Source: an uncultured Pseudomonadota bacterium | GTDB taxonomy: Bacteria; Pseudomonadota; Alphaproteobacteria; UBA9219 | Assembly (NCBI GenBank): GCA_903919315.1 | Contig: CAIXHP010000020.1 | Span: 55,247-119,246, forward strand | Direction: 5' to 3' | Length of the DNA stretch: 64,000 bases | In this document: positions 1 through 64,000 of the stretch, one piece after another | How positions within the stretch are numbered: position 1 is the stretch's first letter | How the letters are laid out: each line of letters begins with the position of its first letter | Program-made: the position numbers and the translations under genes | Notes under the pieces: model-generated | Database searches by the model: none | Told to the model about the DNA's origin: nothing | Seen by the model: only the letters and a program-made list of their open reading frames with translations

Positions 1-546
1 GCGCACCAAGGGCCGAATGTCCGCCGCACGCCAACCGCCCGCGCCGATGATCTGCACCGCCTGCCACGTCGCGCCCAGCGACACGCTCACCTGATGCACG
101 CGCGGATCGCGCGAACGGATATAAGCGTCGATAGCTTGCAGCAGTTGGACTTTGTCCTCAAAGCTCTTGCTCGGCAGCGGATTGGTGTCGTCGTACAAAT
201 GCCGATTGGTTCCCTGCGGCGGCAGGGCCAGCGTCCCCGCATAGCCGCCCCGTACGGCCTGCACCGTTTCGGCGGCGCGTTTGATCGCGGCCTCGCTCAG
301 ATCGACGGCATGGGCATACCCCACCGTCTCGCCCGCCACGGCGCGAAGGCCAAAGCCCTGCGTGGTGTTAAAACTGGCGCTCTTCAGCTTGCCGTCGTCC
401 CACACCATGCTTTCGGATTGATTGTACTCCAAAAACAACTCACCATCATCCGCCCCCACCAAAGCCCGCCCCACAAGCCGCTCCACCAAAGCCCGATCCA
501 TGCCGGTTTGATCGAAAAACAGTTTATCGGTTTGGGGGAGTGACAT
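1..546 (-). CDS. tldD: TldD-family metalloprotease, 5' part (gene continues beyond the window)
   Basis: The minus strand is open from an ATG at 546 to the window edge, about 182 residues. The ORF track misses it because no stop lies inside the window. The N-terminal part carries the TldD signature FLEYNQSESMVWDDG followed by TTQGFGLRAVAGE. TldD with TldE/PmbA forms a cytosolic metallopeptidase that degrades unfolded peptides and matures some modified peptides and toxins. The metal-binding HExxxH lies further downstream in the family and is outside the window, so catalytic integrity cannot be judged. The plus-strand ORF at 94-543 is its antisense shadow. Confidence 0.9.
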   Translation of the reverse strand, partial: MSLPQTDKLFFDQTGMDRALVERLVGRALVGADDGELFLEYNQSESMVWDDGKLKSASFNTTQGFGLRAVAGETVGYAHAVDLSEAAIKRAAETVQAVRGGYAGTLALPPQGTNRHLYDDTNPLPSKSFEDKVQLLQAIDAYIRSRDPRVHQVSVSLGATWQAVQIIGAGGWRAADIRPLVR

Positions 547-597
547 TTAAATAGCTCTCATATTGGGACAGAACGAAAACATCATCCGTTCACAATT

Positions 598-1434
598 TTA
601 ATTCCGTACAGGCGATTTCACGCGAACAAGACTGTGAGGAATTTGTTCGTATTTGTCGAGAATCTGGTCAATAACACCGCTGTTACGCATCTCATCAAGA
701 ACAATATTGAAAGTCGACATCAGCTTCTGCTCACCCTTTCCGAACGCCAAGGCATGGGCATAGGCCCGGATGGGATTGTGGCCTTCCACGCGCTTAACTG
801 CGCCCGGTCGTGCCAGCAAGTATGGCATGGCCATCAACGGATTGGCGAATGTTACATCAGCTTTCTTGGTCGTCACCGCCTCCAGCAGCATGCTCATATC
901 GGTATCCTGCGGCATGGAATAGACTTTGGCCGACGGAAAGTCTTCCGTTCTTATTGTCTCAGCCCCTTCGCCGTCAATCGTAGCGATGGTAATTTTCCCA
1001 TCGTTAATTACCTTCAAATCCTTATCAAAACGATTATCGTTTGCGCGAACATAGGCATCAACTGTGCTGTAGAAAATCGGGTCGGTATAATCAAAAACCC
1101 GCGCCATCGGTGCCCATCTGTAGGTCGTTAAGCAAAAAGCATCGTATCGCCCCGTTTGGATGCCTTCGGCCATCGTCGCGAAAGTCACCTGTTCCGTCCA
1201 CTCGACCTTGAGATGAAGCCGCTTCGCCACTTCAGTGATTATGTCATACGTGATACCCGAGAACTGGCCCGTTTTGGGATCCAGCGTAAACTGCGGAGGG
1301 ATGACGACATAGCCGCAACGCAACGTATTGGTACGCATAACGCGATCAAACGCGCTCTCCTTTTCGGCAGCTTGTAGAACTTGCGGCAGAGCAAGCCCAA
1401 ACAAGACAGCAAACACGACAATCAACCAGCGCAT
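598..1434 (-). CDS. Periplasmic solute-binding protein, family 3 (amino-acid type)
   Basis: A 278-residue protein if started at MRWLIVVFAVLFG, which gives a clean signal peptide ending near LQAAE; the ORF-track start adds eight residues before it. The body has the SBP_bac_3 pattern, with a tract like LRCGYVVIPPQFTL, then FSGITYDIITEVAKRL, and the lobe-two stretch ADVTFANPLMAMPYLL. Such proteins capture amino acids or similar solutes for ABC importers, or act as sensor domains. No permease or ATPase gene is adjacent, so it is an orphan and its ligand is unknown. It lies downstream of cckA on the same strand, about 40 bp away. Confidence 0.8.
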   Translation of the reverse strand: MRWLIVVFAVLFGLALPQVLQAAEKESAFDRVMRTNTLRCGYVVIPPQFTLDPKTGQFSGITYDIITEVAKRLHLKVEWTEQVTFATMAEGIQTGRYDAFCLTTYRWAPMARVFDYTDPIFYSTVDAYVRANDNRFDKDLKVINDGKITIATIDGEGAETIRTEDFPSAKVYSMPQDTDMSMLLEAVTTKKADVTFANPLMAMPYLLARPGAVKRVEGHNPIRAYAHALAFGKGEQKLMSTFNIVLDEMRNSGVIDQILDKYEQIPHSLVRVKSPVRN

Positions 1435-1474
1435 GCGAATCTCCAAACGGTAGCACATAGGTCACAGGATCGTA

Positions 1475-4021
1475 TCACTTATCCTCCAACAACTCCTTCA
1501 CCTTACTCGCCAATTGCTTCAGCGTGAAGGGCTTGCCGAGGAAGTGGATCGTTTCGCCGGATTTGAACTGTTCGCGCAGGCGGTCTTCGGTATAGCCGGA
1601 CACGAACACCACCTTCATATTCGGCCAACGCCCGCGAATATGCTTGTACAGCGTCGGGCCATCCATCTGCGGCATAACCACGTCCGTGATGGTGAGATCG
1701 ATCTTGTCGCCGTCCTTGTCAAGAACCGCCAAGGCCTCTTCGCCGCTACGCGCCTCGAACACGTTGTAGCCCTTGTTCTTAAGCGCGCGGGTCGAGAACA
1801 CGCGCACGGCATCTTCGTCTTCCACCAAAAGGATGGTTCCCGCGCCTGTGAGATCGGGGCCGGGCTTGTCTTCGCGCAAATCTTCAACAACGCGCGTGTC
1901 CTGCACCGCATCGTTAGCGCCGAGCGCGGGCAGATAAACCTGAAACGCCGTCCCTTGCCCAACCTTGCTTTCGACGCCGATAAAACCGCCCGTCTGGCGC
2001 ACGATGCCATAGACGGTGGACAGGCCAAGTCCGGTGCCGGAACCGACTTCCTTCGTCGAGAAGAAAGGCTCAAAGATGCGCTGCAAATTCTCGCGCGGAA
2101 TCCCCACGCCGGTGTCCTTCACCGAAATCACGACGTAATTACCTGCGGGCATTTCGTCCTGACCGCGCAAAACAGAGGTCGTCTGATTCAGATTGGACGT
2201 GGTGATCGTGACCGTTCCGCCGTTGGGCATAGCGTCGCGCGCGTTGACGACGAGGTTGATGATGACTTGCTCAAGCTGTCCCTGATCGACCTTGACGAGG
2301 CCAAGATCGCGCCCATGCACCATATCCAGCTTCACCTGCGCCCCGATCAAGCGGCGCAGCAGGTTGGTCAGTTCCGACAACACATCGACAAGACTCAGAA
2401 CCTTGGGCTGCAAAGTCTGTTGGCGCGAGAAGGCCAACAACTGCCGCACCAGATTGGCGGCGCGGTTGCCGTTCTGCTTGATCTGCATAATGTCGGAAAA
2501 GCTCTGGTCGCCCGGCTTGTGCCGCTGCAACAGCAGATCGCAGAATCCGATCATCGCGGTGAGAAGGTTGTTAAAGTCATGCGCCACGCCGCCCGCCAAC
2601 TGGCCGATGGCCTGCATCTTCTGCGACTGAGCAAACTGGACTTCGAGCCGCTTTTGCTCGGTGACGTCGATAAAATACAGCATCAAGCCCGGCTCGGAGC
2701 CAGCTTCGCCTTTGCCGTTCGCCGCGCCGAAACGCTTGGCAAACACATGCGCGGTGACTTCGCGGTCGGAGTCCATCCGAACTTCCAACGGCTTGGTGAG
2801 ATCGGCTCCGGCCAACACATGCGCCAACTGCGCGAGCGCCGAAGACCTGTCCGACGAGGCCAGCAATTCGACGATGGGCAGATTGATCACGGCCTCGCGC
2901 GCGCGATGAACGATGGAATGAAACGCATGATTGCATTCCATGATCATGAAGCGGGAGTCGAGCAACAAAATGCCGATCGGCGCTTCGGCGAACAGGCGTT
3001 GGAAACGATATTCCGACAGCGACAACGCCATCTGCCATTCGCGTTCCGGCGACAGATCGCGCACAATAGAGCGGGTCCGCAATGTCTTGCCGTCCTCGCC
3101 AGCGACGATGGTCTGCGCGATCGCGACCGGAAACAACTGTCCGTCGCGGCGGCGCATCACGACCTCGCCGCGCAATTCCCCCTGCGGCCCATTGGCGAGC
3201 GCATAGGCGGCCACGCCGGGTGGCGCTTCGTTCAGGACATCGTGCAGCCGCACCTCGCCCTTGACGAGATCGTCCGGCGTCACCTGCAACCAGTCGGCCA
3301 GCGTGTTGTTGACAAACTTAAAGCGCCCATGCTGATCGACCGAATAAATGCCGACCGGCGCATAGGCCATGAAATCGAGCAATTTATTCTGCTCGTCGCG
3401 CATGGCTTTTTCCATGCGGCGACGGTCGCTGATGTCTTCAAAACGCCAATGATAGAAACGCGCGTCGGCGTCGATAGGACGTGCGACAATGCGCCGCCAC
3501 TCAATGACGCGGCTGCCGCGCACGACGGGCAGATCGGCGATAACGGACTGCCCCTTGTACAAATTCTCCTGCAAACGCTTGAATTCGGCGTCCCCGTCGG
3601 CGGTGGCGCCGAAACGCGACGCCAGCGCCTGCTGCGCGTTCTGCGCCCCGAGATCAATCCAACCCTGAAACGCGCGGTTGGCCATCACCACGCCGCCGGA
3701 CGGATCGGTGATCAATTGCGGCGTCAGCACGCTATGGAAAGCCTCGCGCAGCAGAAATTCCTCCGCCGCGCCGTTGTGCATGTGCCGCAGCTGCCACCAG
3801 ATAGCCCCCGCCATTCCCAGCAACGCCAACGCCACCAGCGAACTGACGATCACGCCCGTCGTATCGCCCGCAAAATACGGAGCCAAAACGGCAACCAACC
3901 CCAGCCCGGTCATCACGCCAAGGCTGCTCAACATCCGCCGCACCCACGACATCTGGCGATCAGCCGCCGTAATCGGCGACACCGGCGCAACGGGCTTCTT
4001 GAGTGTAGGCACTTCGGGCAT
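1475..4021 (-). CDS. cckA: Hybrid sensor histidine kinase CckA
   Basis: An 848-residue protein. Two membrane segments lie at about residues 31-78. Three PAS-like regions follow (about 90-200, 210-325 and 335-460). The phosphoacceptor region GGVAHDFNNLLTAM places His481, followed by an ATPase domain with NLVVNARDAMPNGG (N box) and GTGLGLSTV. The C-terminal receiver domain starts near GTILLVEDEDAVR, with the phosphoacceptor Asp near residue 780 in TDVVMPQMDG and the conserved Lys in GKPF. This is the CckA architecture. In Alphaproteobacteria CckA sends phosphate through ChpT to CtrA and so controls cell cycle and motility. ChpT and CtrA are not in the window. Confidence 0.93.
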   Translation of the reverse strand: MPEVPTLKKPVAPVSPITAADRQMSWVRRMLSSLGVMTGLGLVAVLAPYFAGDTTGVIVSSLVALALLGMAGAIWWQLRHMHNGAAEEFLLREAFHSVLTPQLITDPSGGVVMANRAFQGWIDLGAQNAQQALASRFGATADGDAEFKRLQENLYKGQSVIADLPVVRGSRVIEWRRIVARPIDADARFYHWRFEDISDRRRMEKAMRDEQNKLLDFMAYAPVGIYSVDQHGRFKFVNNTLADWLQVTPDDLVKGEVRLHDVLNEAPPGVAAYALANGPQGELRGEVVMRRRDGQLFPVAIAQTIVAGEDGKTLRTRSIVRDLSPEREWQMALSLSEYRFQRLFAEAPIGILLLDSRFMIMECNHAFHSIVHRAREAVINLPIVELLASSDRSSALAQLAHVLAGADLTKPLEVRMDSDREVTAHVFAKRFGAANGKGEAGSEPGLMLYFIDVTEQKRLEVQFAQSQKMQAIGQLAGGVAHDFNNLLTAMIGFCDLLLQRHKPGDQSFSDIMQIKQNGNRAANLVRQLLAFSRQQTLQPKVLSLVDVLSELTNLLRRLIGAQVKLDMVHGRDLGLVKVDQGQLEQVIINLVVNARDAMPNGGTVTITTSNLNQTTSVLRGQDEMPAGNYVVISVKDTGVGIPRENLQRIFEPFFSTKEVGSGTGLGLSTVYGIVRQTGGFIGVESKVGQGTAFQVYLPALGANDAVQDTRVVEDLREDKPGPDLTGAGTILLVEDEDAVRVFSTRALKNKGYNVFEARSGEEALAVLDKDGDKIDLTITDVVMPQMDGPTLYKHIRGRWPNMKVVFVSGYTEDRLREQFKSGETIHFLGKPFTLKQLASKVKELLEDK

Positions 4022-4226
4022 AAGACGAAATCCTGCGCTTAGTTAATAGGCTAGAGTACACCTCGGACGGCACTATCCACGAATCGCGCCTCGCCAAGCG
4101 AAACGCAACCACCAACTCATGCAACATGAAAGGTATTCAACAGGTTAACGGCACTTCCGCTACCTTAAAAACCACAAAAACGAAGTCAAAAGCGACTAAT
4201 TAAGCCTTGATCGGATCAATAGTGTC

Positions 4227-5468
4227 ATGCAAGAAACCAAAGATAAATACAGCGTCGATTTTGGAAAGATCATGAGCGATAAAGAGTATGCCCCCATTAA
4301 GGCTTTACTGTTCGACCTTGGCGATGTCCTTATCGAAGTGGACACAGCCCGCACCTTCGCACTCTGGGCACGCCATTCGGGCGTTCGGGCAGCGGTTCTC
4401 AAAGAACGGTACACGTTCGATGAGCCCTATTATCAACACGAGCGCGGCGAGATTTCGGCACCGGAATATTTCCGTCAATTGCGCTTGTCTCTCAGAATCA
4501 ACATTACGGATGATCAATTTGCTGAAGGGTTTAACGCTATGCTGGGGCAGGAAAAGCCCGCCGTAGCCCAGCTCCTGATAATTGCCGCTCAACACATGCC
4601 GCTTTACCTATTCAGCAACACCAACCGCATGCACTACGCCATTTGGAGCACTAAGTATGCCGACATCCTAAGTCATTTTACCGGGATTTTTACATCTCCA
4701 GAACTTGGCCTACGCAAACCAGACCCACAGGCATTTACTGCCGTCGCAGCAAGGATAGACCTGCCACCCGACCAGATTCTCTTTTTCGACGACCTCATTG
4801 ATAACGTCGAAGGTGCCCGGAGCATCGGCATGCCCAGCATTCACATCACCCCCAACTACGGAGTCCATTTGGCGCTGCAATCCTGCCTGCCCTCTATATT
4901 CGGAAACGCTGTTCGAAACGTGGCTTCTCCAGATGTTTTCCTGTTTTACAGCCCAAGACTGCATTGCGATAGTCCCACCTATGTGCGCACCTTTGGCGAT
5001 TCCGCACCAAGCACCGAAGCAGTCTGCAGCGGCCCACCCCCACGCGAAGCCTTGGCAAACATATGGTGGAGAGGCACGGCGGAGGAAACGCTCCGACAAG
5101 TCAAAAGGCAGTTCCCCGATGCCGTCTTGAAAGGCCCCCTGACCGCCGACGGAAAACTCCAACTTCCCCCGCTAAGCGGGCTGGATGCCATCTTGCACAG
5201 AACCCTGAATGACTTGGCGACCGAGCTTGGCCCCCACGGCGATTTATCGGAGTGTACGCTCAACACGCCGCCCATCCCGCCACGAGGCGGCCCGCTCCCA
5301 GCCTTCAGCAAAAACGGCCCCATCCCGCGCGTGACTCTGGTCAGCCTAGCCCCGTCGCAGCCAGAGGCAAGAAGCCCTACAGCCCCCGAACCAGAACGCC
5401 CGAAGCCAGAACAGAAAACCCAACCTACACTGACAATCATAAGGGGCAGAGGACCGAGGCCATTTTAA
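4227..5468 (+). CDS. HAD-superfamily hydrolase with a proline-rich C-terminal extension
   Basis: A 413-residue product. Residues about 20-215 form a HAD subfamily IA domain: motif I FDLGDVLIEVD, motif II LYLFSNTN, the lysine region SPELGLRKPDP and motif IV ILFFDDLIDNVEGA. This resembles YihX-type sugar or nucleotide phosphatases, but the first motif has FDLGD rather than the usual DxDGT. The remaining 200 residues match nothing I recognise and end in a Pro/Glu/Lys-rich tail. An internal ATG at 4272, preceded by TTGGAAAG, is an alternative and perhaps better start. It is divergent from cckA and converges with ilvE. Confidence 0.75.
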   Translation: MQETKDKYSVDFGKIMSDKEYAPIKALLFDLGDVLIEVDTARTFALWARHSGVRAAVLKERYTFDEPYYQHERGEISAPEYFRQLRLSLRINITDDQFAEGFNAMLGQEKPAVAQLLIIAAQHMPLYLFSNTNRMHYAIWSTKYADILSHFTGIFTSPELGLRKPDPQAFTAVAARIDLPPDQILFFDDLIDNVEGARSIGMPSIHITPNYGVHLALQSCLPSIFGNAVRNVASPDVFLFYSPRLHCDSPTYVRTFGDSAPSTEAVCSGPPPREALANIWWRGTAEETLRQVKRQFPDAVLKGPLTADGKLQLPPLSGLDAILHRTLNDLATELGPHGDLSECTLNTPPIPPRGGPLPAFSKNGPIPRVTLVSLAPSQPEARSPTAPEPERPKPEQKTQPTLTIIRGRGPRPF

Positions 5469-5480
5469 GCCTGCCCCAAC

Positions 5481-6572
5481 CTACGCGTCGCGTTTATTCC
5501 CAATACGTCGCACCCAGCCGTGGGTGTCGGTTGTGCGGCCATATTGCAGGTCGGTGATGTCCTTGAAAAACTGCTCGGCCAACGGAAACGCACGGCCTGA
5601 GCCGATGGTATAATCGCGGTCGCGCCAACCCAGCGTCGAAACCGGCGACACCACCGCCGCCGTGCCGGAGCCAAAGCATTCCTTGAGCGAGCCGTTTTCA
5701 ATAGAGCGGATCACTTCTTCGATGCTGAGGTCGCGTTCATCGACCGCCAACCCCTTTTCCCGCGCCAACGTCAGGATGGAATCGCGCGTGATGCCGGGCA
5801 GGATCGAACCGTTGAGCCTTGGCGTGACCAATCTGTCGTTGATGTGGAAGAAGACATTCATCATGCCGACTTCCTCGACCATCTTCTTGGTGGCGCTGTC
5901 GAGCCACAGCACTTGCGAATAGCCCTTGCTATGAGCCATCTCGGCAGCCAGAAGGCTGGCCGCGTAATTGCCGATAACCTTGCACGCCCCCGTGCCGCCC
6001 AAAGCCGCGCGCGCATAGTCTTCGGTCACCAGAATCTTCGTCGGCCCAAAGCCTTCGCGGTAATAAGCGCCGACAGGACAAAGCAAGACGTTGAACAGAT
6101 ATTCGCTCGCGGCCTTGACACCGATATAATTGTCCACGCCCATGATAAAGGGGCGAATATACAACGCCGTGCCGACCGTTTCCGGCATCCAATCCTTATC
6201 GAGCATCACCAACGTTTGGATAGCCTTCAGCACGAAATCAGGATCGAGCGGCGGAATGCACAACCGCTGGGCGGAAACATTCAGGCGACGAATATGGCTT
6301 TCGGGACGGTACAAATAGAGGTCTTTGTCCGCGCCGCAAAAAGCCTTCATGCCCTCGAAAACGCCTTGCCCGTAATGAAGGATCGTCGATGCCGGATCAA
6401 GCGCGAGCGCCGCATAGGGCCGGATGGCCGCGTCATGCCATCCCTTTCCCGCCGCGTACTTCATGCTGAAGACATGGTCGGTGAAAATTTTTCCAAAGGG
6501 GAGATCGGAGTCGCTGGCAGGCCGGGCACGGCGTTCGCCGGGCTGGGCCAAAGTCACGGCTATATCAGGCAC
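5481..6572 (-). CDS. ilvE: Branched-chain amino acid aminotransferase
   Basis: A 363-residue class IV PLP aminotransferase that makes the last transamination step to valine, leucine and isoleucine. Seen are the ILHYGQGVFEGMKAF entry motif, the PLP lysine in GGTGACKVIGNYAAS, the LPGITRDSIL loop and EECFGSGTAA-like phosphate binding (KECFGSGTAAVVSP). Length and order match the long (BCAT2-like) bacterial form. The start is a GTG at 6572, supported by an upstream GGAGGG about five bases away. It converges with the HAD gene, with only 12 bp between their stops, and infA lies 24 bp downstream of its start on the same strand. Confidence 0.93.
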   Translation of the reverse strand: MPDIAVTLAQPGERRARPASDSDLPFGKIFTDHVFSMKYAAGKGWHDAAIRPYAALALDPASTILHYGQGVFEGMKAFCGADKDLYLYRPESHIRRLNVSAQRLCIPPLDPDFVLKAIQTLVMLDKDWMPETVGTALYIRPFIMGVDNYIGVKAASEYLFNVLLCPVGAYYREGFGPTKILVTEDYARAALGGTGACKVIGNYAASLLAAEMAHSKGYSQVLWLDSATKKMVEEVGMMNVFFHINDRLVTPRLNGSILPGITRDSILTLAREKGLAVDERDLSIEEVIRSIENGSLKECFGSGTAAVVSPVSTLGWRDRDYTIGSGRAFPLAEQFFKDITDLQYGRTTDTHGWVRRIGNKRDA

Positions 6573-6596
6573 GATCCCTCCGCAGCAAAAAATCGT

Positions 6597-6815
6597 TTAT
6601 TTATGACGGAACGTAATGCGCCCCTTGGTCAGATCATAAGGGGTCATCTCGACGTTGACCTTATCGCCCACGAGGACGCGAATGCGGTTTTTGCGCATCT
6701 TGCCCGACGTGTGGGTCAAAACCTCGTGCCCGTTGTCGAGCTTGACGCGGAACATGGCGTTCGGCAAAAGCTCGGTGACGGTACCTTCGAATTCAAGCAG
6801 GTCTTCTTTGGCCAT
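6597..6815 (-). CDS. infA: Translation initiation factor IF-1
   Basis: A 72-residue protein starting [13 protein letters not shown] and ending KGRITFRHK, the standard length and sequence of bacterial IF-1 (single S1/OB fold). It binds the 30S A site and helps start-codon selection together with IF-2 and IF-3. The ORF track extends it upstream to 114 aa, but the extra residues are unrelated, so the ATG at 6815 is chosen. It lies downstream of murA and the DUF2948 gene on the same strand, an order seen in other Alphaproteobacteria. Confidence 0.96.
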
Positions 6816-6871
6816 AAAGGTCCCTATCTCTGTGTTGCAGCGGGGAAAAATGGCTCTTTCCCGCCCAAACG

Positions 6872-7291
6872 TCAAGTCGCATGACACGGCTGGTGCTGGG
6901 TAGGCCAAGGTTCGCCGAAATCCTCCAGCTGAAGCCGCCAATCGGCCAGCTTGAGCTTTAACCGCACACCCCCGGCAAAAACGAGGTGCAAACAGCCGTT
7001 TTCCAGCACCAACGTCAGCAAATCGAGCATCCGGGCATGGTCGGATTGCTCAAACCCCTGCCGCTGCACTGCCTCGACACCGCGCACATCCAACGCGCAG
7101 CAGACGCGCTCGAAACACGCCTCGCCCGGCGACGCATCCCAGCGGAAGCGATGCACGACCATGACAAAATTCTTCGCCGCCGCGTCATACATCATGTCGC
7201 AAACGGGCGCGATAGCGTCCTGCAACACGGTGGCGACCACCTGCACGTCCTCAGCGTCTTGGGCGCGAAGCTTGAGAGGCTGCGTATCCAT
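6872..7291 (-). CDS. DUF2948 family protein
   Basis: A 139-residue protein when started at [18 protein letters not shown]; the track ORF adds 40 unrelated residues. The sequence contains ISAVLQDA-like ([13 protein letters not shown]), then [11 protein letters not shown] and a C-terminal [15 protein letters not shown], the pattern of the alphaproteobacterial DUF2948 family. The function is unknown. It follows murA by only 4 bp, which implies co-transcription and translational linkage. The family's usual position next to murA suggests a housekeeping role, possibly linked to envelope growth; that link is inference. Confidence 0.85.
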
Positions 7292-7295
7292 GCCC

Positions 7296-8570
7296 TCAGC
7301 CCCGAATGCGCTCAATCTCCGCCCCACAGGCGCGAAGTTTTTCTTCCAGCCGTTCGTACCCGCGATCCAGATGATAGATGCGGCTGAGCGTCGTTTCGCC
7401 CTCGGCGGCAAGCCCCGCCAGCACCAACGATCCCGAAGCCCGCAGATCCGTAGCCATGACCGGAGCGCCCTTCAGCTTCGGCACGCCGCGCACCATCGCC
7501 GACGAGCCATGCACAGTTATGTCGGCCCCCATACGCGCCAGTTCCGGCACATGCATAAAGCGGTTCTCAAAGATCGTCTCGGTGATCATCGAAGCGCCCT
7601 CGGCGACGCACATCAGCGTCATCATCTGAGCCTGCAAATCGGTGGGAAAACCGGGGAACGGCTCGGTCGTCACATCAACACCGCGCAAAACGCCGGAGCG
7701 GCAAACACGCAGACCCTGCCCGGTCTTCTCGACCGCAACCCCCGCGCGGGCCAGCACATCGCAGGCGCTTTGAATATGTTCCTGCCGCGCGCCGATCAAC
7801 TCCACATCGCCGTCCGTCATGGCAACGGCCATCACGAACGTCCCGGCCTCAATGCGGTCGGGAATAATGGTGTGGCTCGCGCCATGCAGACGATCCTTGC
7901 CGACGATCCGCAACCGGTCGGTGCCGATGCCGTCAATCTCCGCGCCCATGGCGACCAGACAATGCGCCAGATCGGCTACTTCCGGTTCACGCGCCGCGTT
8001 GACGATGAGAGTCTCACCTTTCGCCAACGTGGCCGCCATCATCGCGTTCTCGGTGCCCGTCACCGTCACGATGGGGAACACAATCTCGGCCCCGCGCAAA
8101 CCCTTGGGCGCGGACGCGTTGATATAGCCGTCATCAAGCGTGATTTCAGCGCCCATGCGCTCCAAGGCCGCGATATGCAAATCGACCGGCCGTGTGCCGA
8201 TCGCGCAGCCGCCGGGGAGCGAAACCTTGGCGGCATGGCAACGGGCGACGAGCGGCCCCAACACCATGATGCTGGCCCGCATCTTACGCACCAGTTCATA
8301 GGGTGCTGTCACATTGGTGATCGTGGCGGCCCGAAGCTCCATGGTATGACCGGGAGTCGCATTGCTGCCGTTCAGCCCGATGCTCACGCCATGCTGGCCC
8401 AACAGATTGGCCATCGTCGCGATGTCAGCCAGTTGAGGCACATTCGAGAGCGCCAGAACTTCGTCGGTCAGCAAGCTGGCCGCCATCAGCTTCAACGCGG
8501 CGTTCTTCGCCCCGCTGATCGGAATTTTGCCCCGCAGCGGCCTGCCGCCCTTGATGCGAATTTTGTCCAT
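7296..8570 (-). CDS. murA: UDP-N-acetylglucosamine 1-carboxyvinyltransferase
   Basis: A 424-residue MurA, the first committed enzyme of peptidoglycan synthesis, transferring enolpyruvate from PEP to UDP-GlcNAc in the cytosol. The N-terminus [21 protein letters not shown] is the canonical substrate-binding start. The catalytic cysteine loop is visible as [15 protein letters not shown], so the enzyme is of the fosfomycin-sensitive Cys type. [10 protein letters not shown] and [15 protein letters not shown] mark the C-terminal half. It heads a minus-strand set murA-DUF2948-infA. Confidence 0.96.
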
Positions 8571-8594
8571 GATTGCCTGTTTCGTTTGTCGTTT

Positions 8595-9272
8595 CTAAAA
8601 CTTGAACGGATTAAAGTCTGTGTGCCGATCATAATGATCTTCATGCTCTATGCGCTTGAGATAACGAACGAACGGGAGCGTCGCAGGCAGCGCAGCAATT
8701 TCCCATAAAATCTTTAATCCCCAGCTGGACAAAATGATCGACACCAAAGTCGCGTTCGGCAAAACGCCGTAGAAGGCCATAGGGAAAAAGATTATGGAGT
8801 CCACAAACTCGCCCACCACCGTCGACGCCACAAAACGAAGGCTGATAAGCTTCCCCTCCATCTTGACCTTAAACTTGGCCAAAGCGAAAGAATTGCAGAA
8901 CTCGCCAACAAAATAGGCCGTCATGGAAGCTGTAACAATCCGCGGCAAATTGCCCAAAACCGTCTGGAATGCCGCTTGATCCTTCCAAAAGTCGGCCCCC
9001 GGCAAAGCCAGAACGCCCTCATAGCAAAAGATCATAAGAATAAGGGATGCGAAACCTGTCCAGATAACCTTACGCGAAACCCTATAGCCATAAACCTCTG
9101 TCAGAATGTCATTGAACAGATAGCTCAACGGAAAAATGATAATCGCTGCCGACAAAGTCATGGGACCGACAGAGAGTAATTTGCTCGCCGTTGTCTCAGC
9201 GATAATGAGTGTCGCCACAAACAATCCCGTGATCGCGGGAAGCAGGCGATAGCTCTTTGCTGTCTGTTCCAT
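8595..9272 (-). CDS. Queuosine precursor transporter (YhhQ/VUT family membrane protein)
   Basis: 225 residues from the ATG at 9272 (MEQTAKSYRLLPAITG); the 299-aa track ORF runs backwards into dcd and is rejected. Six or so hydrophobic segments are interleaved with family signatures: ETTASKLLSVG, FPLSYLFNDILTEVYGYR and FVASTVVGEFVDSIIFF. The family imports preQ0/preQ1 or queuine-like precursors for tRNA queuosine. It starts 2 bp after the dcd stop, so the two are probably translated from one message. No que gene is nearby to confirm the substrate. Confidence 0.87.
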   Translation of the reverse strand: MEQTAKSYRLLPAITGLFVATLIIAETTASKLLSVGPMTLSAAIIIFPLSYLFNDILTEVYGYRVSRKVIWTGFASLILMIFCYEGVLALPGADFWKDQAAFQTVLGNLPRIVTASMTAYFVGEFCNSFALAKFKVKMEGKLISLRFVASTVVGEFVDSIIFFPMAFYGVLPNATLVSIILSSWGLKILWEIAALPATLPFVRYLKRIEHEDHYDRHTDFNPFKF

Positions 9273-9274
9273 GA

Positions 9275-9829
9275 TCACATCCTCGGCAAGGTCACGCCGG
9301 TTTGGCCCATATATTTTCCGCCCTTGTCCGCATAGGAAATTTCGCAGGGGCTGTCGCCCTTCAGGAACAAGAACTGGCACACGCCTTCGTGGGCATAGAC
9401 ACGCGCTGGCAGGGGCGTTGTGTTGGAGATTTCCAGCGTCACATGCCCTTCCCATTCCGGCTCCAACGGAGTCACGTTCACGATCAGCCCGCACCGCGCA
9501 TAGGTCGATTTGCCGAGGCAGATCACAAGCACGTCACGCGGAATCTTAAAATATTCCTTCGTATGCGACAGGACAAAGGAGTTGGGCGGAATGACGCACA
9601 CATCCGTCTTGCGGCTGACGAAACTGCTTTCCGAAAAAGCCTTGGGATCGACGATGGCGTTGTCGATGTTGGTGAAAATCTTGAACTCGTCGGCCAGCCG
9701 CGCGTCATAGCCATAGGACGACAGGCCATAGGAGATAACCCCCTCGCGCTGCTGCTTTTCCTCAAAAGGCTGGATCATCCCGTGTTGCAGGGCTTGGTGG
9801 CGGATCCAGTGGTCGGGCAAAACGGACAT
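9275..9829 (-). CDS. dcd: dCTP deaminase
   Basis: A 184-residue enzyme converting dCTP to dUTP, which feeds dTMP synthesis. It has the family start [13 protein letters not shown], the [15 protein letters not shown] segment, [24 protein letters not shown] with the catalytic Glu region, and the C-terminal closing tail [15 protein letters not shown]. Length is typical of the monofunctional proteobacterial enzyme. It is immediately followed by the queuosine-precursor transporter gene. Confidence 0.96.
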
Positions 9830-9895
9830 AAATATCTTCCCTCTCTCGCGTTTGCCGTCCCTGCCCTTATCGGAGAAGGCGACGGCGATAGTGAA

Positions 9896-10039
9896 TTACG
9901 ACTCTTTCTTCGGACTCCCATCCTGCCGCAACTGTTGCTGCTGCTTTCGCTTCCGCAAATTCTCGCGCAAAGCCTCGGCCACGCGCGTCTCGCGCGACGA
10001 CGACGAAGGGGGCTTTTGCGGGGACTTGTTTTGCGTCAT
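9896..10039 (-). CDS. Small basic protein of unknown function (47 aa)
   Basis: The ORF starting MTQNKSPQKPPSSSS continues with RETRVAEALRENLRKRKQQ. Arg/Lys/Gln-rich helices of this form recur in short alphaproteobacterial hypotheticals. It lies upstream of dcd in the same direction and its upstream region faces the dipeptidase gene. It is too short for a domain call, and the track start (100 aa) reaches into the neighbouring gene. The composition suggests nucleic-acid or ribosome contact, but that is only a guess. Confidence 0.55.
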   Translation of the reverse strand: MTQNKSPQKPPSSSSRETRVAEALRENLRKRKQQQQLRQDGSPKKES

Positions 10040-10084
10040 GGTCTTGGGAATCTCTGAACTCTCTCCACACCTATGATTTAAGCC

Positions 10085-10822
10085 ATGAACCCCGATCCGG
10101 CAATAACCATAAAGCCCTACCGGTCTATCCCCATCGTCGAATGCGGGGAAGCGCTGGTTTTGATCCCAGAGGGCCGATTTGTCCTCACGCAGCCCCACCC
10201 CTATATGGCCTTAGGAGCGCCCTATGGCGCGGTCTCGCCATGGATGCTGCGGCAAAGCGTTTTGGCCGCTTTAGAACGTGCCCAAGACCGGCTGGAAGCC
10301 CAACGCCCCGGTTGGAAAATCAAGCTGTTTGACGCTTACCGCCCCAACGCGGTGCAAGCCTTTATGGTCAGGCGCGAATTCATGCTTCTCTCCGGCGGCA
10401 GACCGCCCGAAGCCGTACCCCAGCCAGAGCGGGACGACCTCTACATCAAAGCCCTGCGCGTCTGGGCCATCCCCAGCGAAGACCCGGCAACGCCCCCGCT
10501 TCACAGCACAGGCGGCGCGCTGGATTGCACCTTATGCGACGCGACAGACGAGGAAATCGCCATGGGCTCACCGATCGACGAAAACTCCGACCGTTCCAAC
10601 CCGGATTACTTCGCCGACGCGACGGATGCCGCCAGCCGCGCCGCCCACGCCAACCGCGTCTTTTTAAACAGCCTCATGCGCGCCGAAGGCTTCCACCGTT
10701 TGCACAGCGAATGGTGGCACTTCTCGCAGGGCGATCAGTATTGGGCCTGGGCCGAACGCAAAGAAAGCGGCCACACCGACACTTGCGCCATTTACGGCGC
10801 CGCCCAACCGCCTATAACGTGA
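10085..10822 (+). CDS. D-alanyl-D-alanine dipeptidase (VanX/DdpX type, peptidase M15D)
   Basis: A 245-residue zinc peptidase. It has the VanX-type core: KLFDAYRPNAVQ, the metal motif HSTGGALDCTL (HxxGxAxD) and the catalytic SEWWHFSQGD (ExxWH). M15D enzymes hydrolyse D-Ala-D-Ala released from peptidoglycan. No signal peptide is visible, so it probably acts in the cytosol in cell-wall amino acid recycling, as DdpX does, rather than in glycopeptide resistance; no van or ddp partners are nearby. It is divergent from the small basic protein gene. Confidence 0.87.
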   Translation: MNPDPAITIKPYRSIPIVECGEALVLIPEGRFVLTQPHPYMALGAPYGAVSPWMLRQSVLAALERAQDRLEAQRPGWKIKLFDAYRPNAVQAFMVRREFMLLSGGRPPEAVPQPERDDLYIKALRVWAIPSEDPATPPLHSTGGALDCTLCDATDEEIAMGSPIDENSDRSNPDYFADATDAASRAAHANRVFLNSLMRAEGFHRLHSEWWHFSQGDQYWAWAERKESGHTDTCAIYGAAQPPIT

Positions 10823-10883
10823 CGAGGCGCTAGTGTCTATCACGTAACTTGTCGTTTGTTCACAACGAGTTATTAAGAGAATG

Positions 10884-10909
10884 GTCATCCCCGCGAAGGC
10901 GGGGATGAC
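10884..10909. repeat. REP-like palindrome, copy 1
   Basis: An 11-bp perfect inverted repeat GTCATCCCCGC / GCGGGGATGAC around a GAAG loop. The same design recurs at 30460-30485, 62490-62515 and, cut short, at 62546-62567. It sits between the convergent dipeptidase and chemoreceptor genes and is followed by TTTTATA, so it could also act as a bidirectional terminator. Confidence 0.8.
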
Positions 10910-10955
10910 TGTTTTATACCGGTTTTCTTTGCTTTTTAAGTTTCCAGACAGACAC

Positions 10956-12986
10956 TTAAACCGAGCCGCGCGTGGTGTTCTGGATGCGGTCGATGAAGCT
11001 GTCGAGGCTAGAGCGCAGAACTTCCGATTGCTGAGTCAGTTCCTGTGTCGCCGTGTCCATGTTCTGCGCGGCCTGATTGGCATCGACGGCAACACCCTCC
11101 AACCTGCCCACGCCCTCAACCACGACGCGCGTGCTTTCCGAAGCCGTCTGAATGCTGCGGCTGATTTCGCCGGTCGCAGCGGATTGTTCTTCAATCGCCG
11201 CCGAAATGGCGGTGGAAATCTGCATGACTTCCTGAACCGTCTCGGCGATCTCGTTGATAGACCCCACCGCCTCGCGCGTCGCGCCCTGAATTTCGCCGAT
11301 CTGCGACGTGATGTCCTCGGTCGCCTTGGCGGTCTGGTTGGCAAGATTCTTGACCTCGCCCGCCACGACGGCAAAGCCCTTGCCCATTTCGCCCGCGCGT
11401 GCCGCCTCAATGGTGGCGTTCAGCGCCAACAAATTGGTCTGGGTCGCAATATTGTTGATCAGAGTCACGACATCGCCGATTTTCGTCGCGGTTTCCGACA
11501 AATGCGTGACCTGAGCCTTGGTATGTTCCGCCCGTTCAAACGCCTTGCGCGCGACGGAAGCCGCCGTGGAAACGTTGCCGGAAATCTCGCCGATCGAAGC
11601 GGTCAACTCGACCGCCGCCGAAGCGACCGTGCCGATGTTCGAAGCTGCGATCACCGACTGGTTGTTCACCGTCAACACCTGATCACCGGTCTGCTTGGCG
11701 CTGTCGACAACGGTCACGGTGGACTTCTTCAAGACTCCCGCCGCCGCCGTCAAACGACCGACGACAACGCCGACGGCCTGCTCCAACTCGCCCGACAGAG
11801 CCTTAAGCGTCTTCGCTTCATGCGCGCGCAACGTCGCCTGCTGCTGCATCGCCTGTTGCTCGGACTTCGCAATGGTCTTGGTGCGGAAACGATCCAAAGC
11901 ATGAGCGATCTGCGACATTTCGTCATGCCGATCCAGAAACGGAATTTCGACGTTGAGGCCGCCCTCAGCGATCTGATCAATGCCGTCAACCAGCTTGTGA
12001 ATCGCCAGCAACACCGTGCGGGCGAGATAGCGCGAGAACAGCCACGCCGCCAACACAACAAGGAAAGTGACACCGAGGCTAATGTTCAGCTTGTTGGAAA
12101 ACCCGGCAACCCGCACAGTCAAAAGATGATTCAGCGCGTCGCTGCCTGCAGCAAAAAGCTTCCCCGCCTTGTCATGCACCGTCGCATGAACGGATTCGAG
12201 TTCCTTCAGATCGGCCTTACCCGGCTCACCTTCCGAAAACTGAGCCCCCAGTTGATTGACGATCTTCACATACGCGTCCGCCGCTTCCACAAGCTCCGCA
12301 GTGGCCGGATCCAGCTTCGGCTTGAGCGTTCCATCGGGATTTCCGCCCTCGGCCGATTGCACATCGCCCGTCACGCCGCCATAGGCGGCGGCAAACTGCC
12401 CCGCATGGATCAAAAAGCTGGCCTTTTCTTGGGTCGTCAATTGCGATTTGTCATGATACGCGCGCACCATACGCACCAAGGTCGCCGCCTGATCGATGAA
12501 TTCCGGCAACTTCACCGTCAGAAGATCCTGCGTGTAATAGCTGTCCAGATCGGGATCAAGCGTCAGGTTGGATCCGTCCGCCACCTTGCCGACCGTCGTG
12601 CGTGCCAAGGCAATAGCGTCCACAAACGCTTCCTCCGTCCCACCCGAAGCCGGAAGCCCGTCATAGGCCTTTTGCAGCGCCGCCGAAGCTTCGCCGGACT
12701 TCATCGCGGCATCGTACTTCGCCTTGTCGTCCGCCAAATTCTTCGCGCCCTTGACCGCTTCCGGTGCCATCACATGCGACGGCGCGACCGAGCCGCTCAC
12801 CAACCCATGCAGCAACGACCAAGCCGATGATGTCAAATAACTGTTGCCGTCCATCTCCTGCGTCGCGAAATCAATGTCCTTGTTGCTTTGGGCGACCAAA
12901 AGCCAGCCCAACAGCACAATCGGCACCAGAAACAGCATCGACAGAATATCGAGCTTACGGGCAATCGAAAGGTCGCTGATACGCAT
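10956..12986 (-). CDS. Methyl-accepting chemotaxis protein
   Basis: 676 residues from the ATG at 12986 ([16 protein letters not shown]); the track start adds 28 unsupported residues. Membrane segments lie at about 14-33 and 302-320. The periplasmic part contains [11 protein letters not shown], common in a family of proteobacterial receptors with a helical sensor. A HAMP region follows (about 321-375), then a long signalling domain with the hairpin tip [19 protein letters not shown] and the adaptation-type stretch [13 protein letters not shown]. It would feed a CheA-CheW complex, perhaps the one encoded at 57.5-60.6 kb. The ligand is unknown. An exact CtrA-like site lies about 110 bp upstream. 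Confidence 0.93.
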
Positions 12987-13097
12987 ACTCACGGAAAATC
13001 CTATCCGCCCGCTATAGGGGCAAGTCCAATTCAGCCGATCTTCCCAGCCATGGGGAACACCTCGACACACACAGTACGCAGATATGCAACCATTTTG

Positions 13098-13113
13098 GTT
13101 AATTCAAAGTTAA
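13098..13113 (-). promoter_or_regulatory. Putative CtrA-binding box upstream of the chemoreceptor gene
   Basis: On the minus strand the sequence reads TTAACTTTGAATTAAC, an exact fit to TTAA-N7-TTAAC. It lies about 112 bp upstream of the chemoreceptor start. CckA, whose pathway controls CtrA, is encoded in the same window. No clear -35/-10 pair was identified next to it. Confidence 0.5.
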
Positions 13114-13168
13114 GCCGCGACAACACCTGCCGCCGACGACACCGAAAAAAACATGCAAGAACAGCGAA

Positions 13169-14545
13169 CTAGTCGCCACGCAACGGCTCGGCATGCGCGA
13201 TGACCCGCCAGACATGGGGAAAAGATTGACGCAATTGGCGCTCCAACTCGTCCACCAAATTATGCACGGCGGCAACGGATTGATCCGCCGCAGCGCGGCA
13301 GTGAAAGATCACGATCAACCCCTCGGCGGTCTTGCGCGCCCGGATGTTGTGAAGTTCGCGCAGCGACTCGGTTGCCTTCACGAGTTGGGTTAACCGCACC
13401 GTGATCGTCTCCAATTCCGAGGCAGGTACATCGGCCCCCTCCGCTCCGGCGGATTGAAGTGGCTCGATGTGCGTTTCGACCTCGATGTCGCCGCCGAACT
13501 CGCTGCGAATATCGGCCTCCAGATGCGACGCAACATCATGCGCCTCGCGGATCGAGCGATGGCCGTCAATCTCAAGATCGAATCCGACCGACAACCGTCC
13601 CTGCAAACGATGCACCGTAATATGGTGAACCGCCGCGCCATGATTGGCGGCAATGATCATGACGCGCTGATGCACGGTCTCGCTGTCGAGCGCCAAGGGC
13701 TGCGTCGTGATCGTGACCTCGGCCTCCGGCATTTCGGCGCGGACAGCCTCCTCGACGGCGCGGCAAATGACGGCGACGCGCTCTTGCGACAAACTCCGCC
13801 CGACCGCGATTTCGGTATCGATGAAGAGAACACTGCCCGCAGGACGAACGCGCAACCGACTCACCCCCGCCACGCCATCCACCGCCCCGATCAACGCGGC
13901 CGCGCGTTCCGCAGCGCCATGGGGCGCGGCATCAACCAACGTGTCGATGGTGCGTTTTCCCAGCGACCACCCCGCATGGCAAACGAACAACGACACCCCA
14001 ATCGCGGCAATGGAGTCGGCCATAGGCCACCCCAGAGACACAAACCCCAACCCCACCAGCACCACCGTCGAGCTGAGAACATCCGAACTGAAATGCAGAG
14101 CATCCGCCTCCAGCGCCTGACTCCGCGTCTTCTTGGCAACGCGGTTCAGAATGCGGGCGCGCGAAATATCAATGGCGATGGACACAAGGATAACGCCAAT
14201 CGACCAGCCATTAACCTCCACCTCCGCCTGACCGGTCACGAGCCGATGAACGGCCTCGTACACAATCCAGATACTGGTCACGAACAGCAGCCCCGTTTCC
14301 GCCAGCGCCGAAACGCTCTCGATCTTTCCGTGGCCATAGGGATGCCGGTCGTCGGCGGGTTTGTCGCTGACGCGCACCGCCATAAAGGTCAGAACCGTCG
14401 CGCCGAAATCCAGCAAGCTGTGCAAACCTTCGGAAATCAGCCCAAGGCTTCCCGTGGCAAAGCCGACCGCGAATTTACCCACGGTCATCAAAGCGCTCGC
14501 GAACATCGAACTCAGCGCCACAGCCTGCTTTTCGTTGACAGCCAT
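13169..14545 (-). CDS. Cation diffusion facilitator (CDF) transporter with extended C-terminus
   Basis: 458 residues from the ATG at 14545 (MAVNEKQAVALSS). The membrane part (to about residue 205) carries both metal-site helices, GLHSLLDF and ALHFSSDV (HxxxD), and the HPYGHGKIES loop. It exports Zn2+, Fe2+ or similar ions by proton antiport. CDF proteins are usually about 300 residues. Here the cytosolic part is about 250 residues and reads as up to three ZT-dimer-like modules, each with an internal valine/isoleucine-rich strand and a closing ITTQPL-, THIEPL- or AHAEPL-like edge. The metal is not predictable from sequence. Confidence 0.88.
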   Translation of the reverse strand: MAVNEKQAVALSSMFASALMTVGKFAVGFATGSLGLISEGLHSLLDFGATVLTFMAVRVSDKPADDRHPYGHGKIESVSALAETGLLFVTSIWIVYEAVHRLVTGQAEVEVNGWSIGVILVSIAIDISRARILNRVAKKTRSQALEADALHFSSDVLSSTVVLVGLGFVSLGWPMADSIAAIGVSLFVCHAGWSLGKRTIDTLVDAAPHGAAERAAALIGAVDGVAGVSRLRVRPAGSVLFIDTEIAVGRSLSQERVAVICRAVEEAVRAEMPEAEVTITTQPLALDSETVHQRVMIIAANHGAAVHHITVHRLQGRLSVGFDLEIDGHRSIREAHDVASHLEADIRSEFGGDIEVETHIEPLQSAGAEGADVPASELETITVRLTQLVKATESLRELHNIRARKTAEGLIVIFHCRAAADQSVAAVHNLVDELERQLRQSFPHVWRVIAHAEPLRGD

Positions 14546-14716
14546 TCTCTTCCTCCACGAATCCGGCCCAACACGCCGTGCGCGCCCGTGATACACCAGC
14601 GGCGGCGGAAGAACAACATGATGGGGCCGCAAATTGGTATGGAACGTGCGACCCGTTTCGCGTAGTCTCCGCCATCACCTTACACCGCGTTTCGATTTTT
14701 TAGGGAGACACAGCCC

Positions 14717-15487
14717 ATGTCCAAATGGTTTTCGCTCAAATGGCATTTGACGTTCCGCGTTATTCCCTTCGTCGTCCTCATCGTCCTCCTAAAGGCCGTG
14801 GCGCGTTACTATGATCTCGAAGTCCTGTCGCTCAGCCCCCTCGTCGGCGCGGTCGTTTCAGCCAACATCTTCCTCGTCGGCTTCCTGATCTCCGCCGTCC
14901 TCGGCGACTATAAAGAGAGCGAACGGCTCCCCGGCGAACTGGCCTGCAGCCTGCAAGTCCTGCTCGACGAAAGCGCCATCGTCCGCATGAACACCGAAAG
15001 CCCCGTGGCGACAAGCCTGACCCAGCACGTCGGCACGATCGTCAGTTCGATTCTGAATTGGTTCCACAAGGAGGAACGCACGGAAGACCTCCTCGACAAA
15101 GTCACAGCCCTCAACACCCATTTTCTGGCGTTCGAACCGCTGACCCAAGCCAACTTCATCGTGCGCATGAAGCAGGAGCAAAACAACCTCCGCCGCATGA
15201 TTACCCGCATCCACGGAGTCCGCGAAACGCAGTTCAATCCGGCGGGCTACGCCATCGCCGAAATCATCTCGGTAGCCCTCTGCGGCGGGCTGATCTTCAC
15301 AAAGCTGTCCACGGTGTTCGAAAGCGTCTTCTTCGTAGGCTTCGTGTCCTTCGTCATGATCTACATGGTCTTCCTGATCAAGAACCTCGACAACCCGTTC
15401 AGCCATTTCGAAGACAAAATCGTGATCGAAAACGTCTCGCTCAAGCCGCTCCACGATCTGCAGCGCCGGTTGAGCCGTTTGGGCTGA
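14717..15487 (+). CDS. Conserved membrane protein of unknown function
   Basis: 256 residues, start supported by GGGAGA upstream. Hydrophobic segments lie at about 14-28, 40-62, 176-195 and 200-220, two near each end, with a soluble helical middle (about 65-170) containing GDYKESERLPGELACS. The layout recalls bestrophin-like or DUF4239 proteins, but I see no decisive motif. It converges with the repeat protein gene, with 4 bp between stops, and is divergent from the CDF gene. Confidence 0.6.
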   Translation: MSKWFSLKWHLTFRVIPFVVLIVLLKAVARYYDLEVLSLSPLVGAVVSANIFLVGFLISAVLGDYKESERLPGELACSLQVLLDESAIVRMNTESPVATSLTQHVGTIVSSILNWFHKEERTEDLLDKVTALNTHFLAFEPLTQANFIVRMKQEQNNLRRMITRIHGVRETQFNPAGYAIAEIISVALCGGLIFTKLSTVFESVFFVGFVSFVMIYMVFLIKNLDNPFSHFEDKIVIENVSLKPLHDLQRRLSRLG

Positions 15488-15491
15488 TCCG

Positions 15492-16226
15492 TTACGGCGG
15501 AGCAGCCCCGCCGATGGACGACGGACACTGCAAGCGCTCGTTCCGCCCCGTCGTGGCATAAAGCGTCATCTGTCCGCCCGGCGTATAGGCGGCATGGTCG
15601 GCAGCGGGATCGGTGAAGTTTTCGCCGTACAAAAACAGCCCGCCGGAAAATCCGGCATAGGTCAGCCTAACCCCCGACGGCCCGCACCGAATCGCCACGG
15701 GCGGATCGGCAATGGCGGGCGCGATGGACAGAGTTGCAGGACACCGCAACCGCGCATTGCGCCCCGCCGTCGCCGCACGCGCCATCGTGCCACTCGAAGT
15801 ATATGCTGCATGATCGGTCTGCCGTTCCGCGCTGCGATAGAGGAACAGGCCGTCGCGGATCCCGGCATAATCGAGCGCAACGTCCTTAGCCCCGCATCGC
15901 ACCGATGCCGGAGAACTGATGCCAAAGCCCGCATTCCCCGCCAAAGACACCGCCGCGCAAACAGGAACAGACCCCGCCATACCGGAAAGATACTGGCCAC
16001 GAGGACAAGCGACCGGTTTCGCTCCCTCGCCGATTGTGCCCGACACGCACAAGGGATGCCCCGCTGCAACCCCCACCATCACCGTACCATCAGGGCAATC
16101 GGGAACGCAGCCCTGAGCCGCGCAAACGCCCGCCGCATCGTCGCCGACCGTCGACCAAGCCTCCGCCGCCGCAGGAAAGACCGCCAGCGCACACAGCGCG
16201 GCGAAACACAGTGTTTTCGAAATCAT
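15492..16226 (-). CDS. Secreted Cys-containing protein with two tandem repeats
   Basis: 244 residues from MISKTLCFAALCALAVF, a clear signal peptide ending near AAAEA. The N-terminal third is Cys-rich (CAAQGCVPDC, then single Cys about every 20-30 residues). The C-terminal part holds two repeats of about 58 residues, each RCG...YAG...GLFLY...DHAAYT..G.M...AT.GRN.RL.CP. Each repeat is bounded by two cysteines that could form a disulphide. I do not recognise the family. It is probably periplasmic or surface-exposed. Confidence 0.65.
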   Translation of the reverse strand: MISKTLCFAALCALAVFPAAAEAWSTVGDDAAGVCAAQGCVPDCPDGTVMVGVAAGHPLCVSGTIGEGAKPVACPRGQYLSGMAGSVPVCAAVSLAGNAGFGISSPASVRCGAKDVALDYAGIRDGLFLYRSAERQTDHAAYTSSGTMARAATAGRNARLRCPATLSIAPAIADPPVAIRCGPSGVRLTYAGFSGGLFLYGENFTDPAADHAAYTPGGQMTLYATTGRNERLQCPSSIGGAAPP

Positions 16227-16420
16227 GCGTACCACGAAAGCCCCCCGCGACATCCGTCCCACCCTATCAGAAAAACACGCCACTGCCCGGCAATCCTTTC
16301 CCGGCATTTTTTGCCTGAGGATAACTAACTGTGGGTATCTTTAATCTTTTGTACACTAAATCTTGCGCAACGGATGATTCGGTGCCAATGCTTAGACCTT
16401 AGGTTCATGAGGGTAAAAAC

Positions 16421-17368
16421 ATGCGCGCTGTGAACGAGAAATTTGTCGATATGGGTGTGCCCCGCCGCGTGTGGGCCATCGCCGCCATCCACGGCGAAAA
16501 GGAGCGGCTGATCGCCCTGCACGACCATCTGGCGACGCGCTTTGCGGCGCGCGACCGGCTCGTCTATCTCGGCAATTACATCGGCACCGGCTCGCGCGAC
16601 AACGCCGCTGTTTTTGATGAGCTGCTGTCCTTCCGCGCGGCTTTGCTAGCCAAGCCGGGGATGGAGCCCTGCGACATCGTCCACCTGCGCGGCCCGGCCG
16701 AAGAAGCTTGGCAACGCCTGCTCCGGCTGCAATTCGCCCCCGTCCCCTCGCAAGCCTTAGAAAAGCTCTTGGCTGCAGGTGTGGAAGCCTACCTGCGCCT
16801 CTACGGCATCAGCCTAAACGATACGCGGGCCATCGCCCGCGCGGGCAGCGTCGCCATCACGCGCTGGACGAACCAGCTGCGCGCCGCGCAGCGCGAAGTC
16901 CCCGGCCACGAAGCCATGATGTGCGCCACACGCCGCGCCGCCGTCACGCAACCGACCGAAAAAGGCGGACAACGGCTGTTGTTCGTCCCGGCCGGATTCG
17001 ACGCGACCCGTTCGCTGGAAGATCAGGGCGAGCATTTGTGGTACAGCACGGCCTCCTTCCCCGTCGCAGGACGCGGCGCAGCGGCCTACGCCCGGGTCGT
17101 GCGCGGTTTTGATGTCGCGCGCGGCGGGATCGACACCGAAGGCCCCGCCGTCACGCTCGACGGCGGTTGCGGACGCGGCGGCCCGCTGGTGTGCGGCTGC
17201 TTCAACACATCCGGAAAACTCATGGAAATCATAGCGGTAGGCGGCCACGGAGCCATCGAAAACCTGCCCCTCGAAAGCCGCAAACCCCTCCTGCCCAACG
17301 TCGAACCGCGCCTTGTCCCGGCCGCCGCCACGCCGCGCTGGACGGGTCAATTCGCCGCCTCGGCCTGA
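16421..17368 (+). CDS. Degenerate calcineurin-like phosphoesterase homologue
   Basis: 315 residues, start supported by GAGGGTAAAAAC. The N-terminus follows the PPP/ApaH pattern, but the metal ligands are changed: GDIHG appears as AAIHG, GDYVDRG as GNYIGTGSRD and GNHE as RGPAEE. The C-terminal equivalent of the usual IDTGA..GG tract is TLDGGCGRGGP, and the usual GHT histidine is lacking. It is probably a catalytically inactive relative with a binding or regulatory role. It lies just upstream of ftsK in the same direction (gap 78 bp). The family call rests on pattern reading only. Confidence 0.55.
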   Translation: MRAVNEKFVDMGVPRRVWAIAAIHGEKERLIALHDHLATRFAARDRLVYLGNYIGTGSRDNAAVFDELLSFRAALLAKPGMEPCDIVHLRGPAEEAWQRLLRLQFAPVPSQALEKLLAAGVEAYLRLYGISLNDTRAIARAGSVAITRWTNQLRAAQREVPGHEAMMCATRRAAVTQPTEKGGQRLLFVPAGFDATRSLEDQGEHLWYSTASFPVAGRGAAAYARVVRGFDVARGGIDTEGPAVTLDGGCGRGGPLVCGCFNTSGKLMEIIAVGGHGAIENLPLESRKPLLPNVEPRLVPAAATPRWTGQFAASA

Positions 17369-17446
17369 ATCCCTTTATTCTCTGCTAAGCTTTTGATTGT
17401 ATGATGCCGCCGGGTGCGGCCTTGATTCGTTGCGCCAAGCCATTCA

Positions 17447-19864
17447 TTGAACCGACTGACACACGTTATGCCGCCACGTCCTCTTATCCGCTCGTCACGC
17501 GTCCGCCCCCCCTCTTCGCGGTGGGTGCCGGAGGCTGTGCGCGCCTCGCTGCTTCACTTGGTGACCCTGCTGCGCGGCGGGCTGGTGATGGCCTGCGCCC
17601 TCGTCTTGACCTTCGTCCTGTTAAGCTACAACCCAAACGACCCCTCGTGGAACACGGCCACCGCGACCGGAGCCGTCATACACAACTGGTTCGGCGTCAC
17701 GGGCAGCCACACCGCCGACGTGATCTGGCAGTTTTTCGGCGGTGCCGGATTCCTCCTCCCCCTCGTACTGACCGCATGGGGCTGGCGGATCGCGACAGGC
17801 GGCAGGCTTGAGTTCTTGCCATGGCGGCTTCTGGCCGGATTTCTCGCCGTCCTCAGCTTTGGCATCGGCCTGTCGGTCATGCATCCCGCCGGAGCCTGGG
17901 GCGGAGCGCTCGGTAAAATATCCGGCGACTGGCTGATCCACTGGATTCCGTGGGGACGTTACGTCATCGCCGCCGTGACGCTTCTGGTCACGCTAAGCGC
18001 CATCTACATGGCCTGCGCCTTGTCCCTTTTCGAATGGCACGCGCTCCTGCGGACTGTGCGAGCGGCGCTGCGCCTGATTGTCGAACACGCGTTGGCGGCC
18101 GTCGGCAAACTCTGGCACCGCCTCCGCCGCGACCGAACAGACGACGACCTCCCCCTCGACGAGGCGGAGCCGGAAGCGAACGCCGTCGTTGTGCAACGAA
18201 CGCTGGACGACGACGCACAGGAAACCGCCCCGGCCAAGATCGCGCCGGAAAAAACGTCCGCCAAAAAGGCCAAGGGCCAGTTGGTGCAGCGCCCCGCCGC
18301 CACCGCGCGTCAACCCCGCCTGCCCCTGCAGTTGGAAGGAGCGCACATGACTCCGCCGTTGGAGTTGCTGCAATGGCCGGACACGGCACGTCAAACCCCG
18401 GCAGACATCTCCGAAGATGCCCTGCTAAAGAACGCCAAGCTTCTGGAATCCGTGCTGGGAGACTTTGGCGTGCGCGGCACGATCACAAGAGTCAGCCCCG
18501 GCCCCGTCGTCACGCTTTATGAACTGGAACCCGCCGCAGGGGTCCGCTCTTCGCGTGTCATATCGCTCGCCGACGACATCGCCCGCAACATGAGCGCGGC
18601 GTCAGTGCGCGTCGCCGTCGTGCCGGGCCGCACCGTCATCGGCATCGAAATGCCGAACAAGCGCCGCGAAACCGTCTATCTGCGCGAATTGCTCAGCAGC
18701 GATGCCTACACCGACCACGCCGGATCCTTGCCGCTGGTGCTGGGCAAAGACATTTCCGGAACGCCGGTCATCGCCGACCTCGCCCGCATGCCGCACTTGC
18801 TGGTTGCGGGCACGACCGGCTCCGGCAAATCGGTGGCAATCAACACCATGATCCTGTCGCTGCTCTATCGCCTGCCGCCGCAAAAGTGCCGCTTCATCAT
18901 GATCGACCCCAAGATGCTGGAGTTGTCGGTCTATGAAGGCATCCCGCATCTGCTGGCCCCCGTGGTCACCGAGCCGAAAAAGGCGATCATGGCCCTCAAA
19001 TGGACCGTGCGCGAGATGGAGGAACGTTACCGCGCCATGTCAAAGCTCGGCGTGCGCAACATCGAAGGCTACAACATCCGCCTGCGCGAAGCCGCCAAGA
19101 ACGGCGAGAATCTGATGCGCACGGTGCAAACCGGCTTTGACCGCGACACCGGCAAGCCGATCTACGAAGAACAACCGCTCGACCTCACGCCCCTGCCCTT
19201 CATCGTCGTGATCGTGGACGAGATGGCCGACCTGATGATCGTCGCGGGCAAGGACATCGAAGGCGCGATGCAACGTCTGGCGCAGATGGCGCGCGCGGCA
19301 GGCATCCATATCATCATGGCGACGCAGCGTCCCTCGGTCGATGTCATCACCGGCACGATCAAAGCCAACTTCCCCACCCGCATCAGCTTTCAAGTCACGT
19401 CCAAAATCGACAGCCGCACCATTCTCAACGAACAGGGCGCGGAACAACTGCTGGGCCAAGGCGACATGCTCTACACAGCGGGCGGAAGCCGCGTCACGCG
19501 CGTCCACGGCCCCTTTGTGCGCGACGACGAAGTCGAACACATCGTCAAATTCCTCAAAAAGCAAGGCGCGCCCGAATACCTAAGCGAAGTGACCGAGGAA
19601 ACCGAGAACGGCGACTCCGGCGGCGACGGCGGCGGAAGCTTTTTTGGCGGTGGAGGCGGCGAAAGCAACGACCTTTACGACAAAGCCGTGGACGTCGTCT
19701 TGCGCGAGCGCAAAGCCTCCATCAGTTTTGTCCAACGCCACCTGTCCATCGGCTACAACCGCGCCGCCACGCTGATCGAACGCATGGAACGCGAAGGAAT
19801 CATCAGCTCCGCCAACCACGTCGGCAAACGCGACGTCCTAGGCCGCCGCCCGGATGAAGATTGA
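17447..19864 (+). CDS. ftsK: DNA translocase FtsK
   Basis: 805 residues. Four membrane segments lie at about 44-62, 93-112, 126-145 and 170-193. A short charged linker follows, then the RecA-like motor with Walker A AGTTGSGKS (454-462) and Walker B FIVVIVDEMADLM, then the gamma winged-helix domain near the end (VQRHLSIGYNRAATLIERME). FtsK anchors at the septum and pumps chromosome termini to XerCD at dif. The linker is much shorter than in E. coli, as is usual in Alphaproteobacteria. An alternative start is the ATG seven codons inside. Confidence 0.96.
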   Translation: MNRLTHVMPPRPLIRSSRVRPPSSRWVPEAVRASLLHLVTLLRGGLVMACALVLTFVLLSYNPNDPSWNTATATGAVIHNWFGVTGSHTADVIWQFFGGAGFLLPLVLTAWGWRIATGGRLEFLPWRLLAGFLAVLSFGIGLSVMHPAGAWGGALGKISGDWLIHWIPWGRYVIAAVTLLVTLSAIYMACALSLFEWHALLRTVRAALRLIVEHALAAVGKLWHRLRRDRTDDDLPLDEAEPEANAVVVQRTLDDDAQETAPAKIAPEKTSAKKAKGQLVQRPAATARQPRLPLQLEGAHMTPPLELLQWPDTARQTPADISEDALLKNAKLLESVLGDFGVRGTITRVSPGPVVTLYELEPAAGVRSSRVISLADDIARNMSAASVRVAVVPGRTVIGIEMPNKRRETVYLRELLSSDAYTDHAGSLPLVLGKDISGTPVIADLARMPHLLVAGTTGSGKSVAINTMILSLLYRLPPQKCRFIMIDPKMLELSVYEGIPHLLAPVVTEPKKAIMALKWTVREMEERYRAMSKLGVRNIEGYNIRLREAAKNGENLMRTVQTGFDRDTGKPIYEEQPLDLTPLPFIVVIVDEMADLMIVAGKDIEGAMQRLAQMARAAGIHIIMATQRPSVDVITGTIKANFPTRISFQVTSKIDSRTILNEQGAEQLLGQGDMLYTAGGSRVTRVHGPFVRDDEVEHIVKFLKKQGAPEYLSEVTEETENGDSGGDGGGSFFGGGGGESNDLYDKAVDVVLRERKASISFVQRHLSIGYNRAATLIERMEREGIISSANHVGKRDVLGRRPDED

Positions 19865-19882
19865 TACGAGGTTATAGCCGCA

Positions 19883-21037
19883 CTAGCTTTTCGTCGGCAA
19901 CAACGCGACCTTCCGCCCTCTGATGGCCAGCGCCAATTCGCCATTTTTCAACGCGAGCGCCGCGTTGCCGAACAGCTCGCGACGCCAGCCGCGCACGGCG
20001 GGAACGTCGGGCTTGTCTTCGGCGGCGAGGGTTTCAAGATCGTCGGTGGTGGCGATCAGCTTGGCCGCCACGCCATGTTCGTCGCTGACCTGCCGCAACA
20101 ACACCTTGAGCAAGTCAAAGATCGCGCCCGCCCCGTTCGGCAAGGAGCGGCGCGGTTCGCCCTGCGGATAAGCGCTCGCGGGCATCTTTGTGACGCGCGC
20201 CACGGCGGCGAGAATTTCCGTACCCTGACGGCTTTCCGCAAAGCCCGCATGCAGCCCGCGCGTCCGCGCTAGCTCCAACGCTGATGACGGCGCATGATTT
20301 GCGATTTCCAGCAGAGCTTCGTCCTTCAAAACCCGTCCGCGCGGCACATTCAGCCGTTGCGCTTCCAATTCCCGCCACGCCGCCAATTCGCGTAACACCG
20401 CGCGAAGGCGCGGTTTGTCCGAGCGCAGCTTGAGGCGCTTCCACACGTCATACGGCTCGACCTGATAGGTGGAAAGGCTGGTCAACACCGCCGTTTCCTC
20501 CTGCACCCACTCGCTGCGCCCCGACTTCGCCAGCTTGGCGCAGAGCGATTCATAAACCACGCGCAAATGCGTGACATCGGCCAGAGCGTATTCGATCTGG
20601 CGCTCCGTCAAAGGCCGCGCCGACCAGTCGGTAAAGCGGCTGGACTTGTCGATCTTGGCTCCGGCCAACTGTCCCGCCAGCGTCTCATAGCTCGCCGACT
20701 CGCCGAAACCGCACACCATCGCCGCCACCTGCGTGTCGAACATCGGCGTAGGCACTTGCCCCGTGGCGTTGACGAAAATCTCGACATCCTGCCGCGCGGC
20801 ATGAAAAACCTTCATGATGCTGGTGTCGGCCATCAGTGCGTACAGGGGCGCAAGATCAATGCCCTCCGCCAGAGGATCGACCGCCACGGCATCGGTCGGC
20901 CCGCCCAACTGGACAAGGCAGAGCTTCGACCAATAGGTGCGCTCGCGCATGAACTCGGTATCAACGGTGACATAGGCCGCGCCGCGCAACGAGGCGCAAA
21001 AACGGGCAAGCTCTTCGGTGGTTGTGATCAACATCAT
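19883..21037 (-). CDS. rnd: Ribonuclease D
   Basis: About 384 residues from the paired ATGs at 21034/21037; the track start adds 50 unrelated residues. It has the DEDD exonuclease motifs: DTEFMRERTYW (ExoI), FHAARQDVEIF (ExoII) and a Tyr-containing ExoIII (IEYALADVTHL), followed by an HRDC-like helical region. RNase D trims tRNA 3' ends and other stable RNAs in the cytosol. It converges with ftsK (18 bp between stops). Confidence 0.92.
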   Translation of the reverse strand: MMLITTTEELARFCASLRGAAYVTVDTEFMRERTYWSKLCLVQLGGPTDAVAVDPLAEGIDLAPLYALMADTSIMKVFHAARQDVEIFVNATGQVPTPMFDTQVAAMVCGFGESASYETLAGQLAGAKIDKSSRFTDWSARPLTERQIEYALADVTHLRVVYESLCAKLAKSGRSEWVQEETAVLTSLSTYQVEPYDVWKRLKLRSDKPRLRAVLRELAAWRELEAQRLNVPRGRVLKDEALLEIANHAPSSALELARTRGLHAGFAESRQGTEILAAVARVTKMPASAYPQGEPRRSLPNGAGAIFDLLKVLLRQVSDEHGVAAKLIATTDDLETLAAEDKPDVPAVRGWRRELFGNAALALKNGELALAIRGRKVALLPTKS

Positions 21038-21224
21038 GGCTCGGTGATAGGGTATTTCGCCCGCGCCGACAACCAAGGAAACGCGCCCGGCCAGTTCAAC
21101 ACCGCAAAATTGATCACAGAAAGAAGAAACCAAACGGAATCCACAGTTCGTAGTCTGAATGATCGGGGGCAGTTCATGGCGCGACAATCCCGATCTCGCT
21201 TTGACCTTGATTTATAAGGCATTT

Positions 21225-21983
21225 TTAGTTTCTCACCAAAGCAATACCTGCAGTTATAAACACGCTTATCAGAAAAAGCGTTTTCAGAAGTTTTTCCGGC
21301 AGATGCAATATGATATGTGCCTTCAAATAACCCGCCAATAAACAACCAACGAACATCGGCAGAAATAATTGCCATACGAGCCATCCCTTAAGCAAAAAAA
21401 CAATAGCTGTAATCGACTCAGTGATTAGATGTATCAAAGTTTTGGTGGCGATAGCTTCTTTGATAGTTTGTCCAAATAGGAAAACCAAAATCATCAGACT
21501 GATCGTTCCAGCCCCCATTCCAGAAAATCCAGCCCAAAAACCAAAAGCAAGACCACTTACCAATGACAACAATTTCCATTGGCGCGGCATTGCAGACTGT
21601 GTCCCCCCCCAATCTTTCTTATTGAACAAAATTAAAACGGCCCCCATCAAGGAAACTATGATGATTATCTTTTCAAGAATTGCGGGCGACAAAACAGATA
21701 ACAACGCGATACCCAAGAACGGGCCAATGATGACTCCCGGGAGCCACCAAATCAGAAGCCCATTTTTAACTTTCTTATGTTTGTTAAAAACGTAATAACT
21801 TGTCGCTGATGCTCCAGCCGTCGAAGAAGCATCATGCGAGACAACCAAGTGCGGGGGAACGCCAATAGCAAGTAGGGCGGGTTGAATCAAAAATCCGCCG
21901 CCGCCAAAAACGCCCAAAGTTTCTCCGAACAGAGCGGCAAGAAATGCCAAAAATGCCTGTGTGATTGTTATTTCTGGCATCAT
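21225..21983 (-). CDS. TauE/SafE-family membrane permease
   Basis: 252 residues with about seven or eight hydrophobic segments and the family entry loop LGVFGGGGFLIQPALL, repeated in weaker form as WAGFSGMGAGTISLM. Members export sulfite, sulfoacetate and related anions. It is visibly more AT-rich than its neighbours and uses codons such as ATA, AAA and TTA more often, which suggests acquisition by transfer. It contains a run of eight G residues encoding W-G-G near residue 127. No sulfur-metabolism gene is adjacent, so the substrate is unknown. Confidence 0.82.
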   Translation of the reverse strand: MMPEITITQAFLAFLAALFGETLGVFGGGGFLIQPALLAIGVPPHLVVSHDASSTAGASATSYYVFNKHKKVKNGLLIWWLPGVIIGPFLGIALLSVLSPAILEKIIIIVSLMGAVLILFNKKDWGGTQSAMPRQWKLLSLVSGLAFGFWAGFSGMGAGTISLMILVFLFGQTIKEAIATKTLIHLITESITAIVFLLKGWLVWQLFLPMFVGCLLAGYLKAHIILHLPEKLLKTLFLISVFITAGIALVRN

Positions 21984-22093
21984 TTTTACTCTGGAGTTAC
22001 AACCAAATCTGGATAAGGTGTGAAATTATAGACACCTTGTTACCGAATCTTTTCTGGAAAATCCGAGCCATGTCTTCGCAGAAGGAAGCAAGC

Positions 22094-22381
22094 TCAGCGG
22101 CCCTTGCAGCGCGGAAGGCAGTTTTTCAACGTCTGTTTGCAATTCGCTGCCGCGCCGAAGAGATCGGCAGCCTCATTGCCGCCGATATTGCGACGGGCGG
22201 CATCGGTATCGGCGCAACGGACGTAATCGGCATTGCATGTGCGCATGCAAGACTCGCGGTCGCTGTCGAGAGTCGTAGCGGCACCGATTCGGCTTGTGTA
22301 GCTATCGGAACGAGGAGCGCCTGAACAGGCGGAGAGAGAGATAATACCGGCGATCAGCAGGAGGGCGGAACGGGGCTTCAT
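22094..22381 (-). CDS. Small lipoprotein with a symmetric cysteine pattern
   Basis: 95 residues from the ATG at 22381 (MKPRSALLLIAGIISLSACSG), with a lipobox at LSAC. The mature part has six further cysteines in mirror order: C-X3-C-X6-C, a 24-residue spacer, then C-X6-C-X3-C (CMRTC...YVRC, then NCKQTLKNCLPRC). This suggests a disulphide-stapled helical hairpin in the periplasm, recalling twin-CX3C small proteins. I do not recognise the family. It lies downstream of rplQ on the same strand, with an 84-bp gap. Confidence 0.7.
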   Translation of the reverse strand: MKPRSALLLIAGIISLSACSGAPRSDSYTSRIGAATTLDSDRESCMRTCNADYVRCADTDAARRNIGGNEAADLFGAAANCKQTLKNCLPRCKGR

Positions 22382-22465
22382 GCGTGCAAAACTCGACATT
22401 TGTCCCCGTCCTCTCGCCCGCCTCCCCTCCCTCGGCTTGGCCAAGGGAGGCGATTTGATGTTACA

Positions 22466-22906
22466 TCAAACGTTCGCTTTGTTCATTTCAGCTTCGGTCT
22501 GCTCGACCTTGGCTTGCGTCGGGCCGCTGTCTTGGCCCTTGGCTTCGGGATCGCGGTCGATCAATTCAATGACGGCCATCGCGGCGGCATCGCCATAGCG
22601 CATACCCGCCTTAAGAACGCGTGTGTAACCACCGGTGCGCTTCGCATAGCGCTCGGCGAGGGTGCCGAACAACTTGCTGACCGTGTCGTTGTCGCGCAGG
22701 ATGGCGAAAGCGCGGCGGCGATTAGCCAAGCCGCCCTTCTTACCAATCGTGATCAGCCGTTCGACAATCGGACGCAAGTCCTTCGCCTTCGGCAACGTGG
22801 TGCGGATCTGTTCGTGCTTGACCAAAGCGGCGACCATATTGGCGAACATCGCCTGACGGTGGCTGCTGGTGATGCCGAACTTACGGCCTGAAACGCCATG
22901 ACGCAT
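22466..22906 (-). CDS. rplQ: 50S ribosomal protein L17
   Basis: 146 residues. The start [20 protein letters not shown] and the following [17 protein letters not shown] are the L17 signature, and [17 protein letters not shown] marks the conserved end of the fold. About 25 acidic/polar residues follow as a C-terminal tail beyond the E. coli form. L17 sits near the exit tunnel of the large subunit. It is the last gene of the rpsM-rpsK-rpoA-rplQ unit. The 117-bp gap to rpoA holds a small GCTCTGG/CCAGAGC inverted repeat. Confidence 0.97.
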
Positions 22907-23023
22907 GGTGATGGTCTCCCTCTATGGTTTGGCCCTGTGATCTCGCCCTGTGGCGCTCATGCAGGCACCGGTTGTCATCAGCTCTGGCCTGACATCAGCA
23001 CCAGAGCGGCAGTAAAAAGTGTC

Positions 23024-24040
23024 TTAGAACGGCTCTTCGAGCTTGCGCGCCAAGTCTTCGATGTTTTCCGGCGGCCAGTTCGGAATCTGCATGCCGAGGT
23101 TCAAGCCCATCTGCTGCAAAACTTCCTTGATCTCGTTCAAGCTCTTGCGGCCAAAGTTCGGCGTACGGAGCATTTCGGATTCTGACTTTTGCACCAGATC
23201 GCCGATGTAAACGATGTTATCGTTCTTGAGGCAATTGGCCGAACGCACCGACAGTTCCAGCTCATCAACCTTGCGCAACAAGTTGCGGTTGAACGGCAGA
23301 TCGCCGACGGCGGCTTCCTGAGCCGAATGCTGACGCGGTTCTTCGAAATTAATGAACAGCTGCAATTGATCTTGCAGAATGCGCGCCGCCACGGCAACAG
23401 CGTCTTCCGGCGTGATCGAGCCGTCGGTTTCGACCGTCATCGACAGCTTGTCATAGTCGGTCACCTGACCGACGCGGCTGTTCTCGACTTTATAAGCCAC
23501 TTTACGCACCGGGCTGAACAGCGCGTCGATCGGAATCAGGCCGATGGGCGTGTCTTCCTTGCGCAGCGCGGCGGCGGGGATATAGCCCTTGCCGGTGTCG
23601 AGCGTCATTTCCATGCTGAGATGAGCGCCGCGATCCAGATTGCAGATCACCAAATCGGGGTTCATGATCTCGATGTCGCCGGTGGTCTCAATCTGCTTCG
23701 CGAGAACCTCGCCGGGGCCTTCCGCGCGCAAACGAACCTTGCGCGGGCCTTCGGCGTGCATGCGCAGCGCCAACGACTTGATGTTCAGGATGATGTCGGT
23801 CACATCCTCGCGCACGCCCGCGACCGAGGAAAATTCATGCAAAACGCCTTCGATCTGCACCGATGTCACCGCAGCGCCCTGCAGCGACGACAGCAAAATG
23901 CGGCGCAGCGCATTGCCGAGCGTCATGGCAAAGCCGCGTTCCAAAGGTTCAATAACAATCGTCGCGTGGCGTTTCGGGTCGTCGGAAGTATGAATTTGCT
24001 TGTTGGCCTGAATAAGTGCCTTCCAATTTTTCTGCAACAC
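23024..24040 (-). CDS. rpoA: DNA-directed RNA polymerase alpha subunit
   Basis: 338 residues. The N-terminal domain has the assembly motif [21 protein letters not shown] and the C-terminal domain has the DNA- and activator-binding helix-hairpin-helix [16 protein letters not shown], joined by a linker near residue 240. Alpha dimerises to nucleate core RNA polymerase. The start is a GTG at 24040 (encoding [11 protein letters not shown]); no ATG is available in frame and the upstream Shine-Dalgarno is weak. It lies between rpsK and rplQ as in most bacteria. Confidence 0.97.
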
Positions 24041-24096
24041 GGGTCGACCCCATCAGTTCGAGAACGAGAAAAGCGGCTAAGCCGCGAAAAAACAAA

Positions 24097-24522
24097 TCAA
24101 ACGCGGCGCTTCTTACGAGGACGGCAACCGTTGTGCGGGATCGGCGTCACATCGCGAATCGATGTGACCATAAAGCCAACCGACTGAAGAGCGCGCAAAG
24201 CTGATTCACGGCCCGAACCCGGCCCCTTGACCTCGACTTCGACCGTGCGCACGCCATGCTCCATGGCCTTGCGGCCCGCATCTTCGGCAGCCATCTGCGC
24301 GGCGTAGGGCGTGGACTTGCGCGAGCCCTTAAAGCCCATAAGGCCCGAAGACGACCACGCAATCGTGTTGCCCTGCGCGTCGGCGATGGTCACGACCGTG
24401 TTGTTAAAGCTGGCGTTCACATGCGCCACGCCGTTCACAATATTCTTGCGTTCACGGCGACGCGTGCGGCCGGCGGGAGCTTTGGAGCTTTTCTGATCAG
24501 CAGTCTTGGTGGCAGTCGCCAT
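24097..24522 (-). CDS. rpsK: 30S ribosomal protein S11
   Basis: 141 residues. After a lysine-rich N-terminal extension of about 12 residues, the core starts at [20 protein letters not shown]. It ends with the canonical [19 protein letters not shown]11 lines the 30S platform near the mRNA exit and the Shine-Dalgarno helix. It lies 25 bp downstream of rpsM and 56 bp upstream of rpoA, all on one strand. Confidence 0.97.
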
Positions 24523-24547
24523 GATCCGGTCTTCCTATCGTTCCAGG

Positions 24548-24928
24548 TTATTTCTTGGTGGCAATCTTCTTGCCAGCGATCGGCTTCGCCGGACCCTTGC
24601 GAGTACGCGCGTTCGTGTGGGTGCGTTGGCCATGCACAGGCAGGCCCTTGCGATGACGCAGCCCGCGATAGCAGCCCAAATCCATCAGGCGCTTGATGTT
24701 CATGGAAACTTCGCGGCGCAGATCGCCCTCGACCTTGTAATTCTTGTCAATGTCCTCGCGGATGCGGAGGAGTTCAGATTCGGTCAGCTGGTTGACCCGC
24801 TTTTCGGGGGCCAGACCGGTACGTTCGCAGATTTCCTGCGAATTTGCCGGGCCAATGCCATAAATGTAACGCAACGCAATGTGCAGCGGCTTTCCCGCCG
24901 GAATGTTGACGCCTGCAATACGGGCCAC
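24548..24928 (-). CDS. rpsM: 30S ribosomal protein S13
   Basis: 126 residues starting at a GTG (24928): [19 protein letters not shown]. The track uses a TTG nine codons upstream, but AAGGAG lies six bases before the GTG and the protein then begins as S13 normally does. The remainder, [15 protein letters not shown] and [21 protein letters not shown], is standard. S13 contacts the P-site tRNA and the B1 intersubunit bridges. It is the first gene of the alpha-type unit and has its own promoter about 215 nt upstream. Confidence 0.96.
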
Positions 24929-25149
24929 GAGGCTCTCCTTCGTTGTTAGCCGCAACGCTCCGGTGCTTGGCGCGACCGTGCTGCGACGTTTGTTTTCGCC
25001 ACGAACTCACCCCATTTCCCGCCAACACAAAAACCACCCGGCTCCCCGAAAGGGCATCCGCGGCGGTCCAATTGGCTGTCTTGAGGGCCGAAACCCCAAA
25101 CACAAGACACAAACAGGGGCTCAGCCCCCTGTCTGGAGCCGAGGAGCGC

Positions 25150-25177
25150 AGTATAGGCAAGCCTCCCCACGAGTCAA
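25150..25177 (-). promoter_or_regulatory. Sigma-70-type promoter of rpsM-rpsK-rpoA-rplQ
   Basis: On the minus strand TTGACT (25172-25177) and TATACT (25150-25155) are separated by 16 bp. This is the best promoter match I saw in the window. It lies after the CheA-like gene stop and about 220 bp before the rpsM GTG. The predicted leader, about 215 nt, includes a 7-bp ACAGGGG/CCCCTGT stem-loop at about 25108-25127. The rest of the 325-bp gap (24929-25253) shows no credible ORF. Confidence 0.7.
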
Positions 25178-25253
25178 GCACTACCGCTGCGCTTTTTTAC
25201 CCACATTCACGGTGTTATTTCAACAAGATAGCGGCAACCACGCACAAAAACAC

Positions 25254-27023
25254 CTAAACCGCAGCCCGAGCATCCGGCGGAGTCGGCCCGGTAAGGGTGG
25301 CAATATCAAGGCAATAAGGGATACGAATATCAAAACTCGCCCCCTTGTAAAGCTCCGATGTCACCCGAATGGTGCCGCCGAGCTTCCGCACCTCCTGCTC
25401 CACCACCTCCATGCCGACTCCTCGGCCCGACATGGTGGTTAATTTTTCGCTTGTAGAAAAACCCCACGAAAAAATACGCTGGATCACGGTCTGATCGTCT
25501 TCAAGACGCCACGCGCCATCGGGATCGCTCGCCGCCAGCTTGGCGCGAACGCGCGAGGGGTCGATTCCATTTCCGTCGTCGCTGATAACGATGCGCAAAA
25601 TTTTGCCGTCCCCAGATTCGGCAGAAACAATCTCAGTTTCAACGATCACCTGCCCTGCCGGATCTTTGCCGCGCGCCATGCGCGTAACGGGCGGCTCGAT
25701 GCCGTGATCCATGATATTTCGCGCAACGTGCGTCAGCGAGAACAGAAATTCCTGCATGGACTGGGTCAAAACGCGCGGGTTGCTGCCGCTGAACTTCACC
25801 GGCTTGATCTGCTTGTCCACCACGCTCGTCAGCTCTTGCAAACTGCGCTCGAAAGAATGGAAACAGTCGCGAACAGGCACGGCGGCAATAGCGCTTAGAT
25901 AATGCTGGATCAACGCCGGTTCAATTCCGCGCTTGTGCATCATCCGCGCAAAGTCGTAGAGCGAGTCTTCGTCGATCTCGCGAACATTGCCGCGCCATTC
26001 GTGTTCGCCGCCGAGAAGTTCGCTCACCTCGTCCGTAACCGTCAAAAGGGCGGCGGCGATTCGCGTACGCCCGGCATCCAGCCGCGCACGAAACTCCGCG
26101 TCCACTTCGGCTTCGGGCCCACGCAGATCATTTTCCACTTCGTGAAGAATTTGCGCCAACTCGACCAGATTGAAGTGCCGTACGGTCGCCTTCAGCGTAT
26201 GCAGCTGACGCAGCAACGCCGCGCTGTTCTTGACTCCGACCGTCCGCGTTCCGGCTTCGTTAAGGAAGACCCGCAAATGCGCCAATGTCGCCCGAAACTG
26301 GTTACGCTCCTTAAAGATACGGCAAATCATTTCCGCAAAGGCTTGCTGCCTGAGGGCGTTCTGCTGGGCTTCTTGTTCCTCCGTCTGATCCGTCGCGATC
26401 AGAACAACGCTAAACAATTCACCGTTCTTGCCGTAAATCGGGCGGTACACAAGCGTGACATGCCGCTTTTGGCTATGCGGAAATTGCTGCGGCAAAAACT
26501 TGACGACATCGTCGAATCCCAAGGCATGATCCGGCTGGAAAAGCACGTTGAGCCACTCCAGAAAATCAGCGCGCCCCTCGTCGGGCGTCCCCAAAACATC
26601 GGCGATATGCCTGTCGGCCGGAATGGTTTCCAGCAGTTCGAGGCATGCCTGCGAATAAACCTTGCCGCACACGCCCGTGGAGTCGAAAACCAGGAAGCCC
26701 TGCCCCAAGCTGTTGACAAGAACTTCCGTCAAACGAGCCTGATCCGCCACATGGCGATGGACGCGAAAGTTCAGGATGTAGAGGCCGCCGATACCGACGA
26801 ACGCCGCCACAACCATGACGCCCCACGCCATCAGATGGGTCACGGGAGCGTAGCCGAACACCGGTAAAGCCGTCGCGCCCAACAGCATCAGAACAATCGC
26901 CGTCATCCCCGCCAGCGAAGTGTGGATGATATCGACGTGCCGTACGGTCTCGGTAAGAACGGCCTCGCTCAGCGCTGACTTCGGAGACGGCGAGATGTCG
27001 TCGCTGGAGGAGGCAGTGGACAT
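25254..27023 (-). CDS. Membrane-bound CheA-like histidine kinase (TM-PAS-HPt-ATPase)
   Basis: 589 residues from the ATG at 27023; the track uses a TTG at 27047 overlapping the upstream stop. Two membrane helices lie near residues 38-85. A PAS region follows (VNSLGQGFLVFDS), then a long helical HPt region whose phosphoacceptor is probably the His of LHTLKATVRHF, and a CheA-type ATPase with NIMDHGIEPP (N box), ISDDGNGIDP and TMSGRGVGMEVV. It lacks the CheW-like P5 domain, so it is not a classic CheA. With the preceding CheX and CheY-like genes it forms a signalling cassette between adk and rpsM. The stimulus is unknown. Confidence 0.82.
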   Translation of the reverse strand: MSTASSSDDISPSPKSALSEAVLTETVRHVDIIHTSLAGMTAIVLMLLGATALPVFGYAPVTHLMAWGVMVVAAFVGIGGLYILNFRVHRHVADQARLTEVLVNSLGQGFLVFDSTGVCGKVYSQACLELLETIPADRHIADVLGTPDEGRADFLEWLNVLFQPDHALGFDDVVKFLPQQFPHSQKRHVTLVYRPIYGKNGELFSVVLIATDQTEEQEAQQNALRQQAFAEMICRIFKERNQFRATLAHLRVFLNEAGTRTVGVKNSAALLRQLHTLKATVRHFNLVELAQILHEVENDLRGPEAEVDAEFRARLDAGRTRIAAALLTVTDEVSELLGGEHEWRGNVREIDEDSLYDFARMMHKRGIEPALIQHYLSAIAAVPVRDCFHSFERSLQELTSVVDKQIKPVKFSGSNPRVLTQSMQEFLFSLTHVARNIMDHGIEPPVTRMARGKDPAGQVIVETEIVSAESGDGKILRIVISDDGNGIDPSRVRAKLAASDPDGAWRLEDDQTVIQRIFSWGFSTSEKLTTMSGRGVGMEVVEQEVRKLGGTIRVTSELYKGASFDIRIPYCLDIATLTGPTPPDARAAV

Positions 27024-27043
27024 AGCGGCCCGATTCTGTTGCT

Positions 27044-27562
27044 TCAATTCAATTTGTTATCGTTCTGGTTGGCATAAAGGGCGACGTGCACCTGAAACAA
27101 CTGGCCATCCAGATAAAAAGGAATAATCATATAACGGCCCCGGTGAAACTGGCAGACGAAATGCCCCCGCCCGGTCACAACGCTCGGAATGCCGAGCCGC
27201 AAGCTATAGCCGCGCCCGTTCAACTCCGTCTTGATTTGGCCGAAAATCATGTTGGTGATTTCGCCAACGGCATCAACGGCCATCTCGTGAGTCACGGAAA
27301 CCGAGTGGCCGATGATCTGCGGCAAAATGTCACGCACCGTCTCAAACGTCAGGCACAAAGTCAGCGTGCCCTCCAGCTGATTTTGCACCATGCCGATCAC
27401 GCCGGAGACATCGCCAACGAGAGACACCATGCCTTCGCCGACCTCATAGTCGCCAGGAACGACGCTGACGGCGAACGTGTCGCGCATGGCGGAACAAACC
27501 GCCGACGAAATTTCCTTTGAAAGCGTCTCGTCAAGAGCGAGATGCTGCGGTACCTGTGCCAT
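27044..27562 (-). CDS. cheX: CheX-family chemotaxis phosphatase
   Basis: 172 residues. The CheC/CheX signature is seen as VDAVGEITNMIFGQIKTEL (E-x2-N catalytic pair), followed by LGIPSVVTGRGHFV and a C-terminal strand pair ending LDGQLFQVHVAL. CheX dephosphorylates CheY-P. It lies 48 bp after a CheY-like gene and just before the membrane kinase gene, so the three may form a complete phospho-signalling loop: kinase, regulator and phosphatase. The family assignment is firm; its role in chemotaxis rather than another output is inference. Confidence 0.85.
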   Translation of the reverse strand: MAQVPQHLALDETLSKEISSAVCSAMRDTFAVSVVPGDYEVGEGMVSLVGDVSGVIGMVQNQLEGTLTLCLTFETVRDILPQIIGHSVSVTHEMAVDAVGEITNMIFGQIKTELNGRGYSLRLGIPSVVTGRGHFVCQFHRGRYMIIPFYLDGQLFQVHVALYANQNDNKLN

Positions 27563-27610
27563 GTACTATCCCCCGCTCTGCAAAACCAAAAAGCAGTACC
27601 AAACCATCGG

Positions 27611-28051
27611 TCAAACGCGCCCGGCCTGCTGACCCGTCTGCCGCTTACGCTTGATCCACTCGTAAATTTCGAACAGCTTCTTGCTCAGATCGCCCGGCGA
27701 TACCGGCTTGATGATATAGGACGTAGCCCCGGCCTTAATCGCCTTCATGATGTTCTGCTGTTCCGACTCGGCCGTCAACATGACGAAGGCGGTGTCGGTA
27801 TACTCGCTCTTGGCGCGAAAATAACTCAGCACCTCAAGCCCCGATATGGTCGGCATATTCCAGTCTAGAAAGACAATGTCATAGGGCTGCGTCGCCTCGC
27901 GCGCCTTTTGAACAAGGTCAATCGCCTCGTTACCGTCAGCCGCCGTCTGAATGTCGTTAATTTTTGCGTCCTGCAACGTGTTGCGGACAAACTGACGAAC
28001 CAAAAAATGGTCATCGGCGACGAGAACCTTGAGTTGCGACAGTTGACTCAC
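27611..28051 (-). CDS. CheY-like single-domain response regulator
   Basis: 146 residues from a GTG at 28051, chosen because GGGAG lies about seven bases upstream; the track ORF extends 44 unsupported residues further. It has the acidic pair VADDHFLVRQ, the phosphoacceptor FLDWNMPTISG, the Thr in VMLTAES and the Lys in YIIKPVS. There is no output domain, so it would signal by protein contact, as CheY does. It lies downstream of adk (225-bp gap) and upstream of cheX. Confidence 0.88.
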   Translation of the reverse strand: MSQLSQLKVLVADDHFLVRQFVRNTLQDAKINDIQTAADGNEAIDLVQKAREATQPYDIVFLDWNMPTISGLEVLSYFRAKSEYTDTAFVMLTAESEQQNIMKAIKAGATSYIIKPVSPGDLSKKLFEIYEWIKRKRQTGQQAGRV

Positions 28052-28276
28052 GTTTTTTCTCCCATCCAGATACTCGCCGAAACCAGTTGCCCGCCCTTCC
28101 CGGATAGGAAGTGTGGCGGTTTCGGGCCTAACCCCGCAACCCGAACCGTGGAAGTTGCATACTTCCAGCAGGATCTTTCGCATAAATTTCTTGCCGTATC
28201 GTTAAGATGCTCCCGAGCCGCAGCGAGAGCAAGAGAAGACATTTATTCGGCTAGAACAACGACGCAAACAGGCGGT

Positions 28277-28930
28277 TCAGACAACCAACCCCAAAGCGCC
28301 CTCAAGCGCCCGAAACACGTCCGGCATAGGAGCCATGCCGTCGACAGCCTTAAGCACACCACGCGCGGCGTAATAAGGAAGAATGGGCGCGGTCTCGTCG
28401 CGATAGGCCTTGAGCCTCGTCTTCATAGCTTCGGCATTGTCGTCGGCGCGGCGGCTGAAATCCGTTCCGGCGCATTGATCACACACGCCGGGCGCGCGTG
28501 TCGGTTTAAAACGGTCATGATAGCCCTCACCGCACTTGGCGCAGGTGAAGCGGCCCGCCACGCGCTCCACCAACTTGCCCTCATCAACCTTTAGCTCAAC
28601 AACGGCATCCAACTTGCTGTTAACATTCAGCAACATCTTGTCGAGAGCCTGAGCCTGAGGAATCGTGCGCGGAAAGCCGTCCAAAATAAAGCCTTTGGCG
28701 CAGTCGGGCTGGGCGATTCGCTCCGAAATCAAACGAATCATCAACTCGTCCGGCACCAAGGCGCCGCGATCCATGATCGCCTTAGCTTCCTGTCCCAGCG
28801 GTTCGCCCTTGCGAACGGCTGCACGCAGCATGTCGCCGGTGGAAAGTTGGACAAGGCCGTATTTTTCTTCGAGCTGACGCGCCTGAGTCCCCTTACCGGC
28901 TCCCGGCGGCCCCAACAGAATGATGTTCAT
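28277..28930 (-). CDS. adk: Adenylate kinase
   Basis: 217 residues from the ATG at 28930 (MNIILLGPPGAGKGTQ); the track start adds 11 residues from the secY overlap region. It has the P-loop GPPGAGKGTQ, FILDGFPRT and a LID with four cysteines (CAKC...CDQC), the zinc-stabilised type. It interconverts ATP+AMP and 2 ADP. The gene starts 19 bp after the secY stop. The next genes on the strand are signalling genes, not infA or rpsM as is common. Confidence 0.96.
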   Translation of the reverse strand: MNIILLGPPGAGKGTQARQLEEKYGLVQLSTGDMLRAAVRKGEPLGQEAKAIMDRGALVPDELMIRLISERIAQPDCAKGFILDGFPRTIPQAQALDKMLLNVNSKLDAVVELKVDEGKLVERVAGRFTCAKCGEGYHDRFKPTRAPGVCDQCAGTDFSRRADDNAEAMKTRLKAYRDETAPILPYYAARGVLKAVDGMAPMPDVFRALEGALGLVV

Positions 28931-28949
28931 GCGCCTGCCCTCTTCGGAA

Positions 28950-30296
28950 TTACCGCCCGCCACGCAGCTTCGATTTTTTGATGAGTCCCTCGTACTGATG
29001 CGCGATCAGATGCGATTGAACCCTTGAGATCGTGTCAATCGTCACGCTCACTACGATCAACAGCGACGTGCCGCCAAGGTAGAAAGGAATCGCGGCGCTT
29101 TGCTTCATCAAGATTTCCGGCAGCAAGCAGATAACAACCAGATAGGCCGCCCCAACAACCGTAAGGCGCGACAGCACATAGTCGAAATAATCAGCCGTGT
29201 TCTTACCGGGACGAATGCCGGGAACAAAGCCGCCATATTTCTTGAGATTATCCGCCGTTTCAACCGGATTGAACACAACCGCCGTGTAGAAGAACGAAAA
29301 GAAGGTAATCAGCGCGGCATACAGCACCATAAACAAAGGCTTGCCATGCCCCAGCGCCGTCACAATATCCGCCAGAATCCCGCCCTTTTGCTGCACATCG
29401 GTAAAGCTGGCCATCGTCAACGGAAACAGCAGGAGCGAACTGGCAAAAATCGGCGGAATAACGCCGGACGTGTTCAGCTTGAGCGGAAGATGCGAAGCCT
29501 CGCCGCCATAGATCTTGTTGCCGACTTGACGCTTCGGATAGTTGACGAGAATGCGCCGTTGCGCCCGTTCGCAATACACGCAAACCGCGAGAACGACGAC
29601 GATCAAGGCAACGATGAACAGGATAAACCACGGCGACAAAGCCCCCGTGCGCCCCTGCTCCAACGTCTGAACCATCGCGTGCGGCAAGTTAGCGACAATG
29701 CCCGAATAGATGATCAGCGACGTGCCGTTGCCGATGCCGCGCGCCGTAATCTGCTCGCCGAGCCACATCAGAAACACCGTGCCGCCCGTCAAGGTAATCA
29801 CCGTGATGATTCGAAAGAACGGCCCCGGCGCAACAACCGGAGAATTGCCCCCCGACATCATATTTTCAAGTCCGACCGCCATGCCATAGGATTGGACGAT
29901 AGCAAACAAAACGGTGAGATAACGCGAATATTGGTTGAGACGAACGCGCCCGGCCTCGCCTTCCTTCTTCATCGCCTCAAAGCTCGGCACGATTGCCGAC
30001 AAAAGCTGAACGATGATCGAAGCGGTAATATAGGGCATGACGCTCAACGCAAAGATCGTCATACGCTTCAAAGCGCCGCCGGAAAACATGTCGAACATGC
30101 CAAGGATGCCGCCGCCATGCTGCTTAAAAAGCTCACCCAATGACACAGGGTCGATGCCCGGCACGGGGATGTAAGTGCCGAGACGGAAAACAATCAAAGC
30201 CATCAACGTGAACCAGATGCGGCTTTTCAGTTCCGTCGCCTTGCCAAAGGCGGACATATTGATGCTGGAGGCGAGCGTTTCTGCAGGTGAGGCCAT
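28950..30296 (-). CDS. secY: Protein translocase subunit SecY
   Basis: 448 residues with ten membrane segments, starting with ELKSRIWFTLMALIVFRLGTYIP and including GMFDMFSGGALKRMTIFALSVMPYI and the cytosolic loop YPKRQVGNKIYGG. SecY is the channel of the Sec translocon. It is separated from rplO by 318 bp containing a terminator, a REP-like palindrome and a promoter, so secY-adk can be transcribed separately from the spc ribosomal genes. Confidence 0.97.
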   Translation of the reverse strand: MASPAETLASSINMSAFGKATELKSRIWFTLMALIVFRLGTYIPVPGIDPVSLGELFKQHGGGILGMFDMFSGGALKRMTIFALSVMPYITASIIVQLLSAIVPSFEAMKKEGEAGRVRLNQYSRYLTVLFAIVQSYGMAVGLENMMSGGNSPVVAPGPFFRIITVITLTGGTVFLMWLGEQITARGIGNGTSLIIYSGIVANLPHAMVQTLEQGRTGALSPWFILFIVALIVVVLAVCVYCERAQRRILVNYPKRQVGNKIYGGEASHLPLKLNTSGVIPPIFASSLLLFPLTMASFTDVQQKGGILADIVTALGHGKPLFMVLYAALITFFSFFYTAVVFNPVETADNLKKYGGFVPGIRPGKNTADYFDYVLSRLTVVGAAYLVVICLLPEILMKQSAAIPFYLGGTSLLIVVSVTIDTISRVQSHLIAHQYEGLIKKSKLRGGR

Positions 30297-30331
30297 GTTC
30301 CGTATCGCTGATAAGGGAAAAGATAACGAAT

Positions 30332-30360
30332 GATATAGGGCCGTTGCCGCGCCAGCACAA
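30332..30360 (-). promoter_or_regulatory. Putative promoter of secY-adk
   Basis: On the minus strand TTGTGC (30355-30360) and TATATC (30332-30337) are separated by 17 bp. The predicted start near 30325 gives a leader of about 29 nt before the secY ATG. It directly follows the rplO terminator and palindrome, which supports a separate transcription unit. Confidence 0.6.
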
Positions 30361-30459
30361 GGCCTAGAACGGAATCGCGCAGCAAAAAGCCATCAACCGC
30401 CGCGCCACCGCGCCCCGATTGAATCAGCATAGATTTGTGTTTGAGTTTAACGCCCTATC

Positions 30460-30485
30460 GTCATGCTCGCGAAGGCGAGCATCCC
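30460..30485. repeat. REP-like palindrome, copy 2
   Basis: An 8-bp inverted repeat ATGCTCGC / GCGAGCAT around the same GAAG loop as copy 1, with GTC before it and CCC after. Stem bases differ from copy 1 in a compensated way (CTCG/CGAG against CCCG/CGGG). It lies between the rplO terminator and the secY promoter. Confidence 0.7.
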
Positions 30486-30546
30486 ATATTTTGAATCCAT
30501 TGAGAGCGTCACGGAATCGGCCGAATCACACAACCAATCGCAGGAC

Positions 30547-30584
30547 AAAAAAATTGCCCCGTTCGGGAATGAACGGGGCAATTT
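30547..30584 (-). terminator. Rho-independent terminator after rplO
   Basis: A perfect 14-bp stem AAATTGCCCCGTTC / GAACGGGGCAATTT with a 6-nt loop, followed on the minus strand by seven T residues. It lies 30 bp past the rplO stop and upstream of secY, so it ends the S10-spc transcript before secY. Confidence 0.92.
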
Positions 30585-30614
30585 GAAATCACCGTAAAAC
30601 GCGCAAAAAACGCA

Positions 30615-31097
30615 TCAGGCCGCTTCGGTCGTCTCCACGTTCGCCGTGAGGGTCACCTTGCCGCCCGCCTTTTCAATCGCGGCGATGGCCGAGGCCGAAG
30701 CTCCGGCCACGGTCAAAGCAACCTTGACCTTGATCTCGCCCTTGCCGAGCAAGCGCACGCCGTCTTTCGACTTTGTGACGACACCGGTTTCCAAAAGCAT
30801 GGCTTCCGTGATCGGCTTCTTGGCATCCAAACGGCCCGCCTCGATGGCCTGCTGCAAACGGCCCACGTTCAGCTCGGCATAATCCATCGGGAACATCGTC
30901 TTAAAGCCACGCTTCGGCAAACGGCGATGCAACGGCATCTGGCCGCCTTCAAAGCCACGGATCGAAACGCCCGTACGCGCTTTCTGACCCTTTACGCCGC
31001 GACCGCAGGTTTTGCCCTTGCCTGAGCCAATACCGCGACCGACCGACATCGGCTTCTTGCGAGCGCCTTCGTTATCGCGCAAATCGTTAAGTTTCAT
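30615..31097 (-). CDS. rplO: 50S ribosomal protein L15
   Basis: 160 residues. The N-terminus [28 protein letters not shown] and the Gly/Arg-rich [15 protein letters not shown] stretch are typical of L15, with the [17 protein letters not shown] signature. It is an early-assembly large-subunit protein. It is the last gene before the strong terminator, so it closes the main ribosomal transcript. rpmD lies 41 bp upstream. Confidence 0.97.
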
Positions 31098-31138
31098 GTT
31101 CCTACCCCTTCATAAACCTTTGACTTCGGCCCAAGGCC

Positions 31139-31369
31139 TTAGCCGTGAATTTCGCCTTCGCCGTCGATCCGCACCAGATGCCGCACCTTGCGGATCATAC
31201 CGCGCACGGCGGGCGAATCTTCCAAAACGCGGCTGGCGCGAGGCTTACCCAGCCCCAACCCCACCAGCGTGTCGCGCATGCCCTGCTTGATCTTGGTCAC
31301 GCTGCCCGTCTGAACGACCGTCAGCGTTTTCTTATCGGCAGGCGCCTTTTTCTGTGCCTTGGTTGCCAT
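31139..31369 (-). CDS. rpmD: 50S ribosomal protein L30
   Basis: 76 residues, about 15 longer than the minimal bacterial L30 because of a lysine-rich N-terminal stretch (KAQKKAPADKK). The core KTLTVVQTGSVTKIKQGMRDTL and GLGKPRASRVLEDSPAVRGMI is typical. It lies between rpsE and rplO in the usual order, with gaps of 28 and 41 bp. Confidence 0.95.
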   Translation of the reverse strand: MATKAQKKAPADKKTLTVVQTGSVTKIKQGMRDTLVGLGLGKPRASRVLEDSPAVRGMIRKVRHLVRIDGEGEIHG

Positions 31370-31397
31370 AACTGCACCTTATCCTAAATGGGCTAAC

Positions 31398-31967
31398 TTA
31401 CGCTTCCTTGCCTTCGCCATGCTCCGCCTGCTTACGGCCGAGAATATCGCTGACCTTCTTGCCGCGACGCACCGCGACCGAACGCGGGCTGGCGACCTGA
31501 TCGAGCGCGGCAAAAGTCGCCTTGATCATGTTGTGGGGGTTGGATGTGCCGACCGACTTGGCCACCACGTCCTGAATCCCCAAAGCTTCAAACACGGCGC
31601 GCATCGGGCCGCCCGCGATGATGCCGGTACCGGCAGGAGCCGCGCGCAAAACGACGCTTCCCGCGCCATAAGTACCGCGCACGTCATGATGCAGAGTGCG
31701 GCCTTCGCGCAAAGGAATACGGCGCATCTTGCGCTTCGCCGCGTCCGTCGCCTTCTTGATGGCTTCGGGAACTTCGCGCGCCTTGCCGGTGCCGATGCCC
31801 ACTTTGCCCTTGCCATCGCCGATGACGACCAGCGCCGCCATGGCGAAACGCTTACCGCCCTTCACAACCTTGGCGACACGGTTGATCCCGACCAATTTCT
31901 CGATCAGATCACCGCCCTCGCGTTCATCGCGGTTTTCGGACGATTCGGATTTTTTCGGCTTCGCCAT
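31398..31967 (-). CDS. rpsE: 30S ribosomal protein S5
   Basis: 189 residues from the ATG at 31967 ([19 protein letters not shown]); the track ORF runs 34 residues further into rplR. It has the double-stranded-RNA-binding region [21 protein letters not shown] and [20 protein letters not shown], then the S5 fold with [18 protein letters not shown]5 affects decoding accuracy with S4 and S12. It starts 16 bp after rplR. Confidence 0.97.
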
Positions 31968-31983
31968 ACTACGGATTCTCCCC

Positions 31984-32346
31984 TTAGAAATAGAGGCCGG
32001 CTTCGCGAGCCGCCTCGGCCAATTCCTTAACGCGACCGTGATAGACGTAACCGCCACGGTCGAAAACAACCTGCGTAACGCCCGCCTTCTTGGCGCGTTC
32101 CGCGACGAGCTTGCCGACGGCCACAGCGGCCTTTTTATCGGCGCCCGTCCTCAACGTCTTGCGCAAATCCGCATCGAGCGTCGAAGCCGAAGCCAAGGTC
32201 TTGCCCTGAGCGTCGTCGATCACCTGAGCGTAAATGTTCGCGCCCGAGCGATAAACGGACAAACGAGCCCGCCCCCGCGCCTTGCGCTTGATCTGGTAAC
32301 GCGTGCGTTCCGTACGGCGCGCGTGAAGTTCTTTCGGTGTCATCAT
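31984..32346 (-). CDS. rplR: 50S ribosomal protein L18
   Basis: 120 residues, with two possible ATGs at 32346 and 32343. The sequence [26 protein letters not shown], the [13 protein letters not shown] segment and the end [28 protein letters not shown] are diagnostic of L18, which binds 5S rRNA with L5 and L25. It lies 17 bp from rplF. Confidence 0.97.
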
Positions 32347-32363
32347 AGCTTTACCCTCAAACC

Positions 32364-32897
32364 TTATTTCTTCTTGCCTTCTTTACGGCGGATGCGTTCG
32401 CCAGCGTACTTGATGCCTTTGCCCTTGTAAGGCTCCGGCTTCTTCAACGCGCGAATTTCCGCAGAGACCTGCCCGACCTTTTGGCGATCAAAGCCCGTCA
32501 CCGAGATCAAAGTCGGCTTTTCGGCCTTGATCGTAATCCCTTCCGGGATGGCAAACTTGACTTCATGGCTGAAACCGATCTGCAGCACAAGTTCCTTACC
32601 CTGCACGGCGGCGCGGAAACCAACGCCTTCGATCTCAAGGCTCTCCTTGAAACCATCGGTCACGCCTTTGACCATGTTGTTAACGCTGTTCCGAATGGTG
32701 CCCCACATCATGCGCGCGCGCTGCGTCTCCTGCAACGGCGTGACGGAGATTTTTCCATCCGCAACCTTGACCTCGACTTCGGGCGGAAACGACAGGCTGA
32801 GATTTCCCAACTTGCCCTTCACCGCAACGACATGACCCTTGACCTCAGCGGTAACGCCTTGGGGCAGAGCCACCGGATGTTTGCCTACGCGCGACAT
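32364..32897 (-). CDS. rplF: 50S ribosomal protein L6
   Basis: 177 residues. It starts [19 protein letters not shown] and ends with the conserved [24 protein letters not shown]. Two L6 folds are visible around [23 protein letters not shown] and [26 protein letters not shown]6 lies near the elongation-factor site of the large subunit. Position between rpsH and rplR is standard. Confidence 0.97.
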
Positions 32898-32917
32898 GAC
32901 TGACCTCTAAACCTCAA

Positions 32918-33316
32918 TTAGAAAATGCGGCACAGAACTTCGCCGCCGACGTTTTGCGCACGCGCTTCGTTATCCGAAAGCACGCCACGCGGCGTCGACA
33001 GAATCGAAATGCCAAGACCGTTGAACACGCGTCCGAAATCCTTGATTCCGGCATAAACGCGGCAACCCGGCTTCGACACGCGGTCAATCTTGCGAATAAC
33101 CCCCGTGCCTTCGTGATATTTCAACTCGATCTGCAGCAATGGCTGGCTTTTGCCCTGCTGAGTCTCGCTGAAACCACGAATGTAGCCTTCACGCTGCATC
33201 ACGTCCAGAACGCGCTTACGGAACGTTGACGAAGGGCAATCGACAACCGCCAGATTAGCCATCTGACCGTTGCGAATGCGGGTCAACATATCACCCAATG
33301 GATCCGTCAGGGACAT
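32918..33316 (-). CDS. rpsH: 30S ribosomal protein S8
   Basis: 132 residues starting MSLTDPLGDMLTRIRNGQMA, with RVSKPGCRVYAGIKDF and the rRNA-binding end GISILSTPRGVLSDNEARAQNVGGEVLCRIF. S8 binds the central domain of 16S rRNA. In E. coli it is the autoregulator of the spc operon by binding the rplE leader; I did not identify that site here. Confidence 0.97.
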   Translation of the reverse strand: MSLTDPLGDMLTRIRNGQMANLAVVDCPSSTFRKRVLDVMQREGYIRGFSETQQGKSQPLLQIELKYHEGTGVIRKIDRVSKPGCRVYAGIKDFGRVFNGLGISILSTPRGVLSDNEARAQNVGGEVLCRIF

Positions 33317-33328
33317 ACTAAATCCTCC

Positions 33329-33634
33329 TTACCAGCTCGACTTGATCACGCCGGGAATCTGGCCCGACGAGGCCAAATCGCGGAACGCGATACGCGATAG
33401 TTTAAACTTGCGATAATAGGCGCGGGGACGACCGCTCAGCTCGCAGCGGTTGCGAATGCGCACCTTGCTGGAATTGCGGGGCATTTCCGCCAACTTCATC
33501 ACCGCCGCGAAACGATCTTCCATCGTCGTTTCCTTGTTCATGATCAAAGCCTTCAACGTCGCGCGCGACGCCTTCTTTTGCTTCGTCATGCGACGACGGA
33601 GGTTGTTTTTCTCAATCATTGACTTCTTGGCCAT
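33329..33634 (-). CDS. rpsN: 30S ribosomal protein S14 (zinc-free type)
   Basis: 101 residues. It starts [16 protein letters not shown] and has [21 protein letters not shown] with the end [16 protein letters not shown]. Only one cysteine of the usual CxxC...CxxC remains, so this is the long zinc-independent form. S14 is in the 30S head near the A site. It is 12 bp from rpsH. Confidence 0.97.
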
Positions 33635-33651
33635 GAGGTCTTTTCTCCCGC

Positions 33652-34218
33652 TTAGCTCTGGAACGGCATGTTAAACCCACGCAGCAGCGCGCGAGCTTCA
33701 TCGTCCGTCTGGGCCGTAGTGCAAATCACGATATCCATACCCCGGATTTCATCGATCTTGTCGAAATCGATTTCGGGGAACACGATCTGTTCCTTGAGAC
33801 CGAGGGCATAGTTGCCGCGTCCGTCAAAGCTCTTGGCCGAAACGCCGCGAAAATCGCGAACGCGCGGCAGAGCGATGTTGACCAAGCGGTCAAGGAATTC
33901 ATACATCTTTTCACGACGCAACGTAACCTTGCAACCGATGCCAAGACCGCCACGCAGCTTAAAGCTCGCGATCGCCTTGCGCGACTGGGTAATGACCGGC
34001 TTTTGACCGGCGATCTGCATCAGCTGATCAGCCGCGTTCTTGGTCTTTTTGCTGTCGTTGACAGCTTCGCCCACGCCCATGTTGATGACGATCTTCTCAA
34101 GGCGAGGCACCTGAAGGCGATTGGTGTAGCCGAACTTTTTCATCAGTTCAGGCAGCACGGTTTCGCGATAGTGGCTCTCCAGGCGTGGCGTGTACTTATC
34201 TTTTGCTTGTGCCGTCAT
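33652..34218 (-). CDS. rplE: 50S ribosomal protein L5
   Basis: 188 residues starting [19 protein letters not shown]. Signature [18 protein letters not shown] and [22 protein letters not shown] are clear, with the [19 protein letters not shown] end region. L5 binds 5S rRNA and P-site tRNA. It lies between rplX (43-bp gap) and rpsN (17-bp gap). Confidence 0.97.
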
Positions 34219-34261
34219 AACGCTCTCTCCAAACTTCGCGGCGCTGTTGCGCGCCTGTCCC

Positions 34262-34588
34262 TTAGTCGATCACTTCGCCGGAACGGCGGGCAACGCGCAC
34301 CTTGCGGCCATTGTCCACCGTTTTATAGCCGACGCGAGTCGGCTTCTTGCTGTCCTTCGGATCCACATGCGCGACGTTCGACGCATGAATGGAAGCCTCG
34401 ATCTGCTTGCGTCCGCCTTGCGGATCCGCCTGCGACGGCTTGGTGTGGTGGGTCGCCATATTGACACCCACGACCAGCACGCGGTTTTCTTTGGGGAACA
34501 CGGCCTTAACCACGCCGGTCTTGCCCTTGTCCTTGCCCGTGATCACGATCACGTTGTCGTTCTTTTTAATTTTCATCTTGCTCGCCAT
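34262..34588 (-). CDS. rplX: 50S ribosomal protein L24
   Basis: 108 residues starting [25 protein letters not shown], the KOW motif. It also has [19 protein letters not shown] and KPTRVGYK near the end. L24 initiates 50S assembly near the tunnel exit. The ATG shares one base with the rplN stop, so translational coupling is likely. Confidence 0.97.
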
Positions 34589-34956
34589 TACAGCACCTCT
34601 TCAGCCAAAGAGATGATTTTCATAAAGCCCAAGCTGCGCAGTTCGCGCGTCACCGGCCCAAAGATACGGGTGCCGATCGGCTCCTTATCCTTGTTGATCA
34701 GAACCGCCGCATTACGGTCAAAGCGGATCAAGCTGCCGTCGTCGCGCTTGAGGCCAAAGCGCTGACGCACGATAACGGCCTTGTGTACGTCGCCCTTCTT
34801 GACCTTGCCGCGCGGGATGGCATCGCGGATCGAAACGACAATAATGTCGCCGATCCCCGCCACCGTGCGATGCGAGCCGCCGAGAACCTTAATGCAGCAC
34901 ACTCGCTTTGCGCCGCTATTGTCCGCCACATCGAGGACGGTTTCCATCTGGATCAT
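34588..34956 (-). CDS. rplN: 50S ribosomal protein L14
   Basis: 122 residues, the standard length. It starts [19 protein letters not shown] and contains [23 protein letters not shown] and the end [20 protein letters not shown]14 contributes to intersubunit bridges. Its stop overlaps the rplX start by one base. Confidence 0.97.
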
Positions 34957-34993
34957 GACTAAACCCTATCCAACTTGCTTTGTTGCCTGTTCG

Positions 34994-35251
34994 TTACTTG
35001 GCCGTCGTTTTCGCGGCCGCCGCTTCGTCCACCACCGTCCAGCGCTTGCGCTTGCTGATCGGGGCGCATTCGATAATCGACACCGCATCACCGACCTTCA
35101 GACGATTCTGTTCGTCATGCGCGGCGTACTTCTTCGACGTGCGAATATACTTCTTATAAATCGGGTGCATCACGCGACGTTCGACGAGAACCGTAATGGT
35201 CTTGTCGCCCTTGTCGCTAACGACGGTACCCTGCAAAACACGACGCGGCAT
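34994..35251 (-). CDS. rpsQ: 30S ribosomal protein S17
   Basis: 85 residues starting [27 protein letters not shown]. It continues with [19 protein letters not shown], the OB-fold S17 pattern, and [19 protein letters not shown], followed by a short alanine-rich tail. S17 binds helix 11 of 16S rRNA. It is separated from rplN by 37 bp and from rpmC by 21 bp. Confidence 0.97.
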
Positions 35252-35272
35252 CTTATCCCCTCATCCTTAACT

Positions 35273-35497
35273 TTACGCCGCCGAACCGGCAGCTTTGCGT
35301 TGACGTTCGCCGATCACCGTCGTGATCATGGCGATTTCCTTGCGGACGGCGGTGACGCGCGCGGTGTTCGCGAGCTGTCCGGTCGCCTTCTGGAAGCGCA
35401 GGTTGAACTGCTCCTTACGCAGCTCGAGCAAACGCGTTTCCAGTTCCTTGTCCGTCTTCATCCGCGCTTCGGCGGCTTTGGCCGTATTCTTACCCAT
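35273..35497 (-). CDS. rpmC: 50S ribosomal protein L29
   Basis: 74 residues. The two-helix L29 core is seen as [20 protein letters not shown] with [21 protein letters not shown] short N-terminal stretch precedes the core and an Ala-rich tail follows it. L29 sits at the tunnel exit and helps dock SRP and trigger factor. Its order between rplP and rpsQ is standard. Confidence 0.95.
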
Positions 35498-35515
35498 AAT
35501 GTTTCCCCTTTACCC

Positions 35516-35929
35516 TCAGGCCGCTTCACGTTGGATGAACCGGGTCTTGATCGGCAACTTGGCCGCCGCCAGTTCAAACGCTTCCTTCGCGACCGCCTGC
35601 GGCACGCCGTCCAATTCGAACATGATGCGCCCGGGATGAACGCGGCAGGCCCAAAACTCCGGCGTACCCTTGCCCGAACCCATGCGAACTTCGGCAGGTT
35701 TACGCGAAACCGGAACGTCTGGGAACACCAAAATCCACAACCGTCCCTGACGCTTGATGGCGCGGCTGATCGCGCGGCGCGCCGCTTCGATCTGACGCGC
35801 CGTGACGCGTTCCGGCTCCATGGCCTTCAGGCCATAAGCGCCATAGCTAAGGCGGAAGCCGCCCTTCGCGGCGCCGTGGATACGGCCCTTATGCGCTTTA
35901 CGGTACTTGGTACGTTTTGGCTGCAACAT
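35516..35929 (-). CDS. rplP: 50S ribosomal protein L16
   Basis: 137 residues starting [23 protein letters not shown] and containing [22 protein letters not shown] and the motif [17 protein letters not shown]. The Arg of the PRMGxGKG loop is oxygenase-modified in some bacteria; here the loop reads VRMGSGKG. L16 organises the A-site region of the 50S. It lies 23 bp from rpsC. Confidence 0.97.
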
Positions 35930-35952
35930 GATGTTTTATCCCTAAATTCTGC

Positions 35953-36636
35953 TTACGTGCGAACCGGCGCGTTTTCGAGAGCGCGCTTTTCATGCGCCAT
36001 CGGATCGTGATCGAGGATTTCGCCCTTGAAAATCCAGACCTTAACGCCGCACGTTCCCATCGTGGTGAAAGCCGTGGCAACGCCGTAATCGACATCCGCG
36101 CGAAGCGTATGCAACGGCACGCGGCCTTCGCGATACCATTCCATGCGCGCGATTTCCGCGCCGCCCAAACGACCGCCGCAATTGATACGAATACCCAACG
36201 CGCCCAAACGCATCGCCGACTGAACCGCGCGCTTCATGGCGCGACGGAAGGCAACGCGACGTTCCAGCTGATTGGCGATGTTCTCGGCCACCAGCTTGGC
36301 ATCGATTTCCGGCTTGCGGATTTCGATGATGTTCAGGCTGACTTCCGAAGTCGTCATCTTGGCCAATTCGCTGCGCAGCTTCTCAATGTCCGCGCCCTTC
36401 TTGCCGATAACAACGCCGGGACGCGCCGAATGAATGGTCACCCGCGCCTTGCCCGCCGGACGTTCGATTATGATCTTGGCCACGCCCGCCTGCTGACCCA
36501 GCTTCTTGGTCAAAAACTTGCGGATCTTCAGGTCTTCGTGCAACAGGTCGCCATAGCCCTTGCCCGCAAACCAGCGGCTGTCCCACGTCCGGTTGACGCC
36601 CAGACGGATGCTGATCGGATTGACTTTCTGACCCAT
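35953..36636 (-). CDS. rpsC: 30S ribosomal protein S3
   Basis: 227 residues from the ATG at 36636 ([20 protein letters not shown]); the track adds 30 Arg-rich residues read from rplV in another frame. It has the KH motif [14 protein letters not shown] and the C-terminal [22 protein letters not shown]3 forms part of the mRNA entry site and helicase. It begins 1 bp after the rplV stop region, so coupling is likely. Confidence 0.97.
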
Positions 36637-36637
36637 G

Positions 36638-37105
36638 TTATGCTCCCGCGACGGCTTTCGCCGCGCCCTTGCTGGTTTCTTTCTTCGAGAATCCCTTGGC
36701 GCGACGCGCCGCCTTCTTCGCCTCAAGCTCGCCTTCTTGACGCTCGCGAACGATGATCGTCAAGTTGCTGAACGGCTTTTCGATGCCCGCGCTCTTGCCA
36801 CGGCCACGCGCATGAAAACGCTTCATGACAAAGCTACGTCCAACCCACGCCTCGGCAACATACAGCTTGTCGACATCCAGCGAATGGTTGTTTTCCGCGT
36901 TGGCGATGGCCGACTGCAGAACCTTCTTCACGTCCTGCGCGATGCGGCGCTTTTCAAACGTCAGCTGCGTCAGAGCCGCGCCCGCGTTCTTGCCGCGAAT
37001 GCTGGCCGCGACCAGATTCAGCTTGCGCGCGCTGGTGCGAAGCGACGAGGCCTTGGCCTGAGCCGCATCATCGGGCAAACGTCGTTCGGTTTTGGGCTTA
37101 CTCAT
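36638..37105 (-). CDS. rplV: 50S ribosomal protein L22
   Basis: 155 residues. The core has [22 protein letters not shown], the [19 protein letters not shown] segment and the extended hairpin ending [25 protein letters not shown]. About 35 Lys/Ala/Glu-rich residues follow at the C-terminus, longer than in E. coli (110 aa). L22 lines the exit tunnel. It lies between rpsS and rpsC. Confidence 0.97.
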
Positions 37106-37119
37106 CGTCTCAATCTCCC

Positions 37120-37413
37120 TTAACCCTTGCCGCCGGCTTTATCAGCCTTTTTATCAGCGGCGGTATGTCCCTTGAACGTGCGAGTCGGCGCGAATTCGCC
37201 GAACTTGTGCCCAATCATGTTTTCGGTCACCGACACCGGCAGAAACTTGTTGCCGTTGTAAACGCCGAACGTGAGGCCGACGAACTGCGGCAGAACCGTC
37301 GAACGGCGCGACCAAGTCTTAATGATGTCGTTACGGCCTGAAGCGCGGGCTTTCTCCGCCTTCTTCATCATATAACCGTCAACGAACGGGCCTTTCCAAA
37401 CTGAACGTGCCAC
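37120..37413 (-). CDS. rpsS: 30S ribosomal protein S19
   Basis: 97 residues starting [22 protein letters not shown], then [24 protein letters not shown] and [19 protein letters not shown], all diagnostic. S19 sits in the 30S head and bridges to the 50S with S13. It is 15 bp after rplB and 14 bp before rplV. Confidence 0.97.
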
Positions 37414-37428
37414 GATGCTATCTCCCTC

Positions 37429-38274
37429 TTACGCCGCCTGGCTATCGCGACGCTTGTTCGCGCGACGCACAATAAAGCGATTGGTGCGTTTGTTGTTGCG
37501 GGTTTTCGTGCCCTTGGTGCCCTTGCCCCAAGGCGTAACCGGATGACGACCACCGGAGGTACGGCCTTCGCCGCCGCCGTGCGGGTGATCGACAGGGTTC
37601 ATGGCCACGCCGCGAACGCTCGGACGAACGCCCAGCCAACGCTTGCGCCCGGCCTTGCCGAGCTTGACGTTGGTGTGATCGGCGTTCGAAACCGCGCCAA
37701 CCGTCGCCATGCATTCTTGCGGAACCAAGCGTTGCTCGCCCGAGCTAAGCTTCAGCTGCGCATAACCGGAGTCGCGGCCCACGATCTGAACATAAGCGCC
37801 CGCTGAACGAGCGATCTGACCGCCCTTGCCGGGACGCATTTCCACGTTGTGGACGATGGTGCCGACCGGAATATTCTTGAGCTGCATCGCATTGCCGGGC
37901 TTCACATCAACCTTCTCGCCCGCGACAACCGAGTCGCCGACCTGAAGACGCTGCGGCGCCAAAATATAAGCCTGCGTGCCGTCCTGATACTTGATCAGAG
38001 CCAAGAAAGCCGTGCGGTTCGGGTCATACTCCAAACGCTCGACAACCGCCGGGACATCAAACGTGCGACGCTTGAAATCAACCATGCGATAACGACGCGC
38101 ATGACCGCCGCCGATGTGACGGGTGGTGATACGGCCTTTGTTGTTGCGTCCGCCCGACTTGTGCAGGCCTTCCGTCAACGCCTTGACCGGCTTACCCTTC
38201 CACAGCTTCGAACGATCGACTTGGACGACCTGCCGAAGACCTGGCGTTACGGGGCTGTATTTTTTAAGTGCCAT
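37429..38274 (-). CDS. rplB: 50S ribosomal protein L2
   Basis: 281 residues. It starts [19 protein letters not shown] and contains [22 protein letters not shown], the peptidyl-transferase-near [21 protein letters not shown] and [15 protein letters not shown]. The conserved His of the HPHGGGEG loop is present. L2 is essential for subunit association and peptide-bond formation. It lies between rplW and rpsS. Confidence 0.98.
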
Positions 38275-38289
38275 GTTAATTCCCCAACC

Positions 38290-38616
38290 TTAAATGCCCG
38301 TGGTGACGTCGATGGTGTTACCCGCCGCCAGAGTCACGATCGCGAATTTGACATCGCTGCGCTGACCCACGCGACCACGGAAACGCTTCACCTTGCCCTT
38401 GCGGTTGTGCGTGTTGACCGCATCAACCTTGACCTTGAACAACTTCTCGACCGCCGTCTTGATGACAGGCTTCGTGGCATCGCCCGCGACGCGGAACGTC
38501 ACCTGATTGTGCTGCGAACCGTTCGTCGCCTTTTCCGTAATGACGGGCGAAAGGATCACTTGATAGTCTTTCGGCATGATCGCCGTTTCGGCGACCGGCT
38601 TCTTTGTCTTGCTCAT
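38290..38616 (-). CDS. rplW: 50S ribosomal protein L23
   Basis: 108 residues with the core [43 protein letters not shown] and [22 protein letters not shown] short Lys-rich N-terminus precedes the usual start. L23 is the main docking site for trigger factor and SRP. Its start overlaps the rplD stop by four bases. Confidence 0.97.
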
Positions 38617-39233
38617 TTCAGCCTCTCTTGCAGCTGCTCGACCGCGTTGGTGGTGAGAACCAGCACATCGCGACGCAGGATGTCATACACATTCGCGCCC
38701 TGCTCCGGCAAAACATCCACATGCGGAATGTTGCGCGCTGCCTTGGCGAAATTTTCGTCGAGATTGGAGCCGTCGATGAACAACACCGAAATCAAGCCCA
38801 TCTTGCCGAGCTTCGTCGCCAAAAGCTTGGTCTTGTGCTCGGTCAGCTTGGCCTGATCCAAAACGATCAACTTGCCGTCTTGCTGCTTCGAGGCCAGCGC
38901 CATGCGGAGCGCCAAAAGACGAACCTTCTTCGGCAAATCATGAGCATGATCGCGAACGACCGGCCCAAAGATCACGCCGCCCTTACGGAACTGCGGCGAA
39001 CGCAAGCTGCCTTGACGCGCGCGGCCTGTGCCTTTTTGCGCCCACGGCTTCTTGGTCGTGCCGCTGACTTGGCTGATGCCCTTGGTCGCATGCGTGCCCG
39101 AACGACGCTTCGCCAACTGATAGTTGACCATGCGGGTCAGAATATCGCGACGAGGCGTGAGCGCGAAAATCGCATCCAGCAACTCAATCGAGCCGACATC
39201 TTTGTTTTCGAGATTTTTAACTGTCGCTTTCAT
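38613..39233 (-). CDS. rplD: 50S ribosomal protein L4
   Basis: 206 residues. It has the loop [22 protein letters not shown] with [25 protein letters not shown], followed by VLVLDQ-like [10 protein letters not shown]. The long basic loop reaches the exit tunnel. In E. coli L4 also represses the S10 operon by acting on its leader; no such leader was recognised upstream of rpsJ. Its stop overlaps the rplW start. Confidence 0.97.
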
Positions 39234-39250
39234 CGTCTATCCCATCATCC

Positions 39251-39949
39251 TCAAGCGGCCTGATTGCCGGTCGCCTTCAAGCCCGCCGGAAGCGGAGCTT
39301 CCTTCGGAACGGCGCATTTGATCGCGTCGCGGATCTGCACATACGCGCCTTCCGCACCGGGGACGGCGCCCTTGACCAAGATCAGGTTCTGTTCAGCGTC
39401 AATCGCGACAACCTTGAGGTTGAGCGTAGTGACACGACGGTCGCCCATGTGGCCCGCCATCTTCTTGTTCTTGAAAACGCGGCCCGGATCCTGACGTTGG
39501 CCCGTCGAACCATGGCTACGATGCGAAACCGACACACCGTGAGTAGCGCGTAAGCCGCCGAAGTTATGACGTTTCATAACGCCCGCGAAACCCTTACCGA
39601 TGCTGGTCGAAGAAACGTCGACATACTGACCGGGCACAAAGTGGCTCGCCGAAAGCTCGGAACCGACTTCCAACAGCGCGTTGTCGCTGACGCGGAATTC
39701 GACCAGCTTCTTCTTCGGCTCAAGCTTCGCCTTGGCGAAATGGCCGCGCATCGCTTGCGACACGTTCTTAACCTTCGCCTTGCCGACACCAAGCTGAACC
39801 GCGACATAGCCGTCCACGTCCTTGGTGCGAACACCGACGACTTGGCATGCATCCAACTGCAAAACCGTCACGGGAATATGCTTTCCGGCATCGTCAAAAA
39901 TGCGCGTCATACCCAGTTTGGTTGCCAACAATCCTGTACGTTTCGTCAT
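39251..39949 (-). CDS. rplC: 50S ribosomal protein L3
   Basis: 232 residues from the ATG at 39949 ([20 protein letters not shown]), preceded by AAGGGTGG. The track uses a GTG three codons earlier. It has [31 protein letters not shown] with the conserved Gln of the GSTGQ loop, and [17 protein letters not shown]3 is an assembly-initiator protein near the peptidyl-transferase centre. Confidence 0.97.
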
Positions 39950-39960
39950 AATAGCCACCC

Positions 39961-40269
39961 TTAAACCCTGATCTCGACATCGACGCCAGCCGCCAAGTCG
40001 ATTTTCGAAAGGGCGTCAATCGTCTGCGGAGTCGGCTCCAGAATATCCAACAGGCGACGATGTGTCCGAACTTCGAACTGATCGCGCGATTTCTTATCGA
40101 CGTGCGGGCCACGGTTGACCGTGAAAAGCTCGCGCCACGTCGGCAACGGAATCGGGCCGCGCACCCGAGCGCCCGTGCGCTTGGCGGTGCTGATGATCTC
40201 GCTCACCGACTGATCCAGTGTGCGATGATCGAACGCCTTTAGGCGAATGCGTATCGTTTGCGTGTCCAT
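39961..40269 (-). CDS. rpsJ: 30S ribosomal protein S10 (NusE)
   Basis: 102 residues, standard length. It has [58 protein letters not shown] and the [19 protein letters not shown] end. S10 is also NusE in transcription antitermination. It lies downstream of tuf, across a 105-bp gap with a strong hairpin, and 11 bp upstream of rplC. Confidence 0.97.
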
Positions 40270-40334
40270 ACCAAACCTCTCATTCGCGTAAAACCTGAGG
40301 CCCTACGCGAGCCAATGTATTCCTGTTATTCGGT

Positions 40335-40361
40335 TGTGGACGGGGAACGTCCCCGTCCACA
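40335..40361. other. Hairpin between tuf and rpsJ
   Basis: A perfect 11-bp inverted repeat GTGGACGGGGA / TCCCCGTCCAC with a 3-nt loop, extended by one more T-A pair. No T-tract follows on either strand. On the minus strand it lies in the mRNA just after the tuf stop. It may be a processing or stability element, or a weak terminator that lets tuf be made in excess of the S10 genes. Confidence 0.65.
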
Positions 40362-40374
40362 CCGCAATTATCGA

Positions 40375-41562
<1,188 letters not shown>

Positions 41563-41610
41563 TTTTTTCTCCGTAAGTTGAAGGACTGGTTACTACTGTT
41601 TACTCTCGGC

Positions 41611-43692
41611 TTAGCCAGCCAGCTTTGCTTTGACTTCCAAGGCAATCGCCTGAGGAACCTGCTCGTAATGAGAAAATTCCATCGTGTACATGGCGCGACC
41701 TTGCGACATGGTTCGCAAACGATTGACGTAGCCGAACATCTTGGCCAGAGGAACGGTTGCGTCGATCGTGCGGGCGTTGCCGCGCTGATCCATGCCACTG
41801 ATTTGGCCGCGACGGCTGTTCAAATCGCCGATCACATCGCCCATGTATTCTTCCGGTGTCACGACTTCGACCTTCATGATCGGCTCAAGAAGCACCGGAC
41901 CGGCCTTCTGCATGCCTTCCTTGAAAGCGGCGCGCGCCGCGATTTCGAACGCCAAGGCCGACGAGTCGACATCATGATAAGCGCCGTCAACGAGGCGAGC
42001 CATAAAGTCGATGGTCGGGAAGCCCGCGACAACACCGTTGTCGAGCGAACCTTCGAGACCCTTTTCAACGCCGGGAATGAATTCCTTCGGCACCGAACCG
42101 CCAACCACCTTGCTTTCGAAGACAAAACCGCTACCGGCTTCGAGAGGTTCGAATTCGATGATGACGCGCGCGAACTGGCCCGAACCGCCGGACTGCTTCT
42201 TGTGCGTGTAGTCCACCGTAGCCTTGCGCGTAATGGTCTCGCGGTAGGCGACTTGCGGATCGCCGACGATGACATCGACGCTGTAAGGAGGACGGCTGAG
42301 AATATCGACCTTAATGTCGAGATGCAGTTCGCCCATGCCCTTGATGACGGTCTGGCCGGTTTCGTGATTGACGGCGAGACGGAACGAAGGATCTTCCTGT
42401 ACCAAACGCAACAAAGCGTTGGTCATCTTGTCCTGATCGGCCTTGCTCTTCGGCTCAATGGCGCGTTCGATGACCGGATCGGGGAACTCCATGCGCTCCA
42501 GCACGATCGGCTTGAGCGATTCACAAAGCGTGTCGCCGGTCTTGGTGTCCTTGAGCGCAGCCAGTGCGACGATGTCGCCCGCATGCGCTTCCTTGATTTC
42601 TTCGCGGGTGTTGGCATGCATCAACAGCATACGGCCCACGCGCTCTCGCGCGTCCTTGACCGTGTTCTGCACATAGGTGCCCGACTGCAACGTGCCGGAG
42701 TAAATGCGCACGAAGGTCAGCGAACCGACGAACGGATCGGTCATGATCTTGAACGCCAAACCGGAGAACGGCGCGGTGTCGGACGGCGGACGTTCGTCGT
42801 GTTCCTTGGTGTCGGGATTAAAGCCCTTGACGTTGCCGACATCGACCGGCGACGGCAAATAGGCCACAACGGCATCCAACATCGGCTGCACGCCTTTGTT
42901 CTTAAACGCCGAACCGCAAACGACCGGCACGAACTTCTGCGCCAACACACCCTTGCGGATGCACATATCGAGAACTTCGACGGAGGGCTCGGTGCCGCTC
43001 AGATAGGCTTCCATCGCCACGTCGTCCATCTCGACCGCCGATTCAATCATCGCCTGACGGTATTCGAGAGCCTTGGCCATCAAATCGGCTGGAATGTCTT
43101 CGTCGTGGAAATTCGCGCCCAAAGCTTCGTCTTCCCAGACAACCGCCTTCATGCGGCGCAGATCGACGATGCCCTTGTACTCACCTTCGGAACCGATAGG
43201 GAGCTGGATCACAAGCGTGTTCGCGCCCAGACGATCCTTGAGCATATCGACGCAGCGGTAAAAGTTCGCGCCGGTACGGTCCATCTTGTTGACGAACACC
43301 ATACGGGGAACATGATACTTGTCGCCTTGACGCCAAACGGTTTCCGTCTGCGGCTCAACACCCGAAACGGCATCCAGCACGCACACCGCGCCGTCGAGAA
43401 CGCGAAGCGAACGCTCAACTTCAATCGTGAAGTCGACGTGGCCGGGCGTGTCGATGATGTTGATGCGGTGTTCGTTCCAGAACGTCGTCGTCGCGGCGGA
43501 CGTGATGGTGATGCCGCGTTCCTGCTCCTGTTCCATCCAGTCCATCGTCGCAGTGCCTTCGTGCACTTCGCCGATCTTATAGGACTTTCCGGTGTAATAC
43601 AGGATGCGCTCGGTCGTCGTCGTTTTACCGGCATCAATGTGGGCCATGATGCCAATGTTACGGTAACGCTCGATGGGATGACTGCGGGCCAT
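41611..43692 (-). CDS. fusA: Elongation factor G
   Basis: 693 residues. G1 is [17 protein letters not shown]2 [12 protein letters not shown]3 DTPGHVDFT and G4 NKMDRTGA. Domain IV has the tip region followed by [19 protein letters not shown], and domain V ends with [22 protein letters not shown] drives translocation and ribosome recycling. It is 12 bp downstream of rpsG. The 1229-aa plus-strand ORF over fusA-tuf is its shadow. Confidence 0.98.
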
Positions 43693-43704
43693 AGTGTTCT
43701 CGTT

Positions 43705-44175
43705 TTACCAGCGATAATGGGAGAAGGCTTTGTTGGCTTCGGCCATGCGATGCGTGTCTTCGCGCTTTTTGACCGCAGCGCCGTTGTCGTTCGACGCGGC
43801 GAGCAGTTCGGCGGCCAGACGCTCGACCATCGTCGTTTCCGCGCGAGCGCGGGCGGCGGTGATCAGCCAGCGCATCGCCAGAGCAACCCCGCGATCCGGA
43901 CGAACTTCGACCGGAACCTGATAGGTCGCGCCACCGACGCGGCGTGAACGCACTTCGATGTGCGGACGCACTTTGTCCAAGGCCTGCTTGAAAATTTCGA
44001 GGGCGTTGGTTTTCGCCTTGCCCTGAATCTTTTCCAACGCGCCATAGACGATGCTTTCGGCGGCAGACTTTTTGCCGTGAACCATCAGCACGTTCATGAA
44101 CTTGGTGATGAGAACTTCTCCGAACTTAGGATCCGGAAGAACTTCTCGCTTATCTGCGCTACGACGACGAGCCAT
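43705..44175 (-). CDS. rpsG: 30S ribosomal protein S7
   Basis: 156 residues. It starts [31 protein letters not shown] and contains [23 protein letters not shown] and the end [17 protein letters not shown]7 nucleates the 30S head and lies at the E site. In E. coli it represses the str operon by binding the rpsL-rpsG intercistronic RNA. Here that gap is only 13 bp, so that mechanism is not supported. Confidence 0.97.
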
Positions 44176-44188
44176 ATTTCAAATCCCC

Positions 44189-44560
44189 TTACTTCGGCCG
44201 CTTGGCGCCATACAGCGAGCGCCGCTTCTTACGATCCTTCACGCCCTGTGTATCGAGCGTGCCGCGAATAATGTGGTACCGCACGCCGGGCAAATCCTTG
44301 ACACGACCGCCGCGAATCATGACGACGGAGTGTTCCTGAAGGTTGTGGCCTTCGCCCGGAATGTAGCAAATGACTTCGTGGCCGTTGGTGAGGCGAACAC
44401 GCGCCACCTTACGGAGAGCCGAGTTCGGCTTCTTCGGCGTCGTGGTGTACACGCGCGTGCAAACGCCACGCTTTTGCGGGCATTCCTGCAAGGCCGGAAC
44501 TTTATCCCGAACTTTGAGCGGCTTGCGCTTTTTGCGCACCAGCTGATTGATCGTAGGCAT
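44189..44560 (-). CDS. rpsL: 30S ribosomal protein S12
   Basis: 123 residues from the ATG at 44560 ([16 protein letters not shown]); the track start adds 21 residues. GGAGACG lies upstream. It contains [19 protein letters not shown], with the lysine whose change gives streptomycin resistance intact, and the [14 protein letters not shown] loop. S12 monitors decoding. It is the first gene of the str block and no rpoBC lies upstream. Confidence 0.97.
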
Positions 44561-44819
44561 CACGTCTCCGTTTTTTTCGTTTTGGCCGATTCGCACCGGC
44601 CGATAACAAAACACAACCCACACCAGAGCATCCGCTTTCTTTTCAGAAAGCCGCTCCGTGCGGGAGACTTCACTTACACCGCGCGACCTGTTCGACTTTC
44701 ATCGACCGTTCATCGCCGCAGGCTATGTAACTTTTGCGACATTCGGAACCTCGTTTAGACGGCTTGGCGAGAGAATAACGCGCCATGGGTCTACCACCGG
44801 CCCCGAAAAGGCAGGGCAT

Positions 44820-44848
44820 ACTTAGGGTATTAGCCGGGGTCACGTCAA
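44820..44848 (-). promoter_or_regulatory. Putative promoter of the str-S10 ribosomal block
   Basis: On the minus strand TTGACG (44843-44848) is followed after 17 bp by CTAAGT (44820-44825). This resembles alphaproteobacterial CTTGAC-type promoters. The predicted leader to rpsL is about 250 nt. The 375-bp gap (44561-44935) otherwise shows no credible ORF; it is shared with the divergent ABC exporter, whose own promoter I could not place. Confidence 0.6.
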
Positions 44849-44935
44849 GCGAAGAATAAAGCTTTCTTTACGATCCGCGGCAAAGCCCGCAAAATTCACC
44901 TTATCAGACGCCCCGTTAAGCGGTAAAAACATACC

Positions 44936-46834
44936 ATGTCATCCCGCCGCCCCCCGCAGTCCGACCGTCAAAAGCCTCTTCCGGGAGCGCTTTTGCCCAT
45001 GCTCTGGCTCTTTTTGCGGCGGCATTGGGTGGGCGCGAGCATTTTGGCTATCCTCCCGGCCACCAACGCCTTTGTGAACGCCTCATTCGGCAACGCGACG
45101 CGCCACATCACCGATTCGGTGCTGGCCGCGCAAGACAAAGGCGGCGACCTGTGGCAAGCCGCCATGCCGCCCTTCAAATATTTTGCTGTTTTGGTGATCT
45201 GCACCCTGTTGGTGCGCCTCGTCCAGTGGACGGTCGGCTATCATACGCGCATGCCGTTGGCGGCGGACATGCGCCGCATGCTGTTTTCCCATGTGCAGAG
45301 ACTCGACGCGACGTATTTTGAAAACAACCTCTCCGGCAAACTGGCGCACCAAGTCGCGCTGCTGCCGGAACAAATGCTGACGATGATTGAACGCAGCTGG
45401 TATGAATTTATTCCGGCCATCACCTTTTTTCTCACCACGGCCTATTTCTTCTTTACCGCCAGCCCCGTCTTCGCCGCGCTCGCGCTAGGATGGCTCACCA
45501 TTTATTTCACGACCATCGGCATGCTGGGCCGCTCGACGGCGAACGCCGCGAGCAAGCACAACGAAGCCAAAACAAAACTCACCGGATTGATCGTCGACGT
45601 GATCGGCAACATCAAGAACGTGATTTTCTACGCCGCTCACGACCACGAAGACCGCTTGGCCTATCGCGCGATCGAAGCGACGCGCAAACGGCACGGAAGC
45701 CTCTATCTGGCCACGGTGCGCATGCGCTTTGCGCAAAACGCCCTCAACATCGTGATGTGGCTGACGCTCTACAGCTTGGCGATTTACGCCTGGACGACGC
45801 ACCGCATCACGGCGGGCGATTTCGTCATGATCACGACGCTGGGCAGCCAGTTGATCACCCGCGCCTTTGAAATCGGCGAATTGCTGCCCGACTTCGTCGA
45901 CAACATCGGCTCGGCGCGCGAGAATATCGCGGCCCTGATCGTGCCGCGCAGCCTCACCGACAAGGAGGGCGCAAAACCGCTCGCCATTAAGCGGGGCGAA
46001 ATCCGGTTCGAGAAAGTTGGATTTGCCTACAACGCCGACGCCCCGGTGTTTCGCGATCTTTCCTTCACCATCGAACCCGGGCAACGCGTAGGCCTGATCG
46101 GCTCCAGCGGCGCGGGAAAGACCACGCTCAGCGCCCTGCTCCTGCGCCTGCAGGATGTGCAAAAGGGGCGCATCCTGATCGATGGGCAGAACATCGCCGA
46201 CATCACACAGGAGTCGCTCCGCCGCCAAATCGGCTTGATTCCGCAAGACACCGTCCTGTTCCACCGCTCACTGATGGACAACATCCGCTATGGCTGCCCC
46301 GAAGCCAGCGATGCCGAGGTCGTCCGCGCCGCGCACCGCGCCCACGCCGAAGAATTCATCGACCGCATGCCGGAGGGCTATCAGACGTTGGTGGGCGAAC
46401 GCGGTGTCAAATTGTCAGGTGGCCAGCGCCAACGCATCGCCATCGCCCGCGCCTTCTTGAAAAACGCGCCGATCCTAATTCTCGACGAAGCCACCAGCGC
46501 CCTCGACAGCGAATCCGAATCGGTTATCCAGATCGCGATGGCCGAAGCCATGCGCGACCGCACCGTCATCGCCATCGCCCACCGACTGAGCACCATCGCG
46601 CATCTCGACCGCCTGATCGTCCTGAAAGACGGTGTCATCGTCGAAGACGGTTCGCACCATGCCCTGCTTGCGCAAAAAGGCGTCTATGCCCAACTGTGGC
46701 GCAAGCAAAGCGGTGGTTTTCTCATGACGGGATCGGCGACCACGATCAACGAGTCCACGGCGGGAACCAACGCCCTCCCGCCAAGTTCCAAACGCCCCCG
46801 CCTCGAAGAACAGGCCACACCCCATGATGACTGA
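44936..46834 (+). CDS. ABC exporter (fused membrane and ATPase domains)
   Basis: 632 residues. About six membrane helices lie within residues 20-310, then an ATPase domain: Walker A GLIGSSGAGKTTL, Q-loop GLIPQDTVLFH, signature LSGGQRQRIA, Walker B ILILDEATSALD and switch AIAHRLSTI. This is the half-transporter design of MsbA-like exporters working as homodimers. A 45-residue Ser/Thr/Pro-rich tail follows the ATPase. The substrate cannot be read from sequence. The stop overlaps the rsmE start by 11 bp, so the two are co-expressed. Confidence 0.9.
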   Translation: MSSRRPPQSDRQKPLPGALLPMLWLFLRRHWVGASILAILPATNAFVNASFGNATRHITDSVLAAQDKGGDLWQAAMPPFKYFAVLVICTLLVRLVQWTVGYHTRMPLAADMRRMLFSHVQRLDATYFENNLSGKLAHQVALLPEQMLTMIERSWYEFIPAITFFLTTAYFFFTASPVFAALALGWLTIYFTTIGMLGRSTANAASKHNEAKTKLTGLIVDVIGNIKNVIFYAAHDHEDRLAYRAIEATRKRHGSLYLATVRMRFAQNALNIVMWLTLYSLAIYAWTTHRITAGDFVMITTLGSQLITRAFEIGELLPDFVDNIGSARENIAALIVPRSLTDKEGAKPLAIKRGEIRFEKVGFAYNADAPVFRDLSFTIEPGQRVGLIGSSGAGKTTLSALLLRLQDVQKGRILIDGQNIADITQESLRRQIGLIPQDTVLFHRSLMDNIRYGCPEASDAEVVRAAHRAHAEEFIDRMPEGYQTLVGERGVKLSGGQRQRIAIARAFLKNAPILILDEATSALDSESESVIQIAMAEAMRDRTVIAIAHRLSTIAHLDRLIVLKDGVIVEDGSHHALLAQKGVYAQLWRKQSGGFLMTGSATTINESTAGTNALPPSSKRPRLEEQATPHDD

Positions 46835-47579
46835 TGCCCACAAATGGCCAAGGCTCTTCGTCGCGGAAGACTTGCGCGCGAACACAACCATCGCGCTCGC
46901 GCCGGAGCCGTCGCACTACCTGAGCCACGTCCTGCGGTTACGTCAAAACGATCCCGTCCGACTCTTCAACGCCCGTGACGGCGAATGGCTAAGCCGCGTC
47001 GCCGCTGAGCCCGCCAAGAAACGCGGCCTGACGCTGGCGCTGCAAAAACAGCTTCGGCCCCAGCTGACCGAGCCTGACCTATGGCTGTGCTGCGCCCCCA
47101 TCAAACGCGCGCATTTTGATTTCATGATGATGAAAGCGACCGAGTTGGGTGTAGCGCACATCCAACCCATCCTGACCGACCGCACGCAGGTGCGCGAAGT
47201 CAATGCGGATCGCAGCCGCGCCATCGCCATCGAAGCCGCCGAACAGTCCGAGCGCTTGTCCATTCCCATCATCCACCCACCCATCGCGCTGGATCACATG
47301 GCCATTCACTGGCCCGCCGGACGCTTGCCCATCGTGTGCGCCGAGTTCGGCGAGGCCATGCCGATCGGCCTAGCTATGCGGCCCTTCGGCGCGACACCAC
47401 CAGCGGCCGCCGCCGTCATCACCGGCCCCGAAGGCGGCTTCACCCCCTCCGAAATGCAGCAATTGCGCCAGATTCCGAACGCCCTCCCCCTGCGCCTCGG
47501 CCCGCGCATCCTTCGCGCCGACACCGCCGCGCTGGCCGCGCTCAGCTGCTGGCAAGCGCTCTGCGGCGACTGGCGATGA
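46824..47579 (+). CDS. rsmE: 16S rRNA (uracil1498-N3)-methyltransferase
   Basis: 251 residues of SPOUT type. It has the N-terminal PUA-like part (HYLSHVLRLRQNDPVRLF), then the knot with MMMKATELGVAHIQPILTDRTQ, AEQSERLSIP, the SAM-binding VITGPEGGFTPSE and LRLGPRILRADTAALAAL. It methylates U1498 of 16S rRNA. It overlaps the end of the ABC exporter gene. Paired ATGs exist at the start. Confidence 0.94.
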   Translation: MMTDAHKWPRLFVAEDLRANTTIALAPEPSHYLSHVLRLRQNDPVRLFNARDGEWLSRVAAEPAKKRGLTLALQKQLRPQLTEPDLWLCCAPIKRAHFDFMMMKATELGVAHIQPILTDRTQVREVNADRSRAIAIEAAEQSERLSIPIIHPPIALDHMAIHWPAGRLPIVCAEFGEAMPIGLAMRPFGATPPAAAAVITGPEGGFTPSEMQQLRQIPNALPLRLGPRILRADTAALAALSCWQALCGDWR

Positions 47580-47628
47580 CCATTCAGACGGGCTATCCAC
47601 AAAGCCGCAAGATGATTTAGGATAAGGC

Positions 47629-48180
47629 ATGACCGAAAAGAAATCGCCCGAAAACCACCTCCTGATTTTGCGCGACGTTGTCGCCGAGCGCAAAAAGGAA
47701 GCCCCTACGCCCGCATCGAAAAAAAAATACGACGACCGCGAAGAAGCGCAAGAGCAGGAAGACGCGCGAAACCGCTTCCAAACCATCCAATCCAATCCGA
47801 TTGTCGAGGACTACAACAAACGCGCGCAAACCGCAGAGCGAACAGCCGCATCGGATCAGGACGACGGCTCCACAACGCGCGTAACAGGCAACAACTACCG
47901 CGAGGTCTACCTGCAACAGCGCAACGCCGAACGGAGAAAAGCCGAAGCGGCGGCGCAAGGCAAAGACAGCCCCGACAAAAAGAAACAAGAAGAACTCGAC
48001 AAAAAAGCCCGCGAGAAAAAAGCCGCCGACGAACAACGCTTCCGCGCCCGCGAAATCCAAGACCAGCTCGTGTGGTGGCAACGCCAGTTTGGCATGGGCC
48101 AATACGACGACCAAACCGTCACCAAAATGCTCGCCGACCTGAGACAGGAGTTAGCCGGAATCCCGCAAGCCTTTTGGTAA
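47629..48180 (+). CDS. Highly charged coiled-coil protein of unknown function
   Basis: 183 residues, start supported by AGGATAAGGC. The middle (about 105-150) is Lys/Glu/Arg/Ala-rich and likely a coiled coil. The C-terminus is more ordered and aromatic (DQLVWWQRQFGMGQYDD then LADLRQELAGIPQAFW). There is no signal peptide or membrane helix. It follows rsmE after 49 bp on the same strand, so it may be co-transcribed. I do not recognise the family. Confidence 0.6.
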   Translation: MTEKKSPENHLLILRDVVAERKKEAPTPASKKKYDDREEAQEQEDARNRFQTIQSNPIVEDYNKRAQTAERTAASDQDDGSTTRVTGNNYREVYLQQRNAERRKAEAAAQGKDSPDKKKQEELDKKAREKKAADEQRFRAREIQDQLVWWQRQFGMGQYDDQTVTKMLADLRQELAGIPQAFW

Positions 48181-48310
48181 TCCTCGCCCTACGCGACAGG
48201 CGAACGAACGCGATAAAAACTGCCCGGAACGTCTTCGTATTTTTTTGCAAACAACGCCTTTTAACTTTCAGCCGAGGCGTCTTCGATCCCTCTGGCCAAG
48301 CGCTGCGGCC

Positions 48311-48814
48311 TTAAGCAGTGGCGACCAGCCTACGCAAGCCATTAACGGCATTTCTCGTCGGATGTATCGGACTGCTTGGCACATCGTCGAACGCCTGTCT
48401 TACCGCAGGCAAAGTTGACGGATCTCCGACATAAAGATCAGCCGCGCGAAGAACAAGCGCCAGTGCCGTTCGGGCATGTCCATCCCCATGGGTACAAGCT
48501 GATATGGCAATCATAAGACAGAGCGCATGCTGCGCCTTGTCCTCATCCATTCCAGGTACCGTTGGACGCAGTTCCGCAGCAACGGCGCGAGCCTTTACCC
48601 CCAACCCACGCTCGGCCTGTTCACGGCCGCAAACGCCTTTGGCCTCCAAGAATTCCAAAGCCACATCCTGCACTATTGCACGAATGGCCTCACGAACGGG
48701 TTGCTCCTCATCCGCCACGCCCAACAGCACGGGAAGGTTGCCCGTGCGAGCGATGTCTTTAGGCTTCTGAGCAAAGAGGAAAAAGTGTTTCATCGCCACA
48801 TTAGATTGAGCCAC
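48311..48814 (-). CDS. Hypothetical protein (167 aa)
   Basis: The ORF starts at a GTG (48814) preceded by GGGGGTGA; an ATG seven codons inside is the alternative. Composition is that of a soluble, helix-rich protein, with EEQPVREAIRAIVQDVALEFLE and AQHALCLMIAISACTH. No signal peptide or known motif. The 272 bp that follow, up to the MscS gene (48815-49086), show nothing I can name. Confidence 0.5.
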   Translation of the reverse strand: MAQSNVAMKHFFLFAQKPKDIARTGNLPVLLGVADEEQPVREAIRAIVQDVALEFLEAKGVCGREQAERGLGVKARAVAAELRPTVPGMDEDKAQHALCLMIAISACTHGDGHARTALALVLRAADLYVGDPSTLPAVRQAFDDVPSSPIHPTRNAVNGLRRLVATA

Positions 48815-49086
48815 AACTCACCCCCTGATAGAAAGTTCAAACAAAAAGTAGAATTTCAAAGGCTACACTAGATCATTATTTCTGAACAGCGGCATGTTAT
48901 TTATGGTTAATTCCCGCTGCCGACGGATCGCAACAAACGCTTCCTCAATCGCTCCGCACCACCGACCAACCCAAGCAAACTGTTCACATTGTGTCGTTCC
49001 GGACAAAAACGGACTCCTTGGCGCGTCGTTGTTTGCAATACCTCAACGAACCAAAGGCGGTTCTCCTGCCGGAGTTGCGGAAGGGC

Positions 49087-51258
49087 TTAGGCGGGTTGGC
49101 CTGAGCGCGTCATCTGCACCACAGTCGGGAACGGAATTTCGATGTTCTCGGCATCAAAGCGCTCCTTGATCTTGAGCATAAAGGCCCGTTTGACCGGCCA
49201 TTGTTTGCCGGGAACCGTCTTGATGCGGCAACGCAGAACAATGGCGGAGTCGGCGAAGTTCTCCACACCGAACATATCGAGCGGCTCCAAGATGAAATCC
49301 TTCACGGCAGGATCGTTACGCAGACCGTTGCCCACCTCGCGCATCACGTCCATCACCCGATTCAGATTGCTGGAATAAGCCACGCTCAAATCCATGACCG
49401 CGAAGGAAAAACCCTTGCTCTGGTTGATGATCTTGGTGATTTCGCTAAAGGGCAGGATGTGTTGCGCCCCGCTCACGTCGCGCAGGCGGACGGTGCGGAT
49501 GCTGATGCTCTCCACCTCGCCCTTGTGTTCGCCGATAGCCACCACGTCGCCGACCGCGATGGTGTCCTCAAGGATGATGAAGAGGCCGGTCAGGAAATCC
49601 TTGACCAACGTTTGCGAGCCAAAGCCGATCGCCACGCCGATCACGCCAGCGCCAGCCAGCAACGGCGCGATGTTTACGCCAAGTTCCGACAGCGTCACCA
49701 AGCCGACAATGACGGTCAAAACGATGATAGCCGCGTTGCGCAGCATGGGCAGCAGGGTGCGGGCGCGGGCGCTCATCCGCACGGCGTGGCCTTCGGAATC
49801 CTGACGGTTCAGGCGGCGTTCGATGAAGGCGTGCAGCATTTCATAGACCAACACCACCAGCAAAACGGTCGAGGCGATCGAGAACACCGATCCCATCACG
49901 CGCTGGCCCCACGCCGTCGCGAAAAGGCCGCCGACATCGACACCCCAAGCCGCCGCGATCCCCGCCACCGCCGCGCCCCAAGTTGCCAACCGCAACAACG
50001 TCCGCAACACCGGGCGAAAAATGCCCGCCGTCACTGTTGCATCATCGGCGGGATGCTTTTCGCCCAACCGCGCCACCATATGGAGCGACAGACGCATCGC
50101 CAGAAGAATGACCAGCGTCAGTATCGTGCCGCGCTGCATCAGAGCAAAACCGCCTCCCGATGTAAGCGTCGTAACGATGTAGCCGATCACGAGATAACTA
50201 ATGGCCAGCACATGCCAGCTTCGCGCCAGCCACAACCGCAGGCTCTGGCCCAACGTCAGCCCCGTTTGCGCCGCCGATAAATCGCCGCGCAGATGCGAGG
50301 AAACAAAGGCGCGTTTTTGGACGATGACGATGATCGTCATGATGACGATAACCAACCCCAACAGGCTGCTGAAAGCCGAGACCGCCCCCGCCGGAACGCG
50401 CATAAGTCGCGCAAGATCAACGGTGAAATAGCCCGTCACCATCACAAAGCTAAAAAAGCCGATCCAACGCACGATGTAGGCCGCCTGCGACGAAGCCAGC
50501 GGGACGAGGCGCAAGGCCGGAACATACGGCGCAAACAGAAAGCGAACCGCGAGACGGATCAGCCGCAGCAGCGTAAGCACATAGACAACCGTCATCACCA
50601 CAAAGCGCACCAGCTTGGGCGGATCATTTTGGTTCAGCAGTTCGACCGCCATGCCGAGAAACACAAATACGGGTACCAGCGCGAGGCAGAGCCACGCGAA
50701 GATCGCTCCCGCCCGCGCCCACCATGTCGAGGGATTACGCCGGGTCACGCCGCGCCGCAGGGGCATCAGCAATATATGAACAAAGAAACCAGCCAGAAGC
50801 GAGGGCACCACCACCAGCGACAATTGTTGTCCGATCGCGACCCAACGTGCGCTTAAAACCGAATCATTCTTCTGTTGATCAAACCACGCCACGACCTGCG
50901 GCAGCGCGGCAAAATTGGTGATAAAGGCCGCGCCCTGATCCTTGGCCACATTGAGAAACGTCAGCAACAGGCCGAGCGCACGGGTGCCAAAGGTCTCCTG
51001 CGGCTCGATCTCGGCATCGGCATCGCCGCCGACGAGCGCCTGTATCTGCTGAGTCAGCTCGGCGGCAGCAGGGATAAGCGTCAGTTTCGGAGCCGCAGAC
51101 TCCGGCGTCTGGGGCAACGGCGCAGCCAGCGCAAAGTCGGCCCCCCCCATCAAAATGGCGAACAGGAGCGCAAAACGCAGCAACAGGGTAACTTTTCTCC
51201 AAGACATCGAAACGGCAAACAAGCGCGAGGAAACGAAAAAACGGTTGTGGTTTTCCAT
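49087..51258 (-). CDS. Large mechanosensitive channel of the MscS family
   Basis: 723 residues from the ATG at 51258, preceded by AGGAGAAAG; the track start lies 15 codons upstream. A signal-like segment ends near FALAAPLP, so the following 100 residues are probably periplasmic. About ten membrane helices follow. The MscS pore and beta domain is clear: NIAPLLAGAGVIGVAIGFGSQTLVKDFLTG, then GDVVAIGEHKGEVESISIRTVRLRD. It releases solutes on hypo-osmotic shock. It is divergent from the secretin gene; the 337-bp gap (51259-51595) shows no credible gene or promoter. Confidence 0.92.
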   Translation of the reverse strand: MENHNRFFVSSRLFAVSMSWRKVTLLLRFALLFAILMGGADFALAAPLPQTPESAAPKLTLIPAAAELTQQIQALVGGDADAEIEPQETFGTRALGLLLTFLNVAKDQGAAFITNFAALPQVVAWFDQQKNDSVLSARWVAIGQQLSLVVVPSLLAGFFVHILLMPLRRGVTRRNPSTWWARAGAIFAWLCLALVPVFVFLGMAVELLNQNDPPKLVRFVVMTVVYVLTLLRLIRLAVRFLFAPYVPALRLVPLASSQAAYIVRWIGFFSFVMVTGYFTVDLARLMRVPAGAVSAFSSLLGLVIVIMTIIVIVQKRAFVSSHLRGDLSAAQTGLTLGQSLRLWLARSWHVLAISYLVIGYIVTTLTSGGGFALMQRGTILTLVILLAMRLSLHMVARLGEKHPADDATVTAGIFRPVLRTLLRLATWGAAVAGIAAAWGVDVGGLFATAWGQRVMGSVFSIASTVLLVVLVYEMLHAFIERRLNRQDSEGHAVRMSARARTLLPMLRNAAIIVLTVIVGLVTLSELGVNIAPLLAGAGVIGVAIGFGSQTLVKDFLTGLFIILEDTIAVGDVVAIGEHKGEVESISIRTVRLRDVSGAQHILPFSEITKIINQSKGFSFAVMDLSVAYSSNLNRVMDVMREVGNGLRNDPAVKDFILEPLDMFGVENFADSAIVLRCRIKTVPGKQWPVKRAFMLKIKERFDAENIEIPFPTVVQMTRSGQPA

Positions 51259-51595
51259 GGGTGACTTTCTCCTGAATTCGCTTCGGACTTTAAGGCTTTT
51301 CATCCCTACCTTGAAACTTTTTATTCGCTACAGTCTGCGTCGGATAAATGGATGCAATAAATGAAGTGTCCGTCTGCGCGGGCATAGCGTGATTTTCTTT
51401 TAAATTCAAACCTCTTCCGCACAGCCCATCGCGATTCACAACGCTTGTCGCCGAGCAGCAGAACCTCCCATTCCATGGACGGTTTCTGGCAAGCACCAAA
51501 TCTAGCCCCACCATAAACATGGGCTTTGACTCCTTCGGAAAAACGCGCAAACCTGTCCTATCAATGGTTTCAATCAGTTAAGCTGGTGGTCTGCC

Positions 51596-53398
51596 TTGCG
51601 GTGGGTGTTTCGTTCTCAAGTTATGGTTGTGTTTCTCTGCGCACTTATGATGCAGGGTTGCGCTGGCACATTTCCACCCGACAAAATCGACCCCGCAGGC
51701 AATCTGACGCGCCAAGATTATCTGGCCCTGCGCCATCGCGGCGAGCCCAAACCGCCCGCCGACGACATCCCGCCGATCCCGTCCGTAGATGATTTGGCCT
51801 TTCCGGATCCACACAACAACGTCCCGCCAATTCCGGAAATGCCCGCCGCGCCGTCCCGGCCCATTGCGGACGAAGCGCCGGAGAAACTGGTTAGCGTTAC
51901 CGTCACCGATCAAGTCCCGCTCCGCGAAGTCCTGATGGATCTGGCGCGCGAAGGCGAAGTGAATCTGGAACTCGACCCGCGTCTGCAAGGCGGCATCATC
52001 TTCACCGCGCACCGCCAGCCTTTTTCGCAAGTCCTGCGCCGCATCTGCGCGCTGGCCGGGTTGCGCTACCGCCAAGACGGAAACTTCGTGCGCGTCGAAC
52101 TGGACGAGCCGTACCAGAAAACCTACCCCGTCGATTACCTGAGCCTGTCGCGCAAAGCGACCAGCGAAGTCACCATCGCCACCAACGTTTTTGACGTGGA
52201 TGTGTCCAACAACGGCGGTAACGCCGGGCGCGGCAACAACAACGGCGGCGGCAACGACAACAACTCCGTCGCCCGCATCGCCGGAACCTCCGACGCCGAT
52301 TTCTGGGCCGAGCTGGAAAAATCCCTGTCGCAAGTTCTGGCCACCACGAACCGCAACCGCCCCCTGCTGAACGCCGCTCCTCGCGACGAAGCCGGAAACA
52401 CCGCAAGCAATTTCAGCCTCGACCGCCAAGCCGGTCTTGTCACCGTGTTCGGCAACGAGCAACAACAGGAAGCCGTGCGGCACTACCTTGAGCGTTTGCA
52501 GCGCAAAGCCTCGGCGCAAGTCTTGATCGAAGCGCGGATCGTCGAAGTGGAACTGAACGACGAGTTCCAAAGCGGCATCAACTGGCGCAGCTTGTTCGAC
52601 GGCGCGATCAACGCCGCCGCGCGTTTCGGCACGGTAGGAGCCGCCGCGCCCTTTACCGCCGCGACGACAGCGGCAGACGGCCTGTTCACCGCCTCGGTCA
52701 ACAACCGCGACTTTGCGGGCATCCTAAGTCTCGTCCGCACCTTCGGGACAACGCGCGTGCTGTCCTCGCCGCGCCTCACGGTGCTGAACAACCAGACCGC
52801 CGTCCTGAAAGTGGCCCGCAACGAAGTCTATTTCCTGACTCAAGCGCAGTTTCCCACGACCGTCAGCGCGGGCGGCGTGCCAGTGTCCGGCACGCCCGTG
52901 TTTTCCAGCACGCCGCGCACGGTTCCGGTGGGCCTCGTGATGACGGTGCAGCCCGCCATTGATCGCGAGCGCGACCGCGTGACCATGACCCTGCGCCCCA
53001 CCATCTCGCGCGTCGTGAGCCGTGTGAACGATCCCTCCATCGGCCTCAACGCCGCTCAAGCAGGGATCAGCAACCCGGTGCAATCGCAAATTCCCGTCCT
53101 CGCCGTGCGCGAAATGGATTCCGTCCTGCAACTCCACTCCGGCGAAGTCGGCGTGATGGGGGGCCTGATGCAGGACAGTTCGCAAAATCAGGATCAGGGC
53201 GTGCCACCGTTTGACGCGCTGCCGATCATCGGCAACCTCGCCAAATCGCGCGACAATACGGGCCAGACCAGCGAACTCGTGATCCTGCTACGCGCCACAA
53301 TCCTCGACAACGCCGCGCCCGACGAAGCCGATGCCGATCTCTACCGCCGCTACAACCGCGACCCCCGCCCCCTGCTCCCTCCCGCCACCGAAGATTAA
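51596..53398 (+). CDS. Secretin of the PilQ/MshL (type IV pilus or type II secretion) family
   Basis: 600 residues from a TTG; an ATG at 51623 is the alternative but would lose the positive residues of the signal. A lipobox-like MQGC lies near residue 22. After a Pro-rich linker comes an N0/STN domain (about 95-165, VTVTDQVPLREVLMDLAREG), a Gly/Asn-rich spacer, an N1-type domain (LERLQRKASAQVLIEARIVEVEL) and the secretin barrel ending GVPPFDALPIIGNLAKS. It forms an outer-membrane ring for a pilus-like fibre. Two prepilin-like genes follow at once. The MshL comparison is by pattern. Confidence 0.88.
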   Translation: MRWVFRSQVMVVFLCALMMQGCAGTFPPDKIDPAGNLTRQDYLALRHRGEPKPPADDIPPIPSVDDLAFPDPHNNVPPIPEMPAAPSRPIADEAPEKLVSVTVTDQVPLREVLMDLAREGEVNLELDPRLQGGIIFTAHRQPFSQVLRRICALAGLRYRQDGNFVRVELDEPYQKTYPVDYLSLSRKATSEVTIATNVFDVDVSNNGGNAGRGNNNGGGNDNNSVARIAGTSDADFWAELEKSLSQVLATTNRNRPLLNAAPRDEAGNTASNFSLDRQAGLVTVFGNEQQQEAVRHYLERLQRKASAQVLIEARIVEVELNDEFQSGINWRSLFDGAINAAARFGTVGAAAPFTAATTAADGLFTASVNNRDFAGILSLVRTFGTTRVLSSPRLTVLNNQTAVLKVARNEVYFLTQAQFPTTVSAGGVPVSGTPVFSSTPRTVPVGLVMTVQPAIDRERDRVTMTLRPTISRVVSRVNDPSIGLNAAQAGISNPVQSQIPVLAVREMDSVLQLHSGEVGVMGGLMQDSSQNQDQGVPPFDALPIIGNLAKSRDNTGQTSELVILLRATILDNAAPDEADADLYRRYNRDPRPLLPPATED

Positions 53399-53408
53399 AG
53401 GAACCGCC

Positions 53409-54086
53409 ATGCGCCCGTCCCATAAAGCACAACAAGGCTTCACGCTGATCGAACTCGCGACCGTGCTTGTCATCATCGGCCTCATCATCGGCGGAGTCCT
53501 GACCGGCCAGCAAGTCATCCAAAACGCCCGCATCACCAACACCGTCAATGCCGTACAGGCCTATGAAGCCCAATTCCAAACCTACGCGCAAAACTACGGA
53601 GCCTTGCCGGGCGACGATGCCAGCGCCACCACGCGCTTTCCGAATGCGGAGCTGGCCAGCAGCGGCGTAGGAACAGGCAACGGCAACGGCGACGCAGCCG
53701 TCGGCACAGGCAATTCCGCCGACACCACGGCCACCAGCGGCAACGCCGCCGAGAGCCGTCTGATCTGGGCGCACCTCCGCGCCGCAGGCCTCGTGAAAAA
53801 CCAAGTCAGCGCCACCGGCAGCGCCGTCCAACCCACAACGCCCTTTGGCGGAGTCGTGGGTTTCCAAAACGGCGCGTTCAGCGGAGTCTTTACCACGACC
53901 ACGCTTTGCCTCACCAAGATTCCGGGCAGCGCGGCGCAAACCATCGATGCCAAACTGGACGACGGCGCAAGCGATCAAGGCAGCGTCCGCGCAACGCTCG
54001 ACACCGGCGCGACAGGCAGCAGCAGCGGCACCGTGGAAACCAGCTACGCCGACGACCAGACCTACACGATGTGCGCCAAGCTGTGA
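53409..54086 (+). CDS. Type IV prepilin-like protein 1
   Basis: 225 residues from the ATG at 53409, preceded by AAGGAACC. A short leader ends in the prepilin peptidase site QQGFTLIELATVLVII; Glu5 of the mature protein is present. A hydrophobic helix follows, then a Gly/Ser/Thr-rich globular part with two cysteines near the end (TTLCLTK...TMCAKL) that may pair. It lies 10 bp after the secretin gene and its stop overlaps the next start (GTGA). It is probably a major or minor pseudopilin. Confidence 0.87.
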   Translation: MRPSHKAQQGFTLIELATVLVIIGLIIGGVLTGQQVIQNARITNTVNAVQAYEAQFQTYAQNYGALPGDDASATTRFPNAELASSGVGTGNGNGDAAVGTGNSADTTATSGNAAESRLIWAHLRAAGLVKNQVSATGSAVQPTTPFGGVVGFQNGAFSGVFTTTTLCLTKIPGSAAQTIDAKLDDGASDQGSVRATLDTGATGSSSGTVETSYADDQTYTMCAKL

Positions 54087-55021
54087 CGCTAGCCAGAACG
54101 AACGAACGCGCCGCCTCCCCGCAGCGTAGAACGAGCCAAGGCTTCACCCTCATCGAAATGGCGATGGTGCTGGTGATCGTCGGACTGGTGATCATGATCG
54201 TCTTCCCCGCCCTCTACGCCGTGCGCCTCAGCACCCAGCGAAGCGTGACCGAAGCGAACCTCCAAGCCCTCCTCCGCGCCACCGCCGTATACGCGCAAGC
54301 CAACGGCTGCCTGCCCTGCCCGACTCCTGCACTCCGCTCCGGCCCCGGCTTCGGCGTTGTGCGTGGAGACTCCCCACCAACTCCCGCCTGTGGAGACTGC
54401 TCGCGTCCCGAAGGCATCGCCCCCTTCGCCTCGCTCGGACTTCCCGCTGCGATGGCACATGACGGTTGGGGACGCTGGATCACGATGCGGATCGACCCGA
54501 CCTTGGCCAACCCGCCCAACCTGACCGTCCCGCCCACGGCAGCCTGCCGCTGCGAAGACTTTCCCCCCGCCAAACTTCCCCAAGGCTGCACAACCGCTGG
54601 CACCGTCGACACCGGCTGCACAGCGCTCGGCCTCAGCCAAAAAGGCCTATGCAGCGTCGGACCAAGCAACACCAGCAATATGGTGAAGGTCAGAACCATC
54701 GGCGGAAACACGCAATACGCCGCCGCAATCTTCGTCAGCCACGGCCCGAATGGATCAGGAGCCTACATCGCAGGCCCGATAGCCACCGGTAATAACGGCA
54801 ATCGCCTCCCCTTCCGCGCCACGCCACCATGCAGCGCGACTGGAGGTTTTGAGTCCTGCAACGCCAAATCCAGCCCCAGCCTCGGCGACATCTTCTTCAA
54901 CGCGCCGCCCTCCGGCAACACGGCGGATCCCTATGACGACCTTCTTCTTTTCATGGATCGCAACAACATCGTCAGCCTGCTCGGCAACGGCAGTTGCCAG
55001 ACGAGTTGGGGAGCGCCCTAA
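54083..55021 (+). CDS. Type IV prepilin-like protein 2, cysteine-rich
   Basis: 312 residues from a GTG at 54083 that overlaps the preceding stop; the track start is in a different upstream context. The cleavage site is SQGFTLIEMAMVLVIV. The globular part has many cysteines (NGCLPCPTP, ACGDCSRP, CRCEDF and others), more than usual for a pilin, so several disulphides are likely. The gene ends 4 bp inside the convergent cheR. It is probably a minor pilin or tip-type protein of the same fibre as the preceding gene. Confidence 0.82.
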   Translation: MTLARTNERAASPQRRTSQGFTLIEMAMVLVIVGLVIMIVFPALYAVRLSTQRSVTEANLQALLRATAVYAQANGCLPCPTPALRSGPGFGVVRGDSPPTPACGDCSRPEGIAPFASLGLPAAMAHDGWGRWITMRIDPTLANPPNLTVPPTAACRCEDFPPAKLPQGCTTAGTVDTGCTALGLSQKGLCSVGPSNTSNMVKVRTIGGNTQYAAAIFVSHGPNGSGAYIAGPIATGNNGNRLPFRATPPCSATGGFESCNAKSSPSLGDIFFNAPPSGNTADPYDDLLLFMDRNNIVSLLGNGSCQTSWGAP

Positions 55022-55887
55022 ACGGTCGCCGCCTGAAAAGGCGCAGGAGGCACCGGCGCTGTCGCCCCCGTCCGTCCCGTCAAAACATACAAACCGCGCT
55101 CATTCTCCAACGGCTTGAACTTTTCCGTCACGCCGAGAACCGTCTCGGCCCCACCCAGAAACAGCGTGCCGTCCGGAGTCAGCACCTTGCTGATGGCCTC
55201 AAGAACACGCGTCTTGGTAGGCTGGTCAAAATAGATCAGCACGTTACGGCAATAGACGATGTCGAACGTGCCGATGGGGCCAAAGTCGGTCAGCAGGTTG
55301 CCCTCGCGGAACTGCACCATCTGGCGGATGTTGTCCTTGACCTGCCAACGGTCGGTGCCGACCTGCTGGAAATACTTGACCAGAAACGTCACCGGCAACC
55401 CGCGTTGCACTTCGAATTGCGAGTAAATGCCGCTCTTGGCGCGCTCCACCATCTCGGCGGACAAGTCGGTGCCGAAAATATCGACCTTCCAGCCCTGCAG
55501 CTTGGCCGCTTCCTCGTTCAGAATGATCGCCAGCGAATAGGCCTCTTGCCCGCTCGATGCCGCCGCCGACCAGATGCGAATTTGCCGCTTGGCCGCCCGC
55601 GATTTCAGCAACTGCGGCAACAAGACCTGCCGGAACTGATCGAAAGGCTTTTGGTCGCGAAAGAAAAAGGACTCGTTGGTGGTCATCGCCTCGGTAATGT
55701 CGCGCAGCATGGTTTCGTCGCGCTTGGCGCGAACCGACTGAGCCAAATCATCCAGCGTCTTTAAATTCCATTTCCGCGCCACCGGAGTCAGGCGCGATTC
55801 GAGCAAATAGGCCTTGTCGCGGGTCAGCACCAAGCCCGAACGCTGCTTGACCAACACCGAGAAAAGATCGAAGTCCTCAGGCTTCAT
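55018..55887 (-). CDS. cheR: Chemotaxis protein methyltransferase CheR
   Basis: 289 residues from the ATG at 55887 (MKPEDFDLFSVLVKQRSG). It has the N-terminal helical domain, then ITEAMTTNESFFFRDQKPFDQF, the SAM site RIWSAAASSGQEAYSLA and NVLIYFDQPTK. CheR methylates glutamates of chemoreceptors. Its ATG overlaps the cheB stop by four bases. It is the last gene of the che operon and converges with the second pilin gene. Confidence 0.94.
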   Translation of the reverse strand: MKPEDFDLFSVLVKQRSGLVLTRDKAYLLESRLTPVARKWNLKTLDDLAQSVRAKRDETMLRDITEAMTTNESFFFRDQKPFDQFRQVLLPQLLKSRAAKRQIRIWSAAASSGQEAYSLAIILNEEAAKLQGWKVDIFGTDLSAEMVERAKSGIYSQFEVQRGLPVTFLVKYFQQVGTDRWQVKDNIRQMVQFREGNLLTDFGPIGTFDIVYCRNVLIYFDQPTKTRVLEAISKVLTPDGTLFLGGAETVLGVTEKFKPLENERGLYVLTGRTGATAPVPPAPFQAATV

Positions 55888-57086
55888 AGTCGCCTCATGG
55901 CGGTCTGGCGCACAAGGCCGCCAATTTCGCCTACAGGCAGCACGGCCGAACAAAGCCCCGCGTTCGCGACCGAACCGGGCATCCCCCACACCACGCTGCT
56001 GGCCTCGTCCTGAGCGATGACCGAGCCGCCAGCCTTGACGACCACGTCGCAGCCCTTCGTCCCGTCCTGCCCCATGCCGGTCAGAATAACCGCCAAAATG
56101 CGCTTACCATAGGCCGCCGCAAGCGTCCGCAACATAGGATCGACGGCGGGACGGCAGAAATTCTCTTGCGGATCTTTGGTCAAACGAATGGTCGGCCCCG
56201 CCGCGCGGTTTTCGATGAGCATGTGGAAATCGCCAGGCGCGACATAATACCGCCGCGCTTGAAGCGTTTCGCCGTCCTTGGCCTCCGCGCAATTGACCTG
56301 ACACTGCTTGCTGATGTGTTCGGCCAAAATGGCCGTAAAAGACGGCGGCATGTGCTGGGTAATCACGACCGGCTGAGCCAGATCGCCGCCCATGTCCTTA
56401 ACCACGCGGAACAGAGCCTGCGGCCCTCCGGTCGAGCTGCCGATGGCGATCACATCGGGATGGACGAGCGCTTCGCGGCGCAGAACGACTTCTTTTTTGA
56501 CGGCGGGCGCAGGCGTAAACGGACGCGGCGCAGCGGACGGGCGCATGGTCGTCGACGTGGCATCGCGCGACGGAGGATAAGGCACCCGCGCATGCGCCGT
56601 CGAAACGCGCACGCCGGAACGGCGGGCCAGAGCGCCCAACGCTTTCACCTTGCCCACCAGCTCGCGCCGGAAATCATCGGCCGTCCCGGCCATCTCGCGG
56701 CTGGTGCTCGGCTTGGGAATATAATCGGTCGCGCCGAGCGACATGGCGCGCAAGCTGATCTCGGCGTTCTTTTGCGTCAGCGTCGAAGCCATGATGACCT
56801 GCACCGCACCATCAATGGCCTTCAGCTTGGGCAACGCCGTCAGCCCGTCCATGACCGGCATTTCGATGTCGAGAACGATAACATCCACCGGCTCGTTCTG
56901 AAGCGACTTGATGGCCATCTCGCCGTTGCAAAGCGATGCCGCGACCCGCAAGGAAGGATCCCCTTCCAACACACGCGCAATCGCGCCGCGAATGACGGCC
57001 GAGTCATCGACGATCATAACGCGGTAAACGTCCGTGCTATCGTTTGACGGAACATCGCCGCCGCGCGTCGTGCTAAAACTGGACAT
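55884..57086 (-). CDS. cheB: Chemoreceptor glutamate methylesterase CheB
   Basis: 400 residues from the ATG at 57086; the track uses a TTG three codons upstream. An N-terminal receiver domain has MIVDDSAVIRG and VIVLDIEMPVMDG. A linker of about 60 residues follows, then the esterase with the catalytic Ser in IGSSTGGPQAL, His in THQ-like TQHMPPSFT and Asp in LTGMGQDGTKG. It demethylates or deamidates receptors. It lies 15 bp after cheY and overlaps cheR. Confidence 0.95.
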   Translation of the reverse strand: MSSFSTTRGGDVPSNDSTDVYRVMIVDDSAVIRGAIARVLEGDPSLRVAASLCNGEMAIKSLQNEPVDVIVLDIEMPVMDGLTALPKLKAIDGAVQVIMASTLTQKNAEISLRAMSLGATDYIPKPSTSREMAGTADDFRRELVGKVKALGALARRSGVRVSTAHARVPYPPSRDATSTTMRPSAAPRPFTPAPAVKKEVVLRREALVHPDVIAIGSSTGGPQALFRVVKDMGGDLAQPVVITQHMPPSFTAILAEHISKQCQVNCAEAKDGETLQARRYYVAPGDFHMLIENRAAGPTIRLTKDPQENFCRPAVDPMLRTLAAAYGKRILAVILTGMGQDGTKGCDVVVKAGGSVIAQDEASSVVWGMPGSVANAGLCSAVLPVGEIGGLVRQTAMRRL

Positions 57087-57101
57087 AATCACCAACAGTC
57101 A

Positions 57102-57473
57102 TCAGGCTTCAATCACGCCAAGCTGGCTTAGCTTGCTACGCACAATATCCGCGTCAAAGGGTTTCATGATGTATTCGTTCGCGCCGGAGGTCAACGCTTC
57201 TTGAATGTGGTTAAGATCGTTCTCCGTGGTGCAAAAAACCACGACGGGAGTCTGGCCGCCCGGCTCTCGGCGCAGCGCGCGCAGAAATTCGATGCCGTTC
57301 ATCACCGGCATGTTCCAGTCAAGCAGGATCACATCAGGCATCTTTTTCAGGCAAGCGGCATGAGCCACCTTCCCGTCCTCAGCCTCTTCGCAGGAAAATC
57401 CGAGCGTGTCAAAAATCTGGCGCGCCACTTTGCGGATGACGCGGCTATCGTCAACGATCAAACAAGATTTCAT
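57102..57473 (-). CDS. cheY: Chemotaxis response regulator CheY
   Basis: 123 residues, a single receiver domain: CLIVDDSRVIRKV (acidic pair), ILLDWNMPVMNG (phosphoacceptor Asp), VFCTTEND (Thr) and IMKPFD (Lys). CheY-P binds the flagellar switch. It lies between cheW and cheB in a five-gene operon. No cheZ is present; the CheX at 27 kb could be the phosphatase acting on this protein, but that is inference. Confidence 0.94.
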   Translation of the reverse strand: MKSCLIVDDSRVIRKVARQIFDTLGFSCEEAEDGKVAHAACLKKMPDVILLDWNMPVMNGIEFLRALRREPGGQTPVVVFCTTENDLNHIQEALTSGANEYIMKPFDADIVRSKLSQLGVIEA

Positions 57474-57504
57474 GAAAGCCTCGACTCATTCGCGCGCACA
57501 CTCA

Positions 57505-57999
57505 TCACGCCGCCACGGCGGCTTCAAGCCGCAGCAGGCGCTGCACGTCCAAAATAATCAACAGCGAATCCTTAAGGCGGTAAATGCCGTCCGAAACCTC
57601 GCGCCAACGTTCGTCGAGCGTCGAGGGGTTCTTTTCGTAATCGGCGGCGGGAAGGCTCATGACCTCGCCGACCTGATCCACGATCAGACTGTAAAACTCG
57701 CCGCCGTGATCGGCCACAATGCTCATATCCTTGCCGCCGTCGCGCGGCGGAAGGCCGAGGCGCACCCGAACGTCGATGGCCGTCACGATGCGCCCGCGCA
57801 GATTGAGCGACCCGGCAACCTCCGGCGGAGCCAACGGCACGCGCGTGATCTTTTGCGGCCCCAGCACGTCCTGAACCTGCAACACGGGAATGCCGAACAT
57901 TTGCCCGGCAATGAACATCGTGACGAATTCGCGGCTCGCCACCTCCGCCACGGCGGCAGGAAGTTTGTTCGTCGCTTTGGTCGGGAGATTGTCGGTCAT
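57505..57999 (-). CDS. cheW: Chemotaxis adaptor protein CheW
   Basis: 164 residues with the CheW fold: EFVTMFIAGQMFGIPVLQVQDVL, the VPLAPPEVAGSLNLRGRIVTAIDVR signature and DQVGEVMSLP. It couples receptors to CheA. Its start overlaps the cheA stop by four bases (57996-57999), so translation is coupled. It lies 31 bp upstream of cheY. Confidence 0.95.
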   Translation of the reverse strand: MTDNLPTKATNKLPAAVAEVASREFVTMFIAGQMFGIPVLQVQDVLGPQKITRVPLAPPEVAGSLNLRGRIVTAIDVRVRLGLPPRDGGKDMSIVADHGGEFYSLIVDQVGEVMSLPAADYEKNPSTLDERWREVSDGIYRLKDSLLIILDVQRLLRLEAAVAA

Positions 58000-60632
58000 G
58001 CGCTCACCTTTACGCTACTGAGGGTCTGCTGCAAAGTGGCCAGAAGAGCCTCGCGGTTAAACTTGGCCACATAATCGGTAAAGCCGACCATGCGCCCGCG
58101 CTCGATGTCGCGCGGAGTCGCATGCGAGGAAAGGGCGATAAAGGGAACGCCGCTCCACAGTCCGCCTTCGCGCCGCACGGCGGCGGCAAAGTCGAACCCG
58201 TTCATGCCGGGCATTTCAATGTCGCTGACGATCACGTCAAACACCGAGCCTTCTTCCTGCAGCTTGAGCGCGTCGGCCGCGTTGTCCGCCGTCGTGACGG
58301 TGTATCCGGCCACCGTCAACAACGGCGCCAAAAGATTACGGAAGAACGGGCTGTCGTCGACCAAAAGGACGCGGTGCAGGCTGTCTTCGCCGAACGCGCC
58401 CTCCTGCTCCTTCCCGAACCAGTCCTGATAAGCCTGTGCCAGATAATGGCCGGTATCGATAACGTCCGTCGCCTTGCCCACGACAATGGCGCTGCCGAGG
58501 AAACCGGGACGCTGCGCCGACAAATCGACGTTGATCCGGTCTTCGACGATGTCGATAATCTCATCGACGATCAGCCCCATGCTGCGTTCCTGATCGCTGA
58601 ACACCAGAATGGGCTGGGTTCCCTCGCCCGCCATCTTGGCATCGACATCGATCGACACGAGCGGCATGAGCTTGCCGCGATACTGCACCACGGGCTTGTT
58701 GTCGGAATACTCGACGGTCTTACGGTCGATTTCCTCCAGACGCGCGACCAGCGACAGCGGCACGGCCTTGGGCGCGGCGCCACAGGCCCGGAACAGCAAT
58801 AACGACTGCTTGCCGTCCGTACGTCCCTGAGCCTGACGCGCGTTTTGTTTGGCCGCCGACGACTCGGCGGCGTGAATCTCGCCGACGCGCGTCGCGACGC
58901 CGTTGGGATCCAAAATCATGACGACGCTTCCGTCGCCCAAGATGGTGTTGCCCGAGAACAGCTCGATATGCCGCAAAATCGGCGACACGGGCTTGACGAC
59001 GATTTCCTCGGTGTCGAACACGCGATCAACGATAATGCCAAAATTCGCGCTTCCCACCTGAATGACCACGATAAAGGCCGTGTCCGCGCTGTCTTTGTCT
59101 TCGCCAAGCTTCAAAGTGCGGCGCAACGACACCAGCGGCAGCAAGCGATTGCGCAACCGTAGAACCGGCGTGTTGTTGATGCGTTCGACGTGATACTCGC
59201 TGTGCGCCGAAGCATGAACCAACTCGACGACGCAGATTTGCGGAATGGCGAAACGCTCGCCCGCGCATTCGACGATCAACGCCGAGACAATGGCCAACGT
59301 CAACGGAATCTTGATGAGGAACCGCGACCCCTTGCCTTCGGTCGATTGCAAATCAACCGTGCCGCCGATTTTCTCGATGTTGGTCTTCACGACATCCATG
59401 CCGACGCCGCGCCCCGACACGGCGGTGACCTTGGTCGCCGTCGAGAATCCGGGCTTAAAAATGAATTGCATGATCTGCTGATCGGTCATGTTCGCCAGAT
59501 CGGCCTCGGTCGCCAACCCGCTCTGCACCGCCTTGGTTTTGATGCGCGAGATCGCGAGTCCCTTGCCGTCGTCGGAAACTTCGATGACGATATGGCCGCC
59601 TTCGTGATAGGCGTTGAGCAGGATCGTGCCGGTTTCCTGCTTGCCCGCCTGCATGCGATCCGCCGGAACCTCGATGCCGTGATCCGCCGAATTGCGCACC
59701 ATGTGCGTCAAGGGATCCTTGATAAGCTCCAACACCTGCCGATCCAGCTCGGTTTCCGCGCCGACCATTTGCAAATTGATCTTTTTGCCGAGTTCAAGCG
59801 ACAGATCGCGCACGACGCGCGGCAGTTTGGACCACGCGTTGCCGATAGGCTGCATGCGCGTCTTCATCACGCCTTCCTGAAGCTCCGACGTGACGTGGTT
59901 GAGGCGCTGCAACGGCGTGGCAAAGGCGCTGTCCTTCTGGCTGCGCAAAATCTGCATCAACTGGTTGCGAGTCAAAACCAGCTCGCTGGCGATAACCATC
60001 AGGTTTTCCAGCTGATCCACGCTGACGCGGATGGACTGGCTGGCGACGGCGGACTCTTTCGTGCCAAGTTCTTCCATAGGCTTAACCTCCTGCTTCTTGG
60101 CATCGGGCGCAGGCGCAGACGCAGTCTGCGCCTTGCCGGTCTCCGACGCAGGAACGGGAACAAAGCCGTGTTCGTCCGGGACGTTCGCGGGGAAAACGGG
60201 AGCATCGTCCATATGTACCTCCTTAGGCGCGGATACCGTCGCCACATGATCAAGATGACCCTCAGCCATAGCATTCAGCTCGGCGATCAACTCCTCGTCA
60301 TTGCCGGGAGCTTCGGCCTGCGTGGCTTCCAAAACCGCCAGCAGTGTCTTAATGGTGTCGATGGATTTCAGAATCAAACTGACGGCCAGCGGAGTCACCG
60401 GCAGTTCGCCGTCGCGGAATTTTCCCAGAACATTCTCGCCCGCATGCGCCAAATGCTCAAGGCGCGGCAAGCCCAAAAAGCCGCAGGTTCCCTTGATCGT
60501 ATGCACCAATCGGAAAATGCTGCTCAACAGCTCAGGATTGTTGGGATTCTGCTCCAACTTCACCAGTTCGACATCGATTTGAGCGATGCTCTCGGAAGTT
60601 TCGGTCAGAAATTCACGCAGCAAGTCATCCAT
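57996..60632 (-). CDS. cheA: Chemotaxis histidine kinase CheA, hybrid form
   Basis: 878 residues. HPt domain with RLVHTIKGTCGF (His44), a long Pro/Ala-rich linker without an obvious P2 domain, dimer domain (SVDQLENLMVIASELVL), ATPase (MVRNSADHGIEVP, SGRGVGMDVV), a CheW-like domain, then a second CheW-like region (about 615-745) and a C-terminal receiver domain (about 752-870; RVLLVDDSP, IVSDIEMPGMNG). It phosphorylates CheY and CheB. The start is preceded by GAAGGAC. It heads the cheA-W-Y-B-R operon. Confidence 0.95.
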   Translation of the reverse strand: MDDLLREFLTETSESIAQIDVELVKLEQNPNNPELLSSIFRLVHTIKGTCGFLGLPRLEHLAHAGENVLGKFRDGELPVTPLAVSLILKSIDTIKTLLAVLEATQAEAPGNDEELIAELNAMAEGHLDHVATVSAPKEVHMDDAPVFPANVPDEHGFVPVPASETGKAQTASAPAPDAKKQEVKPMEELGTKESAVASQSIRVSVDQLENLMVIASELVLTRNQLMQILRSQKDSAFATPLQRLNHVTSELQEGVMKTRMQPIGNAWSKLPRVVRDLSLELGKKINLQMVGAETELDRQVLELIKDPLTHMVRNSADHGIEVPADRMQAGKQETGTILLNAYHEGGHIVIEVSDDGKGLAISRIKTKAVQSGLATEADLANMTDQQIMQFIFKPGFSTATKVTAVSGRGVGMDVVKTNIEKIGGTVDLQSTEGKGSRFLIKIPLTLAIVSALIVECAGERFAIPQICVVELVHASAHSEYHVERINNTPVLRLRNRLLPLVSLRRTLKLGEDKDSADTAFIVVIQVGSANFGIIVDRVFDTEEIVVKPVSPILRHIELFSGNTILGDGSVVMILDPNGVATRVGEIHAAESSAAKQNARQAQGRTDGKQSLLLFRACGAAPKAVPLSLVARLEEIDRKTVEYSDNKPVVQYRGKLMPLVSIDVDAKMAGEGTQPILVFSDQERSMGLIVDEIIDIVEDRINVDLSAQRPGFLGSAIVVGKATDVIDTGHYLAQAYQDWFGKEQEGAFGEDSLHRVLLVDDSPFFRNLLAPLLTVAGYTVTTADNAADALKLQEEGSVFDVIVSDIEMPGMNGFDFAAAVRREGGLWSGVPFIALSSHATPRDIERGRMVGFTDYVAKFNREALLATLQQTLSSVKVSA

Positions 60633-60700
60633 AACGGAAGTCCTTCAATGGGAGGCGACATTAAGGTGTGGCCGTGGCTCCTCATCATGGTTACCAATGC

Positions 60701-60715
60701 TTAAAAATTCCTTAT
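60701..60715 (-). promoter_or_regulatory. Weak CtrA-like box upstream of cheA
   Basis: The minus strand reads ATAAGGAATTTTTAA, one mismatch from TTAA-N7-TTAA, about 70 bp before the cheA ATG. It is much weaker than the site before the chemoreceptor gene. Confidence 0.25.
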
Positions 60716-60772
60716 GGAGCCCCCCCTACCCGCGTATTCGCCCTCGTCCGAAGTGAAAGACTAAAAATCCAA

Positions 60773-60802
60773 TTGACAACGCGCCCGGCGGTTTGTTGTT
60801 AT
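60773..60802 (+). promoter_or_regulatory. Putative promoter of the metA leader
   Basis: TTGACA (60773-60778) is followed after 18 bp by TGTTAT (60797-60802); TATATA lies slightly further on. It would start transcription about 25 nt before the riboswitch aptamer. Confidence 0.5.
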
Positions 60803-60831
60803 ATACGGACGGGAACGGTCCACCCTGACGG

Positions 60832-60886
60832 ACTCGCGGAATTTGATGGGGCAGCTTGCTGCCGCGTAAACAATAGCTAAAGCGCT
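60832..60886 (+). ncRNA. SAM-II-type riboswitch aptamer upstream of metA
   Basis: The segment CGCGGAATTTGAT...CTTGCTGCCGCG TAAACAATAGCTAAAGCGC fits the SAM-II (metA) motif. P1 is CGCGG/CCGCG (60835-60839, 60862-60866), the conserved ATTTGA follows P1, TAAACAA follows the 3' arm, and GCTAAA precedes a tail. GCTT in the loop can pair with AAGC in the tail, as the family pseudoknot requires, with an added GC step on each side. SAM-II switches lower metA/metX expression when SAM is high. The distance to metA is unusually long, about 610 nt. The match was made by eye. Confidence 0.78.
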
Positions 60887-61060
60887 ACAGCCTTGGGCAT
60901 ACGTGATCCCCTTGTGTTTAAAGGGGTCGGCTTCCGACCCCGTCACGCGCTGTAGTCCCCCCTCTGGCATCAGGTTTCATGCGCCTGAGTCCGAAGGAGA
61001 AAGGTGGGCGGCACGCGCGTTGACAGGGAAACTACGCCATAAATCCCCCTATCACCGCGC
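60885..61060 (+). other. Structured leader region of unknown type
   Basis: CTACAG (60885) can pair with CTGTAG near 60950. Inside it are CGTGA/TCACG and two mutually exclusive stems that share GGGG: CCCCTT/AAGGGG and GGGGTCGG/CCGACCCC. A second arm (CCCCCC...GGTGGG with CAGG/CCTG inside) follows. It is not coding in any convincing frame. The rest of the leader to 61231 holds GGTGACG/CGTCACC and CGGCTGG/CCAGCCG stems, the last followed by GGGGGCCTTTTT, a possible terminator. Confidence 0.4.
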
Positions 61061-61231
61061 CGCGCCCTCCATCGGGTGACGTTTCGGCGCGTGAACGGTC
61101 TTTTGACCCTCTCCCGCACCCTTTGTCGTCACCGGACGGCTGGCGTTACCCAGCCGCCGAGGGGGCCTTTTTCCCGCGCCCATACAAAACGGGAAAATCG
61201 AGCAGACCATCGCAGGATGGCAGGGAGGATC

Positions 61232-61408
61232 ATGATGACGAAATTATATCTTCAAGAAGACTGGGTAAGACGAATTGGTGAGTCGAACAAACGAAAGGAG
61301 GAAATCCTTCAAGCGATAGATGCATGGCAAGCTAGACGGCCTTCGTCGCCTCAAGGCCAGACGGCTGAGACTGGGACAAACATCGCTGCCCCACCAGAGC
61401 CCAAGTAA
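61232..61408 (+). CDS. Small ORF in the metA leader (58 aa)
   Basis: Starts MMTKLYLQEDWVRRIGES with AGGGAGGATC just before the double ATG, a very good ribosome binding site. A helical first half is followed by a Pro/Ser/Gln-rich tail ending APPEPK. It is not rich in methionine, so it is not an obvious attenuation peptide. It is co-directional with metA, 87 bp upstream. No family recognised. Confidence 0.5.
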   Translation: MMTKLYLQEDWVRRIGESNKRKEEILQAIDAWQARRPSSPQGQTAETGTNIAAPPEPK

Positions 61409-61416
61409 CAACACAC

Positions 61417-61449
61417 TTCGCCTCCGGCGTACATCGCGCCGGAGGCGAA
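61417..61449 (+). other. Stem-loop between the small ORF and metA
   Basis: A perfect 13-bp inverted repeat TTCGCCTCCGGCG / CGCCGGAGGCGAA with a 7-nt loop, ending 46 bp before metA. No T-tract follows, so it is more likely a processing or attenuation element than a full terminator. Confidence 0.6.
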
Positions 61450-61495
61450 TTCATACCGCCCGACGCCGTACGCGACGACGTCCAAGGAGCCGACC

Positions 61496-62464
61496 ATGCC
61501 CGTGATCATCGACGGCAAAAAGCCGCATCCCTTTCTCCCCACGCGCGAAAGCCCCTCGGCCATCGACGCGCTGCGGGCGGAACGGCAGGACGTACGCCCC
61601 CTGCACATCGCCGTTCTCAACCTGATGGCGGACAAGCTCGGAACGGAAAAGGAACTGGCAGGCCCGTTGGGGCACACCCCCATCCAAGTCCACCTGACCT
61701 TTGTCGCCACGGACAGCTACATCCACGATCTGGACAACGGCTATGTCTCAAAACACACGGCCCCGGATCACATTCGCAGCTTCTACACGCCGTGGAGCCG
61801 CATCCGCGACGAGAAGTTCGACGGCCTGATCATCACCGGCATCAACGCTCGCCAGTTGGACATCACGACCGAAGCCATTTGGCCGCAAGTGCAAGCCATC
61901 CTCGATTGGTCGCGCACGAACGTGGTGTCGTGCCTGTTCCTGTGCTGGGGTGCGCAAGCGGCGCTGAAACACCTGCACAATATCGACCGCCACCGGTCGG
62001 AAAAGAAAAACCACGGAGTCTTTCCGCACCGTATCGCGTCCGATAAAACCAACCTGCTCTACGGCTTTCCTGACCGTTTTCCCATTCCGGTTTCGCGCTG
62101 GAACGAAATCCGCGCCGAAGACATCCACGCCCGGGCCAAAAGCCTCGAAGTCGCCGCCCTGTCCGACGAAGCGGGCGTAGGTGTCATCGTCGATCCCCGC
62201 CACCACGCCGACAGCGTCTCCCTCTACCCCCGCGATGTCTATGTCTTGGCTCATCCCGAATACGCCACCGCGACGCTCGGCAACGAATACCGCCGCGACA
62301 GCGCCAACAATCCCGCCACGCCGACCCCACGGCATTACTTCCCCGACGACAAACCCGACCAACCGCCCCTGAACACATGGCGGCACACAGCCATGATCTA
62401 CACAAACTGGGTCAACCTCCTCTACAAAGTCGCCCCCTACGACCGCGCCTCCATCGCCGGATAA
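61496..62464 (+). CDS. metA: Homoserine O-acyltransferase MetA
   Basis: 322 residues of the MetA (not MetX) family, acylating homoserine in methionine synthesis. Seen are LHIAVLNLMADKLGTE, PIQVHLTFVATDSY, the catalytic Cys region CLFLCWGAQAAL, and the HPEYATATLGNEYRRD segment with His and Glu. The start is preceded by AAGGAG. Whether it uses acetyl- or succinyl-CoA cannot be decided by family alone. It is controlled by the upstream SAM-II-type switch. Confidence 0.94.
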   Translation: MPVIIDGKKPHPFLPTRESPSAIDALRAERQDVRPLHIAVLNLMADKLGTEKELAGPLGHTPIQVHLTFVATDSYIHDLDNGYVSKHTAPDHIRSFYTPWSRIRDEKFDGLIITGINARQLDITTEAIWPQVQAILDWSRTNVVSCLFLCWGAQAALKHLHNIDRHRSEKKNHGVFPHRIASDKTNLLYGFPDRFPIPVSRWNEIRAEDIHARAKSLEVAALSDEAGVGVIVDPRHHADSVSLYPRDVYVLAHPEYATATLGNEYRRDSANNPATPTPRHYFPDDKPDQPPLNTWRHTAMIYTNWVNLLYKVAPYDRASIAG

Positions 62465-62489
62465 TAAGATCATAAAGAAGAAACCAAAT

Positions 62490-62515
62490 GGGATGCCCGC
62501 CTACGCGGGCATGAC
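62490..62515. repeat. REP-like palindrome, copy 3
   Basis: ATGCCCGC / GCGGGCAT around CTAC, flanked by GGG and GAC, in inverse orientation to copies 1 and 2. It lies 25 bp after metA and forms a pair with copy 4, like a two-unit REP element. It may also serve as the metA terminator. Confidence 0.7.
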
Positions 62516-62545
62516 GATATTTTTGTTTGAATTCAACCTTATACC

Positions 62546-62567
62546 GTCATCCCCGCGAAGGCGGGGA
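62546..62567. repeat. REP-like palindrome, copy 4 (cut at the IS boundary)
   Basis: GTCATCCCCGC GAAG GCGGGGA matches copy 1 but lacks its TGAC end; the sequence changes to GGTGGATTCACG next to the IS30 element. This suggests the element inserted in or beside the repeat. Confidence 0.65.
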
Positions 62568-62569
62568 GG

Positions 62570-63590
62570 TGGATTCACGTTTGAAGTGCAACGGTTGAAC
62601 ACAGGTTGGAGAATACTTCTGCAGGGGTTTTGAAGCCAAGACATTTTCGTGGAGTGTTGTTGTGGCGATCGGCGATGGCTCTGAGGGCTTGGGGCGATAG
62701 GGAAGAAAGATCCATGCGGCGCGGCAAATCCTTTTGCAATCTGCCGTTCATGTTTTCGATGCCGCCTTTTTCCCAAGGATGATGTGGCCGGCAGAAAAAG
62801 GTTTTCAAGCCAAGGCTGTCACGCAATCTGTAGTGCTCGGCAAACTCTGTGCCGTTGTCCTGTGTCAGGGTTCTGCGCATCTGCGGATGAAGAGGCTTGA
62901 GCCAAGTTTTCAGTCGAGAAGCCGTCGTGGAAGCCTTGCGAGACGGCGGTTTACCGAGCCGTATGAAACGGGATTTCCGCTCTTGCGCAACCAGAATGGA
63001 TTGTCCATAGCGGCTGAAAAGGATGCAATCGGTTTCCCAGTGTCCCGGCTGTTTGCGTTTATGGATGAAAGAAGGTCTTTTCTCAATGGAAACGCGGTAT
63101 TTTATATGTTGAACCGGCGTGCCGCCTCGTTTTCCGAGACGGCCTCGACGATGCTTTTTTCGAGGCAACAAGCGATGCCAGTAATCCTTTTGGGCGCTGC
63201 GATGATAGGCGTAGCGATAAATGGATTCATAACTGACACTCATGGTAGGATGGTTTTGCGTCAGCCATGCTGAGATTTGTTCGGGCGACCATCCCATCGC
63301 AAGTTTGTTTCGCACGAGCCGTCGCAGTTTTGGTTGGCGCGCCATTTTAAAGCGCCCGTCCCATCGCCGCCGACGCTGGGTCAAGGCTTCGGCCCGTAAG
63401 GGATCATAGCCTTCTTTCCACCGCTTCGTTTTCTTGCTGTTTCGCTTCAATTCCCGACTTATTGTGCTGGGCTGACGGCCTAAAGCTTCGCCAATCCAGC
63501 GCAAGGATTTACCATTGGCATGCCAATGGTAAATCTTTACCCGTTCCTTTGCAGAAAGCTGGTTGTATTTGTTTCCCCTCGCAACACCGT
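62570..63590 (-). mobile_element. IS30-family insertion sequence (approximate limits)
   Basis: The transposase gene fills almost the whole element, about 1.0 kb. The left limit is set by the end of a REP palindrome just before the transposase stop. The right limit is where PyrD similarity ends, near codon 138 of that reading frame. I could not identify convincing terminal inverted repeats or a target duplication by eye, so limits are plus or minus about 20 bp. Confidence 0.65.
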
Positions 63591-63612
63591 TCCAAGCAAA
63601 ACAAATAATCAT
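62575..63612 (-). CDS. IS30-family transposase
   Basis: About 345 residues. An N-terminal helix-turn-helix ([15 protein letters not shown]... [14 protein letters not shown]), then the DDE core: GHWETDCI (first Asp), [13 protein letters not shown] (second Asp) and [14 protein letters not shown] (Glu). These are diagnostic of IS30. The ORF track carries it 60 residues further by reading into pyrD. The only in-frame ATG (63612) seems to lie in pyrD sequence, so the native start is unclear or the 5' end may be slightly truncated. Confidence 0.88.
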
Positions 63613-64000
63613 CAATCGTGTTTTGTTCCGAAGTCTTCGCGTTCTTCCCGATGCTGATCCCAAGCCCCCCCCGCCGCTGGGAAGCGCGAACGTTTTGAAC
63701 CAGCCAATCCACCCCCCGATTGTTAAAGCCAAAGCGGTTGATAAGGGCCTGATGCGCCACAAGCCGGAACATCCTCGGCCTTGGGTTCCCATCCTGAGGC
63801 AAGGGCGTTACGGTGCCGATTTCAAGAAAACCAAACCCCAAACTTGATAAGGCGTCGATAGAGTCGCCGTTCTTATCCAGCCCCGCTGCAAGACCGATCC
63901 GATTGGAGAACTTCAACCCCCACAACGTGACTTCGTCTTTGTGCGGAGGATAAAGCTTGCCGAGCATGCCCGTCTTATCCAGCAACCGCAGCGATGCCAT
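63586..64000 (-). pseudogene. pyrD: Dihydroorotate dehydrogenase fragment, truncated by the IS element
   Basis: The frame runs to the window edge, and the start is beyond it. It is the N-terminal part of class 2 Pyr[62 protein letters not shown] and GISIGKN. Similarity stops after DDYLFCLER, where IS30 sequence begins. The following catalytic half (NxSSPNT and the C-terminal FMN site) is absent on the other side of the element, which is metA-proximal DNA. So this copy should be inactive for pyrimidine synthesis. Confidence 0.85.

Follow-up and report, generated by a model that had tools for sequence, protein, structure and literature searches.

A CheA-like membrane kinase encoded with CheX and a CheY-type regulator at the adk-rpsM junction in an alphaproteobacterial order

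What are three chemotaxis-type genes doing inside a cluster of ribosomal protein genes, and do they form a signalling system of their own? We addressed this question in a 64,000-nt stretch of DNA (the window) from an uncultured Pseudomonadota bacterium (Alphaproteobacteria; UBA9219), positions 55,247-119,246 of the forward strand of contig CAIXHP010000020.1 in assembly GCA_903919315.1. The relatives surveyed were 32 genomes of the same alphaproteobacterial order, which is known here mostly from draft genomes, in three families (f1, f2 and f3); the class was sampled with 386 genomes.

The locus and its three predicted proteins

A first-pass annotation had placed three signalling genes between adk and rpsM, and their reading frames, order, strand and coordinates were all borne out. 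The main features of the junction are:

28950-30296, minus strand: secY
28277-28963, minus strand: adk, end of the spc-type operon and upstream neighbour (Pfam ADK, 6.4e-56)
27611-28051, minus strand: RR, single-domain CheY-like response regulator, 146 aa, GTG start (Pfam Response_reg, 3.4e-27)
27044-27562, minus strand: cheX, predicted CheX-type phosphatase, 172 aa (Pfam CheX, 4.8e-16)
25254-27023, minus strand: CheA-like membrane kinase, ATG start (Pfam Hpt, 5.7e-6; HATPase_c, 7.8e-15)
24548-24931, minus strand: rpsM, start of the alpha operon and downstream neighbour (Pfam Ribosomal_S13, 3e-31)

Read along the minus strand, the genes run secY, adk, RR, cheX, kinase, rpsM, rpsK, rpoA, rplQ. 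The kinase reading frame opens at 27047 with TTG, the ATG start chosen gives the coordinates listed. In the loci of the order the gaps among RR, cheX and the kinase gene are mostly 0-70 bp, an operon-like spacing. Elsewhere in the window the suhB/mmgR sRNA family was matched below its threshold (27.4 bits; gathering score 41) between rplO and secY (30540-30620, minus strand), and there is an IS30-like transposase with HTH_38 and rve domains (62575-63792, minus strand).

The RR is nearest in sequence to CheY, it has no output domain and carries the DD, D, T and K residues of a CheY-type single-domain regulator. Its active site (D13, D14, D63, T93, K115) was invariant in the 20 orthologues compared. 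Identity to the orthologues is 70-85% in f1 and f3 and 53-55% in f2, and across the order the RR is more conserved than CheX or the kinase. In CheX the catalytic E-x-x-N (E101-x-x-N104) is invariant among orthologues, the profile matches solved CheX-type structures (2.3e-26), and the predicted model (pLDDT 87) has the CheX fold. The protein is most likely a phosphatase resetting the RR, as predicted from these features.

The kinase combines two transmembrane (TM) helices, a PAS-like domain, an HPt domain and a CheA P4-type ATPase domain. The HPt histidine, H275, is invariant, and Pfam Hpt, the mark of the CheA P1 domain, was matched by 20 of 21 kinase orthologues. The N, G1 and G2 boxes of the ATPase are kept, and the catalytic motifs are intact and conserved in all three cassette proteins. 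CheA P4 structures were the best matches of the ATPase domain, by sequence and by fold, with about 30-34% identity to the solved Thermotoga P4. P3 (H-kinase_dim) was matched by none of the 21 orthologues, and Pfam found no P5/CheW domain in the window kinase or in the orthologues checked (n=21); both domains are present in the canonical CheA of the window. P3 and P5 are two of the four core domains of CheA (PMC10782961). Because they are missing, we class the kinase, on its domain composition, as CheA-like and not as CheA, and it should therefore not dock into chemoreceptor arrays. The first-pass annotation had thus been right that a CheW-like domain is absent, and its suggestion that the kinase may work without arrays gains support.

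Across the order the TM helices are conserved, and they flank a loop with a largely conserved LPVFG; as this loop has only about ten residues, there is no periplasmic sensor domain. The TM, HPt and ATPase parts of the layout proposed earlier were confirmed, but for its PAS domain the window kinase gave no Pfam match. This label rests on the AlphaFold2 model, in which an alpha/beta domain at about residues 108-212 is compatible with PAS, and on a weak match to PAS_4 in one of the 21 orthologues.

Insertion, inheritance and expression

In 23 of 24 other alphaproteobacterial genomes used as outgroup, adk directly adjoins rpsM, with gaps of 24-797 bp, which agrees with the earlier remark that rpsM is among the usual successors of adk. 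On this gene-order evidence the cassette was inserted where the spc-type operon meets the alpha operon, an event that took place in the ancestor of the order.

The adk-RR-cheX-kinase-rpsM order proved not to be specific to one assembly, and the RR-cheX-kinase unit is found order-wide. Judged by its CheX orthologue, the cassette is present in 28 of the 32 relatives, in all three families and in every genome that is at least 90% complete; the four relatives without a CheX orthologue are 69-89% complete. Gene order was surveyed in 29 genomes, the source genome counted in; RR-cheX-kinase was identical in all of them. Two of the loci run off the end of their contig (L039, L044), and in L059 the kinase is frameshifted. 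Both flanks are kept in 12 of the 29, three of which have an MFS gene after adk. Six keep only the rpsM side, four only the adk side (one of them truncated at a contig end, another joined across contigs by inference), six keep neither and one was undecidable. The cassette has thus moved out of the ribosomal cluster in several relatives, and across the loci of the order it has no constant partner gene. In the kinase tree f1, f2 and f3 each form a single clade, as expected from vertical descent, which suggests that the cassette was inherited vertically within the order. Only seven of the 386 class genomes matched the CheX profile, five of them members of the order; outside the order the unit is almost missing from this sample. 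Near the gammaproteobacterial CheX matches (L077-L094) there is no kinase. The cassette is a real, conserved and little-described variant of CheA-like signalling.

The first-pass annotation saw no clear promoter of the cassette's own and proposed a growth-state sensor co-expressed with secY-adk in the ribosomal cluster. The location between adk and rpsM in the 12 genomes is in keeping with this proposal, as is the result of our consensus promoter scan, in which no sigma70-like hexamer pair in the adk-RR gap was better than shuffles. Alignment then showed a strongly conserved 31-bp element in this gap, so the remark about the promoter holds only as far as sigma70 is concerned. The control sites of the locus are:

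28176-28206, minus strand: conserved 31-bp element CTTAACGATACGGCAAGAAATTTATGCGAAA, 124 bp upstream of the start of RR, a candidate for controlling the cassette
25150-25177, minus strand: TTGACT-N16-TATACT, a promoter-like site for the alpha operon (rpsM), past the end of the cassette
24896-24990, minus strand: Alpha_RBS, the S4-binding leader before rpsM (Rfam RF00140, 43.7 bits, gathering score 38)

The element has the consensus YTTAACCATRCGGCAA-N4-TTTRTGSCAA and lies 47-173 bp upstream of the RR across loci. It was found in 26 of the 28 testable loci of the order, each scoring above all 300 shuffles with a leave-one-out matrix. Of the 12 loci that lack a neighbouring adk, 10 retain the element, as do the three genomes in which the MFS transporter gene, on the opposite strand, separates adk from the RR. 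The element therefore belongs to the cassette, which appears, from this retention, to be a transcription unit of its own. In sequence it is unlike a sigma70 promoter; it would be either a promoter or a regulator site of the cassette.

Search of the source genome and the 32 order genomes yielded no second conserved site, the other matches being isolated. The source genome has one other match with fewer than three mismatches. A one-mismatch copy inside the kinase gene (26311, plus strand) is probably a coincidence of coding sequence, the matches at L138 and L150 look incidental, and the one at L134 is the same cassette locus cut by a contig end.

Downstream of the cassette, 13 of 18 kinase-rpsM gaps in the order carry hexamers near-identical to those of the rpsM promoter-like site, with unchanged spacing, a pattern that shuffles seldom reproduce; the Alpha_RBS leader was also found in L045 and L057. 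With a promoter-like site and a leader of its own, rpsM is probably expressed independently of the cassette. A GC-rich hairpin (25110-25135, minus strand) lies just past the -10 of this site, where the leader RNA presumably begins; it may be a cassette terminator or a leader structure. The separate rpsM signals, the private element that persists with adk elsewhere or behind an MFS gene, and the relocated loci do not support expression following secY-adk or a coupling to growth state, and we regard the growth-state sensor as highly improbable.

Chemotaxis, motility and a proposed mechanism

The window also holds a canonical che cluster, CheR-CheB-CheY-CheW-CheA (55018-60632, minus strand):

55018-55989, minus strand: CheR
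55884-57095, minus strand: CheB
57102-57473, minus strand: CheY
57505-57999, minus strand: CheW
57996-60632, minus strand: CheA, with two CheW-like stretches and a C-terminal receiver domain

At the cassette in the window neither CheW nor an MCP was matched, dedicated array components are not encoded there, and by gene content the cassette is a second system, separate from the che cluster. The sole TTAA-N7-TTAA (CtrA-like) box of the window, at 13099-13113, lies about 30 bp upstream of an MCP gene (ORF 10956-13070).

The reading that we consider reasonably probable, on sequence evidence, is that of a self-contained CheA-like phosphosignalling module, independent of receptor arrays, in which a membrane kinase acts on the RR, CheX is the eraser, the flagellar motor switch is a plausible target and expression comes from an upstream region of its own. 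It builds on the observed gene content, motifs, conservation, insertion, conserved element and separate promoter-like site before rpsM. The membrane-anchored kinase would receive its signal by way of the two TM helices, the cytoplasmic PAS-like domain or both, presumably as a dimer, and H275 would be autophosphorylated by the CheA-type ATPase domain. The phosphate would then pass from H275 to D63 of the RR, and be stripped from it by CheX. The RR would act through contact with another protein, the most plausible one being the motor switch, which is found in every high-quality genome of the order. The operon would have been inserted between adk and rpsM in the order's ancestor and be expressed from its own upstream region. 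FliG was found in 21 of 21 good genomes; FliM seems to be absent from G030, which has FliG, and this is probably an assembly gap. It must be noted that the che cluster has a CheY of its own, thus the cassette RR need not address the motor.

It is possible, though we hold it to be rather unlikely, that the cassette is instead an accessory branch of canonical chemotaxis, with CheX also dephosphorylating the che-cluster CheY and the membrane kinase providing a second input to the same motor. The source genome, which has this full che cluster, eight MCP matches, FliM and FliG, has a single CheX. Moreover G002, alone among the good genomes of the order in having no matches to CheW domains and MCPs, has its cassette (L059, 4270-9423) relocated beside an ftsZ-like gene, with the kinase frameshifted and the upstream element missing. 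This co-occurrence hints at a link between cassette and motility, but it is carried by one genome, whose frameshift may be an assembly error. For the same two defects we dropped G002 as an example of an array-less genome that keeps the cassette. The kinase, however, has no array-docking domain, and the two CheY proteins are only 28% identical, so one phosphatase may not serve both.

Slightly less probable still, in our judgement, is a role outside motility (cell cycle, surface attachment or growth), in which the RR would bind a non-flagellar partner. The unusual conservation of the RR would fit such a role, and so would the TTAA-N7-(G/T)CAA of the element, which we take to resemble a CtrA site only in part. 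Yet the nearest known relatives are CheY and CheX, and a constantly linked partner gene is lacking.

Kinases of the chemotaxis type usually rely on CheW and separate receptors. A CheA-like kinase that brings its own anchor and input domain and has a dedicated CheY/CheX pair, as in the module that we favour, would show the chemotaxis pathway running as a plain two-component system. The cassette offers a defined three-gene unit for testing receptor-free CheA-like signalling, and a shared genomic marker for the order.

Comparison with known systems

It is worthwhile to compare the cassette with RR-CheX-FIST-kinase cassettes found at L067 (4434-8275) and L069 (172-3346), which are paralogous cassettes in G020 and G031, and at L096 (5288-9301), from an alphaproteobacterium outside the order. 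As in the order's unit, RR and CheX are followed by a homologous PAS-like/HPt/P4 kinase; in contrast to it, a soluble kinase stands beside a FIST sensor protein, whereas the order's cassette has TM helices and no FIST gene. At L068 (G017) RR, CheX and kinase occur without an adjacent FIST gene. The kinases of these four loci form a separate clade neighbouring the order's kinases, and those within the order have no TM helices. The source genome has no FIST protein. The open-access papers searched contained no report of CheX with FIST, nor of this adk-rpsM insertion. Our reading of these relationships is that a FIST-type module may have given rise to the order's unit, rather than the reverse. 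A wider proposal, which we put forward only tentatively, is an order-wide core pathway: such a module would have lost FIST and acquired the membrane anchor, and its kinase would now act directly on the motor, or on some other target of CheY, with no need of chemoreceptors, CheW or arrays.

The gammaproteobacterial Algicola (L036) has the same gene set as the order's cassette; unlike the order's kinase, its homologue (28% identity) is fused to a further CheX domain, beside RR and CheX genes, and this fusion links the functions of RR, CheX and kinase. Like CheA (HPK9 type), the cassette kinase has an HPt (P1) domain with a phospho-acceptor His, a P4-type ATPase and a CheY-like partner, but CheA has P3 and P5/CheW, whereas the cassette kinase has neither and carries its own TM helices and PAS-like input domain. 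With the CheX phosphatases of Thermotoga, Borrelia and others with solved structures, the cassette CheX shares the Pfam CheX family, the E-x-x-N and the fold; the known ones are encoded in array-type che operons, the cassette CheX together with a membrane kinase. A further parallel is the Borrelia set CheA2-CheX-CheY3, in which CheX reportedly acts as a CheY phosphatase beside a CheA, much as it would beside the CheA-like kinase of the cassette; CheA2 is a canonical CheA with array domains, unlike the membrane kinase described here.

Follow-up and report, generated by a model that had tools for sequence, protein, structure and literature searches.

The element upstream of metA in the 64,000-nucleotide stretch of alphaproteobacterial DNA analysed here (the window) is a relative of the SAM-II riboswitch whose P2a helix forms across an inserted hairpin, P3, and not a canonical SAM-II. 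The core of P1, AUUUGA, GCUUGC and GCUAAA, the inserted P3 and the pairing of P2a with the strand that follows P3 emerge directly from the computations. This split pseudoknot, a widespread SAM-II build outside the Rfam cut-offs, is the main point of the analysis, and the original prediction of a SAM-II-type riboswitch before metA had missed it. It is quite probable that the riboswitch heads the mRNA of a small ORF58-metA operon, with P2a and P3 on one side and the alternative hairpin P4 on the other as the switch, and with metA as second gene.

A SAM-II core with its pseudoknot split by a hairpin

The core (60835-60891, plus strand; Table 1) lies 613 nt upstream of the metA ATG at 61496. It contains the P1 stem with AUUUG, GCUUGC and GCUAAA that marks SAM-II, and genes of methionine or SAM biosynthesis lie downstream, metA here and a wider regulon in relatives. 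The scores of the curated SAM-II models are below cut-off, at 20.8 bits for RF00521 (SAM_alpha; cut-off 36) and 24.4 bits for RF01726 (cut-off 44), and a covariance-model search of 60640-61510 with SAM-V (RF01826) up to E 10 gave no match. The core is nevertheless the top RF00521 place across the 2.4-Mb genome. Since these sub-cut-off matches coincide with the best RF00521 place and with a downstream metA (PF04204), the original observation holds: the aptamer of SAM-II type before metA, and the metA operon behind it, are real. What did not stand is a canonical SAM-II, because the pseudoknot is split by P3. A possible promoter precedes the core, and TTGAC boxes lie 5' of the element in relatives; the promoter scan of the window reported none for 60773..60802, because it has a strict -10 rule.

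Table 1. Features of the metA leader, with positions in the window.
Feature	Position	Strand	Basis
Possible promoter: TTGACA (60773-60778), 18 nt, TGTTAT (60797-60802)	60773..60802	+	read from sequence
Core, in order CGCGG-AAUUUGAUGGGGCA-GCUUGC-UG-CCGCG-UAAACAAUA-GCUAAAGC	60835-60883	+	
P1 5' strand, CGCGG	60835..60839	+	sequence and model match
AUUUGA, conserved, ligand pocket	60841..60846	+	invariant in 50 sequences of alignment A2
P2a 5' strand, GGGG, aptamer loop	60848..60851	+	helix covaries in relatives
P2b 5' strand, GCUUGC	60854..60859	+	
P1 3' strand, CCGCG	60862..60866	+	sequence and model match
P2b 3' strand, GCUAAAGC	60876..60883	+	
P3 (inserted hairpin), 5' arm CUACAGC	60885..60891	+	fold; covaries in relatives
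Stable hairpin within P3, GGGGUCGG-CUU-CCGACCCC	60923..60941	+	fold
P3, 3' arm GCUGUAG	60949..60955	+	fold and comparison
P2a 3' strand, within CCCCCC, register ambiguous	60957..60962	+	comparison with relatives
P4, alternative hairpin drawing on P2a 3' strand	60957..61009	+	fold and comparison
Hairpin inside P4, GGUUUCAU in loop, common to window and family f2	60970-60988	+	
SD-like AAGGAG inside P4	60994-60999	+	
Possible 12-codon upstream ORF (GTG..TAA), behind SD in P4	61004..61042	+	sequence only
Weak terminator-like site: GC hairpin, then GGGGGCCUUUUU	61137..61172	+	fold z -1.6
ORF58 (58 codons), first cistron, orphan	61232..61408	+	ORF list and searches
13-bp GC hairpin between ORF58 and metA, T-run on minus strand	61417..61449	.	
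metA, homoserine O-succinyl/acetyltransferase (PF04204)	61496..62464	+	Pfam/ORF list

In the window as in its relatives, a single G comes after GCUAAAGC; hairpin P3 is next, and the partner strand of the aptamer loop lies only beyond P3. In the canonical copies fetched here the 3' strand of P2 comes directly after GCUAAA (GCUAAA-AGGUCGG against the loop CCGACC), whereas the split build is defined here by a hairpin that begins 1-2 nt after GCUAAAGC; in the window this is CUACAGC/GCUGUAG (60885-60955, long at 71 nt), and only then does CCCC meet the GGGG of the loop (60848-60851 x 60957-60960), in a register that is ambiguous because the strand is a run of six C. The loop and strand pairs found in the window's own order are CAGG/CCUG, CAGA/UCUG, GGGC/GCCC and, in the window, GGGG/CCCC; other relatives have GGAGC/GCUCC, GAGC/GCUC, CCCGGC/GUCGGG and GGGAGC/GUUCCC. 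Across 50 aligned sequences, P2a, whose columns were not chosen by complementarity, is paired in 87.1% of cells as against 77.5% +- 1.6 in shuffles, none of 500 being as high, and its covariation score of 0.306 (0.157 in shuffles) drops when the partner strand is slid. P3 is paired in 99.7% of cells of the same 50 sequences and varies on both sides, a count that is biased because P3 positions were chosen by complementarity; P1 is uninformative, since the search pattern itself dictated it.

With neither the Rfam score nor the contiguous P2 of SAM-II, the window element is treated as a new variant, and a search of open-access literature found no SAM-II description in which a hairpin is inserted. 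RF00521 has in common with it P1, the AUUUG loop, the GCUUGC x GCUAAA helix (P2b), the position of the P2a 5' strand and the Met genes downstream, but places the P2a 3' strand directly after GCUAAA rather than after P3 and has two nucleotides more between P1 and GCUAAA. RF01726 (SAM-II long loops), described from Bacteroidetes and marine sequences (PMC2864571), shares the SAM-II core, but its model consensus has the tail right after GCUAAAgC, without P3. SAM-V and the tandem SAM-II/SAM-V of Pelagibacter resemble the element as SAM aptamers with a GCUAAA-like pseudoknot, but SAM-V has no match in the window.

Distribution and regulon of the split build

Model R1, restricted to the 58-nt core, found strong copies across most of the window's order, many of them before genes other than metA. 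For counts it was superseded by model R2, which comprises 50 sequences, the sole member from the window's order being L190 (the same sequence as L083 of that order). R2 scores 60.6 bits in the window (E 1.5e-12), where the next best place reaches 15.3 bits, as against at most 46 bits for canonical control copies. Because R2 at E <= 1e-4 also takes in some canonical copies, only matches of at least 55 bits were counted: by our own count these occur in 59 of the 386 sampled genomes of the class (76 at E <= 1e-4), and RF00521 is above cut-off in 173 of the 386. Among 299 genomes sampled over the phylum 14 match, all of them from Alphaproteobacteria. The exact core pattern is present in at least 117 stretches of the genome contig collection, under record titles that name Rhodospirillales, Acetobacteraceae, Kiloniellaceae, Xanthobacteraceae, Rhodoplanes and Rhodopseudomonas; a metA protein query for related loci in that collection found none. 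Two near-identical copies also lie on a contig titled as an Actinomycetota MAG (L099), through contamination or transfer.

The genes 3' of the split build at different loci are, by NCBIfam, O-succinylhomoserine sulfhydrylase (MetZ), MetY, CysG, MetN, MetQ, SsuA, SsuD and MetX, with metF by Pfam and metE, sulfite reductase and metA by sequence motif. In six other genomes of the window's family the same core precedes metA at 173 to 1142 nt (L011, L012, L016, L017, L018, L030), and in two genomes of a sister family it does so at 50 and 69 nt (L024, L027). One region of about 25 kb of sulfur genes (G404:C116:72000-98500; L228, L229) carries seven SAM-II-type elements on both strands, two of them canonical and found by Rfam, and five of split build that R2 found and Rfam missed. 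Indeed, none of 16 split-build loci reaches any of the Rfam SAM cut-offs, and since these cut-offs miss the build, the SAM-II regulon is underestimated. Very short ORFs follow the split-build switches of L142 and L154 (MTMCCRRPKRA, MSASCCCRPRP) and look like cysteine-rich leader peptides.

The leader, ORF58 and metA

The ligand, which we take to be SAM because the core is the SAM-II core and the genes are those of methionine and sulfur metabolism, would be bound by the split-pseudoknot aptamer, and the element likely works in a SAM-II-like manner. P2a would take up the C-run that otherwise joins P4 together with the SD-like AAGGAG, and the choice between P2a plus P3 and P4 would be the switch. 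P4 would cover this AAGGAG, perhaps ahead of a 12-codon ORF, though this last is speculative. metA would be controlled as the second gene of the transcript rather than by having its own start masked. The hairpin at 60970-60988, right after P2a, has a conserved loop GGUUUCAUnnGCC that is also found in L066, L067, L070, L073, L084 and L087 and, in two copies each, in L085 and L086; it may bind a protein or an RNA.

Much of the layout described in the original prediction is borne out. There is a structured region (z -3.5), the 58-codon ORF does stand behind a good SD (GGGAGG), and the hairpin before metA is real, with the reservation that the minus strand carries its T-run; the possible terminator, in contrast, proved weak, and an intrinsic terminator scan of the plus strand of the window found none. 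The arrangement is unusual, but its distance of about 610 nt is not special, since the first gene behind the switch varies among relatives and metA, 50-1142 nt away, is often the second. The contrast drawn there with SAM-II elements that normally sit close to the start codon and act on translation is weaker than stated, because many SAM-II carry terminators (PMC1273637, PMC2258182) and S. meliloti is known to control metA by a SAM-II that is likewise distant from the start codon (PMC9373788). The S. meliloti aptamer is canonical, however, and its pseudoknot includes the SD, which lies 74 nt from the start that is used.

ORF58 has no relative that we could find and no Pfam match. The first genes of relatives are metA, members of the L017/L081 family or members of a small-protein family (L011, L012, L018, L056, L068). 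The latter proteins are about 85-120 aa long with a motif RAIVDN, and the member in L011 has no Pfam match. The first genes of L017 and L081, which stand behind the switch in two families, encode about 300-330 aa, are 40% identical to each other and are by eye reminiscent of SAM-cleaving enzymes; Pfam, where the L017/L081 family is without a match, did not support an assignment of the L017 gene as SAM hydroxide adenosyltransferase. In family f1 an intrinsic terminator lies 3' of P2a. After it and before the first gene, f1 leaders carry a second conserved RNA block, GCCC-hairpin-AGGGCUnUGCCGU-CGCCUUUUU-AAGnGGCGG (L011, L012, L016, L018, L030, L053, L056, L061), for which an Rfam search of the relatives returned no family. 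Elsewhere in the window, just 3' of metA, a pyrD-like dihydroorotate dehydrogenase gene looks by eye as if it were broken by an IS30-like transposase (62575-63792 and 63509-64000, minus strand), and 24896-24990 on the minus strand matches RF00140, the Alpha operon ribosome binding site, at 43.7 bits.

Sign of the switch and alternative readings

Canonical SAM-II follows an OFF logic on ligand binding. In the relatives, the P2a strand is also used by an OFF hairpin, either P4 atop the f1 terminator or a helix over the SD. In secondary-structure energies, which ignore pseudoknots and kinetics, the probability that the SD is unpaired, over 78 leaders with a near SD, is 0.30 in the free leader and 0.51 once both P3 and P2a are in place; it rises in 44 leaders and falls in 4. 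Terminator-arm pairing in 17 f1-type leaders goes from 0.78 (free) to 0.71 with P2a taken, a small shift unless P3 is enforced as well (0.49), as against a rise from 0.72 to 0.92 in 12 canonical SAM_alpha leaders when P2a is taken. Because the ligand-like fold frees the SD and opposes terminators in relatives, the structure reads as ligand-ON, and the predicted ligand-bound fold would be the reverse of canonical SAM-II, though the regulon predicts repression. We put repression by SAM first, as regulon and physiology lead one to expect, and lean towards it with some reserve. An activated switch, in which P2a and P3 close and block a terminator or free a ribosome site in response to SAM or to a metabolite that signals sulfur need, is the less favoured reading but one the modelled structures keep in serious consideration; against it speak the genes metA, metY, metZ, metX, ssu and cysG, which should be repressed by SAM, and core nucleotides that are those of SAM-II. 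It is possible that P3 and P2 are mutually exclusive with ligand bound, that the ligand is other than SAM, or that the nearest-neighbour model misleads, blind as it is to pseudoknots and kinetics; each would be a way out of the conflict.

The same conflict counts against our main reading, since a ligand-like fold that opposes the OFF hairpins of relatives fits poorly with biosynthetic genes being repressed, as do the ambiguous register of P2a and the long P3 of the window. The other explanations fare worse. The suggestion that ORF58 is the direct target and that metA follows by translational coupling is consistent with the good SD of ORF58 and with a transcript order as in relatives, but is unlikely because metA has its own SD (AAGGAG, 6 nt before the ATG) and the 87-nt gap between the two contains the 13-bp hairpin; moreover, ORF58 is not conserved, and some 350 nt separate its ribosome site from GCUAAA. 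Termination, the other mode of control originally proposed, is distinctly unlikely at about 61172: a GC hairpin is followed by GGGGGCCUUUUU there, and f1 relatives do carry terminators after P2a, but the site is not conserved, is 210 nt away from the aptamer and is not a good candidate. An aptamer without function is very improbable, for although P2a falls in a low-complexity C-run and no expression platform is clear, core and P3 are intact, the structure of the leader is complex (z -3.5) and the P4-type hairpin is common to the window and f2. Barely credible is a canonical SAM-II with contiguous P2 that has merely diverged. Its sub-cut-off matches to RF00521 and RF01726 span the whole core, but RF00521 gives 20.8 bits here against 50-88 in canonical copies, and in relatives the loop covaries with the strand beyond P3 rather than with the tail. 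In canonical register the tail after GCUAAA pairs with the loop only with a mismatch (by eye GCUACA x UGGGGC, with one A-G mismatch), and this contiguous P2 was set aside for want of support from relatives.

A comparative study placed SAM_alpha only in Rhizobiales and Rhodobacterales, and nine genomes of Rhodospirillales had none (PMC4239095). It is this gap that the hairpin-split build fills; it occurs in many Alphaproteobacteria, at times beside canonical copies, showing that the ligand helix of a pseudoknot aptamer tolerates an inserted hairpin about 17 to 86 nt long. The split build also raises the question of an inverted switch polarity. More tentatively, and doubtful at present, it may constitute a separate riboswitch class with a SAM-II pocket and reversed logic, whose ligand, SAM in an unexpected role or a metabolite of sulfur need, would turn sulfur and methionine genes on; such a class, if it exists, would share its genome with canonical SAM-II off-switches and work alongside them.
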